Source of the DNA: an uncultured Bacteroidota bacterium
GTDB lineage: Bacteria > Bacteroidota > Bacteroidia > Chitinophagales > Chitinophagaceae
Assembly (NCBI GenBank): GCA_903906365.1
Contig: CAIVKC010000060.1
Location: 1 to 64,000, forward strand
DNA length: 64,000 nt
Direction of reading: 5' to 3'
A model generated the notes under the pieces. The model worked only from the letters and a program-made list of their open reading frames with translations, did no database searches and was not told where the DNA came from. Positions within the stretch are counted from its first letter, which is position 1. Every line of letters starts with the position of its first letter. Shown here one piece after another: positions 1 to 64,000 of this stretch. The position numbers and the translations under genes were made by a program.

Positions 1-50
1 TTATGCAATGCCTCCCAAAGTCGGCAAAACAGGGAGAGGGGGCAACCTGA

Positions 51-1166
51 TTACTGAATTACAACGGTCTTACCTGTTCTGGCTGAAATTTTAGCCGCTT
101 CCAGTATTTTATTCACTATAATATTGTTTTCAATGGTGTACAAGCCAAAGGGTTCCAATTTTTCCTTGCCTCTTAAAACGGCGTGAAAATAGGAGAAGGG
201 GTCTGTATAAACATGTACTTCCCGGGCGGTCACCATTTTTTCGTACTCAGGCTGCGACTCTTTGTTTCTCAGCCTCATTTTGTTGGCATTTACAGCAATA
301 ATATAAGCACTGTCTCCATAGACCTCCATGTCTTTTCTGCTAAAGGTCCAGTTCCAGGAGGCCTCTAAGATGGCCTGGGTGCCCAGATAGTTTAAAATGA
401 TGGTGGCGTCATCCTCCACCAGCGGATATATCTTCGGTTTGAATTGATTGGTAACAGCGGTAACGGAAAGGGGCATCTGCCCTTTCATCAAATAAGTAAT
501 CAAATTGGCTCCATAGCAGCCAAAATCCACCAGGGCCCCACCGCCGTTTTTTACCGGATCTGTCAGCCAGTTAAAAAATTCATCCGGGACTCCGATTTCC
601 CTGGGCCCCTGATGACCGTGATGGAAAACAACTTTTCGGATTTGACCAACGTAGTTGCTATCCCTGATTAAATGAAAGGTCTCGTAGGTGGACGGGTACC
701 AGGACGTTTCAAAATTGGTCAGCAGCAAAACATGGTATTTAGCCGCCAGGGTCTGCATCAATAAGGCATCCTCCAGGTTTGCGCCCAGGGGCTTTTCTAC
801 CATAATGTGAATCCCCCTGGGCGCAGCAGCCTGCACTACCTCCAGGTGTTCCTTAATAGAACCAAAGGCCAAAACAGCTTCGGGTTTTGTAGCCTCTAAG
901 GCTTTAACCAGGTCCGTATAAAAAAGGGAGGCGGGGAGTTGGTATTTAGCGGCATTTTTCGCCGCGAGTTGCTTATCGGGTTCATAAATGCCAACAATTT
1001 CCATTTCGGGCCGTATGGCTTTGCTTAATATCCAGCCGGAATGTCCGTGCGAGGTTCCGGCAACCACTACTCGGACCGGACCTGTTTTGGGTTGCTGGCC
1101 CCTGAGCGAAGTATAAAACGTCAGGAAAATCAATATGATCCAAATATGCAATAGATATGATTTCAT
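51..1166 (-). CDS. Exported Gfo/Idh/MocA-family oxidoreductase
   Basis: Predicted NAD(P)-dependent sugar oxidoreductase of about 371 residues. The start at 1166 is preferred over an upstream in-frame ATG at 1259 because it opens directly on a signal peptide (MKSYLLHIWIILIFLTFYTS) cleaved before QQPKTG. The mature protein begins with a Rossmann strand and a glycine-containing nucleotide loop (VRVVVAGTSHGHSG). It has the family EKP signature (MVEKPLGAN), whose lysine normally contacts cofactor and substrate, followed by the C-terminal alpha/beta domain with a conserved GGGALVDFGCYG stretch. Export of this family is common in Bacteroidota glycan catabolism; the substrate cannot be told. The gene lies in the AT-richer stretch left of the tRNA-Thr gene. 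Confidence 0.85.
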   Translation of the reverse strand: MKSYLLHIWIILIFLTFYTSLRGQQPKTGPVRVVVAGTSHGHSGWILSKAIRPEMEIVGIYEPDKQLAAKNAAKYQLPASLFYTDLVKALEATKPEAVLAFGSIKEHLEVVQAAAPRGIHIMVEKPLGANLEDALLMQTLAAKYHVLLLTNFETSWYPSTYETFHLIRDSNYVGQIRKVVFHHGHQGPREIGVPDEFFNWLTDPVKNGGGALVDFGCYGANLITYLMKGQMPLSVTAVTNQFKPKIYPLVEDDATIILNYLGTQAILEASWNWTFSRKDMEVYGDSAYIIAVNANKMRLRNKESQPEYEKMVTAREVHVYTDPFSYFHAVLRGKEKLEPFGLYTIENNIIVNKILEAAKISARTGKTVVIQ

Positions 1167-1726
1167 GTAACCTGGTTTATTTACCGAATGTAGGGCAATT
1201 GACCTGTTCCTGGTTTTACGGGTCAGTTTTTTTTGATCCCGCTCCTGGCTTGGAATCATTTTTCATGAACATATCCAATACGGCCTGCTGCCCCAAAAGA
1301 ATGTCTCCTCCAATGGATTATACGCTGGTACGCAAAGGGGGGGGGTAATGGCAGCGTTGTGCCGTGCCCAAAAGTTCAGCAGGGCGTGACCAATAAAAAA
1401 ATGGAGCACGATAGAACAATTACCTCCCTCCAGCAGTGAACAAGAAATTTTATACGCCCCGCTAAAATTCAAATAAGCGGTGAAAAAAAGAACCCATGCT
1501 GGTTGGAGGGAATTGAGACAATTTCCTGGTCAATTAGATATCCCAAGCATCCTTGAGAAAGAGGAATTCAACAGATCACTGGCTTAGGGATTAATACGCA
1601 CCATACCATCCTGGCAGTGGGACCGCAGTTTCAGTCCATAGCTCCTGGTGGGCCTGCGCAGTGGGAAATTGCCGGATTTTCTGTATTTAACCAACCACTT
1701 TGATATCGCCGGGGGGGACAATCAGG
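1167..1726. other. Gene-poor intergenic stretch, possible coding debris
   Basis: About 560 bases without a convincing gene. A 69-codon open frame on the minus strand (1263-1472) has no recognisable motif. Between about 1480 and 1705 short protein-like frames occur on both strands, interrupted by stops, for example VKKRTHAGWRELRQFPGQ on the plus strand and YGLKLRSHCQDGMVRINP on the minus strand. They may be remnants of a decayed gene but I could not identify a family. There is also a run of nine G at 1337-1345. Confidence 0.3.
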
Positions 1727-2530
1727 CTACATGGATGATTTTTGGAAAAAGAGATTTTTGAATTCTCCATTGATGATATTCAAAAAAGATCCGTCATGGT
1801 AGTAAAATTTAAGTATGAAATGACCGTCCATGGTACGTGTTATCTTTAAATTTGGATGGATCCCGTTATCGGAAAACCGTCTTATCAACAAATGAACCTC
1901 CACGCTGTCAATACTGCCCTTGGCCGGAATCAGGTTATTGGCATAGGAGGTGCTGTCGCCAAGCCGGACAAAATCCATGTCCGGTGTAATTTTTGTTTCC
2001 GATATTGCCATGCCAGTATAAAATGAATTAAGCCCACCAGTGAAATTCAGGAAAGCTACACCGACCGGGATGCTGTCCACTGATGGAAATCCGTCAGTAG
2101 GAACCATAAATTGGACATTGCCAACTGCAGTGTCATTGAAGAGTGAAAATTTATAATAGCTGCCAATGTAGTAATTATACAGACCCTGCTGAGAGGGATC
2201 CATGTTCGAAATCAGCGCCACACAACCTTTGTTTTGGCCGGTTAATGAATCCAACTGACCATGCGCACGAAAGAATGTATCCGATGCATTGTAAATAAGG
2301 GTGCTCCACCGGTAGTTCTTTCCTTCTGAATAATAGAGCGTATCTTTTACATGGTAGGAATAATAATAGAAAGTTCCGCTATTAGACGTGTAGGCAGCAT
2401 CATATTCAGTCCAGGCCAATGCCGGCTGAATCACCACGGGTGGAGGCGGGATAGGGCTTGAGGTAGTGGTTTTATTGCAGCCTGTTAACAGGATAAAAAC
2501 CAACAGGAAGGGCCATAATTCTTTGTTCAT
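1727..2530 (-). CDS. Hypothetical lipoprotein
   Basis: Unrecognised protein of about 267 residues. The start at 2530 gives a classic lipoprotein signal (MNKELWPFLLVFILLTGCNK, lipobox LLTG|C); the longer in-frame start at 2620 would bury it behind 30 non-signal residues. A TTTSSPIPPPP linker follows, then a beta-rich body high in Tyr, Ser, Thr, Asn and Phe, as in many Bacteroidota surface lipoproteins. No catalytic motif was seen. It is divergent from the glycosidase-like lipoprotein to its right (2711), which also begins with a lipoprotein signal; a shared carbohydrate-related role is only an inference from position. Confidence 0.65.
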   Translation of the reverse strand: MNKELWPFLLVFILLTGCNKTTTSSPIPPPPVVIQPALAWTEYDAAYTSNSGTFYYYSYHVKDTLYYSEGKNYRWSTLIYNASDTFFRAHGQLDSLTGQNKGCVALISNMDPSQQGLYNYYIGSYYKFSLFNDTAVGNVQFMVPTDGFPSVDSIPVGVAFLNFTGGLNSFYTGMAISETKITPDMDFVRLGDSTSYANNLIPAKGSIDSVEVHLLIRRFSDNGIHPNLKITRTMDGHFILKFYYHDGSFLNIINGEFKNLFFQKSSM

Positions 2531-2710
2531 AGGGCAGCCAGTCAAATGGTGTATGTTGAAACTGTTCCAAATTGGGATGAATATCGGACTATTTGTTCGC
2601 ACAATATTCAATCTGTCCAAATCTGTCGTTTTTTTTGAAAGCCGGGTAGAACTTACAGTTTTATTTAAAGATACATACCTTCAATTATATTTAGTAAAAC
2701 ATTAAAAAAG

Positions 2711-4216
2711 ATGACTTATTATAAGTACCTCCATATTTCTGCAATATTTTTTCTGGCGCTGACATTCTTTATGTGCAGTTCCTGTCGAATTAGGTCGTCA
2801 GATGATTTGCTTGTTGCAAATGACAGCACTATTCGTATTGTTTCGCCGGATACGCTACTTGTTTCGATATTCAACTGGGCCAGGAGCACATCCTCCGGTT
2901 ATGTTGGTAAGAACGATGACCCGGTCGGTCCCTGGTATGAGGCTGCGTTACCTGGGCGGGAAGCTTTTTGTATCCGGGATGTAAGCCATCAGTGTATTGG
3001 TACTGAAATACTTTGGCAGGGGAAGCAAAATTTGAATATTTTCAGAAAATTTGTTGAAAATATATCGGAAGCGAAAGATTATTGTTCTTACTGGGAAATT
3101 AACCGATACAACAAGCCTGCACCCGTCGATTATAAATCGGATTGTGATTTCTGGTATAACCTGAATGCTAATTTCGATATTATTGATGCGTGTTACAAAC
3201 TTTACCAATGGACGGGCGACAGGACCTACCTGACCGATTCTGTGTTTGATCGGTTTTTCAGGCTAACTCTTAATCAATTCGTTGAGCGATGGCAATTGCA
3301 GCCGGAACGGATCATGGATCGGCCGGCCTTTATGAACCTTAAGCCCACGACCATTAAATATCGGTATGCCCGGGGTATACCTTCGTATGATGAGCAGCAG
3401 GATGATATTTCAGTTGGTGGCGATCTTATCGGAATGATCTATAACGGATTCCGGACCTATGCAAAGATTCTTAAAGAGACCGGCCGTGCAGGAATAAGCA
3501 GTCCTTATGAAGACAAGGCCAACAAATACCGGCAACTGATCGATTCGCTATGGTTTAACAAAGAAAAAAACACCTATTTCGGGTTTTACAAGAAAACAGA
3601 CGGTAAGTTCTATCCCGGCGGCACCAGTAATAGCGAATTTTTGCTTTGGTACCAGGTAATCTCCGATCCGGATCTGATAGAAAAATCAATGCTTGAGCTA
3701 AAGAACTCCCAGGTGGAAGTCCTTTCTTACCTGCCCATGCTTTTTTATCGATACGGATACAATCAGTTTGCTTATGACTTCCTTAAGAAGATCTATTATG
3801 ATAAGCGCAGAATGTATCCTGAGGCCGCTAGTGGGGCGATCGAAGGGATTGTTCGCGGTATGATGGGAGTAGAACCTTCAGCATCCGAAAACAGGATTAC
3901 CACATGCGCCAGGTTGATACCGGTTACGAAATGGATAACCATTGAAAATATTCCTGTTTTCAGCGGATTAATCTCAGTGAGGCATGAATCATCCCGCAAA
4001 ACCAGCTTTGCCAATAAATCACAAAAAGAATTTACCTGGAGGGCGGCTTTTCAGGGAAATGTCCGGCAGATTATGGTCAATGGAAAAGCAACGCCGGCTG
4101 AACAATATAAGGATGCCTTGGGTAACATTCATAGTTATGTGGATGTAAAAGTGATAGCGAAATCGCAATATACTGCAGAGGCGGATCTGTCATTGACTGC
4201 AGGAAATAAAAAATAG
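2711..4216 (+). CDS. Six-hairpin glycosidase-like lipoprotein
   Basis: Protein of 501 residues with a lipoprotein-type N-terminus (ALTFFMCSSCRIR). The body has motifs that read like an (alpha/alpha)6 six-hairpin glycosidase: GPWYEAALPGREAFCIRD near residue 75, a DFWYNLNANFDIIDACYKLY helix pair, DDISVGGDLIGMIYNG near 235, and an NSEFLLWYQ segment near 310. The domain is followed by a short beta-rich C-terminal region. The exact CAZy family and the catalytic acids cannot be assigned by eye, so the call stays at fold level. A near-consensus -7 box (TATATTTA) lies just upstream, about 2686-2693. The base composition is AT-richer than that of genes right of the tRNA. Confidence 0.5.
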   Translation: MTYYKYLHISAIFFLALTFFMCSSCRIRSSDDLLVANDSTIRIVSPDTLLVSIFNWARSTSSGYVGKNDDPVGPWYEAALPGREAFCIRDVSHQCIGTEILWQGKQNLNIFRKFVENISEAKDYCSYWEINRYNKPAPVDYKSDCDFWYNLNANFDIIDACYKLYQWTGDRTYLTDSVFDRFFRLTLNQFVERWQLQPERIMDRPAFMNLKPTTIKYRYARGIPSYDEQQDDISVGGDLIGMIYNGFRTYAKILKETGRAGISSPYEDKANKYRQLIDSLWFNKEKNTYFGFYKKTDGKFYPGGTSNSEFLLWYQVISDPDLIEKSMLELKNSQVEVLSYLPMLFYRYGYNQFAYDFLKKIYYDKRRMYPEAASGAIEGIVRGMMGVEPSASENRITTCARLIPVTKWITIENIPVFSGLISVRHESSRKTSFANKSQKEFTWRAAFQGNVRQIMVNGKATPAEQYKDALGNIHSYVDVKVIAKSQYTAEADLSLTAGNKK

Positions 4217-4559
4217 GTAAAACTGGAGGCGTTTATTCTTTCTCGGCCAATGGCGCCATTCATTTTTGCACATAACCGGGTCAAAAATTGCCAATAACAA
4301 AGTGGGACTGTGCAACTATCTGAACAGATTAATACTAAAAGTAAACGTAAGGTGTAAGTACCCCTAAAGTGCAGACAGTGTAAAATTAGAAAATTCTATT
4401 TTTTTGGGGGAGGTCAATATCAGTTTTGATTTGAAAGTGGTAACAAAAATCAGCACTGGTTCAAATTTTGAGAGCCGGATAGCCTTTTAAAAAAAAGTAT
4501 AAAAAGGACTTAACTACTTCTTTAAAACCCAAACTCGAAGCAGTTTGTACTCTAAATAG
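4217..4559. other. AT-rich intergenic region beside tRNA-Thr 3' end
   Basis: About 340 bases with no gene on either strand. It contains T-rich and A-rich runs. The stretch near 4350-4395 (gtaagtacccctaaagtgca and following) has the look of an insertion-sequence terminus, but no partner end or transposase is present. This region adjoins the 3' end of the tRNA-Thr gene, a usual site of integration. Confidence 0.35.
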
Positions 4560-4633
4560 AGCCATCTATGGGATTCGAACCCACGACCTGCTGATTACGA
4601 ATCAGCTGCTCTGGCCAACTGAGCTAAAATGGC
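4560..4633 (-). tRNA. tRNA-Thr (anticodon CGT)
   Basis: Read on the minus strand, the acceptor arms GCCATTT and AGATGGC pair over seven positions (one G-T), the anticodon stem is GCTGA/TCAGC with loop TTCGTAA, giving anticodon CGT for the ACG threonine codon, and the T arm is GTGGG-TTCGAAT-CCCAT. A D arm with TAGCTCAGTTGG is present. The discriminator base is T and no CCA is encoded. The 3' end faces the AT-richer accessory genes to the left. Confidence 0.95.
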
Positions 4634-4946
4634 ATGCCGCAATTTTTTTCAAATAACAACCGGGATTCTCTTTGAAATTCGCTGGGCCTATTATTTGGTT
4701 ATAAAAGTAGAAAATTTTTAAATGCAAAGACCTATCTGGTATTATTGATCAAGGACTGGTTTCATTTAGAACAGTAGGCTTTTTTTTAATAAGTACTGCC
4801 AATTAAATACTTTTTGGGCCTCTATTTTAGCGCATACCGCTCACCCGGAGGCCTGCGAGTGGAAAGCAGGACCGGATGTGGCCAGCAGCCGTAATGCAAA
4901 TAATTCAGGCACAGTTTAGTATCTTGCTACTCCTCAATTCTAAAAT
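4634..4946. other. Intergenic region between tRNA-Thr and the GH27 gene
   Basis: About 310 bases without a gene on either strand. It must carry the promoters of the leftward tRNA and of the rightward alpha-galactosidase gene, but only a partial match to a Bacteroidota -7 element (tatcttg near 4929) was seen. Confidence 0.4.
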
Positions 4947-7181
4947 ATGAAAAGTCTTACTGTTCTGCTGTTAGTTGCCATTGTTATGACGGCCCGTTCC
5001 CAGGATATCAACATCACAAAGGGATGGAAATTCAAAACCGGGGATCAGATGCAATGGGCTTCCCCCAACCTGAATGACTCCGACTGGGAGCCCATCGAAG
5101 TGGGAAAGCCCTGGGAATTACAGGGACACACCGGTTACAATGGCTATGCCTGGTACCGCCTCCGGGTGGTAATACCCTCCTCGATCAAGGCAAAAGCCTT
5201 CCTGAAGGAAAAGATTCATATTGACCTTGGTGAGATTGACGACGGTGATGAAGTGTATCTGAACGGTTCACTGATTGGTCGAAACGCCGGTCAGGGCTCC
5301 GACATCAGGCAGGGAAACTACAGTCTGCAGCGGTCCTACCAGCTGCCCATCGCTGACTCCCGGATATTCTGGGACAAAGAAAATGTTATCGCTGTAAGGG
5401 TATATGACAGTGGTGGAGACGGGGGCATGTTTACCGGCAAATACGGCATTTCCATGATGGACGTGACTGATTATGTGGAGATCAATGCCAATGACCATAA
5501 TTTCCAGTTCCCCGCAAAAGGAAAGATTTCCAAAAAGATTACCATCCGCTCTTCCAGCGATAAATATGATTTCAACGGCAAACTACAGATCCTAATCTCT
5601 GATCCGGCCAATGATTCCACCATTTTCAAACAGACCATAGGGGTTGATTTTGCCCGTGACCGGCCCTTTGAATACACCTATAAAGCCAGCCTGCCCCAAA
5701 CCAAATCCTACCTGGTGACCTACCGTTTTGAGGAGGACAGGAGCAAAAAGATCGTGTCCGCGACAGAGGGGATTCCCTACCTGTTAACACCCCCTACGCC
5801 CGAAACCCCCAGGATCAACGGACCGGCGGTCTACGGTGTCAGGCCCGGATCCCCCTTTCTGTTTCGCATTCCCGCTACCGGGAAAAAGCCGCTGATCTAT
5901 GAGGCAGCCGGATTGCCAGCTGGACTGGTACTGGATAAGCAAACCGGGATCATTACCGGGAGCCTTTCCGAAAAAGGGCAATACACCGTGAAGTTGGTCG
6001 TGAAAAACAGCCTGGCTTCCGCTTCCAGGAGCTTCCGCATTCTTTGCGGCGACCAGATTGGCCTGACACCGGCCCTGGGCTGGAACAGCTGGAACTGCTG
6101 GGGACTGACGGTAAACGATGAAAAGGTGAAAGCCTCTGCCCGGGTCATGCATGAAAAGCTGGCTGATCACGGCTGGGCCTATATCAACATAGACGATGGA
6201 TGGGAAGACAAACGGAACAGCAACGGGGAAATGCTGCCCAACAGTAAATTTCCCGATATGAAAGGACTCACCGATTATGTACATAGCCTGGGACTAAAAG
6301 TAGGGATATACTCCTCTCCGGGCCCCCAAACCTGTGGCGGATTTGCCGGCAGCTACCAGCACGAGGAACAGGATGCAAAGACCTATGGGGCCTGGGGCTT
6401 CGATTATCTCAAATACGACTGGTGTTCCTACGGAAATGTGGCTCCAGCACAGCCCTCCCTGGAGGAATATAAAAAACCATACCTGGTAATGGGGGCGGGA
6501 CTGGCCAAAGCAGGCCGGGATATATTATTCAGTTTCTGCCAGTACGGGATGGGGGAGGTGTGGAAATGGGGCGCTGAGGCAGGAGGCAATTCCTGGCGTA
6601 CTACCGGGGACATTAATGACTCCTGGGGCAGCCTCTCGGGCATAGGCTTCACCCAAAATACGGCTTCCCCCTATGCGGGACCTGGTCATTTCAATGATCC
6701 GGATATGCTGGTGGTGGGCAAGGTAGGCTGGGGCCCTTCCCTGCATAATACCAGGCTGACCCCCGATGAACAGTATACCCATATCAGCCTATGGGCATTA
6801 CTGGCATCCCCCTTGCTGATCGGATGCGATATGAGCCAGCTGGATGATTTTACCCTCAATCTGCTGACCAATGACGAAGTGCTGGCTGTGGACCAGGACG
6901 CACTGGGAAGGGGTGCAGATAAAATATACGAAAAGGATCACCTCCAGGTCTGGGAAAAGGAACTCAGCGACGGAAGTCATGCCCTGGGCATATTTAACCT
7001 CGGGGAAAAGGCTGCGCAGGCTGTGATCCCCTTGTCGGATTTACACTTGGCCGCACAGGCGCAGCTCAGGGACCTGTGGCGTCAGCAGGACCTGGGGGTC
7101 GTTAAGACGGCTTACCGGGGTGCCATACCAGCCCATGGGGTGGTATTTTTGAAGGCAAAGGCTGCAGGAAACCGGAAATAA
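4947..7181 (+). CDS. GH27 alpha-galactosidase with jelly-roll and Ig-like modules
   Basis: Secreted glycoside hydrolase of 744 residues, predicted to release terminal alpha-galactose. A signal peptide (MKSLTVLLLVAIVMTARSQ) leads into a GH2-type sugar-binding jelly roll (about 25-170, with WKFKTGDQMQWASPN and a WYRLRVVIP strand), then a beta linker. A putative-Ig module (about 290-370, PLIYEAAGLPAGLVLDKQTG) precedes the GH27 barrel from about residue 372 (LTPALGWNSWNCWG). The barrel shows INIDDGW, the nucleophile motif YLKYDWC with Asp491, and RTTGDINDSW with Asp555 as the likely acid/base. HFNDPDML and ASPLLIGCDM complete the domain, followed by the usual small beta-sandwich. All key residues are present. 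Transcribed alone. Confidence 0.92.
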   Translation: MKSLTVLLLVAIVMTARSQDINITKGWKFKTGDQMQWASPNLNDSDWEPIEVGKPWELQGHTGYNGYAWYRLRVVIPSSIKAKAFLKEKIHIDLGEIDDGDEVYLNGSLIGRNAGQGSDIRQGNYSLQRSYQLPIADSRIFWDKENVIAVRVYDSGGDGGMFTGKYGISMMDVTDYVEINANDHNFQFPAKGKISKKITIRSSSDKYDFNGKLQILISDPANDSTIFKQTIGVDFARDRPFEYTYKASLPQTKSYLVTYRFEEDRSKKIVSATEGIPYLLTPPTPETPRINGPAVYGVRPGSPFLFRIPATGKKPLIYEAAGLPAGLVLDKQTGIITGSLSEKGQYTVKLVVKNSLASASRSFRILCGDQIGLTPALGWNSWNCWGLTVNDEKVKASARVMHEKLADHGWAYINIDDGWEDKRNSNGEMLPNSKFPDMKGLTDYVHSLGLKVGIYSSPGPQTCGGFAGSYQHEEQDAKTYGAWGFDYLKYDWCSYGNVAPAQPSLEEYKKPYLVMGAGLAKAGRDILFSFCQYGMGEVWKWGAEAGGNSWRTTGDINDSWGSLSGIGFTQNTASPYAGPGHFNDPDMLVVGKVGWGPSLHNTRLTPDEQYTHISLWALLASPLLIGCDMSQLDDFTLNLLTNDEVLAVDQDALGRGADKIYEKDHLQVWEKELSDGSHALGIFNLGEKAAQAVIPLSDLHLAAQAQLRDLWRQQDLGVVKTAYRGAIPAHGVVFLKAKAAGNRK

Positions 7182-7211
7182 TTGGGAGTTTAAAAATAAA
7201 TCCTATCTTTG
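7182..7211 (+). promoter_or_regulatory. Bacteroidota-type promoter for the yceI-like gene
   Basis: The -7 element TATCTTTG (7204-7211) matches TAnnTTTG exactly; TTGG at 7182-7185 is an imperfect -33 element 18 bases upstream. The predicted leader is about 27 bases. Confidence 0.6.
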
Positions 7212-7241
7212 ATCAATGTTTAAACTTTAAAATTATTAATT

Positions 7242-7892
7242 ATGAAAAGAATACCCTTTTTTACCGCTGCCCTGGCGGTCACCGGCCTGGCCATCCTGGC
7301 TTTTAAGCCAGCTTCAGACAACGGATCCCATGTTTCCGGCGTTACCCGCTACAGTGCTCCCGTTCAGGGCGCTACCAAATGGAGCGTGGACAAAGCCCAT
7401 ACCAACGTAATATTTTCGGTTTCCCACCTGGTGGTTTCCGATGTGCAGGGCAGTTTCAAGAGTTTTGATGGTTCGATGGAATCGGCCAAAGCTGATTTTA
7501 CGGATGCCAAGATTTTGTTCACTGTAGATGTGAATTCCATCTACACAGACAACGACAGGAGGGATGGCCACCTGAAATCAGATGATTTCTTCAACGCCGA
7601 AAAATTCCCGCAAATTAAATTTGTAAGCACTTCTTTTAATAAGACAGGCGATAACAAATACAAACTGGCCGGTAACCTGACCATCCGGGACGTAACCAAG
7701 CCGGTTACCTTTGACGTCACTTACGGGGGAACCGTCAATGCCATGGGTGGAACCCATATTGGCTTTAAGGCCAAATCCACCATCAACCGTTTTGATTATA
7801 ACCTGAAGTGGAATGCTGCCACGGAGGCGGGCAACCTGGTAGTTGGTAAGGACGTGGATATCACCATCAATCTGGACCTTAAAAAATCATAA
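7242..7892 (+). CDS. YceI family periplasmic protein
   Basis: 216 residues with an N-terminal signal sequence (MKRIPFFTAALAVTGLAILA) and a lipocalin-like YceI domain that starts at WSVDKAHTNVIFSVSHLVV, the typical family opening. Further family stretches are FTVDVNSIYTDNDRRDGHLK, FFNAEKFPQIKFVST, LTIRDVTKPVTFDV and IGFKAKSTINRFDY. YceI proteins bind isoprenoid-like lipids in the periplasm; the specific ligand here is unknown. It has its own promoter and ends at a strong bidirectional terminator shared with the convergent msrB gene. Confidence 0.93.
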   Translation: MKRIPFFTAALAVTGLAILAFKPASDNGSHVSGVTRYSAPVQGATKWSVDKAHTNVIFSVSHLVVSDVQGSFKSFDGSMESAKADFTDAKILFTVDVNSIYTDNDRRDGHLKSDDFFNAEKFPQIKFVSTSFNKTGDNKYKLAGNLTIRDVTKPVTFDVTYGGTVNAMGGTHIGFKAKSTINRFDYNLKWNAATEAGNLVVGKDVDITINLDLKKS

Positions 7893-7912
7893 TTCCCGCA
7901 TCTGTGGGTAAC

Positions 7913-7944
7913 AAAAAAGCAACCGTTAACCGGTTGCTTTTTTT
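7913..7944. terminator. Bidirectional intrinsic terminator
   Basis: Stem GCAACCG/CGGTTGC with loop ttaac, flanked by six A on the left and seven T on the right, so that a 13-bp A/T-extended hairpin can work in both directions between the convergent yceI and msrB genes. Confidence 0.93.
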
Positions 7945-7974
7945 ATTCCTGCCGTCCTTTCATAAAATTACCCT

Positions 7975-8550
7975 TCATTTTTTGGTGGCATTGTAATCGT
8001 TTTCCGCCTTTTTTGCCTTTTCAAAATCCAGTACCACGCCGTTGATGCAGTAACGCAGGCCGGTGGGCGGCGGGCCGTCATTGAAAACATGGCCAAGATG
8101 GGATTTGCATCTTCCGCACATGACTTCGGTTCTCTCCATCCCATAGGAATCGTCCTTGGCATAGATGATGCTGGTCTTGCTGATGGGTTCATAAAAACTG
8201 GGCCATCCGCATCCGCTCTCAAATTTGGTATCACTCCTGAACAGGGCATTACCGCAGACTGCGCAGTAATAGGTCCCCACTTCCTTTGAATACTCAAATT
8301 TGCTCGAACCGGGTCTTTCGGTCCCCTTAAGCCTGGCCACGTTGTAGACTTCGGCGGGCAATAACTTTTTCCATTCCTCATTGGCCAGGTTTACCTGGGA
8401 GGTATCCTGACGGGAATAAACCGGATTTGACTGGTGTTGGGTTGTATCCATGGTGTTTTTTTTGGCCTGTTTTGCCGTCTGGGAGTAGGTGCAGTGCTGG
8501 AAGCCCAGTCCCAGCATGACAATGAATAAATTTCTGGTTATCTTGTTCAT
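7975..8550 (-). CDS. msrB: Exported peptide-methionine (R)-S-oxide reductase
   Basis: 191 residues. MsrB reduces methionine R-sulfoxide in proteins. An N-terminal signal sequence ([20 protein letters not shown], probably cleaved after YSQ) places it in the periplasm; the Cys at residue 20 could alternatively be a lipobox. The catalytic domain runs from about residue 55 to the end: zinc ligands CAVCG and CGRCK, the [11 protein letters not shown] stretch, [10 protein letters not shown], and the catalytic Cys in RYCINGVVL. No MsrA domain is fused. It is convergent with yceI across a shared terminator. Confidence 0.95.
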
Positions 8551-8577
8551 TTTAAATAATTATACAACAAATCTACG

Positions 8578-8585
8578 CAGGCATG
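8578..8585 (-). promoter_or_regulatory. msrB -7 promoter element
   Basis: On the minus strand TAGATTTG, an exact TAnnTTTG match 27 bases before the msrB start. No convincing -33 TTTG at the usual spacing. Confidence 0.5.
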
Positions 8586-8718
8586 GTTCGCTTGGTTTGT
8601 CCGGGGGCTGACAAAGACCCACCCTTAACATTTTATTGCCAATTTAGCCCTAACAGGCAGGCCGTTACTTTTTTAGGGAAAACACCAAAATGTTAAAGGA
8701 ACTTTAAGATCGGTATAT

Positions 8719-8726
8719 TATATTTG
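8719..8726 (+). promoter_or_regulatory. adk -7 promoter element
   Basis: TATATTTG, an exact TAnnTTTG match 25 bases before the adk start codon; the -33 element is not evident. Confidence 0.5.
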
Positions 8727-8751
8727 TTTAATCACAAGCCCAGCAACCATT

Positions 8752-9333
8752 ATGTTTAATTTAATTTTATTTGGCCCCCCGGGTAGCGGAAAAGGGACCC
8801 AGTCGGAGCGGTTGATTTCCAAATACGGGCTCAAGCACCTGAGTACCGGCGATCTGCTTAGAAACGAGATTGCCAGTTCCAGTCCGCTGGGAATGGCTGC
8901 CAAGAGTTTCATGGACAAGGGTCAGCTGGTTCCCGATGAAGTGGTCATTGAAATGATCAATTCCGCCCTGGACAACAATCCCCAGGCCAACGGCTTCCTT
9001 TTCGACGGATTCCCAAGGACCACGGCCCAGGCGGAGGCCCTCGATAAACTGCTGGGTCAGAAAAATACGGAAATAGCCATAGTGCTGGCCCTGGAAGTGA
9101 CCCAGGAGGAACTGGTCAGGAGGCTGCTGAACCGGGGCATCACTTCGGGCCGCAGTGATGACGTCAACGAGGATGTCATAAAGGCCAGGATACAGGAATA
9201 CGACCGGAAGACCGCTGCGGTAGCGGACCATTATAAGAAATTCGGGAAAGTTGAATATGTCAAGGGCGAGGGAAATGTGGATGACATCTTCGAACTGCTC
9301 TGCCGGGAGATCGATAAAAAGCACGCCGCCTGA
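8752..9333 (+). CDS. adk: Adenylate kinase, short-LID type
   Basis: 193 residues. Interconverts ATP+AMP and 2 ADP in the cytoplasm. The P-loop is GPPGSGKGT at residues 8-16; the AMP-binding part has HLSTGDLLRNEI; the conserved DGFPRTTAQAEAL follows near residue 84. The LID segment is short (RLLNRGITSGRSDDVNEDVIKAR region, broken here only for length) and lacks the zinc cysteines of long-form kinases, which explains the small size. Single gene with its own promoter. Confidence 0.97.
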   Translation: MFNLILFGPPGSGKGTQSERLISKYGLKHLSTGDLLRNEIASSSPLGMAAKSFMDKGQLVPDEVVIEMINSALDNNPQANGFLFDGFPRTTAQAEALDKLLGQKNTEIAIVLALEVTQEELVRRLLNRGITSGRSDDVNEDVIKARIQEYDRKTAAVADHYKKFGKVEYVKGEGNVDDIFELLCREIDKKHAA

Positions 9334-9365
9334 CATCAAGGTCTACACCCCTTTAATTACTTGCT

Positions 9366-9827
9366 ATGCCGGATGAAAAAGTACATTTTCTCAAAACCCA
9401 ACTCATCCCGCTGCTGGAGCAGGTGGATGGCGGAGGCCAGGGAAACTGGGGCCTGATGAACGGACAGCAGATGGTGGAACACCTGACCGATTCCATCAAA
9501 AATGCCAGCGGCAAGCTGAAACTACCCCTGGTCAACCAGGGTGAATCCCTGGAAAAATCCAGGGCATTCCTTTTTTCAGACAAGCCCTTCCGGGAGAACC
9601 TTAAAAATCCCCTGCTCGGGGAAACCCCCTTAGCCCTGCGCAAGCCCACCATGCAGGCTGCGATCCGCAAATGCGAGGAGGAATTACATTATTTTTTTCA
9701 TCAATTTGAGTCCAACCCTTCTCTGAGTACCGTTAATCCGATTTTTGGACCCCTGAATTTTGAGCAGAATATTCAGCTCCTCTATAAGCATGCCCTGCAT
9801 CATCTCCGGCAATTCGGCATCGAATAA
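9366..9827 (+). CDS. DinB/DUF1569-like protein
   Basis: 153-residue soluble protein. The pattern of a DinB-type four-helix bundle is visible: QMVEHLTDS near residue 36 and the C-terminal HALHHLRQFG, giving the three His positions typical of the fold. The middle (FLFSDKPFRENLKNP, LRKPTMQ) resembles DUF1569-like relatives. Function unknown; a thiol-dependent or metal-dependent transfer reaction is only the general property of the superfamily. It sits 32 bases after adk and before an enoyl-CoA hydratase gene. Confidence 0.65.
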   Translation: MPDEKVHFLKTQLIPLLEQVDGGGQGNWGLMNGQQMVEHLTDSIKNASGKLKLPLVNQGESLEKSRAFLFSDKPFRENLKNPLLGETPLALRKPTMQAAIRKCEEELHYFFHQFESNPSLSTVNPIFGPLNFEQNIQLLYKHALHHLRQFGIE

Positions 9828-9995
9828 CCCTTCGCCGGGCCGGCATCCGAAGGCCCATCCCATCGGGGAAAATCCATGGGTTTTGTCTTACCTTTAATTT
9901 AAGTAAGCCCTCCGGGGAATGCAACCAGGATTTGCTCCCATCGGAAGGGACCATGAACTGCAGGCACCCCAGCCCTGCCTGAAAAACAAATCGCC

Positions 9996-10772
9996 ATGAT
10001 ACAGGAAGTAAAAGACGGCTACGTGAAAGTGGAGACCCACCAGCAGGTTACAACCATTGAATTTTTCCATCCCCAAAGCAATTCCCTGCCCGCGCGCCTC
10101 CTGGAGGAACTCGCCAAACAAATACATGCAGCGGGCAATGATCAGGAAACCAGGGTTGTCCTGCTGCGTTCGGGGGGTGAAAGGGCTTTTTGTGCCGGTG
10201 CATCCTTTGATGAACTGGTGGCCATCCGGAACCCGGAACAGGGCCTGCAGTTCTTCAGCGGTTTTGCCCATGTGATCAATGCCATGCGTACATGCCCGCA
10301 TTTAATCGTAGCGCGCATCCAGGGAAAATGTGTGGGCGGGGGTGTGGGCATTGCAGCGGCCGCCGATTATGCCATTGCGGCCGAAGGAGCGGATATCAAA
10401 CTCAGCGAACTGGCCATCGGTATCGGGCCCTTTGTGGTTGGACCGGCCATTGAAAGAAAGCTGGGTCTGTCGGCCTTTTCCCAACTGGCCATTGATGCAT
10501 TCCTTTGGAGAAATGCGGACTGGGCAAGACGCAAGGGGCTCTATGCGGAACTGCATCCCGGAACCGAGGGGATGGATGAATCCATCCTCCGGTTGTGTAC
10601 CAGCCTGTCCAGGGCCAACCCCGAAGCCATGCAGGAACTGAAAAAAATATGCTGGAAAGGGACCGAACACTGGGATCAGCTGCTGTTGGAAAGGGCAGCG
10701 GTCAGCGGGCGGCTCATCCTGGGCAGCCATTCACAAAAGGCGCTGGAAGCCCTGAAGAAAAAAACGGTCTGA
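9996..10772 (+). CDS. Enoyl-CoA hydratase/isomerase family protein
   Basis: 258-residue crotonase-fold enzyme. The oxyanion-hole segments are visible: AFCAGASFDEL near residue 65 and the IQGKCVGGGVGIAAAADYAIA stretch near residue 107 (written here up to its family core). The position of the usual first catalytic Glu is occupied within LSELAIGIGPFVVGPAIERK, typical of hydratase/isomerase relatives of PaaF/PaaG. The CoA substrate cannot be told from sequence. The gene converges on the carbonic anhydrase gene, with 13 bases between the stops. A TACCTTTA box near 9888 could be its -7 element. Confidence 0.88.
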   Translation: MIQEVKDGYVKVETHQQVTTIEFFHPQSNSLPARLLEELAKQIHAAGNDQETRVVLLRSGGERAFCAGASFDELVAIRNPEQGLQFFSGFAHVINAMRTCPHLIVARIQGKCVGGGVGIAAAADYAIAAEGADIKLSELAIGIGPFVVGPAIERKLGLSAFSQLAIDAFLWRNADWARRKGLYAELHPGTEGMDESILRLCTSLSRANPEAMQELKKICWKGTEHWDQLLLERAAVSGRLILGSHSQKALEALKKKTV

Positions 10773-10785
10773 CAGGCGGGGCCGG

Positions 10786-11421
10786 TCAGAGGTCATCGTA
10801 GGAGTACAGGTCATCTATGGGGGCGTCCGGGTTCATTTCAAAAACCGGTTTGATCAGGCCGTCTTTCAGGCCATATACCCAGCCATGCAGCCTGGGGCGC
10901 TGTTCGTATTTCCAGGCCCGCTGAATAATGGAAGTCTTTGCCAGGTGCAATACCTGCTCTTGGACGTTGAGCTCCGTCAGCCTGTCTTCTCTTGCCTGCG
11001 GATCGGCGATCGCCTCCAGTTCGGGGCGGTGCAGCCTGTATACATCCTTAATATTACGCAGCCACATATTGAGCACCTGTTTGTAATCGTGGTTGTTCAT
11101 GGCTGCCTTGATGCCGCCGCAACCATAATGGCCGCAAATAATGACGTGCTTGACCCTCAGGTGGTTTACCGCAAATTCCAGTACGCTGAGCAGGTTCACA
11201 TCGGTGTGTATGACCAGGTTGGCTATATTACGGTGTACAAAGATCTCTCCCGGCTGGGTGCCGGTAATTTCATTGGCGGGGACCCGGCTGTCAGAACAGC
11301 CGATCCAAAGAAACTCTGGGGTCTGCAGGTGGGACAGGCGTTCAAAATAACCCGGATCGGCAGCTACCTTTCCGGCAGCCCAGTCCTTGTTGTCCAGGAG
11401 TAATTTGTCAATGGGATACAT
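10786..11421 (-). CDS. can: Beta-class carbonic anhydrase
   Basis: 211 residues; hydrates CO2 to bicarbonate in the cytoplasm. Zinc ligands are Cys42 (GCSDSRVPANEI, which also carries the Asp-Arg dyad), His98 and Cys101 (CGHYGCGGIKAAM). The PGEIFVHRNIANLV segment is typical of the class. Length fits bacterial beta-CAs. Transcribed alone from a full-consensus promoter at 11449-11480. Confidence 0.96.
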   Translation of the reverse strand: MYPIDKLLLDNKDWAAGKVAADPGYFERLSHLQTPEFLWIGCSDSRVPANEITGTQPGEIFVHRNIANLVIHTDVNLLSVLEFAVNHLRVKHVIICGHYGCGGIKAAMNNHDYKQVLNMWLRNIKDVYRLHRPELEAIADPQAREDRLTELNVQEQVLHLAKTSIIQRAWKYEQRPRLHGWVYGLKDGLIKPVFEMNPDAPIDDLYSYDDL

Positions 11422-11448
11422 GGTTGCTTAGTTAATGATCAAGACTTG

Positions 11449-11480
11449 CAAAAATAGCGCTGCCCGTTTGCTCCTTCAAA
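11449..11480 (-). promoter_or_regulatory. Full-consensus promoter of the carbonic anhydrase gene
   Basis: On the minus strand a -33 TTTG (11480-11477), a 20-base spacer, and TATTTTTG (11456-11449), an exact TTTG-N20-TAnnTTTG promoter. Leader about 24 bases. Confidence 0.75.
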
Positions 11481-11510
11481 AGTGGATGGTTTGCCCGATG
11501 CGGCAGGCCA

Positions 11511-12266
11511 TCAGATATTCAATCCCCCGCAGGCACTGATCACCTGGCCCGTAATATAGGAACTCAGGTCGCTTGCCAGAAACAGGGTCGTATTGGCAAT
11601 TTCTTCAGCGCTTCCAAAGCGCCCAAGCGGTATTTTGGCCAGGTAGGCTTTGGAGGCTTCGCCGTCATTGAGGTACTGGGTCATATCCGTTTCTATAAAT
11701 CCGGGGGCAATGGCGTTGGACCGTATGTTCCTGCTGCCCAGTTCATGGGCCATGGACTTGGTGAAACCGATGATGCCCGCCTTGGAGGCGGCATAACTGC
11801 TTTGTCCGGCATTGCCCCGGATGCCGATGATGGAACTCATGTTGATGATGGAGCCTTTTTTTGCTTTCATCATAGGCCGTATGACCTGCTTGGTCATGTT
11901 GTAAACACTCTTCAGGTTGGTATCGATGACTTCATCCCACTGCTCGGGGGTCATGCGCAGCAGCAGGTTGTCTTTGGAAATGCCGGCATTATTGACACAA
12001 ATATCCACGGTTCCAAATTCCCGGATCACCTCGGTTACCAGGCTTTCGCATTCAGCGAAAATGGAGGCATTGCTCCTGAAGGCCTTTGCCTTTACCCCGG
12101 TGGCCATGAGTTTTTGTTCCAGCGCTGACGCTTTTTCTGCGCTGCTTTCACTGACATAGGTCAGTGCTACGTTTGCGCCATGTTCTGCCAGTTTACAAGC
12201 AATGGCTTCCCCAATCCCACGGGCCGCACCCGTCACAATGGCTGTTTTTCCCTCTAATAATTTCAT
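11511..12266 (-). CDS. fabG: 3-oxoacyl-ACP reductase
   Basis: 251-residue short-chain dehydrogenase that reduces beta-ketoacyl-ACP with NADPH in fatty acid synthesis. The cofactor loop is TGAARGIGEAIA at residues 12-23, NNAGISKDN is the structural NNAG motif, and the catalytic Ser-Tyr-Lys triad lies in INMSSIIGIRGNAGQSSYAASKAG. The C-terminus (SSYITGQVISACGGLNI) fits FabG. A generic SDR with other substrates is possible because the gene is not beside other fab genes. Single transcription unit with its own -7 box. Confidence 0.9.
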   Translation of the reverse strand: MKLLEGKTAIVTGAARGIGEAIACKLAEHGANVALTYVSESSAEKASALEQKLMATGVKAKAFRSNASIFAECESLVTEVIREFGTVDICVNNAGISKDNLLLRMTPEQWDEVIDTNLKSVYNMTKQVIRPMMKAKKGSIINMSSIIGIRGNAGQSSYAASKAGIIGFTKSMAHELGSRNIRSNAIAPGFIETDMTQYLNDGEASKAYLAKIPLGRFGSAEEIANTTLFLASDLSSYITGQVISACGGLNI

Positions 12267-12289
12267 GCTCAGTGTCTGTTAAAGATTGT

Positions 12290-12297
12290 CAAATATA
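12290..12297 (-). promoter_or_regulatory. fabG -7 promoter element
   Basis: TATATTTG on the minus strand, an exact TAnnTTTG match 23 bases before the fabG start; no clear -33 element. Confidence 0.5.
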
Positions 12298-12444
12298 TAA
12301 ACTCAATCGTTTGCAGGTAAATAAATATATTTAGCAAATATCCCAAAACACCGATGAAACCGGATTTGATATTTCAGGCTAAGTATTTTATCTTAAGGCA
12401 GGCCCGCATCCTGGGGCTGGCTGCCTTTGTTGCTTTAATGACCT

Positions 12445-13704
12445 ATGTATAAAAAAAACTTCTTACCCCACCTGCTGCTGGCCGTTTTTGGAACGGAAAC
12501 CTTCTGCATCACCTATGGCCTGAAGTCCCCCCTGCTGGTTCCGGTACTCACCTTTGTCTATTTCCTATCAGGGATCACCCTGTCGGTACTGTTCCTGCTG
12601 TTCCCCTCACCGGTGATCCCCAGGTGGAAATCCCTGGGTGCTGCCCGGTCCGCCAGGTACAAGGCGGGACTGGCCCTGCTACTGGCAGCAGGTATCTGGC
12701 TGCTCTGCAGGGATCTGTTCGCAAACGTGCCGGTAGACCTGGAACATGCCGATATGCTGCCCATTATAAGGACCATGGACCAGCGCTTTATCAGCGGGCA
12801 TTGGAGCCATGTCTATGACATCATTCCGGAGATATGGAAGGGTTCCCAGCCCATTTACCTGCCTGCCACCTGGCTGCCTTTTAGTGTGCCCCTCCTGCTG
12901 CACCTGGACATGCGGTGGGTAACAGCGGCCTGCGTCATGTTTATATTCGGCATCCACCTGGTTTGGTATCATAAAAGGGAATTGCTGATCTCCGTGCTGG
13001 TTCCCATGATCGCAGCGGGACTGCTGTGGTGGCTGGTTACCGAAAATGAGACCCATGGCTTTTTGACCGTATCGGAGGAAGGTATGGTGGCTGTCTATTA
13101 CGTTCTGCTGGTCATGGCACTGCTCACCGAACAGTTCTGGCTGGCTGCCGTAGCCATCTCCCTGTGCATGCTCAGCCGCTATGCCCTCATCGGCTGGGTG
13201 CCCGCCTTCGGGCTTTATCTGCTTGCCTTCAGAAAATACAAGCAGGTATTGTGGATGACACTCTGCGGAGTTATGCTGCTGGCGGGGCTTTTTATCCTGC
13301 CTTTTGGCCTGGGACCCTTTCTGCAGCTGCTGCAGCTGCCCGGTCATTACATAGATTTTGCCCGCCGGGTATGGCAGGACAGCCCGGAGGTTTTTTCCCA
13401 AAGCATGGGCTTTGCCAAATTTTATGGTCCCGGTCATATAACCGCCTTGCACAACAGCCTGGTGCTGCTGACCTTTATGGTTCCGGTTTTGTTTGTGGCT
13501 GTCTGTATATATCTGTCCAGGAAATGGAAGCTCCGGCATATCCCACTGGCCGCACTCAAACTGTCGGTGGTGATTTTTTTCAGCTTCATTGACGTCCCCT
13601 ATCTCTACCTGTTTTATACGTCCAGTTTCATCAGCCTGGTGGCTGTATCCTGTTTCCTGTTTACGGCCTGGCCGGGGCAACAGGAGCTGCCGGTTGCCCG
13701 GTGA
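12445..13704 (+). CDS. Polytopic membrane protein, GT-C/GT87-like
   Basis: 419 residues with about eleven hydrophobic segments. The loop after the third segment has an acidic motif (VDLEHADMLPII) and the next extracytoplasmic stretch is rich in aromatic residues (GSQPIYLPATWLPF), an arrangement like polyprenyl-phosphate-sugar-dependent GT-C or DUF2029/GT87 glycosyltransferases. No secure family motif was recognised, so a transferase activity is inference. It ends seven bases from the convergent PhyH-like gene. Confidence 0.55.
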   Translation: MYKKNFLPHLLLAVFGTETFCITYGLKSPLLVPVLTFVYFLSGITLSVLFLLFPSPVIPRWKSLGAARSARYKAGLALLLAAGIWLLCRDLFANVPVDLEHADMLPIIRTMDQRFISGHWSHVYDIIPEIWKGSQPIYLPATWLPFSVPLLLHLDMRWVTAACVMFIFGIHLVWYHKRELLISVLVPMIAAGLLWWLVTENETHGFLTVSEEGMVAVYYVLLVMALLTEQFWLAAVAISLCMLSRYALIGWVPAFGLYLLAFRKYKQVLWMTLCGVMLLAGLFILPFGLGPFLQLLQLPGHYIDFARRVWQDSPEVFSQSMGFAKFYGPGHITALHNSLVLLTFMVPVLFVAVCIYLSRKWKLRHIPLAALKLSVVIFFSFIDVPYLYLFYTSSFISLVAVSCFLFTAWPGQQELPVAR

Positions 13705-13710
13705 CCCGGA

Positions 13711-14661
13711 TTATTCCGGGCTCTCAAGCAGGGAGGGCCGCTCGGTTATCTCATGGTATTTGATGACATCCCTGGCATAATAATGTACCACCATGCTTTT
13801 TCTGGTGAGCTTCGGATTGAGCACGGGACTTCCCCCGTGGATCAAATTGGCATGCCAGATGAGTACGTCCCCCTTTTTGGCCAGGAAGGTCTTTTTTTCC
13901 AGCCTGTTTTTTTCGATCACCGCTGCCAGGGTGTCCTCGTAATCCGCATAATCCTTTTTTCCCAGCCGGAATCTGGTCTCCCCCTGGTTGAAATCCCCGT
14001 TAAGCAGGTAGGGCAGCCGGTGGCTGCCGGGATAGTAGAACAGGGGGCCGTTTTCGGGAGTCATGTCTTCCAGGGCGATCCATACGGCGATGAGGTAACC
14101 CAGCGGGTAGGTGGTCATGTGGATGCTGTCTGAATGGGCCCGCTGTCCTAAGCCCTTCAGGAAATTAATGGTCTGAAAGGGAACGACCTCCCGGTCCAGG
14201 ATGAACTGCAGCAGGCCCATCAGGCCCGGGTCACGGGTAATCCCGTCAATGAGGGGAGACAGCCGGTTGGCAAACATCAGCTTGTGGTCGTGGGTGAAGG
14301 ATAATTTTCCTTCAGCCAGCAAACGACCGGTTTCCGCTTCAATGCTGTCTGCCAGTTCCGGGGTAAAGAACCCTTGCAGTATCAGGTAACCCCGCTCTGA
14401 CCAGTCCAGCAGCCCCGCCCGGGTAGCTTCGTCAAAACTTTGGAAGGCCTCCCGGAGGGGAGCCAGCACACGGCTCTCACCCAAGTCAAGCCATGCGCTG
14501 GACACCTTATCGGGAAAGTCCTTGCTGGATATGGAAGAGACCAGCGGCTTGCGCAAATGGTATTTGCGGTAAGCAGCCCGGTTATGCCGGAGTTTGCGGT
14601 AATGCAGCAGGTTATAGATCCAGTGGGTGACCTTGTATTGCTTAAGATGCTCCAGACCCAT
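13711..14661 (-). CDS. Phytanoyl-CoA dioxygenase (PhyH) family protein
   Basis: 316-residue Fe(II)/2-oxoglutarate dioxygenase. The iron triad reads as the HxD of QRAHSDSIHM (about residue 170) and the distal His of NLIHGGSPVLN; the 2-oxoglutarate-binding Arg follows in KLTRKSMVVHYY. WIALEDMTPENGPLFYYPGSH is the characteristic middle block, cited here as an example of the family pattern. The substrate is not predictable; bacterial members hydroxylate many small molecules and lipids. The N-terminal 60 residues are basic and lack a signal peptide, so it is likely cytoplasmic. Confidence 0.88.
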   Translation of the reverse strand: MGLEHLKQYKVTHWIYNLLHYRKLRHNRAAYRKYHLRKPLVSSISSKDFPDKVSSAWLDLGESRVLAPLREAFQSFDEATRAGLLDWSERGYLILQGFFTPELADSIEAETGRLLAEGKLSFTHDHKLMFANRLSPLIDGITRDPGLMGLLQFILDREVVPFQTINFLKGLGQRAHSDSIHMTTYPLGYLIAVWIALEDMTPENGPLFYYPGSHRLPYLLNGDFNQGETRFRLGKKDYADYEDTLAAVIEKNRLEKKTFLAKKGDVLIWHANLIHGGSPVLNPKLTRKSMVVHYYARDVIKYHEITERPSLLESPE

Positions 14662-14735
14662 AGAATATAGTTGACGTAACCCGCTAAATTAGGTCAAAAT
14701 ATTCAGCCTGCCCCCTGCCGCGGCACCAGCCGGCT

Positions 14736-15005
14736 CTATTGGGGCAACCGTCCAGCGGTGGTTACCTCGATGTGCGCGCTCAGGCTGGTATGTGTCTGAC
14801 CGCTTTGCTGCAGCTTCCTGATGGTATTGCGAAGGGTCTCCTCCAGTTGAAGGATCCGCTTTTCAGAATGCTTGATGTCTTCTTCGGATTCATGAATGGT
14901 CCTGATTTTGTTTGCATGAAAGTCGATCTTGGTTCTAAAAACGGCTGTCAGGAGTTCTTCTGCCTCGGCAATGGTGAATATGCCGCTGATGAGTTGTATT
15001 TCCAT
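14736..15005 (-). CDS. Small coiled-coil protein
   Basis: 89 residues, function unknown. The N-terminal third (MEIQLISGIFTIAEAEELLT) is followed by a charged helix with heptad-like spacing (ESEEDIKHSEKRILQLEETL). This organisation matches small conserved proteins seen in other Bacteroidota, from memory and without a named function. The minus-strand frame is preferred over an open plus-strand frame at the same place because of its codon use and regular heptads. It follows icd by 40 bases in the same direction and may be cotranscribed. Confidence 0.6.
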   Translation of the reverse strand: MEIQLISGIFTIAEAEELLTAVFRTKIDFHANKIRTIHESEEDIKHSEKRILQLEETLRNTIRKLQQSGQTHTSLSAHIEVTTAGRLPQ

Positions 15006-15045
15006 GTGTAAGCTGGTTTAATTGAAGGTTAATATCCAAATGCCG

Positions 15046-16482
15046 CTATTGTCCCTGGGCTGCAGTGAAACCAGGCTCCCCGTCAAAGAGGTATAGATTT
15101 TCGGTTTTGATGATGTCCAGTTTGGCCTGGCTCATTTTGTGCATGGTATCGATGACCGACTGGTAATCCAGGGGGCGGTTATCGGCACTTTTGAAACGGC
15201 ACCTCCAGTGGTCGGTACAAAAGGTTTCCGGAAAACCCTCCGGCCAGACTTTGGTACCACGGTTGGTAATCATGGTCAGTGTAAGGGGATCCGTGCCCAG
15301 GGCCTGTATCGCCTTGGCGATCCCTTCTGCCGACGCCCCTGTTGCCTGGATGAATATATCGGCGCCCACCAATTCCTTGCGCTTCAGGGGCCTGGGGGTG
15401 ACCTCGAAGTTGAATATGGCCTTTGATCCGGCATAATCAACCGGCCGCAGCACGGAGGGCTTTTGCCCGAGCCTTTCTATAACCGCAGCCGCAAATTCCC
15501 TGGTTCCCAGTTTTTGGCTGGATGTGCCTTCCTTATAAATATCATAGGTATGGATGCCTTCCTCCAGGGTCTTGAGCCACGCATTCTGTATGGATTGGGC
15601 TACCTCCTGCTGGCCGATATGCACCAGCATTTGGATGGCACCCAGCAGCAGGCCGGAAGGGTTTGCCTTATTCATTCCCGCTATCCGGGGTGCAGATCCG
15701 TGGATGGCCTCAAACATGGCAAAACCCGCTCCGATGTTGGCGCTGCCGGCCAGCCCCACACTTCCGGTGATCTGTGCTGCCACATCAGAGAGGATATCCC
15801 CGTAGAGGTTGGGCATGACGATGACATCGAACATTTCGGGCGTATCGGCGAGTTTAGCCGCCCCGATGTCCACGATCCAGTGTTCCTGCTCCAGCTCGGG
15901 ATACTCCCTGCCTACCTCCGTAAAAATGCGGTGGAATAGGCCATCGGTCATTTTCATGATATTGTCCTTGGTAAAGCAGGTGACTTTGCGGCGCTTATAG
16001 GCCCTTGCGTATTCAAAGGCATACCGGATGATTTTTTCAGTACCGGGCCTCGAAATAAGCTTCAGACACTGCACCACCTCGTCTGTCTGCTGGTGCTCTA
16101 TACCCGCGTACAGATCCTCTTCATTTTCCCGGATGATCACCACATCCATCACAGGATGCTTGGTCTGCACAAAAGGGTGGTAGGAAATGCAGGGCCTTAC
16201 GTTGGCAAACAGACCCAGCACCTTTCGGGTGGTTACATTCAGGCTCTTGAAACCGCCACCCTGTGGCGTGGTGATGGGGGCCTTCAGGAAGACCTTGGTT
16301 CTTCTGAGTGAATCCCAGGCTGACGCTTCGATGCCGGCGGAATTTCCCCTCAGATACACTTTCTCTCCAATCTCGATCTCTTCAATGTCCAGCCTGGCTC
16401 CCGCCGCACGCAGGATGTCCAGGGTGGCATCCATGATCTCAGGTCCGATGCCGTCTCCTTTTGCTACCGTAATTTTTGTCAT
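15046..16482 (-). CDS. icd: NADP-dependent isocitrate dehydrogenase, long form
   Basis: 478 residues; oxidises isocitrate to 2-oxoglutarate in the TCA cycle. The beta-decarboxylating dehydrogenase fold opens with ITVAKGDGIGPEIMDATL; the substrate-binding region has RENEEDLYAGIEHQ, and the metal-binding segment is MPNLYGDILSDVAAQITG. EAIHGSAPRIAG and NPSGLLLGAIQML complete the core near residue 340. An extra C-terminal domain of about 130 residues (from about 345, with TMITNRGTKVWPEG) marks the longer Thermus/Rickettsia-like type. Divergently transcribed from a LysR regulator 86 bases away. Confidence 0.93.
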   Translation of the reverse strand: MTKITVAKGDGIGPEIMDATLDILRAAGARLDIEEIEIGEKVYLRGNSAGIEASAWDSLRRTKVFLKAPITTPQGGGFKSLNVTTRKVLGLFANVRPCISYHPFVQTKHPVMDVVIIRENEEDLYAGIEHQQTDEVVQCLKLISRPGTEKIIRYAFEYARAYKRRKVTCFTKDNIMKMTDGLFHRIFTEVGREYPELEQEHWIVDIGAAKLADTPEMFDVIVMPNLYGDILSDVAAQITGSVGLAGSANIGAGFAMFEAIHGSAPRIAGMNKANPSGLLLGAIQMLVHIGQQEVAQSIQNAWLKTLEEGIHTYDIYKEGTSSQKLGTREFAAAVIERLGQKPSVLRPVDYAGSKAIFNFEVTPRPLKRKELVGADIFIQATGASAEGIAKAIQALGTDPLTLTMITNRGTKVWPEGFPETFCTDHWRCRFKSADNRPLDYQSVIDTMHKMSQAKLDIIKTENLYLFDGEPGFTAAQGQ

Positions 16483-16568
16483 ATGAGTGTTGTTTTATCC
16501 GCCAAAATTGAAAGGATCTTTTCATATAATTTTATTTATCTTTATTATGGTTTGTATAAATAATATTT

Positions 16569-17495
16569 ATGAATTACACGTTTCATCAGTTAAAGGTCTT
16601 TATGGCCGTGGTCGAAAAAAGAAGTGTGACCAAGGCTTCCGAGGAGTTAAATATGACACAGCCCGCGGTTTCCATACAGCTTAAAAACCTGCAGGACCAG
16701 TTTGAAATTCCACTGACTGAAGTGATAGGAAGAAAACTCTATGTTACTGAATTTGGCCATGAACTGTATTCCATCGCGGACAAGATCCTACAGGAGGTGG
16801 CTGCCATCAATTACCGTACGCAGAGTTTTAAGGGTATGCTTTCAGGCAAGCTGAAGATATCGGTGGCCTCCACCGGAAAATATGTAATGCCCTATTACCT
16901 GAGAGCCTTTCTCAAATCCAATCCCACCATTGACCTGATGATGGATGTCACCAACAAGGCAAAAGTGATTGCGAGCCTGGAAAACAACGAAGTGGATTTT
17001 TCCCTGGTGTCCGTACTCCCTGACAAGCTGGATGTGGTTCAGGAAATTTTAATTCCCAATAAACTCTATCTGACTGCCGCTCCCGACCATGAATTCAAGG
17101 TGACCCGAAAAATGGATAAATCGCTCTTCGATGAAATACCCCTCATTTACCGTGAGGAGGGCTCAGGAACCCGTGTCACCATGCAGCGCTATTTCCAAAA
17201 ATCCCATATCGTCCCCAAAGTAAGGTTTGAACTTACTTCCAGCGAGGCGGTCAAGCAGGCCGTCATGGCCGGACTGGGTTTTTCCATTCAATCCCTGCTG
17301 AGCCTAAAAAACGAACTGCGGCAGGGGGAAATTAAAATCATTCCTGTCAAGGGCTTGCCCCTTACCGAGCATTGGAGGCTAATCTGGCTGAAACAAAAGA
17401 AGATGTCGGTGGTGGCTGCGGCCTTCCTGGAGCATATCCGCCTCCATAAGCAGGGCATTTATAATCAATACTTTTCATGGATCAGCCAGTATTAA
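16569..17495 (+). CDS. LysR family transcriptional regulator
   Basis: 308 residues. The winged helix-turn-helix spans about residues 3-60 (FHQLKVFMAVVEKRSVTKAS, then LNMTQPAVSIQLKNLQ as the recognition helix). The co-inducer-binding domain follows from about 88 (GKLKISVASTGKYVMPYYL), similar to CysB/CbbR-like members; the ligand is unknown. LysR genes usually regulate the divergent neighbour, here icd, and themselves; that role is inferred from position only. The 86-base gap is AT-rich, as expected for a shared promoter. Confidence 0.93.
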   Translation: MNYTFHQLKVFMAVVEKRSVTKASEELNMTQPAVSIQLKNLQDQFEIPLTEVIGRKLYVTEFGHELYSIADKILQEVAAINYRTQSFKGMLSGKLKISVASTGKYVMPYYLRAFLKSNPTIDLMMDVTNKAKVIASLENNEVDFSLVSVLPDKLDVVQEILIPNKLYLTAAPDHEFKVTRKMDKSLFDEIPLIYREEGSGTRVTMQRYFQKSHIVPKVRFELTSSEAVKQAVMAGLGFSIQSLLSLKNELRQGEIKIIPVKGLPLTEHWRLIWLKQKKMSVVAAAFLEHIRLHKQGIYNQYFSWISQY

Positions 17496-17497
17496 TC

Positions 17498-17576
17498 CCC
17501 TGGAGGGTCCAGGGACCCTGCCGTTCGGAAAGTGGGGGTCGGTCCCCGGACAATATTTGCCGGGATTCGTCCCGGC
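17498..17576. other. Cluster of GC-rich hairpins after the LysR gene
   Basis: Three stem-loops in a row: CCCTGGA-ggg-TCCAGGG (17498-17514), GGGG-tcgg-TCCCC near 17534-17546, and GCCGGGA-ttcg-TCCCGGC (17559-17576). None has a T-tract, so they are not standard terminators; they could still end or stabilise the LysR transcript. Confidence 0.45.
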
Positions 17577-17695
17577 CAGACCGGCTGCAAGCCTGAATGG
17601 GGTTAAATTAGGGTATATTTAGGTCAGTCCACTTTTCACCAATAGGAAAAAGGGGGCTGCACAGCCCTTCATTTATAACCTTCAAAACAACCAAC

Positions 17696-18415
17696 ATGAA
17701 AAAGTTTTTGCAATTATTTGTTGCATTTTTGATGACCCTGTCGATCTATTCCTGTGGCAATAAGCCGGAAACCGCCCAGGAAGAACCGAAGAAGACCGAA
17801 GATACCACCGCTGCCAAACCGCCTGCCGCACCGGTGTTTATACCCTTTCAGGTCATGGTCATTTACCAGACGGTGGCTGACTATCCCAAGTGGAGGTCGG
17901 CCTACGATGCCCATGATTCAGTCCGTAAAGCCGCCGGCCTGGCGGAATTGGGGGTCGAAAGAAACCTGGATAATGCCAATACCGTCCTGGTGGCCCATCG
18001 TGTCTCAGATATTACCAAGGCAAAGGATTTCAGCAGCTCACCCGAACTGAAAAAGGCCATGGAAAAGGCTGGCGTGGTCGGTAAACCCACTATTTATTTT
18101 TTCCAGGTACTCAGGATGGACAGCAGCAAAGTGGACAGCAAGGAAAGGATCATTGTTACGCACCGGGTGAAGGATTTTGATGCCTGGTTGAAGGTATTTG
18201 ACTCTGAAGGAAAGGCGGCGCGTGCAGCCCAAGGCATGGTGGACAGGGTACTGGCCCGCGGGGTGGATGATCCCAACGTCGTTCACGTTGTGTTTTCTGT
18301 TACCGATATGGCCAAGGCCAAGGCTTCCATGTTTTCAGAGGACAAGAAAAAGCTGATGATGAGTGCCGGCGTGGAAGGCAAGCCCGATATTGGTTTTTAC
18401 AAGAATGAAGACTGA
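17696..18415 (+). CDS. Lipoprotein with two repeated ABM-like domains
   Basis: 239 residues. The lipoprotein signal is MKKFLQLFVAFLMTLSIYSC, followed by a Pro/Lys/Glu-rich linker to about residue 50. Two similar halves follow: FQVMVIYQTVADYPKWRSAY ... RVSDITKAKDFSSSPELKKA and RIIVTHRVKDFDAWLKVFDS ... SVTDMAKAKASMFSEDKKKL. Each ends in a (V)GKP-I-F segment (VVGKPTIYFF, VEGKPDIGFY), consistent with a tandem dimeric alpha/beta-barrel (ferredoxin-like) fold. Ligand and function are unknown. A TATATTTA box lies about 75 bases upstream and a strong terminator follows. Confidence 0.7.
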   Translation: MKKFLQLFVAFLMTLSIYSCGNKPETAQEEPKKTEDTTAAKPPAAPVFIPFQVMVIYQTVADYPKWRSAYDAHDSVRKAAGLAELGVERNLDNANTVLVAHRVSDITKAKDFSSSPELKKAMEKAGVVGKPTIYFFQVLRMDSSKVDSKERIIVTHRVKDFDAWLKVFDSEGKAARAAQGMVDRVLARGVDDPNVVHVVFSVTDMAKAKASMFSEDKKKLMMSAGVEGKPDIGFYKNED

Positions 18416-18438
18416 TTAAAAAAATAATGGTTTATCCG

Positions 18439-18484
18439 AAAGGCCGGTTATCCATCCCCAGGATGGTTCCCCGGCCTTTCCTTT
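18439..18484 (+). terminator. Nested-hairpin terminator
   Basis: Outer stem AAAGGCCGG/CCGGCCTTT (18439-18447, 18471-18479) encloses an inner CCATCC/GGATGG hairpin (18452-18466), then a short pyrimidine run cctttt. Located 23 bases after the lipoprotein stop. Confidence 0.7.
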
Positions 18485-18499
18485 TAACTACTGGGCCGC

Positions 18500-18838
18500 C
18501 TACCTGTCTTCGGAGGGGAGGGACCCTTTCTGGAGCAAGATACCACCCAGCCCGTCCACCTGGCGGTTTTACCGGCTAAAGCGTGCGGACATCGGGACGG
18601 TATCGTTCAATTCCCTGTCAGTAGCCCCTTGTTTTTGGGCAGCCTCTTTCATCTGGGGTGTCACCCTTTTGCCATTTTTTTTGAACCGCAGCGGCCATCC
18701 GGTGCAATGCCTTCATTTTTTCGCTTTTCCGGCCATGGGCTCTTCACCGAGATAAAGGTCCGCCATGGCTTTATGTGCCCCCCTGCAGAAGCTGCATTCG
18801 TTTCCTCAGGAAAGGAGGGTAGCTATCCATTCCCGATA
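18500..18838 (-). pseudogene. Decayed AhpD-like / carboxymuconolactone decarboxylase family gene
   Basis: No intact frame exists, but minus-strand fragments in order match the AhpD-like family. First comes YREWIATLLS, a stop, then GNECSFCRGAHKAMADLYLG, carrying the CxxC and following His of the peroxidase active site. After another stop and a frame change come MKALHRMAAAVQ and then VTPQMKEAAQKQGATDRELN, DTVPMSARFSR, a stop, and NRQVDGLGG. The last part corresponds to the family pattern VTPED-xx-AxxxGATDxEIHDTV ... NRYVDGL. At least two in-frame stops before the C-terminal part and two frame changes show it is dead. It lies between two converging units, in an otherwise gene-free 490-base gap. 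Confidence 0.78.
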
Positions 18839-18906
18839 GGCTCTACCCGGAGGCCGGCAAGGATCATTTAGGCAATGATCATAGGACCGATCTAACATGA
18901 CCGGAC

Positions 18907-20118
18907 TTAGTACGAATTCCCCCTATTCATGGCTTCCATCGGGGTAGCGCCATGCTGGAAAATATATTCGCTGTTCAGCAGGTAAGCCCCGCTGGTAACG
19001 ACCGTTTCGCCCGGTTTGAGGCCGGAAGTGATCTCCACGGTATTATGAAGGGTAATCCCGGTGGTTACCCTGCGTATTTCAAAAACGCCCGGTCTTATCC
19101 CCATCCAGACTGTTGCTCCTTTGCTGTCGGTAAGTACCGCACCCGCAGGCAGTGTAATGGAACTGTGGGGTCTGCCCTCCGAAATGATATATACAGGCAT
19201 GCCCGGCTGTAATCTATGCCTGTCATTGCTGATGGTTGCGCGGATAAGATGTATGCGTGTATCCGGATTGATTTCCGGATTGACAAAATCAACCCGGCCT
19301 GAAAAGGCCTCGTTATTAAGGCCCGGAACCAGTATGGTTACCCTGGAGACCTGGTCCAGGGATTTGACCTGTGAAGAATATACCTGGGCTTCCGCCCAGA
19401 GGGTGGACAGGTCGGCCAGCTGTATTACCGGGCTGCCTTCCGGCAGGTAATCACCCTGCTTCACTTTCAGGGAACTGATATATCCTTCCTCCGGGCTGAA
19501 AAACGTCGTGAGCGTGGAAGCCATCCCCATTTCAGCGAGCTGGCTGATTTGCCCTGGCGTCATACCAAGTGTCAACAGTTTATTTTGGGCACTCTCTGTT
19601 ATGGAATGGTAATTCACCAGGGTACTGCCCGAAGATTTTTCCCCCATCAGTGCATTGATATATTCCTGTTTGGCATTGTTGAGGGTCTCACTGTACAGGT
19701 CAAACAGCCGGTCCCCCTTATGCACATAAGATCCCGTGTTATTTACATAAAGGGTCTCTATCCGCCCTTCCGTCCGGGTGCTGAGGGTGTATAACTGCTG
19801 CTGGTTAAAGTTCAGGGTGCCTGCCAGAATCTCCCTGTCGCCTATGCTGGATATCCGGAGCGTGTCCAGCGTTATATTGGCCAACCGGATCTGCAGTTCA
19901 TTGAGATGAAGCTCATTGCCCGAAGCGGACCCTGCCCTGGGAACTTCAATGAGCTTCATTCCGCATATGGGACAATTGCCCGGATGCTCCTCCAGGATGC
20001 GGGGATGCATGCTGCAGGTATAATATACTTCCTTTTTGTCACCGGATGCGGCCCGCTTTTCCTGCCTGCAGGCAGCCAGGCACAATAGGAACACTAGGAA
20101 AAAGGGTAGAAATTTCAT
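18907..20118 (-). CDS. RND efflux periplasmic adaptor with metal-binding domain (CusB-like), second copy
   Basis: 403 residues. A lipoprotein signal (MKFLPFFLVFLLCLAAC) is followed by a heavy-metal-binding domain at about 30-60 (YTCSMHPRILEEHPGNCPIC, GMKL). Then comes a membrane-fusion-protein body: barrel-sandwich strand RTEGRIETLYVNNTGSYVHK, helical hairpin about 150-205, second lipoyl half LKVKQGDYLPEGSPVIQLAD and the beta-barrel/membrane-proximal part with GMPVYIISEGRPHSS. Its role is to link the inner-membrane pump to the TolC-like channel and hand over metal. Last gene of the leftward cluster, 11 bases after a paralogous adaptor. Monovalent Cu/Ag versus divalent metals cannot be decided. 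Confidence 0.9.
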   Translation of the reverse strand: MKFLPFFLVFLLCLAACRQEKRAASGDKKEVYYTCSMHPRILEEHPGNCPICGMKLIEVPRAGSASGNELHLNELQIRLANITLDTLRISSIGDREILAGTLNFNQQQLYTLSTRTEGRIETLYVNNTGSYVHKGDRLFDLYSETLNNAKQEYINALMGEKSSGSTLVNYHSITESAQNKLLTLGMTPGQISQLAEMGMASTLTTFFSPEEGYISSLKVKQGDYLPEGSPVIQLADLSTLWAEAQVYSSQVKSLDQVSRVTILVPGLNNEAFSGRVDFVNPEINPDTRIHLIRATISNDRHRLQPGMPVYIISEGRPHSSITLPAGAVLTDSKGATVWMGIRPGVFEIRRVTTGITLHNTVEITSGLKPGETVVTSGAYLLNSEYIFQHGATPMEAMNRGNSY

Positions 20119-20129
20119 GGTTAATAATT

Positions 20130-21380
20130 TTACGGGATCTTTATGAAACTCTCGCTGTCGATCAGATATTGGGCATTCCTGACTACAGTATCCTGAAGGC
20201 CAAGGCCGGAAATCACCTGCACTTCGTCTGCGGAGCGGTAACCGGTGGAAACGGGGTGTACGATGAAACCGTTTTTTTGACGCAGCAGTACGACTTCATG
20301 GATACCCAGGGCCAGCACGGCCGAACGGGGCAGCCACAGCTGAGGCTTCATAGCCGCTTTGATGCGTGCAAGGACATGACTGCCGATGGGCAATCCCATT
20401 GCGTTGTGGAAGTAGACCCTGGCTGTCAGGGACCGGCTGTTGGCCCGGAAAAAGGGTTCGATAAAATCAATGCTTCCCCGGATGACTTGGCTGGTATCAG
20501 ATTCCGGATGGAGCCATACCTCATTTCCGCTGTGTACCAACGACTGGTCGCTGGCATATATCTGCAGGGCGGCCAGAGCTTTATGATGGTTCATGATCAT
20601 AAACAGGGTTTGGCCCTTTTGCACATACATGCCTTCCTGGAGGGAAAGCTCCTGGGTTACATTGTCATTGTTGTTTTTCATGTCGTTGCTGGAAGGGGTG
20701 TTGCTCATGGCCGCATCATGCAGATGACCGCTGAACGAGCTGTAGATCCCCACGGCATACAGCGGGCTTCCCTGCTGGATGACCTCTTGCAGTTCTGTAC
20801 TGCTCATACCCAGCAACAGCAGCCTTTCTTTGGCTGCCTTAATCAGGGTTGTGTTGGATGGATCATTTTTTAAAACAAACAGCAGGTTCTGCTGCGCGGT
20901 GGAGATTTCAGGACTGTGGATGTCCATGATCTTCTGACCGGCTTCCACCGGCTGGTAGCGGTAACGCATGTATAACTTTTCGATGCGACCGGAAATCCTG
21001 GAAGAAACGACCTGGGCGGCACGGTTGTCGTACTCGATGGTTCCGTATGCGTTAACCCAAACGGGCAGGTTCCTGTATGAGGCTGTGGTTACCGGCAATG
21101 CGGACATGATGAATTCATTGGAAGGCTTCAGCAGCGCGTCCAGGTCAATACCACCGGGAACTGCCCCGGTGCTGGAAACAGGGACCAGCTTCATGGAGCA
21201 AATGGGGCAATCTCCCGGATGATCCTGCCTTATCTGGGGATGCATCGAGCAGGTATACAGGACCCTGGGGGCTGAAGGACCGGCGGTGGGAGCGGATGGT
21301 TTTTCCCGGCAGGAGGGCGCCAGCACCCACAGGCTTACACACCCTGCCACAAACAGCCACCTCAGTTTGATCTTATTCAT
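20130..21380 (-). CDS. RND efflux periplasmic adaptor with metal-binding domain (CusB-like), first copy
   Basis: 416 residues from the ATG at 21380, which opens a signal peptide (MNKIKLRWLFVAGCVSLWVL ... APSC, lipoprotein-like) and overlaps the stop of the TolC-like gene by 8 bases; an upstream start at 21437 would overlap more and lacks a signal. The metal-binding domain is YTCSMHPQIRQDHPGDCPIC followed by SMKL; note SMKL instead of the usual GMKL. The adaptor core has SSRISGRIEKLYMRYRYQPV and SLQEGMYVQKGQTLFMIMNH. A Ser/Asn-rich insert (AMSNTPSSNDMKNNNDN) interrupts the second half, giving a slightly unusual loop. Paralogue of the next gene; two adaptors for one pump is uncommon. Confidence 0.88.
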   Translation of the reverse strand: MNKIKLRWLFVAGCVSLWVLAPSCREKPSAPTAGPSAPRVLYTCSMHPQIRQDHPGDCPICSMKLVPVSSTGAVPGGIDLDALLKPSNEFIMSALPVTTASYRNLPVWVNAYGTIEYDNRAAQVVSSRISGRIEKLYMRYRYQPVEAGQKIMDIHSPEISTAQQNLLFVLKNDPSNTTLIKAAKERLLLLGMSSTELQEVIQQGSPLYAVGIYSSFSGHLHDAAMSNTPSSNDMKNNNDNVTQELSLQEGMYVQKGQTLFMIMNHHKALAALQIYASDQSLVHSGNEVWLHPESDTSQVIRGSIDFIEPFFRANSRSLTARVYFHNAMGLPIGSHVLARIKAAMKPQLWLPRSAVLALGIHEVVLLRQKNGFIVHPVSTGYRSADEVQVISGLGLQDTVVRNAQYLIDSESFIKIP

Positions 21381-22629
21381 GCGGTTTGATTTGTAATATC
21401 TTTTCAAAATCCACCTGCAGGTCCATAAGCTGCCCAAGCAGGTCGATGTATTCCATCCGTGAGCTGGTCAGTGTAAACCAGGCATCATAGAGCTCAAATA
21501 ATTCCTGTGTATCCTGCTCAAAGGCCAGCCGCATCACCTCAAAATTATTTTTGAGCGATGGCAGTATGTTGTTTTCGTAGAGGAGCAGCTGCTTTTTTTT
21601 GGCAGCCATGTTTTTTTGAAGGCCGGCAGCCATTCCTTCATATTCATTGGCCAGGGAATGTTTTTGTTCTTCCAGGGACTGTGATTTCCAGGAAAGGCTT
21701 TCCATATTGGCCTTATTACTTCTGGTGGACCGGTTCACCGGTATCCGGACCATCCCCATCAGGGAGTATTGCATGGGTAAGCCGCCAAAACCAAACATAT
21801 GATCATACCTGACCCTGAACTGGGGCTTTAGGCCCGCCCTTTCCATATTTTGCTGAAGTGCCAGCAGCTGGATATTCCTGTCTATGGCCCTGAGGTCGCT
21901 GCGGCGCTCATAAATCAGGCTGCTGTCAAAAGACTGGCCGCTATAATCCATCCATACATAATTTGTATCCACCTGCAAAAGGGCGGATTTATCACGGTTC
22001 ATCAGCGTATTGAGTACGATCCTTTTTTGCCCGATCTCGTTTTCCTCGGAAATCCTCATGCTCTCCAGATTGCCCAGGGCGGCTTTGGCCTTATAATAGG
22101 CGTTGATTTTTTCCAGTCCGTTTTTGTACCTGTTTTCTGCGCTGCCAATGATCAGTTTCAGGATATGTTCACTTTCAGTGAGCACGGACAGTTTCTTCTG
22201 TAGTATGATCCAGGCGTAATAATTATGTTTGGCTACCGCGAAGAGTTCATTTAATACAGCCTGTTTATTTTCTTTTTCAACAGAGGACATGGATTTCATG
22301 TAGGCTTCATTGGCATCGTTTAGCTTTTTGACGGGGAACATCTGCTCTGCACTCACCATATATTGCCCCATGCCGGTTCCGCCCTTTCCATCCCCTTTCC
22401 AGAGGTTGATATTATAAGGTGCCATCCACAGGCCGGTGGACACCTGGGGCGCCATCCAGTTCCTGGCGCCTCTGGCCGCGGCATCCAGGGAGTTTACCTG
22501 TGCATCGTACATCTTCATCGACGCGTTGGAACTACTAATGCTGTCCAGGATCTGGGAAAGACTATAGGTCTGGGACTGCCCGGGGTGGCAAAAAAGACTG
22601 CAAGCCAGGACCAGGTGCGCGTATTTCAT
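21373..22629 (-). CDS. TolC/CusC-like outer-membrane efflux protein
   Basis: 418 residues. Signal peptide MKYAHLVLACSLFCHPGQS, then two outer-membrane-efflux repeats of long helices (for example ALGNLESMRISEENEIGQKR and SLEEQKHSLANEYEGMAAGL) that form the periplasmic tunnel. Forms the exit duct of the tripartite metal efflux pump. Its ATG overlaps the stop codon of the pump gene (ATGA at 22629-22626) and its stop overlaps the next adaptor by 8 bases, so the genes are translationally coupled. Confidence 0.85.
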   Translation of the reverse strand: MKYAHLVLACSLFCHPGQSQTYSLSQILDSISSSNASMKMYDAQVNSLDAAARGARNWMAPQVSTGLWMAPYNINLWKGDGKGGTGMGQYMVSAEQMFPVKKLNDANEAYMKSMSSVEKENKQAVLNELFAVAKHNYYAWIILQKKLSVLTESEHILKLIIGSAENRYKNGLEKINAYYKAKAALGNLESMRISEENEIGQKRIVLNTLMNRDKSALLQVDTNYVWMDYSGQSFDSSLIYERRSDLRAIDRNIQLLALQQNMERAGLKPQFRVRYDHMFGFGGLPMQYSLMGMVRIPVNRSTRSNKANMESLSWKSQSLEEQKHSLANEYEGMAAGLQKNMAAKKKQLLLYENNILPSLKNNFEVMRLAFEQDTQELFELYDAWFTLTSSRMEYIDLLGQLMDLQVDFEKILQIKPHE

Positions 22630-24587
22630 AATATATTGTTTATGGTGTTTTCGGTGACCGCCTCCAGTTTTCCAAACCTTCTTAACTCAAACTCCTTATT
22701 CATCAGGAAGATCAGGGGGGTAACCAATAGAATGTAGATGGCCGAAGTAATAACACCGCCGATCATCGGCAGCACAATGGGTTTCATTACATCACTGCCC
22801 ACCCCGCTGCTCCATAAAATGGGTACCAGCGCAAAGAGCGAAACACTTACGGTCATTATTTTCGGCCTGAGGCGTTTGGCTGCGCCGCGTATAACGTATT
22901 CCCTTAGCTCCGGCTTAGTGATGGTGTCCTTTGAATTCCCCCTTTTTTTCACCAGCTGCTGCATGGCGTCATTGAGGTAAATGACCATTACTATGTTTGT
23001 TTCCACCGCCAGGCCAAATAGGGCTATGAACCCGACGGCCACCGCGACCGATAAATTCACGCCCCAGCAATAGATCATGAGTGCGCCTCCAATCAGGGCA
23101 AAGGGAATGGTGATCAGGCTCAGCAGCGCTTCCCGGGCGGAATGAAACGCGAAATACATACTCATGAAAATAATGACCAGCACGACCGGGAGAATCAGCT
23201 TCAGCCTGCGCTCGCTGCGGATCAGGTTTTCATACTGTCCGCTCCATTCCAGAAAATAGCCGTTGGGCATTTTGCCGATGGAACTCTCAAGTTTGTTGCG
23301 GGCTTCCGAAACGGTACTGCCCAGATCCCTTTGACGGACATTAAACAGGACGGTACCGCGCAAAAGGGCATTTTCCGAATTGATCATGGAAGGCCCTTCG
23401 GTAACTTTTATATCCGAGAGGGCTTCCAGCGGGACGGGACCAAAACCGCTGGTCTGTACCTGCAGTTTTTTTAAAGCTTCCAGGTTGTCCCTGAAATCCT
23501 GCCCGAAGCGCGCATTGACCGAAAATCGCTGGCGCCCTTCAACGGTAGTGGTTATTCTGGCGCCGCCCAGCGCGCTTTCGATGACCGCATTCACGTCATC
23601 TACGCTCAGGTTGTAACGGGCGATTTCTGCACGCCTGATTTTTATGTCAATGTATTTGCCGCCCGTGATGGGCTCCACGTACAGATCCTTTACGCCCTGG
23701 ATTCCGCTTAATTCCTTTTTGATGAGTTGCGAAAATGCGTAGATGCTGTCCAGGTTCTGGCCGTATACTTTTACCCCCACATCGGTCCTGATGCCGGTGG
23801 ACAGCATATTGATGCGGTTTATGATCGGCTGGGTCCACCCGTTGGTGACACCGGGAATCTGCAATTTGGAGTTGAGCTCGTTGATGATGCTGTCTTTGGT
23901 CATGGAGGGCCTCCACTCATTTTTTGGCTTCAGCATGATGATGGTTTCAATCATGCTGATGGGGGAATTATCGGTGGCTGAACTGGCCCTTCCGGCCTTA
24001 CCCAGCACGGACTGTACTTCGGGTACCGAGGCGATGATCCTGTCCTGTACCTGTAAGATGCGCTTAACCTCACTGTTGGATACATCCGGAAGGGTTATGG
24101 GCATAAACAGGATGGAACCTTCGTCCAGGGGCGGCATGAACTCACGGCCCAGGCTCAGCATCAGGGGAATGCTTGCCGCCAGGGCCAGCACCATGATGGC
24201 AATGGTGGACTTTCGCCAGGTCAGGCAGGTTTTCAGGAGGGGTTCATAGAGGCGTTCCAGGGTACGGTTCACGGGATTGGCACTTTCCGGCCGAAACCTT
24301 CCCCGCATGAACAACGAAATCAGGACCGGCGCCAGTGTCACGACCAGCAGGGCGTCCACGACCAGGATGAAGGTCTTGGTATAGGCCAGGGGATGAAACA
24401 ATTTACCTTCCTGTCCGGTGAGCAGAAACACCGGAAGGAAGGAAGTTATAATGATGACCGTGGAAAAAAACACCCCCCTGGATACCTGTTTGCAGGAAAG
24501 AGCAATGATGTTCTTCCGAACTTCATGGGGAATCGGGATGTAGGAATTTTCCTTCAGGCCGTTTTTTATACTGGTAGGCTTACTCAT
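22626..24587 (-). CDS. CusA-like heavy-metal RND pump, C-terminal part
   Basis: 653 residues from the ATG at 24587, which forms an ATGA overlap with the stop of the N-terminal part. It opens with a basic, polar segment (MSKPTSIKNGLKENS), then TM5 (VFFSTVIIITSFLPVFLLTG QEGKLF region), TM6, TM7, the second large periplasmic porter loop and TM8-TM12. Two proton-relay residues of CusA-type pumps are seen: Glu529 in GLAVETNIVM and Lys576 in LRPKIMT; the relay Asp is on the other polypeptide. All motifs of this half are intact. It could function with the N-terminal part as a split pump, be joined by a -1 frameshift, or reflect a one-base indel in an A6 tract. Confidence 0.88.
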   Translation of the reverse strand: MSKPTSIKNGLKENSYIPIPHEVRKNIIALSCKQVSRGVFFSTVIIITSFLPVFLLTGQEGKLFHPLAYTKTFILVVDALLVVTLAPVLISLFMRGRFRPESANPVNRTLERLYEPLLKTCLTWRKSTIAIMVLALAASIPLMLSLGREFMPPLDEGSILFMPITLPDVSNSEVKRILQVQDRIIASVPEVQSVLGKAGRASSATDNSPISMIETIIMLKPKNEWRPSMTKDSIINELNSKLQIPGVTNGWTQPIINRINMLSTGIRTDVGVKVYGQNLDSIYAFSQLIKKELSGIQGVKDLYVEPITGGKYIDIKIRRAEIARYNLSVDDVNAVIESALGGARITTTVEGRQRFSVNARFGQDFRDNLEALKKLQVQTSGFGPVPLEALSDIKVTEGPSMINSENALLRGTVLFNVRQRDLGSTVSEARNKLESSIGKMPNGYFLEWSGQYENLIRSERRLKLILPVVLVIIFMSMYFAFHSAREALLSLITIPFALIGGALMIYCWGVNLSVAVAVGFIALFGLAVETNIVMVIYLNDAMQQLVKKRGNSKDTITKPELREYVIRGAAKRLRPKIMTVSVSLFALVPILWSSGVGSDVMKPIVLPMIGGVITSAIYILLVTPLIFLMNKEFELRRFGKLEAVTENTINNIL

Positions 24588-25870
24588 GTTTTTTCGTTTG
24601 ATACCTGGTTGTTTTGCCATTCAGAGAGGTTGCGGTAAGCGTTCTCGCTCATGATGATCCCATTATCCACAACAACCCCTATGGCCAGGGCAATTCCGGT
24701 CAGGGACATGATGTTGGAGGAGATGCCGAAAGCATTGAGCAATATAAAGCTGACGGCTACGGTAATGGGTATTTGAATGATGATGCTCAGCGCGCTGCGC
24801 CAGTGCAGCAGAAAAATGAGGACAATCAGGCATACAATCGCTATTTCCTCCACGAGCTTGTCTTTGATATTGGCGATGGAAGCCTCGATGAGGTTGCTTC
24901 TGTCATAATCGACCTTGAAACTCACCCCTTCGGGCATGCCCTTTTGGAGGTCAGCCATTTTTGATTTTACCTCACCGATCACCTTGTCTGCATTTTCCCC
25001 GTAACGCATTACCACGATGCCGCCTACCACTTCGCCTTCCCCGTTTGCATCGAAAATGCCGAGCCTGAGATCCCCGCCCATCTGAACGGTTCCAATATGG
25101 CTGACCAGAATGGGTGATCCGTTGTTAATGCCGAGTGCGATGTTTTCTATGTCTTCCTTGCTTTTGAGGTATCCCAACCCCCGGATGATATAGGCCATAT
25201 CGCTCATTTCAAATTTTCTGCCCCCCACGTCATTGTTGTTGGCCTTCACTTTATTCATTACATCCATCATGGAAAGGTTGTAGAACTGAAGTTTGACCGG
25301 ATCGATCAGCAGCTGGTACTGCTTTTCAAAACCTCCAAAGGAGGCCACTTCTGCCACCCCGGGCACGGTCTGCAGGGCAAGCTTGATATACCAGTCCTGC
25401 AGGGCCCGCTGTTCCCCCAGGTTCATGCCGGGAGCATCCAGGTGGTACCAGAATACATGACCCACTCCGGTGCCGTCCGGTCCCAGTTCAGGCGTTACCC
25501 CCTGGGGGAGCAGCAGCTGGGCATAATTGAGTTTTTCCAGCACCCGGGTACGCGCCCAGTAGATGTCAGCGTCCTCTTCAAAAACGACATAGACAAAACT
25601 CATCCCGAACATGGAAGTGCCCCTGATGTTTTTCACCCTGGGAACTCCCTGCAGGTTACTTACCAGCGGGTAGGTTACCTGGTCTTCAATGATCTGCGGA
25701 CTTCGTCCCATCCACTCCGTAAAAATGATTACCTGGTTTTCACTCAGGTCCGGGATGGCATCCACCGGGTTGCGCTCGATATTGTAGATGCCCAGTGAGA
25801 GCAGACCCAGGGCCGTCAGCAGGACGACCATGGGGTTGCGTAAGGATCGTTCAATGAGTTGTTCAACCAT
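24584..25870 (-). CDS. CusA-like heavy-metal RND pump, N-terminal part
   Basis: 428 residues, against about 1,040 for a complete CusA/CzcA protein. Contains TM1 (MVEQLIERSLRNPMVVLLTA), the first porter loop with NPVDAIPDLSENQVIIFTEW and GMSFVYVVFEE, TM2-TM4, and the relay Asp402 in GVVVDNGIIMSENAYR. It stops after NLSEWQNNQVSNEKT in the cytoplasmic loop between TM4 and TM5, with codons GAA AAA ACA TGA. The C-terminal part continues in the -1 frame. First RND gene of the leftward cluster; 61 bases separate it from the small metal-binding protein upstream. Confidence 0.88.
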   Translation of the reverse strand: MVEQLIERSLRNPMVVLLTALGLLSLGIYNIERNPVDAIPDLSENQVIIFTEWMGRSPQIIEDQVTYPLVSNLQGVPRVKNIRGTSMFGMSFVYVVFEEDADIYWARTRVLEKLNYAQLLLPQGVTPELGPDGTGVGHVFWYHLDAPGMNLGEQRALQDWYIKLALQTVPGVAEVASFGGFEKQYQLLIDPVKLQFYNLSMMDVMNKVKANNNDVGGRKFEMSDMAYIIRGLGYLKSKEDIENIALGINNGSPILVSHIGTVQMGGDLRLGIFDANGEGEVVGGIVVMRYGENADKVIGEVKSKMADLQKGMPEGVSFKVDYDRSNLIEASIANIKDKLVEEIAIVCLIVLIFLLHWRSALSIIIQIPITVAVSFILLNAFGISSNIMSLTGIALAIGVVVDNGIIMSENAYRNLSEWQNNQVSNEKT

Positions 25871-25931
25871 ATTGATTTAATAATAACATGCTCGCCTGAT
25901 AATAGCCCGGAAGGTCCGTGCCCTCGGGTGA

Positions 25932-26210
25932 TTAAGCCCCTGGTTTTGGTTTAGCTGCCAGGCTGTCCTTTTTAGGCATCGGTTTGGTTTTCCGAACCGG
26001 CGCGGACTCCTGCTTTTTCTCCATTTTATCCAGGGTCATTCCGCATTTGGGGCATTTACCGGGCTTATCGCTTTTGACTTCCGGATGCATGCTGCAGGTA
26101 TACATCATGGAAGCCTGGGCGGATGCGGGTTTGGGGGACTTGCCGGTTTGGGAAAACAGGGACGCCGAACCCAGGGTTACCAGGACGGCTAGTAGAAAGG
26201 TCTTTTTCAT
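25932..26210 (-). CDS. Small exported heavy-metal-binding-domain protein
   Basis: 92 residues. A signal peptide (MKKTFLLAVLVTLGSASLFS) is followed by a metal-binding domain MYTCSMHPEVKSDKPGKCPK ... CGMTLDKM, with the Cys and His/Met positions of the domain found in the two adaptors of this cluster. The C-terminal tail is rich in Lys and Pro. Probably a periplasmic metal chaperone or buffer for the pump (inference from domain and position). Likely first gene of the efflux operon. Confidence 0.85.
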   Translation of the reverse strand: MKKTFLLAVLVTLGSASLFSQTGKSPKPASAQASMMYTCSMHPEVKSDKPGKCPKCGMTLDKMEKKQESAPVRKTKPMPKKDSLAAKPKPGA

Positions 26211-26253
26211 GTTGCTTTTTTTATGGTGTTAAATTAAATGGAAATGGTTCATG

Positions 26254-26265
26254 AACCCTAGGGTT
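26254..26265. promoter_or_regulatory. Perfect 12-bp palindrome before the efflux operon
   Basis: AACCCTAGGGTT, a perfect inverted repeat 44 bases upstream of the small metal-binding protein. Its position suits an operator, but no regulator gene is nearby and no family consensus was recognised. The rest of the 277-base gap (26211-26487) shows only a short GGGTGA-aa-TCACCC repeat at 26334-26347. Confidence 0.3.
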
Positions 26266-26487
26266 GACAGGGTTTCCCCAGACCCTACCGGTTCAACAGG
26301 TTCGGCAATACAGCCGGTACAGGGGCTTTGGCCGGGTGAAATCACCCCAGCGGCCTTCCCCGTTTAGTACCCTAAAAAACGACTGAAATGGGAAACTGCG
26401 GCAGGTTTATCAGCTGGTAAAGGGCCGCTGGAGGCCGCACCTTCTGAACAAAAAGGAGCTGTCGGGCCGGTGATTTTCTGCCGAAAA

Positions 26488-26880
26488 TCAAATCCTGAAC
26501 TGACGGTTCAGTACATAGACGGGGATCGATCCCTTACCGGGCGGTGAAAGGGAATAAACAGCAGGCGCAGTGGTCCCCGGATAAAGCAGGGGTGCGTAAC
26601 TGCCATAACAGAGAACAAGGGGGTGAGTGGACAAATGATTGCCTCCGGTGAATGCGTCGGTGGTCTTTTGGTCCCTGTCGATCTGCAATACCTTATGCTC
26701 GTCCCTGCAGCAGCCACGCTGGTTTTTTTTCAACATGCCACAGCTATGGCATTTGGATACCTGGCGCTGGGATATGTCCCCGCCCAAGAACCTGCCCATG
26801 CAATAATGCATGTTCACGATGGCTCCGCTGGAGGCAGTGAGGTAGGCTAAGGCCAGTATGGTGGCTACAAATTTTTTCAT
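26488..26880 (-). CDS. HYC_CC_PP family protein
   Basis: 130 residues. Signal-type N-terminus (MKKFVATILALAYLTASSGA), then the motifs that name the family: MHYCMGR, KCHSCGMLKK and GCCRDEHKVLQID, with conserved Cys and His pairs suited to metal binding. The C-terminal third is low in conserved features. The family is common near copper and cobalt efflux genes in Bacteroidota; function not established. It lies 277 bases upstream of the efflux operon in the same direction and may have its own promoter. Confidence 0.75.
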   Translation of the reverse strand: MKKFVATILALAYLTASSGAIVNMHYCMGRFLGGDISQRQVSKCHSCGMLKKNQRGCCRDEHKVLQIDRDQKTTDAFTGGNHLSTHPLVLCYGSYAPLLYPGTTAPAVYSLSPPGKGSIPVYVLNRQFRI

Positions 26881-27098
26881 TGAATGGACATGTAAAAATA
26901 TAACAATTATCCCCGGATTTCTAATTATATGGGCCGGTTATTGGACTGATCCCTGTCATAAGTAAACCGGCCGCCGGGCCTGTTATCTGCCCAGGGGCAG
27001 GCCCATAAAATGGCAACCCCCTGATTCTGAGTCCTTTTTTATACGACACCACCCTTTTTGCAGTAAGGCAATTTTTTGAAGAAAACAGGCGGGATGAT

Positions 27099-28652
27099 TT
27101 ATTTTTCGATTATTCCATCTGTCGGCCCGGACTGGGCGGCAGGCTTTTGGACATAGGCCAGGATTTCTTCCAGGTAGGTCCTGGTATTACTTAAGCGGGG
27201 GACTTTATGCTGACCGCCCAGTTTGCCTTTGCTTCGAAGCCATTCGGTAAACATTCCCCCGGGCAGCGCCCTGACCAGCGGCATGCGCAGGGCAATATCC
27301 TTATGTCTTTTGGCTTCGTAATCGCTGTTGATGTTTTTAAGGGCATTGTCTAGTTCGTAGGTGAAATGCTGGAGGCTTTCGGGCGGCCGGTCGAATTCAA
27401 TCAGCCATTCATGGGCGCCGTTGCTCTGGTCGCTGAAATATACGGGCGCGGCGGTATAGTCATTGACACAGGCTCCGGTCTTCTCACAGGCGGCAGCGAT
27501 GGCCTTGTCTGCATTGTCCACAATGACTTCTTCGCCAAAGGCATTGATAAAATGTTTGAGTCTTCCGCTGACCTTGATGCGGAAGGGATGCAGGGAGGTG
27601 AATTGTATGGTGTCCCCGAGCAGGTAGCGCCATAGCCCGCCATTGGTAGAGATTACCAGGGCGTAATTCCGGTCGGTCTGCACGTCCTGCAGGCCAATGG
27701 TTTGCGGGTCTTGTTTTCCGTATTCTTCGGCCGGCATGAATTCCATAAAAATCCCGTGGTCGACAAACAGCAGCATGCCGTCATCACCCGGGTTGGCCTG
27801 GCAGGCAAAAACACCCTCTGAGGCGTTGTACATATCCAGGTAATGGATATCCTTGCCGATAAGGCGGTTAAAATACTCCCGGTAAGGGGTAAAAGAAACA
27901 CCGCCGTGGATGTATAGCTCCAGCGACGGCCATACTTCGGCCAGGTTTTTTTTGCCCGTGATTTCCAGTATGCGTTTGATCAGGATCATCGTCCAGGTGG
28001 GAACCCCTGAGATGGAAGTGACATTTTCGGCTATGGTGCTCTGTGCCAGCTGCTCGATTTTGTTTTCCCATTCGTCCAGCAGGGCGATGCTCAGTTCGGG
28101 GGTGCGGATCCAATTGCCCCAGAAGGGGGAGTTTTGCAGCAGCACGGCACTCAGGTCGCCATAATGGACGTCTTCATTGAGTTGGTTGATCGTATGGCTG
28201 CCTCCGATGACCAGTCCCTTGCCGGTGAGCAGATCGGAATCCGGATTAAAGTGATAGTACATCGTCAGCATGTCTTTGGCCCCTTTGTAATGGCAGTCCT
28301 GCAGGCTCTCCTCACTCACTGGGATGAACTTGCTACGGTCATTGGTGGTGCCGCTGCTTTTGGCAAACCAGTTAATGGGGGTATTCCACAGAATATGCTG
28401 CTCCCCCTGCATGATGCGTTGGATATAGGGCTTTAGGTCGTCGTACTCATGGATGGGCACGGCCTGCTTAAAGGCCTTGATGGAAAACAGCCGGGAGAAA
28501 TTATATTTCCTGCCAAACTCAGTATACTGCGCGCTGGTCACCAGGTGTTGCAATACCTCCCGCTGCACCTCAACGGGATGCTGCACCCATTGTTCAATTC
28601 CCCACTGCCGGATGCGGGCCAGTCTGGATATAGCCGGGCTGAGTAATTTCAT
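27099..28652 (-). CDS. GH3 auxin-responsive promoter family acyl-adenylate enzyme
   Basis: 517 residues of the GH3 fold, an ANL-superfamily relative that in plants joins acyl groups to amino acids. Visible family parts: the phosphate-binding loop WFAKSSGTTNDRSKFIP near residue 100, LYIHGGVSFTPYREYF near 250, YNASEGVFACQ near 280, and the ATP-binding region YRLLGDTIQFTSLHPFR-like segment (here RYLLGDTIQFTSL) near 350. The C-terminal domain begins at ISG-type KVSGRLKHFINAFGEE. Bacterial GH3 proteins have mostly unknown substrates. Located between the efflux cluster and lptB, transcribed leftward, about 100 bases after lptB. Confidence 0.88.
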   Translation of the reverse strand: MKLLSPAISRLARIRQWGIEQWVQHPVEVQREVLQHLVTSAQYTEFGRKYNFSRLFSIKAFKQAVPIHEYDDLKPYIQRIMQGEQHILWNTPINWFAKSSGTTNDRSKFIPVSEESLQDCHYKGAKDMLTMYYHFNPDSDLLTGKGLVIGGSHTINQLNEDVHYGDLSAVLLQNSPFWGNWIRTPELSIALLDEWENKIEQLAQSTIAENVTSISGVPTWTMILIKRILEITGKKNLAEVWPSLELYIHGGVSFTPYREYFNRLIGKDIHYLDMYNASEGVFACQANPGDDGMLLFVDHGIFMEFMPAEEYGKQDPQTIGLQDVQTDRNYALVISTNGGLWRYLLGDTIQFTSLHPFRIKVSGRLKHFINAFGEEVIVDNADKAIAAACEKTGACVNDYTAAPVYFSDQSNGAHEWLIEFDRPPESLQHFTYELDNALKNINSDYEAKRHKDIALRMPLVRALPGGMFTEWLRSKGKLGGQHKVPRLSNTRTYLEEILAYVQKPAAQSGPTDGIIEK

Positions 28653-28749
28653 CGTTAGGCAAAATAAAGAATCATTGTCACATTACGAAGAGAAATCGGT
28701 GAGCCCCTTTCCGGGCGGGGTGGGCCGCCGATCCTTCCGGGAGGGATAT

Positions 28750-29871
28750 TTATATTTCCTGCATGTGGGAATTGCGCAGCAGCTGCTGCAGCCTTTCCAG
28801 CACCGACAGGTTGGAGGAGAGGTCCCGGTAAAGATCCTCTGCCAGGGCATAAGAACCCAGCTGCCGGATCTCCAGCTGCTGGCTGGTTTCTGCCTCCTGT
28901 TCCTGGCCGGTCTTGTTGGCATGATAGAGCAGGGTGGTTCTGGTTTCCCCCAGGAGTTTGACATATCCTTCAAAATCATAGTCAAGGGCCCCTTCCAGGT
29001 TCGGGCCGGTGACCACAAAGCCCGGGGAGCTGATGATCTGTATAATGGCCTGTGTCTGCTGCAGGAGGCTATCCACCAGGTACTCCAGTCTTTCGCCGCT
29101 GAGTTCAAAATCACTCCGTGCTTCCTCGTGCAGGTAATCCTTTCTTTTGAGTTCAAAGTTCCGTCCCAGGTACAGCCGCCTTACCTGTTCATCGTTGGCC
29201 AGTTCTTCTGCCGTGCCGTGCTTGAATATTTTGCCCTCGATCAGCAGGTAGGCCCTGTCGCAAATGGACAGGGTTTCGTTGACGTTGTGATCCGTGATGA
29301 GGATACCGATGTTTTTATACTTTAACCGGGCTACCACGGTCTGAATGTCTTCCACGGCAATGGGATCCACACCGGCAAAAGGTTCATCGAGCAACATGAA
29401 CTTGGGGTCTACGGCCAGTGACCTTGCAATTTCAGTTCTCCTTCTTTCACCACCGCTGAGGGAATCCCCGTTGTTTTTACGAACATGATGCAGGTGGAAT
29501 TCATCGAGCAAAGCCTCCAGTTTTTCTTTTTGCTGCTGCTTGGACAGCGTGGTCATTTCCAGGATGGCTTTGATATTGTCTTCCACACTCAGTTTCCTGA
29601 AAACGGAAGCCTCCTGCGGGAGGTAGCCGATTCCCATCTGCGCGCGCTTGTACATCGCCATCCTGGTGATATCCACATCATCCAGGAATACATGGCCTTC
29701 ATCGGGTTTGATCAGGCCCACGACCATGTAAAAGGTCGTGGTCTTACCGGCCCCATTGGGCCCCAGCAGCCCGACAATTTCTCCCTGGTTCACTTTGACG
29801 GACACGTGATCCACCACCGTCCTGTTATGGTAGGTTTTGATCAGGTCCTGGGTATGTATGGTTAGGCTCAA
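28750..29871 (-). CDS. lptB: LPS-export ABC ATPase LptB with extra C-terminal domain
   Basis: 373 residues starting with TTG. The first 250 are a normal LptB: Walker [21 protein letters not shown] (residues 34-53), Q-loop [18 protein letters not shown], signature [16 protein letters not shown], Walker [14 protein letters not shown] and switch His in [11 protein letters not shown], ending in the LptB-typical [14 protein letters not shown]. LptB normally ends there (about 240 residues). Here about 122 further residues continue in frame (28750-29118), mostly helical and acidic, with no recognised motif. The ATPase drives LPS extraction with LptFG. The nearby LptC gene (49033-49650) is 19 kb away. 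Confidence 0.92.
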
Positions 29872-29887
29872 TGCGATTGGTTTGGCG

Positions 29888-29895
29888 CAAAAATA
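29888..29895 (-). promoter_or_regulatory. lptB -7 promoter element
   Basis: TATTTTTG on the minus strand, an exact TAnnTTTG match 16 bases before the TTG start, predicting a leader of about 13 bases. Confidence 0.5.
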
Positions 29896-29942
29896 CCGTA
29901 AGAATTTGAATCGATGGCCCCCGAAAAATACTTTAACAGCCT

Positions 29943-29973
29943 TTTGAGTTCTACGGCTATTGAACTAAGTTTG
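29943..29973 (+). promoter_or_regulatory. Full-consensus metF promoter
   Basis: TTTG (29943-29946), 19-base spacer, TAAGTTTG (29966-29973): an exact Bacteroidota TTTG-N19-TAnnTTTG promoter, 18 bases before the metF start. Confidence 0.8.
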
Positions 29974-29991
29974 CCGAATTAACAGGAAACG

Positions 29992-30945
29992 ATGAAGGTT
30001 ATAGACCATATAAAGCAGGCAAAAGACACTTTGATCTCCTTTGAAATTCTTCCCCCCCTCAAAGGGAAGACGATCAATTCCATCTATGAGCACCTCGATC
30101 CGCTCATGGAATTCAAACCCTCGTTCATCAATGTGACCTACCATCGCAGTGAGACCATGTTCAAAAAGAAAGCCGATGGCACTTTTGAAAAGGTGGATAT
30201 CCGCAAAAGGCCGGGCACGGTGGGTATCTGCGCGGCGATCATGAACCATTACCGCATCGATGCGGTGCCCCACCTGATCTGTGGCGGGTTTTCCAAGCGG
30301 GAGACCGAAGATGCCCTGATCGACCTCAATTTCCTGGGTGTGGACAATGTGCTGGTATTGCGCGGGGACGCCGCCAAAAACGAATCCTCTTTTGAACCGG
30401 AGCCCGACGGCAACCGGTATGCCCTGGATTTACTGCGCCAGGTGGTCAGCCTCAATCATGGCATCTATATCGAAGAAGACATCAAAAACGGTAGCAGAAC
30501 GGATTTTTGTATCGGGGTGGCCGGTTACCCGGAAAAGCATTTTGAGGCCCCCAACCTGGATACGGACATCATGTTTCTCAAGGCCAAGGTCGAAGCGGGG
30601 GCGGAATACGTCACAACCCAGATGTTTTTTGACAACCAGAAATATTTTGATTTTGTGAAAGCCTGCCGCGACAACGGCATCGATGTGCCCATCATTCCCG
30701 GCCTCAAACCCATCACCAACCGCAAGCAGCTGAGTATGCTGCCAAAGGTTTTCCATGTGGACCTTCCCATGGACCTTTCCAATGCCATCATGAAGTGTAA
30801 AAACGATGAAGAAGTGGAAAAGGTGGGTACCGAATGGCTGATCCATCAGAGCAAGGAATTAAAAAGCCACGGGGTGCCCGTGCTCCATTACTATACCCTG
30901 GGCAAGCCCAAAGTCATCTTCAATATCGTCCGGGAACTGGTTTAA
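29992..30945 (+). CDS. metF: Methylenetetrahydrofolate reductase
   Basis: 317 residues; FAD-dependent reduction of 5,10-methylene- to 5-methyl-tetrahydrofolate, the methyl donor for methionine synthesis. The TIM barrel shows the active-site opening ISFEILPPLKGKTI with Glu, SFINVTYHRSE, VPHLICGGFSKRETEDALIDL, VLRGDAAKN with the conserved Asp, and FVTTQ-type EYVTTQMFFDNQKYF near residue 205, then PIIPGLKPITNRKQL. Single gene with a full promoter; it converges on the PPIase gene, with a 7-bp GC hairpin (30964-30983) between them. Confidence 0.96.
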   Translation: MKVIDHIKQAKDTLISFEILPPLKGKTINSIYEHLDPLMEFKPSFINVTYHRSETMFKKKADGTFEKVDIRKRPGTVGICAAIMNHYRIDAVPHLICGGFSKRETEDALIDLNFLGVDNVLVLRGDAAKNESSFEPEPDGNRYALDLLRQVVSLNHGIYIEEDIKNGSRTDFCIGVAGYPEKHFEAPNLDTDIMFLKAKVEAGAEYVTTQMFFDNQKYFDFVKACRDNGIDVPIIPGLKPITNRKQLSMLPKVFHVDLPMDLSNAIMKCKNDEEVEKVGTEWLIHQSKELKSHGVPVLHYYTLGKPKVIFNIVRELV

Positions 30946-30963
30946 AAAAGGCCCTCCTCCCCA

Positions 30964-30983
30964 CCGGCGGAACATGCCGCCGG
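30964..30983. terminator. GC hairpin between metF and the PPIase gene
   Basis: Stem CCGGCGG/CCGCCGG with loop aacatg in the 39-base gap between convergent stops. No T-tract on either side, so terminator function is a guess from position. Confidence 0.4.
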
Positions 30984-30984
30984 A

Positions 30985-32955
30985 TCAATGCCCGGGTGTC
31001 CGGGTTTCCTGTTTGACAAGTGCAGACCATACCGATGGTTCCACCGTAACGGGGTATTTCTTTTTCAGAGCAGCGATCCATTGGTCTTCCAGGAAGGTCT
31101 GGTAATCATTGATAACAAAGCCCCTGGCCTCGCTGAAGTTCCGCGGGGAGCGCTCCTGGTAGAGGTGCAGCAGGTAGGCAAAGCTGACGGTATTATCGTT
31201 GGTATTGCTCACCAGGGAGGTAAAGCTGCCTTCGGTAAATGCCCGGTTCTCCGATACGGGCAGCTGCGAGAGTTCAAATCTGGCAGAGTCTGCCTGTACG
31301 GCGCCCTGGGAGGAATCCACCAGTTTGCGCCAGAAACCCGCACCGTTATCACGCAGTTTTTTTTGCATATCGGTGGCAGCCTTCTCATTGCCGCAGGTCA
31401 TCAACAGGGCATCGGCGCTGGGCTGCCAGATGTATTTATCCCGGTGGGAATCAAAATAGTTTTTCAGGCCCGCGCTGTCGGATGCGGCTTTCTCCCAGAT
31501 GTTACGCTGCATGATTTCAAACAGCAGGTTTCCTTCCTTGAATTCATTGAGCTGGTAGGCAAATTCGGCATTGTAATCCTCCAGGTGATTGCGGTAATAT
31601 TCCATCGCCACGGACTGTTCATAGAGTTCCTGCAGGTCATGGTCAGATTTACCCTGGCTCAGTTTGCGGTTTTCCTTCATGGCCTTGATGTAATCCAGCC
31701 ATTCTTTGATCAGGTAGCTTTTTTTGGGCAGTCGGTACAGCACGGTCTGGTTGTCCAGTCCGCCCGGCAGTGATTTGTGCTGCAGGAAAGAGTCGGTATA
31801 GGCCCATAATTGTTTGTCAGCCACCGAGGGGGCCGGGAAATGTTCCAGACGCTGGATTTTCTGCAGCAGGTTCCGTTTGGCCAGTTCATTGCGCGGGTCG
31901 CTGAGTACCTTGAGCCGGTAGGCGTCAAATACGTCCTTGTTTATTTCGGAAGGCACCTGGCTTCTGGAGAGCCTTTTGATGATGTGGTAACCAAAGGCAG
32001 TCCGGACAGGCTGGGTGAAATCCCCGTCCCTGGCCAGGCCAAAAGCGGCCGATTCGAAGCCGGTCTCATAGCGGCCGGTGCCAAACTCCGGCATCTCTCC
32101 GCCGGACTGGTAGCTCAGGTTATCGGCAGAGTATCGCTTGGCCAGCTCCGGGAAATTGGCGCCATGCATCAGCAGGTCATAAACGGAATCCGCCAGCTTT
32201 TTTACGGCAGCCACCCCCTGGGCTCCCCCATTGGGCGGAAAGGCAAACAGGATCTGGGCCGTCCGGATCCGGCCGATGGCCTTGCGTTCGCCCAGGTTCT
32301 TGAAGATATGGAATCCCCCCCTGGAACGGTAAGGTTTGGAAAACTGCCCGGGCCTGGTGTCATAGGCCAGGTTTTCCAGTTCATAGGGAAGTGTAAATGC
32401 GGTGATATAACCCAGTTCGCCCTGGTTGGTCCTGGCGGTGGTGTCATCTGAATAACGGGCGGCCACCTGCCCAAAGGGTTTCCCCTTGCGCAGGGCGGCA
32501 TAGGCCTCATTGATCCTGGCCTGCAGGGCCAGCGTATCTGCCGGGCCGGCATTCCTGGGGATGGCAACAAATATATGGGCCAGCCGGATATCCTTCTGGC
32601 TGCGGGTAAAGGCTTCATTGACCAGGCGGCGCATGCTTTCATCATCGTTGAGGTACCCGTCGGCTACCTGGTTGCGGAAATTCTGCATCTCCTGCTGCTG
32701 GGAAGAAAGGGTATCAAGCCGCTGTTCATAGGCAGCCTTCACTTTGAGCCGGTAGCGGGTATAGAGTTCCAGGTATTCCTTCAAGGACTCTTCGGTGACT
32801 GTTTTGTCGGTATTGTTTTTCTGGTAGGCTTTCAGGAATTCCTCCCTGGTGACCGTCTGGTCTGCCAAATGCAGCAGGGGCTGGGCCTTGAGTAGGGGGG
32901 CGGAAACCAGGAGCACTATCAGCACAGCGAGGAATCGGCAAACAGGTTTCGTCAT
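30985..32955 (-). CDS. SurA-like peptidylprolyl isomerase with two PpiC domains
   Basis: 656 residues. A signal peptide (MTKPVCRFLAVLIVLLVSAP ... LLKAQ) is followed by an N-terminal SurA-like helical part. Two parvulin domains follow: one about residues 120-220 (IRLAHIFVAIPRNAG ... GELGYITAFTLPYELE ... GGFHIFK), one about 230-330 (IRTAQILFAFPPN ... GGEMPEFGTGRYETGFE ... FGYHIIKRL). The last 300 residues have no clear domain but include helical, charged stretches. Role: folding of outer-membrane proteins in the periplasm. The start is one base after the stop of the upstream TlpA-like gene, so the two form an operon. Confidence 0.9.
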   Translation of the reverse strand: MTKPVCRFLAVLIVLLVSAPLLKAQPLLHLADQTVTREEFLKAYQKNNTDKTVTEESLKEYLELYTRYRLKVKAAYEQRLDTLSSQQQEMQNFRNQVADGYLNDDESMRRLVNEAFTRSQKDIRLAHIFVAIPRNAGPADTLALQARINEAYAALRKGKPFGQVAARYSDDTTARTNQGELGYITAFTLPYELENLAYDTRPGQFSKPYRSRGGFHIFKNLGERKAIGRIRTAQILFAFPPNGGAQGVAAVKKLADSVYDLLMHGANFPELAKRYSADNLSYQSGGEMPEFGTGRYETGFESAAFGLARDGDFTQPVRTAFGYHIIKRLSRSQVPSEINKDVFDAYRLKVLSDPRNELAKRNLLQKIQRLEHFPAPSVADKQLWAYTDSFLQHKSLPGGLDNQTVLYRLPKKSYLIKEWLDYIKAMKENRKLSQGKSDHDLQELYEQSVAMEYYRNHLEDYNAEFAYQLNEFKEGNLLFEIMQRNIWEKAASDSAGLKNYFDSHRDKYIWQPSADALLMTCGNEKAATDMQKKLRDNGAGFWRKLVDSSQGAVQADSARFELSQLPVSENRAFTEGSFTSLVSNTNDNTVSFAYLLHLYQERSPRNFSEARGFVINDYQTFLEDQWIAALKKKYPVTVEPSVWSALVKQETRTPGH

Positions 32956-32956
32956 A

Positions 32957-34396
32957 TCAGTTTGATTTGTTGTTCTTCAGCTTCAGGCTGATTACTTCAT
33001 CGAGCTGTTCAAAACTCAGCTTTTTGGCGATGATGCGTTTATCCTTATCCAGCAGAAACAGGGTTGGTGTCTGGTAGACATCGTAGAGCTGTTTATAGCC
33101 GGGCTGGTTGGCCGCAGCGATGGCATCATGCTGCTGCTGGGTTTCATAAACGTGTATCCAATCCTTCAAATTGTGGTCGCGGATGTATTTGGTCCAGTTT
33201 TCCCTACCGCCGTCCACCATCACCCCGTAGATTTTAACCCCTTCCTGCTTCCATTTGGCCTCATAGATGGAGTCCAGCCTTGGAACCATTTCCTTGCAAT
33301 GGCTGCAGGTGGGATCCCAAAAGCAGACCACCATGAACCGGGCATCCACCCCATAGAGCGGCTGGGGGTGGTTGAGGGTATCGGTCATTTCCAGGTTGGG
33401 GGCCGGCTGCCCGATCAGATTGGCCATCAGGCTGTAGGCCCGGTCGTTGACAAATTTGCGGTATTTCTCAGTGAAGAAGTCCGCCTGCCCGGTATTGATG
33501 AATTTTTCAAAAATGTGGACAAAGACAGCATCCTGGCCCATGTATTCGGGATTGATGTATTTCTGAACAAAATGCACCAGCAGGTATTTAAACATTTCCT
33601 TGCTGGTCCTTGAATACAGCAGCATCCAGTCCACTTCCCGGTTGATCGAATCGGCCACGGGCGGCACCAGGTCCCGGAAGTATTTATCCAGCTTGGGTTC
33701 GAACAGGGGCGTGCGCACCAGCCGTTCATCGCTGAAAGAAACACTGTCCCAGTAATGGGCTTTATAATAGCGGTAGGCAAACAGGGTGTCATATTTCCCC
33801 CCGGGCTGTTTATCGGCCGGCGGAATGACCGGTTCCCGCAGGGCTTTGAGCAGGGTGGCCAGCAGGGAACCCGGGTATTTGGCCTCTATGTCACTGCGGT
33901 AGCGCTGGATTTCCTGGTTCAGGGCCCGCATTTTATCCTGAATGGCCACTGAATCGGCATGGGTCTTCACCCCGGCCAGCAGGGCCTGCTGATCGGCGAT
34001 TTCCTTGCCGAGCTTGCCCACATGGGGGGTATAGGATTGAAAAAGGGTATTGTCAGCCGAACCGGTGAACCGGATGCTTCCCGGCAGCCCGGCCGTATCG
34101 GCCTCAATGGAAAAATGCTGGTTGCGGTCCAGCAGCAGTTCAAAAAGGATCTCCTTTCGGGGGGATACGATGAAATAGATGCCGCCCGGCAGCTTCTCCT
34201 TTCCCTGGAAGGTACAGCTGCTGTTTTGGTCCAGTATGGCAGAATCGGCGACGGCCTTCACTTTTCCATAGTAATAGGCCAGGTACACCTGCTCGCGCTG
34301 GTAGGGTTTGAGGGTCAGTTTGATCTGGTATCCGCCCTGGGGATAGGCAAAGACCGCCGAGAGGAACAGCAGCAAGGACAATGGAAGTTTAATCAT
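32957..34396 (-). CDS. TlpA-like thioredoxin-fold lipid/envelope protein
   Basis: 479 residues. Signal peptide MIKLPLSLLLFLSAVFAYPQ. The N-terminal 120 residues are beta-rich and resemble DUF4369 domains (GGYQIKLTLKPYQREQVYLA). A helical middle region follows, and a C-terminal thioredoxin domain from about 335 (FMVVCFWDPTCSHCKEMVPR) has a CSHC redox pair, the expected cis-Pro region (QTPTLFLLDKDKRI) and no other cysteines near the site. Probably a periplasmic thiol reductant. First gene of the pair with the SurA-like PPIase, which suggests a shared role in envelope protein folding (inference). Confidence 0.88.
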   Translation of the reverse strand: MIKLPLSLLLFLSAVFAYPQGGYQIKLTLKPYQREQVYLAYYYGKVKAVADSAILDQNSSCTFQGKEKLPGGIYFIVSPRKEILFELLLDRNQHFSIEADTAGLPGSIRFTGSADNTLFQSYTPHVGKLGKEIADQQALLAGVKTHADSVAIQDKMRALNQEIQRYRSDIEAKYPGSLLATLLKALREPVIPPADKQPGGKYDTLFAYRYYKAHYWDSVSFSDERLVRTPLFEPKLDKYFRDLVPPVADSINREVDWMLLYSRTSKEMFKYLLVHFVQKYINPEYMGQDAVFVHIFEKFINTGQADFFTEKYRKFVNDRAYSLMANLIGQPAPNLEMTDTLNHPQPLYGVDARFMVVCFWDPTCSHCKEMVPRLDSIYEAKWKQEGVKIYGVMVDGGRENWTKYIRDHNLKDWIHVYETQQQHDAIAAANQPGYKQLYDVYQTPTLFLLDKDKRIIAKKLSFEQLDEVISLKLKNNKSN

Positions 34397-34544
34397 ACAA
34401 GGGTTTTAAAAATCTCCCCGCGAAAATAGCATATATCGGGGGAAAGCGCCGGTGATGCTGCCAATTTAATGCCAAATCCCCCGGCAGCTGTCCTCACTTT
34501 CGTCCACTGTCCCACAAGGTCTTCCATGCAAACCATTCATTGCT

Positions 34545-34552
34545 TACTTTTG
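34545..34552 (+). promoter_or_regulatory. rlmD-like gene -7 element, predicted leaderless
   Basis: TACTTTTG matches TAnnTTTG; only four bases separate it from the GTG start at 34557, so transcription is predicted to begin at the start codon. Confidence 0.55.
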
Positions 34553-34556
34553 CCCG

Positions 34557-35963
34557 GTGAGAAAAAAAAGAAAAAGCATCGTCCTGGAAAATATCACGAT
34601 GACCGATTATGCCGCCGAAGGCAAATCCCTGGCCAGGGTGGATGGTAAGGTCATCTTTGTGGAAAATACGGTCCCCGGTGACGTGGTGGATGTGATGGTG
34701 ACCCGCAACAAAAAGGACTGGGCCGAGGGCTTTGCAACCCGGTATTTGCAGTACGCCCCCGACCGGGTAGCCCCTTTTTGCGAACATTTCGGGGTCTGCG
34801 GCGGATGTCAGTGGCAGATGCTGCCCTATGAAAAGCAGCTGGTTTATAAGCAAAAACAGGTCTCTGATAATTTAAGCCGTATTGGGAAATTGGTCCTGCC
34901 ACCGGTGGAACCCATCCAGGGCGCTGCCAGGACCGTGGGATACCGAAACAAAATGGAGTATACTTTTTCCAACCGCCGTTACTTGCTCCCCGGCGAACTG
35001 CATGACAGTTCCGTCACCCCGATACAGGACGTTGCGGGCTTTCACGCCAAAGGCATTTTCGATAAGATCGTGGATATCCAAACCTGCCACCTCCAACAGG
35101 AACCCGGAAACCAAATCCGCCATGCGGTCAAAAACTGGGCAATCAGCCGGGGGCTTCCCTTTTATGATATCAAGTTGCACCAGGGCTGGCTGCGAACCAT
35201 GCAGCTGCGCATCTGTACCACCGGAGAGGTGATGGTCAATATCGTCTTTGGCTATGATGATCCCCTCCATACACCGGCCCTGCTGGATGATTTGCTGTCC
35301 CGGTTCCCGCAGATCACCACCCTGCTGTATACCATTAATACCAAATGGAATGACAGCATGCACGACCTGTCTCCCCGGGTCTATTACGGAAAGGGGTATG
35401 TGCTGGAAAAACTGGGTGATTTTATGTTCAAAATCGGCCCCAAATCCTTTTTCCAGACCAATTCCGAGCAGGCCGAACGGCTCTATACGGTGACCCGCGA
35501 CTTTGCCGGTCTCACCGGAGGCCAGACCGTCTATGACCTGTATTGCGGTACCGGTAGCATCGGAATTTTCCTCAGCCGCCAGGCCGGGAAAATCATTGGC
35601 GTGGAAGTCATTGACGAAGCGGTGCGGGATGCCCGTGAAAATGCAGCACTCAACCAGATCAGTCATGCCTCCTTTTTCACCGGGGACGTCAGCGCGGTCT
35701 GTGACGATGATTTTTTTGAAAAAAACGGCCGCCCCGATGTCATCATCACCGACCCCCCCAGGGCGGGTATGCATGAGAAACTGGTGGCTAAAATATCTGC
35801 CATGCAGGCGCCCGTAGTGGTCTACGTGAGCTGCAACCCGGCTACCCAGGCCCGGGACCTCAGTCTGCTGGATGAAAAATATGCCGTTACCCGCATACAG
35901 CCCGTAGACATGTTCCCGCATACCCATCATATTGAAAATGTAGTGCAGCTGCGTTTAAGATAA
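34557..35963 (+). CDS. rlmD: 23S rRNA (uracil-C5)-methyltransferase, RlmD type
   Basis: 468 residues from a GTG start, needed because the TRAM domain begins at once (IVLENITMTDYAAEGKSLAR). A [4Fe-4S] cluster site follows: CEHFGVCGGCQWQ plus a later CHLQ. The SAM-binding motif is VYDLYCGTGSIGIFLSRQAG near residue 325, DPPRAGMH the methylase motif, and YVSCNPATQARDL carries the catalytic Cys. RlmC/RumB or a U54 tRNA activity cannot be excluded without alignment. The neighbouring ABC permease gene begins 33 bases downstream on the same strand. Confidence 0.9.
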   Translation: MRKKRKSIVLENITMTDYAAEGKSLARVDGKVIFVENTVPGDVVDVMVTRNKKDWAEGFATRYLQYAPDRVAPFCEHFGVCGGCQWQMLPYEKQLVYKQKQVSDNLSRIGKLVLPPVEPIQGAARTVGYRNKMEYTFSNRRYLLPGELHDSSVTPIQDVAGFHAKGIFDKIVDIQTCHLQQEPGNQIRHAVKNWAISRGLPFYDIKLHQGWLRTMQLRICTTGEVMVNIVFGYDDPLHTPALLDDLLSRFPQITTLLYTINTKWNDSMHDLSPRVYYGKGYVLEKLGDFMFKIGPKSFFQTNSEQAERLYTVTRDFAGLTGGQTVYDLYCGTGSIGIFLSRQAGKIIGVEVIDEAVRDARENAALNQISHASFFTGDVSAVCDDDFFEKNGRPDVIITDPPRAGMHEKLVAKISAMQAPVVVYVSCNPATQARDLSLLDEKYAVTRIQPVDMFPHTHHIENVVQLRLR

Positions 35964-35996
35964 TCCCTATATTTATTCTCCCTAACCGGTAAAACT

Positions 35997-37472
35997 ATGT
36001 TCGCAACCCTGCTCTCCCACCAATGGAAATCATTCTGGCGTTCAGCTACGGCCGGCAAAGGCCTGGTTGTCCAGATATTCATGGGTTTTCTGGCACTATA
36101 CCTGCTGGGAGTCGCGCTGGGACTGGGCTTCATGCTCAGGACCCTGCTTTCCAAATCCTTCCCGGGAAAGGATCCCACAGCCGTCCTGACCGGCTTTTTG
36201 CTTTATTATTACCTCTTCGATATGCTCATGCGGTTCCTGTTGCAGGAACTGCCCACCCTTTCCATACAGCCTTACCTGATACTGCCCGTCGGACGCCCTA
36301 CCCTGATCAGGTTCCTCAATATCCGTTCGCTGTTCCAGTTTTTCAACCTGCTGCCCCTGCTGCTGTTTGTGCCCTTTGCCCTAACGGCCACAAGGGCCGC
36401 CTACGGACCGGCAGCCTCCGGCAGCCTGGTAGCGAGCCTGGTTGGTTTGACCCTGTTCAATCATTTCTTGATTTTATACATCAAGCGCAAGATGATTGTC
36501 AACGGTTGGTGGATGGCGGGCTTCCTGCTGGTGCTGGCAGTCCTGGGTTTAAGTGATTATTTCGGCCTGTTCTCGCTGAGCGTCCTGTCGTCCCGCCTGT
36601 TTATGGGCATACTGGCCCACCCCTGGTCCTGGGTCCTGACCGCGCTGATGGCCGGATGGGCTTTTTACAACAATTATGTCTTTTTGTATAAGAACCTGTT
36701 TTTGGAGGACATCGGAATAAAGAGCAGGCGCCGGCAGGGAGCCGATTATGCCTTCCTGGACCGTTTCGGCACCATCGGGGAGATGATCTCCCTGGATGTT
36801 AAGCTTATCCTGCGCAATAAAAGGCCGCGATCCCTGGTAATGCTTTCGGTGGCCTTTCTGATGTACGGGTTCATTTTTTACAAGCCCGAGTCCCTGGCAC
36901 ATGGCGAATGGGGGCTGATGCTCATGGGGGGCTTTATCATTACCGGTATTTTCATCAGTAATTACGGCCAGTTCCTGTTTGCCTGGCAGAGCAGTCATTT
37001 TGACGGCATGATGAGCGCCAACCTCCAGGTGCGGACCTATATCAAAAGCAAGTTCCTGCTGCTGACCGCCGTATCCTCCATCCTGTTCCTGCTTTCCTCT
37101 TTCTACGGGCTGCTGAACTGGAAACTGCTGCTGGTCCAACTGGCGGCCTATCTGTATAATATCGGCGTCAATACCGTTATCGTGGCCTATTTCGGCACAC
37201 GCAACTATAAGGCCATCGACATAGGGCGCGGAGCCACTTTCAATTACCAGGGCCTGGGGGCTGCCCAGTGGATCTATTCCCTGGTGGTACTGGTCATACC
37301 CCTGGTCATTTACCTGCCCTTTTCGCTGCTGATCGGCAAATGGGCCGGCATCCTGGCCATTGGCATCGCAGGTGGCATCAGCCTGCTGCTGCAGGATTTC
37401 TGGACCGGGCTTATTACCCGGGAATTCTTAAAACGTAAATACCTGCTGCTGCAGGGCTTCCGGGAAAAATAA
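35997..37472 (+). CDS. DUF5687 family ABC transporter permease
   Basis: 491 residues with about eleven hydrophobic segments and a long cytoplasmic loop near residues 235-270 (KSRRRQGADYAFLDRFGTIG, EMISLDVKLILRNKRPRS). This pattern, and the adjacent ATPase gene, fit DUF5687 proteins of Bacteroidota, which act as ABC exporter permeases; substrates are unknown. The N-terminus (MFATLLSHQWKSFWRSATAG) is typical. Five bases separate it from the ATPase gene. Confidence 0.85.
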   Translation: MFATLLSHQWKSFWRSATAGKGLVVQIFMGFLALYLLGVALGLGFMLRTLLSKSFPGKDPTAVLTGFLLYYYLFDMLMRFLLQELPTLSIQPYLILPVGRPTLIRFLNIRSLFQFFNLLPLLLFVPFALTATRAAYGPAASGSLVASLVGLTLFNHFLILYIKRKMIVNGWWMAGFLLVLAVLGLSDYFGLFSLSVLSSRLFMGILAHPWSWVLTALMAGWAFYNNYVFLYKNLFLEDIGIKSRRRQGADYAFLDRFGTIGEMISLDVKLILRNKRPRSLVMLSVAFLMYGFIFYKPESLAHGEWGLMLMGGFIITGIFISNYGQFLFAWQSSHFDGMMSANLQVRTYIKSKFLLLTAVSSILFLLSSFYGLLNWKLLLVQLAAYLYNIGVNTVIVAYFGTRNYKAIDIGRGATFNYQGLGAAQWIYSLVVLVIPLVIYLPFSLLIGKWAGILAIGIAGGISLLLQDFWTGLITREFLKRKYLLLQGFREK

Positions 37473-37477
37473 ACATT

Positions 37478-38173
37478 ATGATTACAGTAAACAACATTGG
37501 CAAAGCCTATGGCGGAGAGTTGGTGGTGGACATCGAAGCCCTCGATATCCAGCCCGGGGAAACAGTCGGACTCGTCGGCAATAACGGGGCCGGCAAAACG
37601 ACTTTTTTCCGGCTGCTGCTGGACCTGATCCGTGCAGACCGCGGCGAGATCCTTTCGGGGGGGCGCAATGTGGCCGGCTCCGAGGAATGGAAGCGTTACA
37701 CGGCAGCCTACCTGGATGAGGGCTTTCTCATCGGTTACCTGACACCGGAAGAATATTTTTATTTCGTGGGAAAACTCAATAACCGATCCAGGGCGGATGT
37801 CGATGAGTTCCTGCAGACCTTTGCCCCCTTTTTTGACGGGGCCGTACTCAAGAGCGGCAAATACATCCGGGACCTCTCCAAGGGCAACCAGTTCAAGGTG
37901 GGCATCGCAGCCTGCCTGCTGCAGGATACCCAGGTGCTGATCCTGGATGAACCCTTTGCCAATCTGGACCCCACCACCCAGATGCGCCTGATCGGCATGC
38001 TCCGCGACATCCAGACCCAGCGCAGGATGGTGGTTCTCATCAGCAGCCACGATCTTAACCATATAACCGGGGTTTGTTCGCGCATCCTGCTCATGGAGAA
38101 GGGCAAACTGATCAAAGACCTTCGCACCAATTCGGAGACCCTCCATGAACTGGAAGCCTATTTCAAAGTATGA
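37478..38173 (+). CDS. ABC transporter ATP-binding protein
   Basis: 231 residues. Walker A GLVGNNGAGKTTFFRLLLDL at residues 28-47, signature LSKGNQFKVGIAACLL (LSKGN replaces canonical LSGGQ, common in this subfamily), Walker B VLILDEPFANLDPTT, and switch His in LISSHDLNHI. It powers the DUF5687 permease encoded just upstream; transport direction is probably export by similarity to CcmA/NatA-like ATPases. Confidence 0.93.
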   Translation: MITVNNIGKAYGGELVVDIEALDIQPGETVGLVGNNGAGKTTFFRLLLDLIRADRGEILSGGRNVAGSEEWKRYTAAYLDEGFLIGYLTPEEYFYFVGKLNNRSRADVDEFLQTFAPFFDGAVLKSGKYIRDLSKGNQFKVGIAACLLQDTQVLILDEPFANLDPTTQMRLIGMLRDIQTQRRMVVLISSHDLNHITGVCSRILLMEKGKLIKDLRTNSETLHELEAYFKV

Positions 38174-38276
38174 ATCGGGCACCGGTCCTCGCGTGGAAAT
38201 TAACAGAATAATTTAGGCGGGGCTACCTGAGCTGGCCCCATAAATAGTAATTTGCAGTCTTAACTGACTAAAGTCT

Positions 38277-38990
38277 ATGACAGAATTTCGCCCCCGGGGA
38301 TTTCAGTCCATCCCACCGGTGATCAAAAATCTCATCATCGCCAATGTCCTGGTCTGGTTCGCACAGATTACCTTCGGTAATTCCTCGGCTTTTTCCATGG
38401 AGGATATCTTTGCCCTGCACGATATTCATTCCCCCCTGTTCAGACCCCACCAGCTGGTCACCCACCTGTTCCTGCATGATCCCTCCAATTTCCTGCATCT
38501 GTTTTTCAATATGTTTGCCCTGTGGATGTTCGGCTCCATTCTGGAAAACCTATGGGGCCCTAAGCGGTTTTTGATTTTTTATGTACTGAGCGGCCTGGGC
38601 TCTGCTGCCCTGCACCTGTCGATCATCTATTACCAGAATGCCCATATTATTGAAGCCTTCAATTCATGGGACCCGGATACCCAGCTGCGCAATATCGACG
38701 CATTGCATGGGCGGATCAATGAAGCCACCCTGGGAGCATCGGGCGCTGTTTTCGGCTGCCTGGCGGCCTTTGGTTACCTTTTCCCCAATACAGAAATGCT
38801 GATCCTTCCCATTCCTTTTCCCATCAAGGCCAAATGGCTGGTGCTGGGGTATGCGGGCATGGAGCTCTACCTGGGTATAAAGAATTCGGCCGGCGACAAT
38901 GTGGCCCACTGGGCTCACCTGGGCGGGGCGGTAGTAGGCCTGCTGCTGGTCATTTACTGGAACAGGAACAACCGCCGGCAATTTTATTAA
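38277..38990 (+). CDS. Rhomboid intramembrane serine protease
   Basis: 237 residues with six or so membrane segments. The rhomboid landmarks are intact: HLFFNMFALWMFGSILE (HxxxN), the nucleophile Ser in GASGAVFGCLAAFG near residue 152, and the catalytic His in HWAHLGGAVVGLLL. Cleaves membrane substrates within the bilayer; targets unknown. Followed after 99 bases by a degenerate paralogue. Confidence 0.93.
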   Translation: MTEFRPRGFQSIPPVIKNLIIANVLVWFAQITFGNSSAFSMEDIFALHDIHSPLFRPHQLVTHLFLHDPSNFLHLFFNMFALWMFGSILENLWGPKRFLIFYVLSGLGSAALHLSIIYYQNAHIIEAFNSWDPDTQLRNIDALHGRINEATLGASGAVFGCLAAFGYLFPNTEMLILPIPFPIKAKWLVLGYAGMELYLGIKNSAGDNVAHWAHLGGAVVGLLLVIYWNRNNRRQFY

Positions 38991-39089
38991 ACTCTTTGCG
39001 GTCGGAAATGTTACCTGAAGGGACCCTTTTGGGGAGAAGGACTGCTTTGAAGCATCCATTTTTGTATTTTCACATTAATTTATAACCTT

Positions 39090-40016
39090 ATGCGTGTGAT
39101 GGAAGACACTTACCGCAAACAAATGGGACTGGGCCAGGATGGCAACGCGCTGGTCAAGCTGCTGGTAATCAATTTGATACTATTTGTGGTGCTTAAATTT
39201 GTCTACGTCATTTTCCTGACCACCCCCCTGGACCTGAACGCATATTACAGGAATATATTCAGCTGGTTTGTGCTCCCTGCCGACCTCAACCGGCTGTCGG
39301 GGCGTCCCTGGACCCTATTGACTTTTATGTTCGTTGACTCCGAGCTGTCGCGCTTCCTCGCCAATATGGTCTGGCTTTATGGATTCGGCTATATCATGCA
39401 GGATATGACGGGCAACAGCAAGATTGTTCCGGTATATATTTATGGCGGGCTCTGCGGCGCCTGCCTGTATGTACTGGCCTATTACCTGTTCCCTAAGCTG
39501 CAGGTTCAGATTCCCTATGCCACCCTGGCCGGAGCCAGTTCCTCGGTAGTGGCCGTGGCGATTGCCACCACCACCGTAGCCCCTGATTACCGGATCTTTC
39601 CGATGATCAACGGCGGCATCCCCCTGTGGATACTAACCATCATATTTGTGTTATTGAATTTTTACAGCATCCATTACGGCGATGCGGGCATGTATTTTGC
39701 CAATATTGCCGGTGCGGGACTGGGTTTTACGTTCATCTACCAGATGAAAAGGGGCAGGGACTGGAGCCTTTGGATGAACCGGTTTTTTGACTGGTGCAAT
39801 GACCTGTTCGACCCCCGTAAAAACAAACCCGCCCGGTCCCCCAAAGACGAGTTTTATTACAAGGTATCCGGCACCCAGCCCTATAAGAAGATACCCAACA
39901 TCACCCAGAAACGCATCGATGACATCCTGGATAAGATCAACCAGCAGGGTTACCGATTTCTCACCGATGAAGAAAAAGAGATTCTGAAACGCGCTGCGGA
40001 CAAAGAAGATTTGTAA
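39090..40016 (+). CDS. Rhomboid-like protein lacking the catalytic His (probable pseudoprotease)
   Basis: 308 residues with the rhomboid membrane layout (FLANMVWLYGFGYIMQDMTG, IYGGLCGACLYVLAYYLF, TLAGASSSVVAVAIATTTVA). The GxSx motif is present as GASSS, but HxxxN reads RFLANM and the segment that should carry the catalytic His reads YFANIAGAGLGF. So two key His positions are replaced and proteolysis is unlikely. A cytoplasmic C-terminal tail of about 75 residues (from about 230, ending in QRIDDILDKINQQGYRFLTD-type helices) is shared with Bacteroidota rhomboid relatives. Follows the active paralogue; an iRhom-like partner role is inference. Confidence 0.85.
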   Translation: MRVMEDTYRKQMGLGQDGNALVKLLVINLILFVVLKFVYVIFLTTPLDLNAYYRNIFSWFVLPADLNRLSGRPWTLLTFMFVDSELSRFLANMVWLYGFGYIMQDMTGNSKIVPVYIYGGLCGACLYVLAYYLFPKLQVQIPYATLAGASSSVVAVAIATTTVAPDYRIFPMINGGIPLWILTIIFVLLNFYSIHYGDAGMYFANIAGAGLGFTFIYQMKRGRDWSLWMNRFFDWCNDLFDPRKNKPARSPKDEFYYKVSGTQPYKKIPNITQKRIDDILDKINQQGYRFLTDEEKEILKRAADKEDL

Positions 40017-40029
40017 CTTCCCTTCATTC

Positions 40030-41172
40030 ATGGCAATGCTCCGAACATTTACCAGGCGGGTGGTCATCGCCTCCCATATCGCCGTGGTGATCCTTTTCCT
40101 GCTGGCCTGTGCCAATGGCTGGCTGCGTCCCGACCATTGGTGGGTGGTATCCCTGCTGGGCCTTTTTTTTCCGGCCCTGCTGGCGGCCGTGATTTTCTTT
40201 CTTGTGTTCTGGCTGCTGTACCGACGCCGCTGGGCACTGCTTTCCCTGGCAGCCCTTCTGGCCGGCTGGCAGAATATCCATGCCTTCCTTGCCTTTCACC
40301 CCGGGGCCGCCTTCCAGGCTTCCAAGCCGCCCCATAGCCTGCGGGTACTGACCTGGAATGTCCGCAGGTGGGATGAATTTTCCGGCAAAAAAAAGGACAA
40401 CGGACTGCACCGCAGCAAAATGATGCAGGTGATCGCCGAACAAAACGCCGATGTCCTGTGCTTCCAGGAATTCTTCGAGTCCCATAACCCGAAGGAATAT
40501 GCGCGCAATATCCCCTACATCCAGGAGCAGTTGCATTATCCCTATTATTATTTCTCCCAGGATTACCACCGCTATGACTGGATGTATGAAACCGGCGTCA
40601 TCATTTTCTCAAAATACCCGATCACGGGGACCCTGCGCGTCAAATACAGCGGCACCGACAGTGTCCGGGCCACCGAAAGCCTGATTGCCGCTGACATCAA
40701 TGTCTCCGGTCAGCGGGTGCGCGTATTCACCACCCACCTGCAGTCCGTGCTTTTTCACAGCAGGGATTTCCGCAATATTGAGATCATCCGCAATGTGGAT
40801 GACAGTGTGCTGCAGGCCTCCCGGTCGATTGTAAAAAAACTGCGCCGCGCCTATGGCTTCCGCAGTGCCCAGGCCGACCTGGTCCGCAGCCAGCTTGACC
40901 AGAGCCCCTACCCGGTGGTGATCTGCGGGGATTTCAATGATATTCCCAACTCCTATACCTACTTTCACATCCGCTCCGGGCGGCAGGATGCCTTCCTTGC
41001 CAGGGGTTTTGGCATCGGAAGGACCTATAAGGACCTTTCGCCCACCCTTCGGATTGACTATATCCTGGCTGATCCCTCCCTGGAGGTACTGCAGTGCAGG
41101 CGGCTGGTCACCCCCTTTTCCGACCACCATCCGGTGATAGCGGACCTCCGGCTTGGGGAGCAGGGACAGTAA
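40030..41172 (+). CDS. Membrane-anchored endonuclease/exonuclease/phosphatase family protein
   Basis: 380 residues. Three N-terminal hydrophobic segments (residues about 10-100) lead into an EEP catalytic domain. Its motifs are LRVLTWNVRRWDEF (Asn of motif I), VLCFQEFFE (metal-binding Glu), TGVIIFSKYPI, TTHLQSV, ICGDFNDIPNS (Asp/Asn), RIDYILADPS and the closing SDHHPVIADL with Asp and catalytic His. All metal and catalytic residues are present. Substrate could be DNA, phosphoinositide-like lipid or another phosphodiester. Starts 14 bases after the rhomboid-like gene. Confidence 0.9.
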   Translation: MAMLRTFTRRVVIASHIAVVILFLLACANGWLRPDHWWVVSLLGLFFPALLAAVIFFLVFWLLYRRRWALLSLAALLAGWQNIHAFLAFHPGAAFQASKPPHSLRVLTWNVRRWDEFSGKKKDNGLHRSKMMQVIAEQNADVLCFQEFFESHNPKEYARNIPYIQEQLHYPYYYFSQDYHRYDWMYETGVIIFSKYPITGTLRVKYSGTDSVRATESLIAADINVSGQRVRVFTTHLQSVLFHSRDFRNIEIIRNVDDSVLQASRSIVKKLRRAYGFRSAQADLVRSQLDQSPYPVVICGDFNDIPNSYTYFHIRSGRQDAFLARGFGIGRTYKDLSPTLRIDYILADPSLEVLQCRRLVTPFSDHHPVIADLRLGEQGQ

Positions 41173-41180
41173 TTTTTAAC

Positions 41181-41188
41181 TATCTTTG
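41181..41188 (+). promoter_or_regulatory. -7 promoter element of the cysS transcript
   Basis: TATCTTTG, an exact TAnnTTTG match; transcription is predicted to start at about 41193, the first base of the leader peptide. No clear -33 element. Confidence 0.6.
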
Positions 41189-41192
41189 AGCC

Positions 41193-41243
41193 ATGAAATC
41201 CTTCCGCTATTTTTGTCTTTACAGTTGTTGCCGGTCCATATAG
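41193..41243 (+). CDS. Cysteine-rich leader peptide of cysS
   Basis: A 16-codon frame encodes MKSFRYFCLYSCCRSI and stops at TAG (41241-41243). Three of 16 codons are Cys (residues 8, 12 and 13, with an adjacent Cys-Cys pair), far above the usual 1 percent. It lies between the promoter and the gene for cysteinyl-tRNA synthetase, and its last codons enter the 5' arm of a terminator-like hairpin. This matches the design of amino-acid-sensing leader peptides such as those of trp and his operons: a ribosome short of Cys-tRNA would stall at these codons and alter the hairpin. The role is inferred; the peptide itself likely has no function. It is not an extension of cysS, which is in another frame from 41297/41336. 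Confidence 0.75.
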   Translation: MKSFRYFCLYSCCRSI

Positions 41244-41263
41244 GCGCTGAACGCCTATTTTTG
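41240..41263 (+). terminator. Attenuator-type hairpin in the cysS leader
   Basis: Stem ATAGGCG/CGCCTAT (41240-41246 with 41252-41258), loop ctgaa, followed by TTTTG. It sits inside the cysS leader, not after a gene, and its 5' arm contains the leader peptide stop codon. A near-copy of the 3' arm and T-tract occurs in the peptide region (41205-41217), which could compete for the 5' arm. Confidence 0.75.
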
Positions 41264-41335
41264 TCCCGGGTAAATCCCGGAGCATTTGTAAGCGGCATGA
41301 CCATATCAAAGATTCCATTACCACAAAACCATTCC

Positions 41336-42826
41336 ATGACTTCCTTAAAAGTCCATAATTCATATACCCGTCAAAAAGAGTTGTTTACCCCCATCACCCC
41401 CGGACATGTGGGGATGTATGTGTGCGGCCCTACCGTTTCGGGGGAAAGCCATTTGGGTCATGCCAGGCCCTTTATCACCTTCGATGTGATCTACCGCTAC
41501 CTGCGCTATAAGGGCTATAAAGTGAGGTATGTCAGAAATATTACCGATGCCGGCCATTTTGAAGAAGAGGGGCGCCAGGCCGAGGACAAGATCTCCAAAA
41601 AGGCGGTCATCGAAAAACTGGAGCCCATGGAGCTGGTGCAGAAATACACCAACCTGTTTCACTGGGCCATGAATAGATTCAACAACCTGGAGCCCAGCAT
41701 AGAACCGACGGCCACCGGTCATATCGTGGAACAGATCGATATGATTGAAAAGATCCTTTCAGCCGGCTATGGCTATGTGGTCAACGGATCGGTCTATTTT
41801 GATGTGAAAAAATATGCCGCCGCCTATCCCTATGGCAAACTGAGCGGCCGAAAGATTGAGGACCTGCTGGAGACCACCCGGGACCTGGACGGCCAGGATG
41901 AGAAGATCAATAAGCAGGATTTCGCGTTGTGGAAGGCGGCACCGCCCGAACATATCATGCGGTGGAACAGCCCCTGGGGAGAGGGATTTCCCGGATGGCA
42001 TATCGAATGCTCTGCCATGAGCACCAAGTACCTGGGGGAGCAGTTTGATATCCATGGCGGGGGAATGGACCTGATGTTTCCCCACCACGAAAGTGAGATT
42101 GCCCAGAGCACCATCTGCAACCATCATACCCCTGCCAGGTACTGGCTGCACAACAACATGATTACCGTCAACGGCAAGAAAATGGGAAAGAGCTATGGCA
42201 ACCAGATCATGCTGACCCAGATGTTCAGCGGGGAGCACCCCCTGCTTAGCCAGGCCTTTTCCCCCATGACCATTCGTTTTTTCATCCTGCAGACCCATTA
42301 CCGCAGTACCCTTGATTTTGGCAATGAGGCCCTGCAGGCAGCCGAAAAGGGGCTAAAAAGGCTTTGGGATGCCTATGGGGAACTCCGGCAGCTGGATTTT
42401 GATCCTTCAAAAAACAGGAACCTGGAACTGGAAAACACCTTTTATACCGCATGCCGTGAACTGGACGAAAGCATGGACGATGATTTCAATACCGCCAAAG
42501 TGCTGGCAGGCCTGTTCACCCTGGTCAACCACATCAATTCCCTGAAAAGCGGTGTCCTGGAAAGGGATACGATGTCGGCGGAATGCTATGCCTTTGTGAA
42601 AAAGCAGTTCTCCGCCTACCTGGAAGATATCCTGGGCCTGCAGGATGAACATGCCGCCGAAAGGGGCAGACTCAACCAGGTACTGGACCTGCTTATCGAG
42701 ATCCGCCGGGAAGCCAAGGCAAAAAAAGATTATGCAACCTCGGATAAAATACGAAATCAGTTACAGCGTTTAGGCATTCTGATGAAGGATGAGAAAAACG
42801 GCCAGGTGAGCTATAGTTTTGAATGA
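41336..42826 (+). CDS. cysS: Cysteinyl-tRNA synthetase
   Basis: 496 residues from the ATG at 41336; an in-frame ATG at 41297 would add 13 residues and is less likely. Class I synthetase: HIGH box [15 protein letters not shown] box [11 protein letters not shown], zinc ligands Cys (MYVCGPTV), Cys (WHIECSAMS) and His/Glu ([11 protein letters not shown]). The C-terminal helical anticodon-binding domain ends in [20 protein letters not shown]. Charges tRNA-Cys in the cytoplasm. Its 145-base leader carries a Cys-codon leader peptide and a terminator-like hairpin, suggesting control by cysteine supply. Confidence 0.97.
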
Positions 42827-42940
42827 GTCGGCAGGAGCAGGGGGCCGGCCGGGGGTGTTTTTTAGTGGCCGGGCAAACAACCCCGATGCCTGTTTGGCCG
42901 TAAAAGGACGGTACGGGTTCACATTTATTAATCAAGAGCT

Positions 42941-43957
42941 ATGCGCATGACCTCTTTGCACAAAACAAATACCTTACGCCATATCGGTTTACTGCTGGCC
43001 CTGTTATGGACCTCCTGCACCAAAACCACCAATACGATCCCGGTTGTTACCACCGCCAGTTCCATTGCGGCCATCGTCAAAAATGCCACCAACCTCACCC
43101 TGTTTGACAGCGCCCTTTCCAAAACCGGCCTGATAAAGACCCTCGACAGCGCGGGCCCCACTTCACCCTATACCCTGTTTGCCCCCCCGGATGCGGCTTT
43201 TGCCGCTTCAGGGATTACCGGTTTTACCATATACGGGGATTCGGTGCCTTATCTGACCCGGCTGGTTCGTTACCACCTCATTGCGGGGGAGACCTATACG
43301 GCAGCCAAAATAGCCTCCCTGCTGGCCGGACCCAACGCGCCCTATGCCGCCGCCAGCATCAACCCCTATACCGGCAGTTCCGACACCCTGTATTTTACGG
43401 TAAATGCCAGCGGGATATTCATCAACGGCAGCCTGATCACCCAGGCCGATGTAACCGGTAATAACGGGGTAATCCATGCCATCAGCAACGTGCTGGTACC
43501 GCCTTCGGCCAGTATCTACCAGACCCTGGCCACCGATTCCACCCTGGGTGCCGATTCCACGCTGACCTACCTGGTGGCTGCCATCCGGCAGGCCTCCAAA
43601 TCCACCCGGCTGGACTCGCTGCTCTCCGGCACTTCGGTCTTTACCCTGTTTGCCCCCACCAATTCGGCTTTCCGGCTGCCACCCTTCAATTTCACCTCCG
43701 CTGATACCATTGCTACCATCGCGCCGGATCAGCTGGCCATGCTGCTGCAGGCCCATATCGTGGCAGGAAGAAAATTCTCATCCGACTTCTACGGGCAGCT
43801 GCCCACCCTGCTAGCGGGAGATTCCATCCGCTTTTCCCCGACCTATGGCAATGTCCTGGTACAAAAAGGGGATACCACTTTTTCCACCGTCACGGGCTTT
43901 AATGTCATGGCCACCAACGGGGTGATCCATAAAATCAGCCAGGTCCTGCTTCCCTAA
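42941..43957 (+). CDS. Fasciclin-domain lipoprotein 1
   Basis: 338 residues; lipoprotein signal with lipobox LLWTSC (start 42941 or 42947). Two fasciclin (FAS1) domains, about 45-190 and 195-337. The FAS1 landmarks are YTLFAPPDAAFAASGI and YHLIAGETYTA with NGVIHAISNVLVPP in the first, and FTLFAPTNSAFRLPPF with NGVIHKISQVLLP in the second. Surface adhesion or polysaccharide-matrix binding is the family's usual role. First of three tandem paralogues; its first domain has longer loops (TGSSDTLYFTVNASG) than those of the others. Confidence 0.92.
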   Translation: MRMTSLHKTNTLRHIGLLLALLWTSCTKTTNTIPVVTTASSIAAIVKNATNLTLFDSALSKTGLIKTLDSAGPTSPYTLFAPPDAAFAASGITGFTIYGDSVPYLTRLVRYHLIAGETYTAAKIASLLAGPNAPYAAASINPYTGSSDTLYFTVNASGIFINGSLITQADVTGNNGVIHAISNVLVPPSASIYQTLATDSTLGADSTLTYLVAAIRQASKSTRLDSLLSGTSVFTLFAPTNSAFRLPPFNFTSADTIATIAPDQLAMLLQAHIVAGRKFSSDFYGQLPTLLAGDSIRFSPTYGNVLVQKGDTTFSTVTGFNVMATNGVIHKISQVLLP

Positions 43958-44129
43958 AGCGCCCCGGGGACGCCGGACTCCCGGTCCCTGGGCAAGGGGA
44001 CCCCGCTTCCCGATGATTCAGTCCGCAAAAACTACGTTTCATCCCTGCTAATGCCTTTTTGGGTAGGATGGCGGGGACAAGCTTCCTGATAGATTGTTGA
44101 TAGATCCATCACCAAAAACACAAACTATC

Positions 44130-45086
44130 ATGAAAAAGCTTTTCATCCTTTCTCCGATGAAGGCATGCTGCATTGCCATGCTGGCCCTGCTGGGCCTGAC
44201 CGGTTGCGAAAAATCAAATCACCACCGGGGTCCCCTCACCATTTACCAGACCATTGCCAATGACCAGCAGCTGGAATTTTTGACTGTAGCCATCAACAAA
44301 GCCGGGTTGAAGGAAACCCTCAATGGGGATGACAAAACCCAGTTTACGGTATTTGCCCCCACCAATGAAGCCTTCCAGGCTGCCGGCTTCAAGACTGTCC
44401 AGGATGTGGCCAATGCCCCGGCCGCTAGCCTGAAATCCATCCTGCTCTATCACGTGCTGAGCGGCAAAGTGGAAGCAGGTGACATTCCCCTGGCCTCCAA
44501 TACCCCCGTTAACACGGTAGCCGGAACCCCGATCTACGTCACCCGCACTAATGCAGGCAGCGTATTTATAAACGGGGTCAGCGTAATCCAGGCCAATATA
44601 GAATGTACCAACGGGGTAATCCACAAAATCAACCGCGTGCTGATTCCAGCCGTGGGTAATATTGTCCAGACCGCCCAGGGCAATGCCAACCTGAGCCTGC
44701 TGGTGGCAGCCGTGCTCCGTGCCAGCCAGGGCAGCACCAATGTCGCAGCTGTTCTCTCCGGCGCAGGTCCCTTTACCGTCTTTGCGCCGACCAACCAGGC
44801 CTTTATCAATGCCGGTTTTGCCGATGCTAATGCCATCAACGCGGCTGACCCCAATGTACTTACCTCCATACTGACCTACCATGTGATCGCGGGCAGGATA
44901 TTCTCTTCTGATTTAGCGGATGGCATCATGCCGGCCACCGTAAACGGAGAAACCGTTACCATCACCCTGGGCAGCGGGCCGCAGGTGAAAGGTAAGGGCA
45001 ATACCACCGCTTCCAATATCATTGCAACCGATATCGTGACTACCAACGGGGTAGTACACGTCATTGACCAGGTGCTTCTTCCCTAA
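44130..45086 (+). CDS. Fasciclin-domain lipoprotein 2
   Basis: 318 residues from the ATG at 44130, chosen because it opens the lipoprotein signal (MKKLFILSPMKACCIAMLAL, lipobox LTGC). Two FAS1 domains: FTVFAPTNEAFQAAGFKTVQ with NGVIHKINRVLIPAVGNIVQ, and FTVFAPTNQAFINAGFADAN with TNGVVHVIDQVLLP. Its second domain is very like that of fasciclin protein 3 (both have SILTYHV ... GRxFSSDL and ATxxNGVVHVIDQVLLP), showing recent duplication. Ends at a strong terminator, 45133-45165. Confidence 0.93.
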   Translation: MKKLFILSPMKACCIAMLALLGLTGCEKSNHHRGPLTIYQTIANDQQLEFLTVAINKAGLKETLNGDDKTQFTVFAPTNEAFQAAGFKTVQDVANAPAASLKSILLYHVLSGKVEAGDIPLASNTPVNTVAGTPIYVTRTNAGSVFINGVSVIQANIECTNGVIHKINRVLIPAVGNIVQTAQGNANLSLLVAAVLRASQGSTNVAAVLSGAGPFTVFAPTNQAFINAGFADANAINAADPNVLTSILTYHVIAGRIFSSDLADGIMPATVNGETVTITLGSGPQVKGKGNTTASNIIATDIVTTNGVVHVIDQVLLP

Positions 45087-45132
45087 CCGGGGCAGGGGCC
45101 CATCCGGATCCCTCTGTGTTACACTCTTTGTG

Positions 45133-45165
45133 AAAAACCGTCCGCCATTGCGGGCGGTTTTTTTT
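45133..45165 (+). terminator. Intrinsic terminator after fasciclin protein 2
   Basis: Stem AAAAACCGTCCGC paired with GCGGGCGGTTTTT (one T-G pair), loop catt, and a run of eight T. Strong rho-independent form. Confidence 0.88.
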
Positions 45166-45316
45166 GTGCGCGAGGCCCCCAGGGAGGGAATCATTCACAC
45201 CGGGATAGGTCAATTCACACCCTGAAAGCAACAACTGGCTACCTGCCGACGGGGGAAACCGTCCCGTCGTTGTTATCTATGCCAAACCTGATTATTCAAC
45301 CTTAACAATCTAATGT

Positions 45317-46267
45317 ATGCGCAATTCATTCTCTGAAAAAACCCTGCGAGCAGCTGCCCTGCTGCTGTTTTCCGGTTTTATTTTCACGGCCTGCAAGAAA
45401 AGCAGCACGCCTGCCACGCCAGCGGCCTCAACCATTACCAGCATTGTTTCCACCAATGGCAGCTTTACCCTGCTTAAATCAGCCGTTGTGAAGGCCGGGC
45501 TGGATGTAACCCTGTCGGGAACAGGCCCTTTTACGGTTTTTGCACCCAGTGACACCGCTTTTGCCGGTTCAGGCATTACCTCCTCGGTGATAGCTTCGCT
45601 GACCGCCGACCAACTGAAGGCGATCCTGCTTTACCACACCCTGGCCTCCAAGGTGACCGCATCCGAAGTGCCGGCCGGCCCCAATGCCAAAGTGGTAACC
45701 GCCAGCGGGGATTCTGTATTTGTGACAAAAAATGCCAACGGGGTATTTGTCAATGGCATACCGGTGACCCAGGCCGATATCATGGCCAGTAACGGAGTGA
45801 TCCATGCCATCGCACGGGTGTTGCTGCCCCCGGTAGGTAACCTGGTTGCCGTGGCACAGTCGGACACCAGCTTCTCCTACCTGGTAGCGGCCGTACTGCG
45901 CGCCAGCCAGGGGACAACCCCGGTGGCTACGGTCCTTTCCACCGGCGGTCCGTTTACCGTCTTTGCTCCGACCAATAACGCCTTCCGGGCAGCGGGATTC
46001 GCCACGGTGGACGCCATCAATGCGGCAGATCCCAATACCCTGGCTTCCATCCTGACCTATCATGTGGTGCCGGGACGCGTATTTTCCTCAGACCTGAGCG
46101 AAGGAGCCCAGCCAGCCACCGTGAACGGGGGTAAGCTGACCATTTCACTCATGGGTGGAGCCAGTGTTAAGGGAAACTCTAACACCACCTCCTCCCACAT
46201 CATCGCCACCAATATCATGGCCACCAATGGCGTCGTTCATGTCATTGACCAGGTATTGCTTCCCTAA
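45317..46267 (+). CDS. Fasciclin-domain lipoprotein 3
   Basis: 316 residues with lipoprotein signal (AALLLFSGFIFTACKK, lipobox FTAC). Two FAS1 domains: FTVFAPSDTAFAGSGITSSV with NGVIHAIARVLLPPVGNLVA, and FTVFAPTNNAFRAAGFATVD with TNGVVHVIDQVLLP. Closest relative in the window is fasciclin protein 2. It precedes the LytS gene by 90 bases; that gap holds a 13-bp inverted repeat. Confidence 0.93.
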   Translation: MRNSFSEKTLRAAALLLFSGFIFTACKKSSTPATPAASTITSIVSTNGSFTLLKSAVVKAGLDVTLSGTGPFTVFAPSDTAFAGSGITSSVIASLTADQLKAILLYHTLASKVTASEVPAGPNAKVVTASGDSVFVTKNANGVFVNGIPVTQADIMASNGVIHAIARVLLPPVGNLVAVAQSDTSFSYLVAAVLRASQGTTPVATVLSTGGPFTVFAPTNNAFRAAGFATVDAINAADPNTLASILTYHVVPGRVFSSDLSEGAQPATVNGGKLTISLMGGASVKGNSNTTSSHIIATNIMATNGVVHVIDQVLLP

Positions 46268-46305
46268 CCGGGGCGGGCTTATTGATTCCTGAAAAGAAAC
46301 CACCG

Positions 46306-46336
46306 TCAGTCCCGTTTAGCAGATAAACGGGACTGA
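46306..46336. repeat. Perfect 13-bp inverted repeat before lytS
   Basis: TCAGTCCCGTTTA (46306-46318), 5-base loop gcaga, TAAACGGGACTGA (46324-46336). No T-tract follows; instead a TATATTTA -7-like box (46342-46349) begins six bases later, so it may be an operator or hairpin overlapping the promoter of the two-component genes, or a terminator of the fasciclin gene. Confidence 0.75.
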
Positions 46337-46341
46337 TGTAT

Positions 46342-46349
46342 TATATTTA
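46342..46349 (+). promoter_or_regulatory. Near-consensus -7 element of lytS
   Basis: TATATTTA (one mismatch to TAnnTTTG), nine bases before the lytS ATG; a leader of only a few bases would result. Confidence 0.35.
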
Positions 46350-46357
46350 AGGAAATT

Positions 46358-47386
46358 ATGTTTACCAGTAAATACCGCTATCCCCTCATTGTGCTGCTGG
46401 CAGGGTACTCCTACCTCAATACCCTGTTTTCGGAGGTGTATGCCTATTATCATATCCAGGCGCCATGGTATATGATTCTGGGGGTTTTTGTGGTCATTAC
46501 GCTGCTGGTATGGGAATGCAACCGCCTGATGCAGGCCCTGCTGTCCAGGTATTTTCCCGATCCTTCCGCTGCCAGGTTTCTGGCCCTGTTTTTCGGGTCG
46601 GGCATGGTGCTGAGTGTCCTGGTTTCCCTGGTGGTAGTGCAGCTGGCCGGTTCGCTGTGGCTAGGCATGCCTGCTGAAGCCCTGCGCATCCCCCGTAAAC
46701 TGGCCTTTACCTATGCCACGCGTATCAATTTGTTCCTGCATATTTCCAATGCCATCCTGCTGTACCTGGGCCGGTACCGGAAAAAAGAGCTGGAGGCAGA
46801 AGAGCTTCGGCGCATCAGTGCCCAGGCCCAGCTGCAGGCCATCAAAAACCAAGTCAATCCCCACTTCCTGTTCAATAACCTCAATGTACTCTCCAGTATG
46901 GTCATGCAGGAGAACCCGGAAGCCAATAAATTCATCGAGGAGTTTTCCGTGGTTTACCGACACGTGCTCAACAGCCACCAGCAGGAACTCATTGAACTGC
47001 GCACCGAACTGGAATTCCTGGGGCATTATATTTTTCTGATCGAAAAAAGATTTCCTGACAGCATACGCATTGACATCGAGGTGCCTGCTGCTGCACAGGC
47101 CCTGCTGGTAATCCCGGTGGCCCTGCAGATGCTGGTGGAAAATGCCATCAAGCACAATGTGGCTTCCAGATCAAGGCCCCTCCATATCCGTATTGAAACC
47201 GACCCTGAAGGCATGCTCCGCGTATCAAACAATATGCAAATAAAATTTGTAGATGAGCCTTCCACCCAGTTCGGTCTGAAAAATATCCAGCAGCGCTATG
47301 AACTGGTATCGGGCAAAAAAATTATCATCCGGGAAAACGGCGCCATGTTCTCCGTGTCCCTTCCATTAATCCAGAGCGGTGCATGA
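46358..47386 (+). CDS. LytS-type sensor histidine kinase
   Basis: 342 residues. Four hydrophobic segments in the first 130 residues form the membrane sensor. A coiled linker (YRKKELEAEELRRISAQAQL) leads to the His_kinase domain with phospho-acceptor His in NQVNPHFLFNNLNVLSSM, and the ATPase region LVIPVALQMLVENAIKHNV (N box), then LKNIQQRYEL. Signal unknown. Its stop overlaps the start of the response regulator gene (ATGA, 47383-47386). Confidence 0.94.
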   Translation: MFTSKYRYPLIVLLAGYSYLNTLFSEVYAYYHIQAPWYMILGVFVVITLLVWECNRLMQALLSRYFPDPSAARFLALFFGSGMVLSVLVSLVVVQLAGSLWLGMPAEALRIPRKLAFTYATRINLFLHISNAILLYLGRYRKKELEAEELRRISAQAQLQAIKNQVNPHFLFNNLNVLSSMVMQENPEANKFIEEFSVVYRHVLNSHQQELIELRTELEFLGHYIFLIEKRFPDSIRIDIEVPAAAQALLVIPVALQMLVENAIKHNVASRSRPLHIRIETDPEGMLRVSNNMQIKFVDEPSTQFGLKNIQQRYELVSGKKIIIRENGAMFSVSLPLIQSGA

Positions 47387-48144
47387 AAGTACTCATCATT
47401 GAAGATGAACCCCTGGCAGCCGAGCGGCTGCAGCTGCTCCTGCAGCAGTGTGACCCCTTCATACAGGTGGAGGCAGTACTGGAATCCATTGAAGACACCG
47501 TACAGTGGTTCAATGCCCACCCGCCTCCGGATTTCATGCTGCTGGACATCCATTTGGCGGACGGCTCGGGTTTTGAAATCTTTCAGCGGGTACCCATCCG
47601 TGTTCCCGTCATTTTCACCACGGCTTTTGACCAGTATGCCATGGAAGCCTTCCGGGTATTAAGCATCGATTACCTGCTTAAGCCCCTGAGCAGGGAAGGA
47701 CTCCAGCGGGCCCTGGATAAGCTCATGACCCTTCGCCGTTCCGGTCAGCCCGCCCTGGACTATGCCGAACTGGCCCAATACCTCCAACAGTCCCGCCAGG
47801 GATATAAAACCAGGTTCATGGGACGGATCGGCCAGAAATTTTTCTTCATCGAAAGCCGGGATATTTCCTATTTTCATGCAGATAACAAAATCGTATATTT
47901 AACCGCCTTGGATGGCGCCCGTTACCTGGTGGATTATACCCTGGAACAACTGGAATCCCTGCTGGATGTACATTCTTTCTTCCGGATCAACCGGGGGTGC
48001 ATTGTACATGCGCAGGCCGTCACCATGGCCAAACCCTATATTAATAACCGGCTTAAGATTTTCCTGAAATGCGGGACCCGAACCGAAGAAGCCGTTGTGA
48101 GTCGTGAAAGGGTCAGCGCTTTTAGAAAATGGGCCGAGAATTAA
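47383..48144 (+). CDS. LytTR response regulator
   Basis: 253 residues. Receiver domain (about 1-120) with acidic pair IIEDEPLAAE, phospho-acceptor Asp in DFMLLDIHLADGSG, conserved Thr in IFTTAFDQYA and Lys in YLLKPLSREG. The C-terminal LytTR DNA-binding domain runs from about 145 (GRIGQKFFFIESRDISYF ... SFFRINRGCIVHAQAV). Partner of the LytS kinase just upstream. Possible targets are the flanking fasciclin or outer-membrane genes (inference from position). Confidence 0.95.
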   Translation: MKVLIIEDEPLAAERLQLLLQQCDPFIQVEAVLESIEDTVQWFNAHPPPDFMLLDIHLADGSGFEIFQRVPIRVPVIFTTAFDQYAMEAFRVLSIDYLLKPLSREGLQRALDKLMTLRRSGQPALDYAELAQYLQQSRQGYKTRFMGRIGQKFFFIESRDISYFHADNKIVYLTALDGARYLVDYTLEQLESLLDVHSFFRINRGCIVHAQAVTMAKPYINNRLKIFLKCGTRTEEAVVSRERVSAFRKWAEN

Positions 48145-48154
48145 ACAGCTCGAC

Positions 48155-48865
48155 ATGAAAAGATGGTTGCCTGCGTTCTCCCTTTTATTAATGGTTTACA
48201 ACGCTTATTCCCAAAGAGCGCCTTCTGAAGATGTACTCTATCTTAAAAACCAGTGGGTCATACGGGGTATGATCCTGGTGAAAACGGACAGTCTGGTCAA
48301 AATACAGTCCCTGAACGGCAATGTTTATGTCTTTACCCTGGCTGAAATAGACCGGATGGAAAAACAAAAACCCTGGCACCCCTTCGTCTATAAAAAAACC
48401 GGGTTTGCCCATTTTACGGAACTCGGACCCCTGGTGGCAGGCAAGACCTCCATTGAGGGGGTAACCACCGCCGCTTTTTCCTTCCAGACGATCAGCGGAT
48501 ACAAGTTTTCTCAGGCTGCCTTCATGGGACTGGGGCTGGGGGCAGATCTTTATGCCACCCAGACCATCATCCCGGTGTTCGGATCCTTCCGGGGGGACAT
48601 CAGCGCTAAGGGGTCGGTCATTCCTTATTATTTTGCTGACCTTGGCTACGGGATCAATATTACCCAGCGCAGCGCGGCCGGGGATAATTACCAGGGAGGC
48701 CTGCTCTGGGCTGCCGGCCTGGGCCTCAAAATTCCTTTTAACCGCAGCGCGGGCTTCCTGCTTTCAGCGGGATACCGTTACCAGCAGACCCAGTATACCC
48801 AGGCCGGCGTGCGCACCCAGGTTACCTATAACAGACTGGCCATCCGCGCAGGTTTCTTTTTGTAG
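48155..48865 (+). CDS. Exported hypothetical protein, outer-membrane type
   Basis: 237 residues from the ATG at 48155, which begins a signal peptide (MKRWLPAFSLLLMVYNAYSQ); an earlier in-frame ATG at 48104 would overlap the regulator by 41 bases without a signal. The first 60 mature residues (VLYLKNQWVIRGMILVKTD ... LAEIDRMEKQKP) form a small beta domain. The remainder alternates polar and hydrophobic residues and ends in RAGFFL with a C-terminal aromatic, as in small outer-membrane barrels. Not assignable to a named family. It follows the LytTR gene by ten bases, so is probably cotranscribed. Confidence 0.7.
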   Translation: MKRWLPAFSLLLMVYNAYSQRAPSEDVLYLKNQWVIRGMILVKTDSLVKIQSLNGNVYVFTLAEIDRMEKQKPWHPFVYKKTGFAHFTELGPLVAGKTSIEGVTTAAFSFQTISGYKFSQAAFMGLGLGADLYATQTIIPVFGSFRGDISAKGSVIPYYFADLGYGINITQRSAAGDNYQGGLLWAAGLGLKIPFNRSAGFLLSAGYRYQQTQYTQAGVRTQVTYNRLAIRAGFFL

Positions 48866-49032
48866 CAAAAGGGGGAGGGCTGTCCTGCCGATCTGCCTGC
48901 AGCCCATGGGCTCAAGCGCCCTTTGTTTTGGATGCCCTGCCGGGCAGCGCATGGGGGGCCCGGAGGAACCTGGCCTCTGGCGGGGGAGGTGCTGCAACAA
49001 AAAGCGCGCCCCGCAAAAAAGGAGGAGTTGAC

Positions 49033-49650
49033 TTATTTGGGAAGTCCGTTTTCGGGGGCCAGCACCGAGCCGGTCACCTGGCGGATGACATACCAGCTGA
49101 AATCCTGGGCTGCCTCGAGCCCGCGGCCGTAGATGACCTTGTCTTTGGTATTGATGCGCACCGCCTTATCGGTAAAAAACTTCTGGGTATTTTGATCCCA
49201 CCAGAGTTCATCGCAGTGCAGGGTATCTCCCTTGAGAATATTTCTTACCACCACGCTGTCACGCAGGAATACCTTGCTCTGGTACTGGATGTATTTGCCA
49301 TAACGGGCGTCCAGGATGCTTTCCACATGGGTCGAGTCATTGAAAAAATCAACATGCAGGGTTCGGGGAAATTCGGTATAGGGAGAATCGGTGGCGTAGC
49401 GCAGCATATAGGGAGCTGTCAGTTTGGCCTTCATTTTGGAATCCTGGCTCGAATAGCCTTCGATCTGTTTGCCTTCCTCCACCCCTGTCTGCTTTTTGCG
49501 GTAGGCCGGTATCTTGCTCATATTGTTTTCACAGGAGATAAGCCCGGTGACCAGGGCGCAGATCGCCAGCAGCCAGCCTGGCCTGGAAAAAACAGCGGAC
49601 CGGCTTGGGTCCTTGCAGCCTTGTTTATCGGTTGAATTCACTGATGGCAT
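49033..49650 (-). CDS. lptC: LPS-export protein LptC
   Basis: 205 residues. A hydrophobic segment ends in a lipobox-like ALVTGLISC (Cys about 40), followed by a beta-jellyroll typical of LptC: IEGYSSQDSKMKAKLTAPYM, DSPYTEFPRTLHVDFFND and LHCDELWWDQNTQKFFTDKA. LptC passes LPS from LptFG to LptA in the periplasm. Its start overlaps the end of coaX by 26 bases, so expression is coupled. Confidence 0.88.
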   Translation of the reverse strand: MPSVNSTDKQGCKDPSRSAVFSRPGWLLAICALVTGLISCENNMSKIPAYRKKQTGVEEGKQIEGYSSQDSKMKAKLTAPYMLRYATDSPYTEFPRTLHVDFFNDSTHVESILDARYGKYIQYQSKVFLRDSVVVRNILKGDTLHCDELWWDQNTQKFFTDKAVRINTKDKVIYGRGLEAAQDFSWYVIRQVTGSVLAPENGLPK

Positions 49651-50350
49651 ATAGTCCTTTATAAATCAGGTAGGGGTCTGCAAATATCGAGTTTTTGAGC
49701 CGGTGCGCCATCCAGGTGATGTCACCGCCGCTCAAAAGGACGTTAAAATTTTCATACTTTTCCCGGTACCTGTCGATGATGCCGTCAATTTCTGCTGCCA
49801 TGCCTTCAATCACCCCGCTTAATATATTGGTACGCGTATCATAACCCACCAGGGGGAAATTCCAGTCTGCCTGCACCAGGGGCAGTTTGGCCGTGAAGGC
49901 CTGCAGGGATTTGAACCGCATCTCCATGCCCGGGGAGATGCTCCCGCCGATGAACTCGCCGAATTTATTGACAAAATTGTACGTGATGGCCGTACCCAGT
50001 CCGACCACCAGGTTGTTTTTCCCCGGGAAAAGCCTGTTGGCAGCCACCACCAGGGCCAGGCGGTCCGCGCCGATGGTTTCGGGCTTTCCCACCGGGGTCG
50101 TTACCGGCAGGCGGGAATGGTGGCCGAGCTTATGGAAACGGGTGGACGCTGACAGTATGGCCTCCGTATCGGGTTTGTGATTGACCACCGAGGAGAGGAT
50201 GGAAAATTCGGGGTGATAGGTTTCAATCAGCCCGCTGATGGTCTCGGGGTCATCGCCGGAAAGCAGCTTTTCTTCCACCATCTGGTCACTGGAGAAAACA
50301 GCGCATTTCAGGCGGGTGTTGCCAAAATCAAAACACAGGGTGATAGCCAT
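49625..50350 (-). CDS. coaX: Type III pantothenate kinase
   Basis: 241 residues of the ASKHA fold. First step of CoA synthesis. Motifs: phosphate 1 FDFGNTRLKCAVF at the N-terminus, GADRLALVVAANRLF near residue 90, the phosphate 2 region VVGLGTAITYNFV and GGSISPGMEMRFKSLQAFTA near 135-155, and LLSGGDITWM near 210. CoaX enzymes use a monovalent cation and are insensitive to CoA. Downstream overlap with lptC is 26 bases. Confidence 0.95.
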   Translation of the reverse strand: MAITLCFDFGNTRLKCAVFSSDQMVEEKLLSGDDPETISGLIETYHPEFSILSSVVNHKPDTEAILSASTRFHKLGHHSRLPVTTPVGKPETIGADRLALVVAANRLFPGKNNLVVGLGTAITYNFVNKFGEFIGGSISPGMEMRFKSLQAFTAKLPLVQADWNFPLVGYDTRTNILSGVIEGMAAEIDGIIDRYREKYENFNVLLSGGDITWMAHRLKNSIFADPYLIYKGLYAISEFNR

Positions 50351-50371
50351 CTTATGAAGACCGGTTTGTTG

Positions 50372-51010
50372 TTAAAAGTCGAACGAAGATAGGTTTTTGA
50401 AATGACCGTTCAGCTTGATGCGGTCTTTGAGTGTTTCCATCTCGGCGAGGACCGGCATGATCCGGTTGAGGTGCCGCTTGAGGTATTCCTGGCGCTGCTC
50501 TTCCCTCAGCAGGGACAGCAGTTCATATTCCTCTTCCAGCGACAGGCCGGCATGATGGGCGATGTCATAGGCGGTAAGTTCCTCATCGGGCTTTTTGAAA
50601 TCCTTAGTGATGTTGAGCAGGCGGTGGAGTTCCCTCACTCCGGATACCACTTTTTGCATCAGCAGCCTGAAATGCCATTCCATTGCATTGTCGGGATAGT
50701 TGACAATGGCCCCGCTGTAGAGTTTGCCCGGTACGGAGCGAATCACTTCCAGGATCCTGAACACACTCACCCCGGTGGTCCTGATATCCATTTCCCCGTT
50801 GGCCTCCACCCGGACGATTTCGTCGATTTTGACCAGGGTGCCCATTTCAGAGAGTTTCTCCTTGATGATGGAGGGGATGCCAAAGGGTTTTGATTCCGCA
50901 AAACATTCCTGGATCAGCTGTTTGTACCGGGGTTCAAAAATATGCAGGTTGAGGCTTTCTCCGGGATATACCACAATACCTAATGGAAATATGGGAATAA
51001 AATTTGTCAT
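50372..51010 (-). CDS. Lon-substrate-binding-domain protein
   Basis: 212 residues from the ATG at 51010 (an in-frame upstream start at 51055 is less likely). The LON N-terminal-like (PUA-fold) domain covers about 1-190: FIPIFPLGIVVYPGESLNLH, IFEPRYKQLIQECF, IPSIIKEKLSEMG. No AAA+ ATPase or protease domain is attached, so this is a stand-alone recognition domain of unknown partner. It precedes coaX and lptC in the same direction, 22 bases from the coaX start. Confidence 0.88.
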   Translation of the reverse strand: MTNFIPIFPLGIVVYPGESLNLHIFEPRYKQLIQECFAESKPFGIPSIIKEKLSEMGTLVKIDEIVRVEANGEMDIRTTGVSVFRILEVIRSVPGKLYSGAIVNYPDNAMEWHFRLLMQKVVSGVRELHRLLNITKDFKKPDEELTAYDIAHHAGLSLEEEYELLSLLREEQRQEYLKRHLNRIMPVLAEMETLKDRIKLNGHFKNLSSFDF

Positions 51011-51052
51011 ATGCGCTGTTACGGATTGGGGACTGGTTGGTCCGTTGATTTC

Positions 51053-51060
51053 CAAATTTA
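51053..51060 (-). promoter_or_regulatory. -7 promoter element for the LON-domain gene
   Basis: TAAATTTG on the minus strand, an exact TAnnTTTG match, predicting a leader of about 38 bases for the LON-domain/coaX/lptC unit. Confidence 0.5.
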
Positions 51061-51120
51061 ATAGCTAAATCACCGTATTTGCTAATTTTTTTTGGCGGGC
51101 CCACTGCCCAAAACCAAAAT

Positions 51121-51150
51121 TTTGCACCTGCGGTTTTGCTGTTACATTTG
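51121..51150 (+). promoter_or_regulatory. meaB promoter
   Basis: TTTG (51121-51124), 18-base spacer, TACATTTG (51143-51150). Predicted transcription start is near 51154, leaving a leader of about 5 bases before ATG 51159, or 26 bases if ATG 51180 is used. Confidence 0.65.
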
Positions 51151-51158
51151 GGAACCCA

Positions 51159-52082
51159 ATGAGCCAGGATACAGAACATATGGAGAGCACCCGGCTGCTG
51201 CAGGACCTGCAGTCAGGCAACCGGCGTATGCTGGCCCGTGGGATCTCCTGGGTGGAAAACCAGGTGCCCGGCTACCGGGAATTGCTGCGGGCCCTTCCTG
51301 CTGACCGCCTGACGGCGGTTCCCGTCATCGGCTTTACCGGCCCTCCCGGAGCGGGTAAGAGTACGCTGGTGGACCGTATCATCGGGGAGATGGTCTCCAA
51401 GGGCCATAAAATTGCCGTGCTCTGCGTAGACCCCTCTTCCCCTTTTCACTATGGCGCCCTGCTGGGGGACCGGGTGCGGATGAGCAACTGGTTCAATCAC
51501 CCCTCGGTCTACATACGCTCCCTGGCTTCCCGGGGGTCTCTTGGCGGATTGCATGCCCGGATCATAGAAATCACCGACCTGCTCAAGGCGGCCGGTTTTG
51601 ATTACATACTGGTGGAAACCGTCGGAGTCGGCCAGAGCGAAGTGGAAATTGCGGGCCTGGCCGATACCACGGTGGTGGTGCTGGTGCCCGAGGCTGGCGA
51701 TGAGATTCAAACCATGAAGGCGGGTCTGATGGAAATTGCCGATGTCTTTGTGGTCAATAAGGGCGACCGGCCGGGGGCAGACCTGTTTGTTCGGAATTTG
51801 CGACGGATACTTTCTCCTGACCATAACAACGGGGAGCGGGCCGCGGAGGTGTTCCTGACGACGGCCACAAGCGGCGGGGGCATCGATTCGCTCGCTGCCA
51901 CTCTGCTCCTTTCCCGCAGCCGCGACCACAAGCGCAAAAGCTGGCTGCTGGCCGAACGGGCCTACCAGCTGATTGTATCCCGCAGGATGGAGCAGGTCTC
52001 CCGGGCCGGACTCAGGCAAAAAATCAGTGAGGCGCTCGCCGCCCATGATTTCAACCTGTACCGGTTCATCGAAAATTATTGA
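51159..52082 (+). CDS. meaB: Methylmalonyl-CoA mutase-associated GTPase MeaB
   Basis: 307 residues (300 from the alternative ATG at 51180, favoured by the promoter position). P-loop GFTGPPGAGKSTLVDRIIG near residue 58; further G-protein motifs are CVDPSSPFHYGALLGDRVRM, the switch/G3 region ILVETVGVGQSEVEIAGLAD and NKGD. MeaB/ArgK proteins protect and load the B12-dependent mutase; the mutase genes are not in this window. Single gene, convergent with a glycosyltransferase gene. Confidence 0.93.
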   Translation: MSQDTEHMESTRLLQDLQSGNRRMLARGISWVENQVPGYRELLRALPADRLTAVPVIGFTGPPGAGKSTLVDRIIGEMVSKGHKIAVLCVDPSSPFHYGALLGDRVRMSNWFNHPSVYIRSLASRGSLGGLHARIIEITDLLKAAGFDYILVETVGVGQSEVEIAGLADTTVVVLVPEAGDEIQTMKAGLMEIADVFVVNKGDRPGADLFVRNLRRILSPDHNNGERAAEVFLTTATSGGGIDSLAATLLLSRSRDHKRKSWLLAERAYQLIVSRRMEQVSRAGLRQKISEALAAHDFNLYRFIENY

Positions 52083-52108
52083 CGATTCTCCAAAGCCCCG
52101 CGGGGGGA

Positions 52109-53002
52109 TCACCCGCGCAGCAGGGCCAGCAAACGTTTGAAGAAATTCTTGGAGCGGAGCCCGGGGCCCGGCACCTGGGTGGCGAGCGGGCCATCGAAAG
52201 GCTCCCCCCGGCGCAGCCAATAGCGGGTAAGTGTACTGGAGGTGATTCCCCATTTTTCAATAAAACGGTAATAGCCCTTGTTCTTGTTCACGCGTCCGGT
52301 GGACTTGGAGCCAAAATGATATACCCGGCTTGCACTCACGCCCTTAAAGAGCCGGACACCCATCATCCATAGTTTCATGGAAAAATCCGGATCCGAATAC
52401 ATGCCCGGTGAAAATTCAATGGAATATCCTCCCGCCAGGTCCCAGATATCGCGGTGCACTACATTGGGGGGCCAGGTGGCCCCCTGCCAGTCCCCCATGG
52501 GCAGGTTGGCAAATTCATGGAGCAGATCCTTTTCCCTGAAAGAAGCCAGGTCGCGTCCATAATCTTTTTCAATCACACAGTTGCTGGAGGCAACCGGCTC
52601 TATGGCCGTGGCGGAAAGGAAAAAATAGGGATGGCCCACCTGCTGGATTTCCCGGTACAGGGCCAGGTCCCAGTCAGGGCAGGCGTACATATCGTCATTC
52701 ATATAGACCAGGTAGGGGGTGGCCAGCAGTTCCCGGGCGATGTTGAGGGCATAACAGACACCGATGTTCTTTTCACTGTAGGTATAATCCAGGTCCGCCC
52801 GGGATTCCATCCATTCCAGGGTCCCGTCGGAGCCTTCGTTGACATGGACGATGATCTGGTGGGGGAAATGGGAATTCCGCCGGATGCTCTCGATGCAAAG
52901 CTGCAGGTAGGCGAGGTTGTTCCAGCTGGGAATGAGGATGGAAAAAACGGCCTGTTCGGGGTGGGCGCGTTTTTTTTTAAGGATAACAATGTCTGCAATC
53001 AT
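52109..53002 (-). CDS. Family 2 glycosyltransferase
   Basis: 297 residues from the ATG at 53002. GT-A fold: FSILIPSWNNLAYLQLCIES opens the nucleotide-sugar domain, and the metal-binding DxD-type motif is YMNDDMY near residue 100. GGYSIEFSPGMYSDPDFSMK and KLWMMGVRLFKG follow. Adds a sugar to a glycan or lipid acceptor, not identifiable here. Divergent from a methyltransferase gene, which suggests a small surface-glycan module (inference). Confidence 0.9.
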   Translation of the reverse strand: MIADIVILKKKRAHPEQAVFSILIPSWNNLAYLQLCIESIRRNSHFPHQIIVHVNEGSDGTLEWMESRADLDYTYSEKNIGVCYALNIARELLATPYLVYMNDDMYACPDWDLALYREIQQVGHPYFFLSATAIEPVASSNCVIEKDYGRDLASFREKDLLHEFANLPMGDWQGATWPPNVVHRDIWDLAGGYSIEFSPGMYSDPDFSMKLWMMGVRLFKGVSASRVYHFGSKSTGRVNKNKGYYRFIEKWGITSSTLTRYWLRRGEPFDGPLATQVPGPGLRSKNFFKRLLALLRG

Positions 53003-53195
53003 AATACTGGCTGGATTATTCCGGTGAACCGGCAATGGGATTTAATCAGGCAAATTACAGGTTTTATTGAATCCAACAGGGCGGAGCCCCTGAGAAATTA
53101 GCCCGGGGCCCGGCCCACCGGCAAGGGTGCCCTTCAGTTTAGCGGCTTAAGTAAGGGAATTATTAATATATTTACGACCAATCAACAACAGGCTT

Positions 53196-53897
53196 ATGAA
53201 CCGCTTACTGATTATCCGGGAACTGCTAAAACATAAAAAATTCAATCATTACCTGGAGATCGGTGTGTTCAACGGACATAATTTCTTCCGTGTGAAGTCG
53301 ACCTTCAAAATTGCCGTAGACCCTTATTTCCGGGCCAGCGCCCTGCGCCGCCTTTTTAAAACCCTGCTCAATCCCTTTAATTTATACAACCGCTATTTTG
53401 AAAAATCCAGCGATGATTTCTTCCGGGAGGACGCCCCGAAAGTCTTTGCTGACCGGATGGTGGACATTGCCCTCATTGACGGGATGCATACGTATGACTT
53501 TGTATTGCGCGATGTCGAAAATACCCTCCGCTACCTGCAGCCTGAAGGAGTCATCCTGCTGCACGACTGCAATCCCCTCACCCCGGAAGCAGCCTGTTCC
53601 TACCAGGATTGGGAACGCCGTGATTTCAAGGGGGTCTGGAACGGGGATGTGTGGAAGATCATCGTCCACCTGCGCAGCATGCGCCCTGACCTGAACGTTT
53701 TTGTGCTGGACTGCGATAACGGGGTGGGGGTTGTCACCCGCAAAAAGCATGGCAGCGAGATGCTCGGATTTACCCAGGAGCAGATCAGCCGTTTATGGTA
53801 CGCTGATTTTGATGCCAACCGCAAAGAATGGCTCAACCTGCAGCTCCCGGCCTATTTCTACACCTACTTCGGGATCCGCCCTCCCGGCTCACTTTGA
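53196..53897 (+). CDS. Class I SAM-dependent methyltransferase
   Basis: 233 residues, Methyltransf_24-like. SAM-binding loop HYLEIGVFNGHNFFRV near residue 18, DPYFR, and the Asp/acid block ALIDGMHTYDFVLRDVENTL then GVILLHDCNP. Such proteins often methylate sugars or polyketide-like acceptors and are frequently linked to glycosyltransferase genes, as here. The 3' end overlaps the recR 3' end by 9 bases. Confidence 0.88.
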   Translation: MNRLLIIRELLKHKKFNHYLEIGVFNGHNFFRVKSTFKIAVDPYFRASALRRLFKTLLNPFNLYNRYFEKSSDDFFREDAPKVFADRMVDIALIDGMHTYDFVLRDVENTLRYLQPEGVILLHDCNPLTPEAACSYQDWERRDFKGVWNGDVWKIIVHLRSMRPDLNVFVLDCDNGVGVVTRKKHGSEMLGFTQEQISRLWYADFDANRKEWLNLQLPAYFYTYFGIRPPGSL

Positions 53898-54506
53898 CAT
53901 ATAGCTTTCCACCGGAAGGCGGTTGGAAATGGAACGGGCCAGGGTCATTTCATCGGCATATTCCAATTCCCCGCCAAAGGCGATCCCCCTTGAAATGGTG
54001 GTAATCTTCACGGGGGCGGCTTTCAGTTTTTTCTGGATATAATAAATGGTGGTATCTCCCTGTATATTCGGGTTCAGGGCAAAAATCAGTTCCTGGGTCT
54101 GTTCCTTGTGGATGCGACTGATGAGCTGCTCAATGTTGAGCTCATCGGGCCCGATGCCATCCAGGGGGGAAATGACGCCGCCCAGCACATGGTAGGTGCC
54201 GTTGTACTGCTGGGTGCTCTCTATGGCGATCACATCCCGGATGGACTCCACCACGCAGATCAGCTCCTGCCTGCGGGAGGAATTGGCACAGACCGAACAG
54301 ATGTCCCCGTCGGAAACATTAAAGCATCTCTGGCAGAATTTGATCTCCTGCCTCATCCGGATGATGGTTTCCCCGAATCCCTGGGACTGGGAAGCGTCCT
54401 GGCGCAGCAGGTGAAGAACCAGCCGCAGGGCTGTTTTCTTGCCGATGCCAGGCAGCTTGCTGAATTCATTGACCGCTTTTTCCAGTAAAGAGGAAGAAAA
54501 TTGCAT
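53889..54506 (-). CDS. recR: Recombination mediator RecR
   Basis: 205 residues. N-terminal helix-hairpin-helix (LPGIGKKTALRLVLHLL), zinc finger FCQRCFNVSDGDICSVC, Toprim domain ICVVESIRDVIAIE to about residue 175, and C-terminal RGIAFGGELEYADEMTLARS. Loads RecA at gaps together with RecO/RecF. A TAACTTTA box only four bases before its ATG hints at a leaderless transcript. Confidence 0.96.
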   Translation of the reverse strand: MQFSSSLLEKAVNEFSKLPGIGKKTALRLVLHLLRQDASQSQGFGETIIRMRQEIKFCQRCFNVSDGDICSVCANSSRRQELICVVESIRDVIAIESTQQYNGTYHVLGGVISPLDGIGPDELNIEQLISRIHKEQTQELIFALNPNIQGDTTIYYIQKKLKAAPVKITTISRGIAFGGELEYADEMTLARSISNRLPVESYMSK

Positions 54507-54610
54507 ATGGTAAAGTTAAGCAGCCGGCGCTAATCGGCAAGGAATCCGGACCGGGCTCCCCGGAACTATTCCCTCGCTTAGCGGCGGGGGTTCAGGGGAG
54601 GCCATAGGAT

Positions 54611-56047
54611 CTACAGGCTGAAATCCAGGTCATTGTCCCAGTTGGCCTTGACCGTAAAGCGGTGCTTGGAATTGAGAATCTTCACATTGAACACTTTTTC
54701 GGGCTGCCGGTGTTTTTCATAGAATTCCCCCGGGTCCCATTTGCCGTTTTTATTATCATCGTAGAGTATGCGCAGTTCGTATTCTCCGGGCCGGAACAGG
54801 CGCGCCTGGAATTCCCTGTTGTGAAAGGGATAGGCATATTTGACGGCATCATTTTGAACGAAGAGCAGCACGGGGTTTCTCCCCAGGTCCAGGTTCCTGA
54901 AACGCAGGCGGACCTCCCCGTAATCACTTTCCTTTTTACCATGGAAGCTGATGGTGTCATTTTTGAGCAGCTTCCTGCCCAGGGTGTCTTCGGCAAAATC
55001 CTTTTCGGCCACAATATGGTAGCGCATGTCGGCGGCAAAAGGGTAGAAAATGGTCAGCTTCCTGCGTAAGCTGTCCCAGAGCAGCCTGTATTTTACCAGG
55101 GGCCGGAACTGTTCATCGGAGAGGTGCAATTTCAGGGAATCAAAGGATTTCAGGGGAGTGACAAACTGCATGCTCAGGGTGTCCAGGATATCAAAGTCGG
55201 TTCCGGTGGTGTTGAGCTGCAGCTGCAGTCTTTTGTCCTTATCACTGAGTTTTTGGACCGGGGCTGGCTGCTGGCCGGTTTTTTTGGCTCCCGGCCTCGA
55301 TTCCTTTTCTTCCGCATAGGCATACAGGCTCAGCGGCTGCACCCCGCTACGCAGGTCCACGGGGCTGTCTGCAAAGGCAAACAACTGGCTCTTGGAGGTA
55401 TATTTCCGGGTATTGCCTTCATCTTTGAGGGCATAGACACGGTAGATGCCCGGCGACAGGTTCTCAAAGGTGAAGTTGCCCAGCGAATCGAGTGTGGTGA
55501 CATAACGGGGCCGCTCATTGGTGACGGCAGAATCGGCCAGGCTGCGGTGGAGCACTACTATCAGGGTGGAATCCACCTTGCCGGTCTGGGCAAGAACCAC
55601 CCGGCCCGAGAGCCTGAGGGAGTCAATGCCCCCTCCGGTTGAAAAGACATAGGTGAAATTCTTGAGGATATTGCCTTCGTTGACATCGCGGATGGCCCTT
55701 CCGAAATGGATGGAATAGGTGGTATTGGGCTCCAGGGAATCACGCAGCTTGACAGTTACCACCCGCAGTTTATAATCGATGGTCGGCGTGGATTTGGGCG
55801 TGGGGTTGACAATGATGTTTTTTTCCTTTTCCTTGACCTCCACAAATTCATCAAAGGTCAGGGTGATGCGGTTGCCGCTGAAATGGCGGGAGCCGTTATC
55901 GGGGCTGGCAGTCACCAGCCGGGGGGGAAGGGAATCCCTGGGCCCGCCCGTAGGGTTTACAATATTGGCACAGCCGCCGGCCCCCAAGGCCAGGGCCAGG
56001 ATGGCAAATAATACCATGCAGCCTAGAATTCCACCGATGATCTTCAT
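54611..56047 (-). CDS. Ig-like domain lipoprotein
   Basis: 478 residues from the ATG at 56047. A hydrophobic N-terminal segment ends in LGAGGC, a lipobox, followed by ANIVNPTGGPRDSLPPRLV and a bacterial Ig-like (Big_5) domain (DNGSRHFSGNRITLTFDEFV ... TYSIHFGRAIRDVNEGN). Then a carboxypeptidase-like regulatory domain (SLGNFTFENLSPGIYRVYAL) and a C-terminal beta-rich region with DDNKNGKWDPGEFYEK. This arrangement is typical of conserved Bacteroidota lipoproteins of unknown function. It precedes the helicase gene stop by 82 bases but may be separately expressed. Confidence 0.82.
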   Translation of the reverse strand: MKIIGGILGCMVLFAILALALGAGGCANIVNPTGGPRDSLPPRLVTASPDNGSRHFSGNRITLTFDEFVEVKEKEKNIIVNPTPKSTPTIDYKLRVVTVKLRDSLEPNTTYSIHFGRAIRDVNEGNILKNFTYVFSTGGGIDSLRLSGRVVLAQTGKVDSTLIVVLHRSLADSAVTNERPRYVTTLDSLGNFTFENLSPGIYRVYALKDEGNTRKYTSKSQLFAFADSPVDLRSGVQPLSLYAYAEEKESRPGAKKTGQQPAPVQKLSDKDKRLQLQLNTTGTDFDILDTLSMQFVTPLKSFDSLKLHLSDEQFRPLVKYRLLWDSLRRKLTIFYPFAADMRYHIVAEKDFAEDTLGRKLLKNDTISFHGKKESDYGEVRLRFRNLDLGRNPVLLFVQNDAVKYAYPFHNREFQARLFRPGEYELRILYDDNKNGKWDPGEFYEKHRQPEKVFNVKILNSKHRFTVKANWDNDLDFSL

Positions 56048-56129
56048 GAATGTTTGAGCGTTGGTCTTACGTGTGTGCAAACTTAGTTGCTTTGAGATGA
56101 ATCTGCTGCAGGGTTTTCCTAATTATCCC

Positions 56130-59100
56130 TTAAATATCAGCGGCCTCGGCTTCCTCGGGTTCATCGAGTTCATGGAGGGCCACTGCAAGCTGGTTGTCCT
56201 TCACGAAATTACACCAGTGGCAGTCCTTGTCCCCGCAGCCGGTGTAAAAATCCCGCTGCTGGATCTTCTCCCAGCTCCGGGTGATCTGCTGGATCACGGT
56301 GGCCGTATCGGCCGGGCTGATGGAAATCCTCACCTTGCGGTATTCCTTTTTTTTATCGGGTTCCACAAAGTCAAATTCCGTGCTGGTGACCGTCCAGTCC
56401 TTGGCCCCGTAATGATCGACCAGGATTTTATAAAATACGGCCTGTCTCCAGTAATCACCTCCGAGTGGATTTTTGTCGGAGGGCCCCTTTAGTTTGGGGA
56501 GGGCCTTGTCAATATCACCGGTTTTGTAGTCTACCACATTGACTTCACGGCCGCTGAATTCCAGCTTATCGAGTTTGCCTTTCAGGGGCACCTGCTCCAC
56601 CAGCACATTCCGGATATTGCGCTCCACGGCCACGATCCGGTTCCAGCTGCCCAGGTACTTGTCATAATAGTTGCTGAGTACCTCCAGCCCGTACTCCATT
56701 CTTCGGTCAAAGGCTTCCTGTATGAAGCTTTCCCGGTGCCGGTGCATATACCAGTTGAAATCGGCCAGCATATCCTCCCTGGGAGGAAAGGCCTGTCGGG
56801 GGTCGGCCTGCATTTTTTCAAAGAGTTTCTGCAGGGCATAATGCACGGCCGAGCCAAATTCGGTCGCCTCGTTTTTCGGGGAAGGTATGCGGATCAGGTT
56901 TTTATAATAGAATTCCAGCGGGCACTTCAGGTAATTGTTGAGGGCAGTCACATTCATCACGAATTTTTCCAGGATGCGGCCGATGAAATCCTCTTCGGCC
57001 TTTTCAATCTCCGGGGCCAGGGACTTACTGAACTGCAGGACCTCAAATTCCATCACCGTTGCGGCATCCAGGGTGACCTTTTCCACCACAAGGGAATGGC
57101 TGTCTAAAATCTCGGCGATGAACATGGAGGGCTCCATTTCCTTGCCGTCGTCTTTAAACTGGGCATAGGATATGAACAGTTCGGTCTGCGCCCGCGTAAG
57201 GGCCACAAAAAACAGCCGGCGCAGTTCCTCTTCCTCGCCCCCCCGGGAAGGGGCTTTAAACATGGTATCGGGGAATTTATAGCCGCCGGCCGGCTTTCTC
57301 TTTTTTTCCCAGAAGCCGGCATTGCAGCCGGCAAAAAAGACGTATTCAAATTCAAGGCCTTTGGAACCGTGGGTGGTCAGCAGGTTCACCCCCTTGTCAT
57401 TGCCAGCTACCCGGACCAGGGGAATGGGGATTTCATTATCTTCCATCATATCCACCACCGCCATCAGGGAGGCCGTGTCCAGGGACGAGTTCCTGCGGGT
57501 TTCGTTCTTAATGAAATCAAACAGGGCCGTGAGCACTTCCAGCAGCCAAATCTTTTCGGGGCTTTCCATAACGTGCTGAAGGACCCCTCCTCCGCTGATG
57601 ATGTTTTCAAAAAGCTGCTGCAGGGTCACGTTGGAGACGTCTTGGATCAGCCCTTCCAGATACTGGCCGGCCTTTTTCAGGGATTCGGGCAGGCCGGTAT
57701 CAAAAAGGTCCTTCGGCGGCCGGGCGGTTTTTTCGGCCAGCAGGCTCCGTATAGAGGTCCTGTTTTCCCCGAACTGCCGGGATGCCACCTCCACCGAAAG
57801 ACGGGCAATTTCAATGGGAGCTATGTGGAAAAAATCAAAATGCAGGATCTCAAAGAGCATCTCATCGCCGCCGTAGGGGGCGTCGTGTTCGGCCGCCAGG
57901 AAACGAAGGATCAGCAGTATTTTTCTTGCCAGCGGAACTTCAAAGAGATTGACGCTGCGTTTGCTGTAGAAGGGTACCTTACGCAGCTGGAAGAACTTCG
58001 CCAGCTCTTCCCCATATCGGTTTTCCTTGTAAATCACGGCGATGCTGCCCGGCAGCACGCCACCCTGCACCAGATTTTCCACCCGGAGGATGATGTCGGT
58101 CATCTCCATCCGCTGGCTTTCATACTCACGAATGACGGGCCGGCCATCGTGCAGCTGCATGCGCGGATGGGAGGCTATCAGTTCCTTGGTAAGACCGGGC
58201 ATGTGATGGATGAGCCTTTCGGAATTTTTTTCGATCAGCGTCCGGGATATATCCAATATGGGCTGGGTAGAGCGGTAATTACGCGTAAGCACTACGGTCA
58301 GCAGGTCTTTTTGGTAGTTATCGGTGAAGGCTTTCATGTTCTCTATATTGGCGCCCTGAAACCGGTAAATACTCTGGTCGTCATCTCCCACCACGAAAAT
58401 ATTGGGCTGGTCCCAGAAACTGACCAACAGTTCCACCAGCCTGTTCTGTGTACCGCTGGTATCCTGGTATTCATCCACTAAGATATACTGGTAACGCTCC
58501 TGGTAGGCCAGCAGTAATTCCCGGTTATTTTCAAAGGCCCCGATGACCCAGTTGATCATGTCGTCGAAATCATAGAGGTTGTTATCCCGCATGAGCTGCT
58601 GGAACCGGTCGAATTCATGGACGGCGGCCCGCAGCTTTTCCATTCGCTCCGTTTCTTCGGCCACTTTATCGGTCCGGAGGTCCCCCTTTTTGAAGGCACC
58701 GGAGGCTTTTTTGGCGATGTAGATTTCCCGATGGGGAAGGTCGGCTAAGTATTCATCGATTTTTATATTGATAAACTCCGGTGTCCAGCCCTCTTTTTTC
58801 ATGGTGCTGAAGAGCTGCTGGAGGTTGGAGATCTCATAATACACATCCCCCCGGTAGCGCTTGAGCGGATGGTTCTTGGGGAAGCTGTCTATGAGCTGCT
58901 TGAACAAACGGATCCTTTCCAGGTCGGAAATCGGGTCCAGGGTGTTCTTTTCGAACAGGGGGAGGTTTTCCTGGATGATCTCATTGCAAAAGGCATGGAA
59001 GGTATAAATATTGACCTTGTAGGCATCCGGACCGATAAAGCCCAGCAGCCGCCTGCGCATGGCGATGGTTCCCGCATCGGTATAGGTCAGGCATAATATA

Positions 59101-59294
59101 TTCTCCGGTGCGGCATCGGTTTCCGAAAGGATCTTCCCGATCCGGGCGGACAGGATCTGGGTTTTGCCCGTACCCGGTCCCGCCACCACGATGACCGGTC
59201 CCTCCAGCTTGTCAACAGCGGCACGCTGCTGTTCATTGAGCCTTCCATAGGCTTCCCGGAATTGCTGATTTAATTTTTCCTGTTTCTGTGACAT
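56130..59294 (-). CDS. UvrD-type helicase fused to an Fe-S PD-(D/E)XK nuclease
   Basis: 1,054 residues from the ATG at 59294 (a TTG lies six bases upstream). Superfamily 1 helicase motifs: Q motif LNEQQRAAVDKLEGP, Walker A VAGPGTGKTQILSARI, Walker B ILVDEYQDTSGTQNRLVELL, motif III DDDQSIYRFQGA, motif V region STHGSKG-type LTTHGSKGLEFEYVFFAG and motif VI RRLFFVALTRAQ. The C-terminal nuclease has FGSAVHYALQKLFEKM and GKLDKLEFSGREVNVVDYKT with the Asp...Lys core. Cys at CPLEFYYKN plus CGDKDCHWCNF supply four ligands for a Fe-S cluster as in AddB/AdnA. Likely acts in double-strand-break end resection; no partner subunit lies nearby. Confidence 0.9.
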   Translation of the reverse strand: MSQKQEKLNQQFREAYGRLNEQQRAAVDKLEGPVIVVAGPGTGKTQILSARIGKILSETDAAPENILCLTYTDAGTIAMRRRLLGFIGPDAYKVNIYTFHAFCNEIIQENLPLFEKNTLDPISDLERIRLFKQLIDSFPKNHPLKRYRGDVYYEISNLQQLFSTMKKEGWTPEFINIKIDEYLADLPHREIYIAKKASGAFKKGDLRTDKVAEETERMEKLRAAVHEFDRFQQLMRDNNLYDFDDMINWVIGAFENNRELLLAYQERYQYILVDEYQDTSGTQNRLVELLVSFWDQPNIFVVGDDDQSIYRFQGANIENMKAFTDNYQKDLLTVVLTRNYRSTQPILDISRTLIEKNSERLIHHMPGLTKELIASHPRMQLHDGRPVIREYESQRMEMTDIILRVENLVQGGVLPGSIAVIYKENRYGEELAKFFQLRKVPFYSKRSVNLFEVPLARKILLILRFLAAEHDAPYGGDEMLFEILHFDFFHIAPIEIARLSVEVASRQFGENRTSIRSLLAEKTARPPKDLFDTGLPESLKKAGQYLEGLIQDVSNVTLQQLFENIISGGGVLQHVMESPEKIWLLEVLTALFDFIKNETRRNSSLDTASLMAVVDMMEDNEIPIPLVRVAGNDKGVNLLTTHGSKGLEFEYVFFAGCNAGFWEKKRKPAGGYKFPDTMFKAPSRGGEEEELRRLFFVALTRAQTELFISYAQFKDDGKEMEPSMFIAEILDSHSLVVEKVTLDAATVMEFEVLQFSKSLAPEIEKAEEDFIGRILEKFVMNVTALNNYLKCPLEFYYKNLIRIPSPKNEATEFGSAVHYALQKLFEKMQADPRQAFPPREDMLADFNWYMHRHRESFIQEAFDRRMEYGLEVLSNYYDKYLGSWNRIVAVERNIRNVLVEQVPLKGKLDKLEFSGREVNVVDYKTGDIDKALPKLKGPSDKNPLGGDYWRQAVFYKILVDHYGAKDWTVTSTEFDFVEPDKKKEYRKVRISISPADTATVIQQITRSWEKIQQRDFYTGCGDKDCHWCNFVKDNQLAVALHELDEPEEAEAADI

Positions 59295-59297
59295 AGT

Positions 59298-59305
59298 CAA
59301 ATATA
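59298..59305 (-). promoter_or_regulatory. Helicase gene -7 element, predicted leaderless
   Basis: TATATTTG on the minus strand, an exact TAnnTTTG match only three bases before the ATG at 59294; transcription should start at or next to the A of the start codon. Confidence 0.5.
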
Positions 59306-59424
59306 AGATTGTTAGCCCTTAAATACCCAGGCTGCCGGCGACATGGCCTGGGCGGGCAGGTTGCCATTGCTAGTAAGTGTTAAACCTTAGTCTAATTAAG
59401 GGAAAACGTGTTTGAATTGAAAGA

Positions 59425-59464
59425 ATTCCTTATAATTGGAATATTTCTTATTCTGGGAATATTT
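59425..59464. repeat. GGAAT repeats before the sigma-54 activator gene
   Basis: ATTCC (59425-59429) and GGAAT (59438-59442) form an inverted repeat; GGAATATTT recurs at 59438-59446 and 59456-59464, 18 bases apart start to start. Position is 44-83 bases before the start codon, so an operator role is plausible. Confidence 0.4.
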
Positions 59465-59507
59465 TTTGGGGCTTTGCGTCGTTTACCTGTATTATAAATC
59501 CGACTGC

Positions 59508-60869
59508 ATGAAAAACCCCCATTCCTTTAAGATCTTTATTGTTGAAGATGATACCTGGTACGGATCAATGCTGCAACACTACCTTTCCCTGAATCCCGAA
59601 TACGAAATTAAACGATTTGAAAATCCCCAGGATTTTTTTGCACAAATTCATGAAAACCCGTCGGTTGTAACCCTTGATTATTCCCTGGCCGATACCGACG
59701 GGGCCGAAGTGCTCAAAAAAATCAAAGAAACCAACCCGGACATCCGGGTCATCATCATCTCCGGGCAGGAAGATGTGGCCACGGCCATCAGTTTGCTGAA
59801 AAACGGGGCTTTTGACTATATCGTAAAAGACGATGATACCAAGGACCGGCTCTGGAATTCCATCCTTCATTTGCGGGAGATTTCCAATCTCAAGCAGGAG
59901 GTGGAAAGCCTGAAGACCCAGGTAGGCAGGCAGTATGATTTTTCCCAGATGATCATAGGCAAGAGCCCTGCCATTGAAAAAGTGTTTTCCCTCATAGAAA
60001 AGGCGGCCAAGACCAATATTACCGTTTCGGTGACCGGTGAAACCGGTTCGGGAAAGGAAATGATTGCCAAAGCCATTCATTATAATTCCGACAGGCATAA
60101 AGCGCCCTTTGTGGCAGTAAATGTGGCGGCTATTCCGCGGGAACTGATTGAAAGTGAGCTGTTCGGCCATGAAAAAGGGGCTTTTACCGGGGCCGTTACG
60201 CGCCGCATCGGGCGTTTTGAAGAAGCCGACAAAGGCACCCTGTTCCTCGATGAGATCGGAGAGCTGGACATCAACCTGCAGGCCAAACTGCTCCGGGTGC
60301 TCCAGGAGCGCGAGATCACCCGGGTAGGAGGGAACAGCATTACCAAGATCAATGTCCGCATCGTGGTGGCAACCCATAAGAACCTGCTGGAGGAAGTAGC
60401 CAAGAAGACTTTCCGGGAAGACCTCTATTACCGCCTGATCGGGCTGCCCATCCTGCTGCCCCCCCTCAGGGACCGGGGAAACGACATCCTGATTTTGGCC
60501 AAACATTTTACGGATGCCTTTTGCAAAGAAAACAAACTGGGCAAAAAAAGCATCTCTCCGGAAGCGCAGCAGAAACTGCTCGGCTACTCCTTTCCCGGTA
60601 ATGTTCGGGAACTTAAATCGATCATGGAACTGGCCGTGGTCATGGCAGATGAGGAAGTCATCGAGGCTGACCACATCACGCTGAGCAGTTCGGCGAGCAT
60701 CAATGACCTGCTCAGCAAGGATATTACCCTTAAAGAATTTGAAGCCCAGATCATTCAGCATTTCCTGGAAAAATACGACCATGATGTGCTGCAGGTAGCC
60801 AAAAAGCTGGATGTCGGCAAGTCCACCATCTACCGGATGATTCAAAACGGGGAGCTGAAAGTCAAATAG
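59508..60869 (+). CDS. Sigma-54-dependent response regulator (NtrC type)
   Basis: 453 residues from the ATG at 59508. Receiver domain 1-120 with IFIVEDDTWYG, phospho-acceptor Asp in VVTLDYSLADTDG, and K in DYIVKDDDT. Central AAA+ domain: Walker A GETGSGKEMIAKAIH near residue 190, the intact sigma-54-contact loop EKGAFTGAVTR, Walker B GTLFLDEIGEL and arginine-finger region RRFREDLYYRLIGLPI-like (here TFREDLYYRLI). The C-terminal helix-turn-helix is VLQVAKKLDVGKSTIYRMIQ, a Fis-type domain. All activator parts are intact; the kinase is not nearby. Confidence 0.94.
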   Translation: MKNPHSFKIFIVEDDTWYGSMLQHYLSLNPEYEIKRFENPQDFFAQIHENPSVVTLDYSLADTDGAEVLKKIKETNPDIRVIIISGQEDVATAISLLKNGAFDYIVKDDDTKDRLWNSILHLREISNLKQEVESLKTQVGRQYDFSQMIIGKSPAIEKVFSLIEKAAKTNITVSVTGETGSGKEMIAKAIHYNSDRHKAPFVAVNVAAIPRELIESELFGHEKGAFTGAVTRRIGRFEEADKGTLFLDEIGELDINLQAKLLRVLQEREITRVGGNSITKINVRIVVATHKNLLEEVAKKTFREDLYYRLIGLPILLPPLRDRGNDILILAKHFTDAFCKENKLGKKSISPEAQQKLLGYSFPGNVRELKSIMELAVVMADEEVIEADHITLSSSASINDLLSKDITLKEFEAQIIQHFLEKYDHDVLQVAKKLDVGKSTIYRMIQNGELKVK

Positions 60870-60929
60870 ACCGGCCGAATCACATATTTTTTAAAAAACA
60901 TTGCTTTCATATTTTAAACGATAAGGTCC

Positions 60930-61763
60930 ATGCCTCCAGATTCCAAGAACCGGAACTTTGATTACCGCAGCCTGGCGATGAGAAAGATTCTGCTCGCTGA
61001 AGACGTGAAAATAAACCAGTATATATGCAGGCAGATGCTGGAATCCTGGGGATGCCGGGTTGATGTGGCCAATAACGGCCTGGAGGTGCTTGAACTGCTC
61101 TCCCTTAACAACTATGATTGTATTTTGATGGATATTCAAATGCCTGAAATGGATGGCATGGAGGCTGCCAGGCAGATCCGGCAACTCAGCGATACCACAA
61201 AAGCCTCCATTCCCATCATCGCCGTGACGGCCAATGCCCTGCGGGGCGATCCTGAAAAATACAGGCAGGCCGGCATGACGGATTTCCTGCCCAAGCCTTA
61301 TGAAGAGGAGTTTCTTTTTAAGGTCATCTCTAAGAACCTTCCCGGGCACCCGTTTCAGGGTGGCCTGTCTGCCCTCTCCCCTGACAACTCTTCGGACCAT
61401 GCCGTGGCAACGGAGGCGGCTACCCAGAAGCTCTATGACCTCTCGATGATACACTCCCTGTCGGGAGGCGATGAATCCTTTATCCGTAAGATGGTGGACC
61501 TCTTCATTGAAACGGTGCCTCCCAATGTGGAGGCCCTTCATACCGGTCTGGCCGGCGAGCAGTGGGAACAGGTCTCCAAAATGGCCCATAAACTCAAATC
61601 AACGGTGGATTCCATGGGCATTCAGTCCCTGAAGGCGGAGATCCGCGAAGTGGAATCGAGCGCCAAAGCCAAAGAATCGCTCGACCGGCTCCCGGACCTG
61701 ATTGCAAGGATCAGTCAGGTCATTGAGCAGGTGATCTATCAGCTGCGCGTTGAATTTCCCTGA
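60930..61763 (+). CDS. Receiver-Hpt hybrid phosphotransfer protein
   Basis: 277 residues (the in-frame ATG at residue 17, MRKILLAEDVKIN, is an alternative start). Receiver domain: ILLAEDVKINQYI, Asp in DCILMDIQMPEMDGM, Thr in VTANAL and Lys in PKPYEEE. The C-terminal Hpt domain (about 165-277) has the phospho-His in MAHKLKSTVDSMGIQSLK. No kinase or output domain, so it can only pass phosphate between proteins. Lies 60 bases after the sigma-54 activator gene, making a phosphorelay link likely (inference). Confidence 0.93.
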   Translation: MPPDSKNRNFDYRSLAMRKILLAEDVKINQYICRQMLESWGCRVDVANNGLEVLELLSLNNYDCILMDIQMPEMDGMEAARQIRQLSDTTKASIPIIAVTANALRGDPEKYRQAGMTDFLPKPYEEEFLFKVISKNLPGHPFQGGLSALSPDNSSDHAVATEAATQKLYDLSMIHSLSGGDESFIRKMVDLFIETVPPNVEALHTGLAGEQWEQVSKMAHKLKSTVDSMGIQSLKAEIREVESSAKAKESLDRLPDLIARISQVIEQVIYQLRVEFP

Positions 61764-61801
61764 TCTCCGTTCCTTGAATATGTCCCACTATTTGGAGAAT
61801 T

Positions 61802-61875
61802 TTCCCACAATGGGAATCCTGTTTTTGGCGTGTTTTTACTAAAATCATGATTTACAGGCATTTGGCGCAGTTTTA
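61802..61875. repeat. Inverted and direct repeats before the single-receiver gene
   Basis: TTCCCA-caa-TGGGAA (61802-61816) is an inverted repeat whose arm TGGGAAT also occurs upstream of the sigma-54 activator gene (59454-59460, CTGGGAAT). TTTGGCGTGTTTTTA (61824-61838) recurs as TTTGGCGCAGTTTTA (61861-61875). They resemble sigma-54 or activator sites but lack the GC at -12. Confidence 0.35.
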
Positions 61876-61926
61876 TTTCCCGGCACTATTTTCCGTTCCA
61901 AATGGATAACATCAAAACCGGAGAAT

Positions 61927-62310
61927 ATGCCCCAGCCCCCCACTATTTTTATCGTGGAAGATAACCTGATTAACCAGCAGCTGATAGCCAGGCAGCTGGA
62001 ATCCTTTTCCACGGACGTATATTTTTATACCCGCGGCGAATACTGCCTGGAGGATTTAGGACTCAATCCCAGCCTGGTTATCATGGATTATACCCTGGAG
62101 GGGGATCTGAACGGACTAGACACCCTGGAGCGCCTTAGAAGCAGGCTGCCAGAAATCCCTGTTATTGTATTTTCTTCCGAGAAGGGACTCCATTCAAAGG
62201 AAAATTTAGAGCGTTATGGCTACTTTGATTTCCTGGAGAAATGCGAGTTTTCTTTTAAACTACTAAAAGACCGTATTGCCCAGATCCTGCGCCCGGCCAT
62301 GCCGGCCTGA
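61927..62310 (+). CDS. Single-domain response regulator
   Basis: 127 residues, receiver domain only. Acidic pair IFIVEDNLINQQLIARQLES, phospho-acceptor Asp in LVIMDYTLEGDLNG, Ser in VIVFSSEKGLHSK. At the usual lysine position it reads DFLEKCEFSFK, so the Lys is probably retained. No output domain, so it likely works through protein contacts or phosphate transfer, as do CheY-like proteins. Third member of the response-regulator cluster. Confidence 0.92.
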   Translation: MPQPPTIFIVEDNLINQQLIARQLESFSTDVYFYTRGEYCLEDLGLNPSLVIMDYTLEGDLNGLDTLERLRSRLPEIPVIVFSSEKGLHSKENLERYGYFDFLEKCEFSFKLLKDRIAQILRPAMPA

Positions 62311-62409
62311 CACGCTAATCCCCATGATGCAGGAGGGAATGAGCCCCCCAGCCTCCCGAGGCTCTGATTTTAATGTATAAGGGGAAAGATAATCAGGGAT
62401 TGCTGCAAT

Positions 62410-63060
62410 CTAACCCGGTACCCGGGAAATATATTTTTCAATTTGCTTGATCTGGTCCACGATCTGGGTGGAAGTGGGCTTGAGCGCCTTGGCCTTGCGG
62501 AAGAAATCCTTGGCGGCCCGGAATTCACGTTTGGTCATCATGATTGAGCAAAGCTGCAGGTAGGCAGCCGCCTGATTTTCCTTATCGGGCAATCCCTTGC
62601 GCAGGGCCTGGCGAATATAACTCTCCGCCTGGCGGATATTGTTCTTCTGCATGGAAAGCATCCCCATCTGCAACAGGCTGGCTCCTTCGGCCTCTTTCAT
62701 CGGCATACCCAGGTCCAGCCCCTTTTTCATATTGGTTTCTGCCCCTTCGAAATCCTGCTTCATCATGGCCAGGTTACCTTTAAGGGTATAATATACCGAA
62801 CGTATGGGCTTATACAGGAGATTTGGGAAATATATGGTATTGAGCACTTTTTCAGCGCCTTCGACATCCCCGTTTTCCATAAACTGCTGGATCATGCGCA
62901 GGGGGCCAAAAAAGAAATGACCGGCGATAAGTACCACGCCCACCAGGTAAGGCAGGAAAGCCGGCCAGAATCCGGCAAACACGTTGGTGGCAATAGCGAT
63001 CGCCAAAAAAGCCACCCCTATATAGAGGCGGTATTTTATCAGTAAATTATAAAACTTCAT
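62410..63060 (-). CDS. Membrane-anchored TPR protein
   Basis: 216 residues from the ATG at 63060 (longer in-frame starts exist but lack support). Two close hydrophobic segments (YIGVAFLAIAIATNVFAGFW and FLPYLVGVVLIAGHFFFGPL) anchor it, then three to four degenerate tetratricopeptide repeats (GDVEGAEKVLNTI, DFEGAETNMKKGLDLGM, IRQAESYIRQALRKG, FRAAKDFFRKAKAL). A scaffold role is usual for such proteins; partners unknown. Confidence 0.8.
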   Translation of the reverse strand: MKFYNLLIKYRLYIGVAFLAIAIATNVFAGFWPAFLPYLVGVVLIAGHFFFGPLRMIQQFMENGDVEGAEKVLNTIYFPNLLYKPIRSVYYTLKGNLAMMKQDFEGAETNMKKGLDLGMPMKEAEGASLLQMGMLSMQKNNIRQAESYIRQALRKGLPDKENQAAAYLQLCSIMMTKREFRAAKDFFRKAKALKPTSTQIVDQIKQIEKYISRVPG

Positions 63061-63134
63061 AATCTGGATGTATAAGGGCAGCAAAGATAGGACTCCACCA
63101 GAGATTTCCATGTAAAAAAGCCGCACCGGGACTT

Positions 63135-63581
63135 TTAGTATTTGTCATCATTCACTTCTATCCAGTAACCATCCGGATCCTGGAAATAGACCTGGCGCAC
63201 TCCGTCCGGTCTGACCTGCGGCAGGTTGCTGTCCCCTTTGAAATTCGTATATTTTACGTGTAATTTATCCAGATGAGCCATAAATTCCGTTAGCGAAGCC
63301 ACACTAAAACTCATATGTACATCCACATCATGGGCTGTAACGGATTTGGCCCCCTGGATCACATGGAGCTGGCAATGCGCTCCGGTCTTAAACCAGCTGT
63401 GTTTACCATCATGGAAGGGCTCCTCTATTTTTGGAAGCATCAGGACGTTTTGATAAAATTCCGTACTTGCCTTAAGGTCAACCACATAGACGGCCTGGTG
63501 ATTAAAAGTGGGGGATTGCCCATGGACCGAAGTAGCAATAATCAGACAGAAGAGTATTATAACCGGACAACCTTTTTTCAT
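63135..63581 (-). CDS. Exported VOC (glyoxalase-fold) protein
   Basis: 148 residues from the ATG at 63581, which begins a signal peptide (MKKGCPVIILFCLIIATSVH, cut near GQS). The vicinal-oxygen-chelate fold follows: FNHQAVYVVDLKASTEFYQN, GAHCQLHVIQGA, VYFQDPDGYWIEVNDDKY, with putative metal ligands His, His and Glu of the glyoxalase pattern. A periplasmic location is unusual for this fold. Substrate unknown. Confidence 0.85.
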   Translation of the reverse strand: MKKGCPVIILFCLIIATSVHGQSPTFNHQAVYVVDLKASTEFYQNVLMLPKIEEPFHDGKHSWFKTGAHCQLHVIQGAKSVTAHDVDVHMSFSVASLTEFMAHLDKLHVKYTNFKGDSNLPQVRPDGVRQVYFQDPDGYWIEVNDDKY

Positions 63582-63670
63582 GAGGGATATTTTAGAATGG
63601 AAAAATAACCAGAAAACGGCAGAATTATCCCAGAGTTGCAAAAGATCTGGGCAATTTAAATAGTATCTGT

Positions 63671-63678
63671 TATTTTTG
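63671..63678 (+). promoter_or_regulatory. tRNA-Arg -7 promoter element
   Basis: TATTTTTG, an exact TAnnTTTG match 21 bases before the tRNA 5' end; no -33 TTTG at the usual distance. Confidence 0.5.
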
Positions 63679-63699
63679 CAATCCTTTATAAGAAAGTCA

Positions 63700-63771
63700 G
63701 GTCCCGTAGTTCAATGGATAGAATAGAAGTTTCCTAAACTTTAGATACAGGTTCGATTCCTGTCGGGACCA
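63700..63771 (+). tRNA. tRNA-Arg (anticodon CCT)
   Basis: Acceptor arms GGTCCCG and CGGGACC pair perfectly, the anticodon stem-loop GAAGT-TTCCTAA-ACTTT gives CCT (codon AGG, Arg), and the T arm is ACAGG-TTCGATT-CCTGT. Discriminator A; CCA is not encoded. Confidence 0.95.
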
Positions 63772-63783
63772 CTTTTTAAACTG

Positions 63784-63812
63784 AAACCCTTATTGATTAA
63801 GGGTTTTGTTGT
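63784..63812 (+). terminator. Terminator after tRNA-Arg
   Basis: Stem AAACCCTTA/TAAGGGTTT with loop ttgat, followed by a T-rich stretch (tgttgtttt to about 63814). The remaining sequence to 64000 shows no gene. Confidence 0.75.
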
Positions 63813-64000
63813 TTTGTGGTGATTTTGAGGTATGATTGATTTGTTTTATCTGTATAGCAAAATGGGATATATCTTAATAAGTTTCATTGTTTCTTGCCGT
63901 CCCCAGATCAATTAATGTTGATTTGGCGAAACTTTACTTTTACTCCAATGTAAGCCTTTGAGAAGAAAGATGCTAAATAATTAAATGGTTGTGGCTTTGT

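Follow-up and report, generated by a model that had tools for sequence, protein, structure and literature searches.

The gene for cysteine--tRNA ligase (cysS) in the window, i.e. in the whole 64-kb stretch of DNA analysed, is preceded by a small open reading frame (ORF) rich in cysteine codons. We estimate at about two in three (0.66) the probability that this ORF, at positions 41193-41243, is a working sensor of cysteine. ORFs of the same plan recur upstream of cysS in the Chitinophagaceae, and similar poly-Cys leaders were found before two further types of cysteine gene.

Re-reading of the sequence confirmed that the promoter box, the Cys-rich ORF, the hairpin and cysS are all present at the places claimed in the initial annotation; the elements of the leader region and cysS described below are all on the forward strand. 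The leader ORF (MKSFRYFCLYSCCRSI, 16 codons, ATG at 41193, stop codon TAG at 41241-41243) begins 4 nt past an exact TAnnTTTG match, TATCTTTG (41181-41188), the -7 box of a putative promoter, P1, with an expected transcription start site at about 41193. Cysteine is encoded by codon 8 (TGT, 41214-41216) and by the tandem codons 12 and 13 (TGT, 41226-41228; TGC, 41229-41231), the expected site of ribosome stalling. The hairpin, ATAGGCG (41240-41246)-ctgaa-CGCCTAT (41252-41258), is terminator-like in the window copy, and folding of hairpin plus tail (41240-41263) gave -8.6 kcal/mol. It had been described as following the ORF, but its 5' arm, which begins 8 nt past the tandem Cys codons, actually starts in the last codon and includes the stop. 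The T-run attributed to it is also present, as four T residues (five with the last stem base) followed by G 41263; the same letters, however, form part of another exact TAnnTTTG box, TATTTTTG (41256-41263), which probably serves as the -7 element of a further promoter, P2, closer to cysS. The window copy contains a second hairpin, CCGGG-taaat-CCCGG (41266-41280; -11.2 kcal/mol on folding of 41263-41290). The product of cysS (41336-42826, 496 aa) scored 436.8 bits with TIGR00435 (cut-off 340; E 1.1e-130). The only Rfam families detected in the window at gathering score were two tRNAs.

Excerpts of a study of Flavobacterium psychrophilum (PMC9723704) place the TAnnTTTG box at -12 to -5. With this spacing, +1 would coincide with the first base of the leader start codon (41193), so the mRNA made from P1 is predicted to be leaderless, its start codon probably lying at or beside +1. 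Short ORFs (7-40 aa) located 3-7 nt past an exact TAnnTTTG box number three on the forward strand of the 64-kb window and none on the reverse, and the cysS leader is the only one of the three that encodes CC.

The occurrence of such leaders was analysed in cysS loci of the window's genus (30 loci; 31 of 33 genomes had a match), of a named set (80 loci), of the family (244 genomes, 242 with a match, of which 125 were sampled from the matches listed, in near order of similarity, leaving 100 unique loci after removal of copies) and of the phylum (118 genomes). Upstream DNA of 263 unique loci was examined; the group outside the family (the 'class' group, n=24) consists of loci of the same order and class together with three phylum loci (L162-L164). 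Under a strict rule (ATG or GTG start, 7-40 aa, at most 300 nt upstream, CC and at least three Cys), leaders were called on the forward strand in 6/30 genus, 32/69 named, 38/100 family, 1/24 outside-family and 2/40 phylum loci, the corresponding reverse-strand numbers being 0, 2, 2, 0 and 2. A loose rule (two Cys plus a box) added one genus, two named and two family loci. Genus, named and family sets together thus contained a Cys-rich small ORF upstream of cysS in 76 of 199 loci, versus four on the reverse strand, and the proposed Cys-codon leader peptide of cysS is a recurrent feature of the family. Application of a similar rule to the first 99 unique loci resulted in 37 forward and 1 reverse calls, as compared with a mean of 1.15 (maximum 3) in 40 shuffles. 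The two strict calls of the phylum set look like chance, since they have no box and are equalled in number on the reverse strand. They (L270 and L304) were excluded together with L065, L183 and L209, rows that had no box, were too long or did not resemble a leader; L217 was dropped because an internal ATG seemed a better start, and 78 of the 84 called leaders were kept for leader statistics.

Mapping of the leader label onto a tree of 97 CysS proteins required 20 changes, against a mean of 30.5 for shuffled labels, and none of 500 shuffles gave so low a value. A second family of the class carries cysS leaders of a type different from that of the Chitinophagaceae, with ...TTIICC near the end, in 4 of 30 loci (the rule gave 6/30, of which L450 and L474 were set aside as chance by eye). 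L159, L465, L468 and L471, from this second family, have related leaders (M[IT][KR]F[KR]K...TTIICC). A gapless pattern, TGYTGYTGYTGYTRA, matched 143 of 147 genomes and its backward control fewer, but 24 of 30 inspected matches had no ATG or boxed start; the pattern was discarded, CTG/GCT repeats of coding DNA being the likely cause.

The 78 leaders are 11-25 aa long (e.g. MKTFSQYCCCCCC, MILRLPSCCCC and MNNFLSYNRCCCCCPLLTA), and some of them end in CCCCCC-stop. Their Cys codons comprise 207 TGT and 131 TGC, with both kinds present in 66 of the 74 leaders that have at least three Cys, and in 37/78 the last Cys immediately precedes the stop codon. Judging from these sequences, there is little doubt that the Cys codons are under selection, and translation of the leaders is indicated by their codon usage, by where they start and by how they are distributed. 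A loose -7 box was found 4-7 nt upstream of the start codon in 72/78, a figure inflated by the choice of start, in which a box, searched for at 3-8 nt only, gave a bonus.

The region between leader and cysS also shows recurrent features. Of the 78 loci, 49 carry the motif TAnnTT[TC]G in the stretch from the leader stop to cysS, and 29 lack it. Among the 95 NNnnTT[TC]G words found there, 50 begin with TA, the next commonest pair occurring 7 times, which indicates a promoter signature rather than a U-tract. The base following the box is C in 35 of the 49 cases, and in 31 of them the distance from box to cysS is 46-65 nt. Leader-free relatives have a box within 250 nt in 111 of 122 cases (55 at 15-31 nt from cysS, 20 closer).

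A hairpin at the leader end is common to the cysS leaders: its mean z was -1.05 (s.e. 0.13) against own shuffles and -0.76 with the downstream arm alone shuffled, as compared with 0.05 in a control window 5' of the leader ATG and -0.39 (s.e. 0.14) in a window from +6 to +60 past the leader end, values that overstate certainty because related loci are not independent. None of 200 arm permutations was equally stable. Relative to the leader end, the median hairpin extends from -11 to +8, often with Cys codons in the 5' arm and the stop in the loop. Folded as a whole, the leaders were not more stable than shuffled sequences (mean z -0.11; first set, n=38, including L055, whose ORF was wrongly chosen), and the search for an alternative (antiterminator) fold of the cysS leaders yielded the leader-end hairpin alone. 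Base pairing between the spacer and the leader's first 16 nt was rejected as a general feature, being weak on average (n=78, mean z -0.39, s.e. 0.13), with strong pairing in some loci only, e.g. L249, L219 and L108. The spacers of leader loci contain more C than G (0.208 and 0.133; 0.170 and 0.159, respectively, in leader-free 5' regions), a composition that is suggestive only as a hint of Rho.

A sequence-only profile of 53 cysS leaders, searched in 117 family genomes, identified 30 best-match loci: 19 of cysS (11 in the profile and 8 outside it, as judged by comparing places), one of cysH (L344), two of a cysteine synthase (L357 and L358, of which one belongs to the window's genus) and 8 not recognised. 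Examination of the corresponding genes, with these seed loci included in the counts (L344 = L404, L357 = L365, L358 = L396), revealed a leader with 4-7 Cys in all 28 cysteine synthase loci with upstream sequence (20 from the genus, 8 from the family), the longest run comprising up to seven Cys codons (L381). The set excludes distant relatives (approximately 35% identity), and three further loci (L385, L386, L403) have no upstream sequence. Since the enzyme scored below the NCBIfam cut-offs for cysK, cysM and cysKM (279.8 bits versus 344.15 for cysKM), it can be placed in the wider family only, whereas cysS and cysH pass their cut-offs. In the window's genome, the best match to this cysteine synthase has 30% identity, i.e. 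a close relative is lacking.

Each of the 28 cysteine synthase leaders (L365-L384, L395-L402) is associated with a terminator, a stem of 6 or more pairs followed by at least T4, mostly of the form AGCTCCAC..GTGG[AG]GCT-T4 or more. Many of the leaders contain GGTGGAG or GGGTGG, which could base-pair with the AGCTCCAC arm of the terminator. This pairing is strong, although 262 of 2000 arm permutations were equally good, the arms varying too little for covariation to show; pairing with the own arm was better in L402, L374, L396 and L397 and worse in L381. In the genus, the cysS leader was observed in 7/10 genomes without the leadered cysteine synthase and in 0/20 with it, an exclusion that corresponds to only three independent tree pairs and may be plain inheritance. 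Outside the genus the respective values were 18/45 and 1/6, a difference that is not significant.

Poly-Cys leaders also precede cysH in 22 of 30 loci, versus one on the reverse strand (L404-L433; the 30 most similar of 76 genomes with a match). The cysH of the window's genome (L422) has the leader MHFIIILSRPLPIHSNDCCC, 57 nt upstream of the first in-frame cysH ATG (72 nt if the start is extrapolated), whose leaderless status is not obvious. Comparison of ten leader loci with Rfam gave a single match, a SAM riboswitch (RF00162, 89 bits, L344:1679-1795, + strand), which lies beside the poly-Cys cysH leader of that locus on the opposite strand. The presence of Cys-rich tiny ORFs before several cysteine genes suggests that cysteine is probably sensed via ribosome reading speed.

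The cysteine synthase leaders of the genus resemble leader-peptide attenuators of the trp/his type: they combine Cys codons with a terminator and with a segment that could base-pair with its arm. The cysS leaders share with the class of ribosome-mediated attenuators a leader ORF coding for the amino acid of the downstream gene, but differ in that they mostly lack a terminator; in the cysH leaders none was obvious by eye.

The initial annotation had interpreted the cysS region as a transcription attenuator, in which the hairpin at 41240-41258 and its T-run act as an intrinsic terminator disrupted by a ribosome stalled at 41226-41231. The distance between Cys codons and hairpin fits this geometry, the window copy passes our terminator rule, a terminator design is seen at cysteine synthase within the genus, and all 28 cysteine synthase leaders conform to that rule. 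Among the cysS leaders, however, a terminator-like hairpin directly before at least T4 was found in only 2/78 (L215 and the window copy), where 12 rounds of shuffling gave 1.5 on average; the sister locus L002 fails the rule, and the T-run is short and belongs to the recurrent promoter-like box. Terminator-like matches in the region 40000-43000 of the window (6, where shuffles averaged 3.7 with sd 2.2) were within chance. A conserved intrinsic terminator was thus not borne out, and we regard this form of control as unlikely for the window's copy. It would be one form of a working sensor, and our estimates for the sensor, for its terminator version and for the relic discussed below overlap. The rarity of the terminator, the promoter signature of the box and the shared leader-end hairpin together favour a ribosome-gated, non-intrinsic step, and the output in most relatives is probably other than intrinsic termination; Rho-dependent termination and control of cysS translation are both candidates.

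It is also conceivable, though rather doubtful, that the ORF is a relic of a working ancestral poly-Cys leader, partly lost in this genome, and that cysS is driven by P2 or by a promoter at 41208. The distribution of leaders among relatives is patchy, as reflected by the 20 changes on the tree, and the expectation of the initial annotation that homologous leaders retain the ORF and its Cys codons was borne out in only part of the genus (7/30 loci, six strict and one loose), the leader being absent from the other 23. The window's leader is also a weak one, with three Cys in 16 codons, fewer than in most of the 78, and a search of its own genome with profile R1 (E up to 2) did not recover it. 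On the other hand, the exact box, the 4-nt gap, the ATG, the tandem Cys codons near the end and the stop are all intact, and the sister locus L002 (tree support 80) has kept the same plan, with a box, a 4-nt gap, a GTG start and S-C-C near the peptide end. A chance ORF appears very improbable. It would imply that the cysS promoter consists of TTTG (41185-41188) and the copy of TATTTTTG within the leader ORF (41208-41215), so that the leader start codon is never transcribed. The two elements are 19 nt apart, and pairs of TTTG and box at the searched spacing of 17-21 nt occur five times in the window versus 1.07 expected; the box at 41208 has such a TTTG, whereas the leader box at 41181 does not. 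Nevertheless, an ORF with CC located 3-7 nt past an exact box arose in only one of 20,000 dinucleotide shuffles of 41141-41336, and the same plan is found in 77 other loci.

According to the favoured sensor model, the leader would be transcribed from P1 with the ATG as the start site, and the first ribosome would load straight onto the 5' end of the transcript. Under shortage of Cys-tRNA, the ribosome is expected to stall on the Cys codons near the leader end and, by covering this end, to block the hairpin there, so that more cysS, and consequently more of the enzyme that charges tRNA-Cys, would be made from the same transcript. With ample Cys-tRNA the ribosome would complete the leader and depart, allowing the hairpin to fold. 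P2 (box 41256-41263) would probably yield a leader-free, basal cysS mRNA.

As far as excerpts of the respective sources indicate, this kind of system is already known, from the cysS uORF of Rhodobacterales and the leaderless poly-Cys ORFs of mycobacteria. The former, uORFC-8-2, has tandem Cys codons near position 14-15 and a stem that holds the Cys codons, and ribosome-mediated control by Cys-tRNA was proposed for it (excerpts of PMC8632094). The tandem Cys codons before cysS, here codons 12-13, are a shared feature. The same excerpts describe a U-run terminator at the 3' end in all cases, in contrast to the 2/78 cysS leaders (the window's among the two) in our set, which also belongs to another phylum, has ORFs predicted to be leaderless and often contains 4-6 Cys. 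The mycobacterial small ORFs (Canestrari et al. 2020, as described in citing papers) are leaderless and have contiguous Cys codons, and the genes downstream are cysteine-responsive. By description, our leaders are similar in being Cys-rich and placed before cysteine genes, and 72/78 are predicted from the box position to be leaderless; they differ in phylum and promoter type. For Bacteroidota, the top matches listed in the literature searched included no report of a Cys-rich leader before any of the genes cysS, cysteine synthase and cysH. In the excerpts of the F. psychrophilum study, leader-peptide attenuation is suggested upstream of amino-acid biosynthesis operons, with cysS unnamed, and leaderless mRNAs amount to 5.5% (PMC9723704). 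Excerpts on B. thetaiotaomicron mention small ORFs within long 5' UTRs and give approximately 3.7% of 5' UTRs as shorter than 10 nt.

We tentatively propose, as a possibility somewhat short of an even chance, that Chitinophagaceae and part of the second family of the class possess a poly-Cys-leader cysteine regulon whose output takes two forms. At cysteine synthase it would be a terminator of the textbook kind; at cysS it would be leaderless and terminator-free (terminator-free also at cysH), a ribosome at the last leader codons gating a hairpin that Cys codons and stop region form together, and another promoter would act as bypass. If this is correct, Bacteroidota would be added to the groups in which the speed of ribosomes on poly-Cys codons serves to sense cysteine, and would supply a collection of leaders, ready for use, whose Cys runs reach seven codons (as in L381). 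The two outputs of one sensor, with a terminator (cysteine synthase) and without one (cysS), could be compared within a single genus, and leaderless mRNAs, which are rare in Bacteroidota, would have a clear role. As a minor observation, three tandem ORFs downstream of cysS (42941-46267 of the window) share a repeated ending like VIHVIDQVLLP and appear fasciclin-like by eye.
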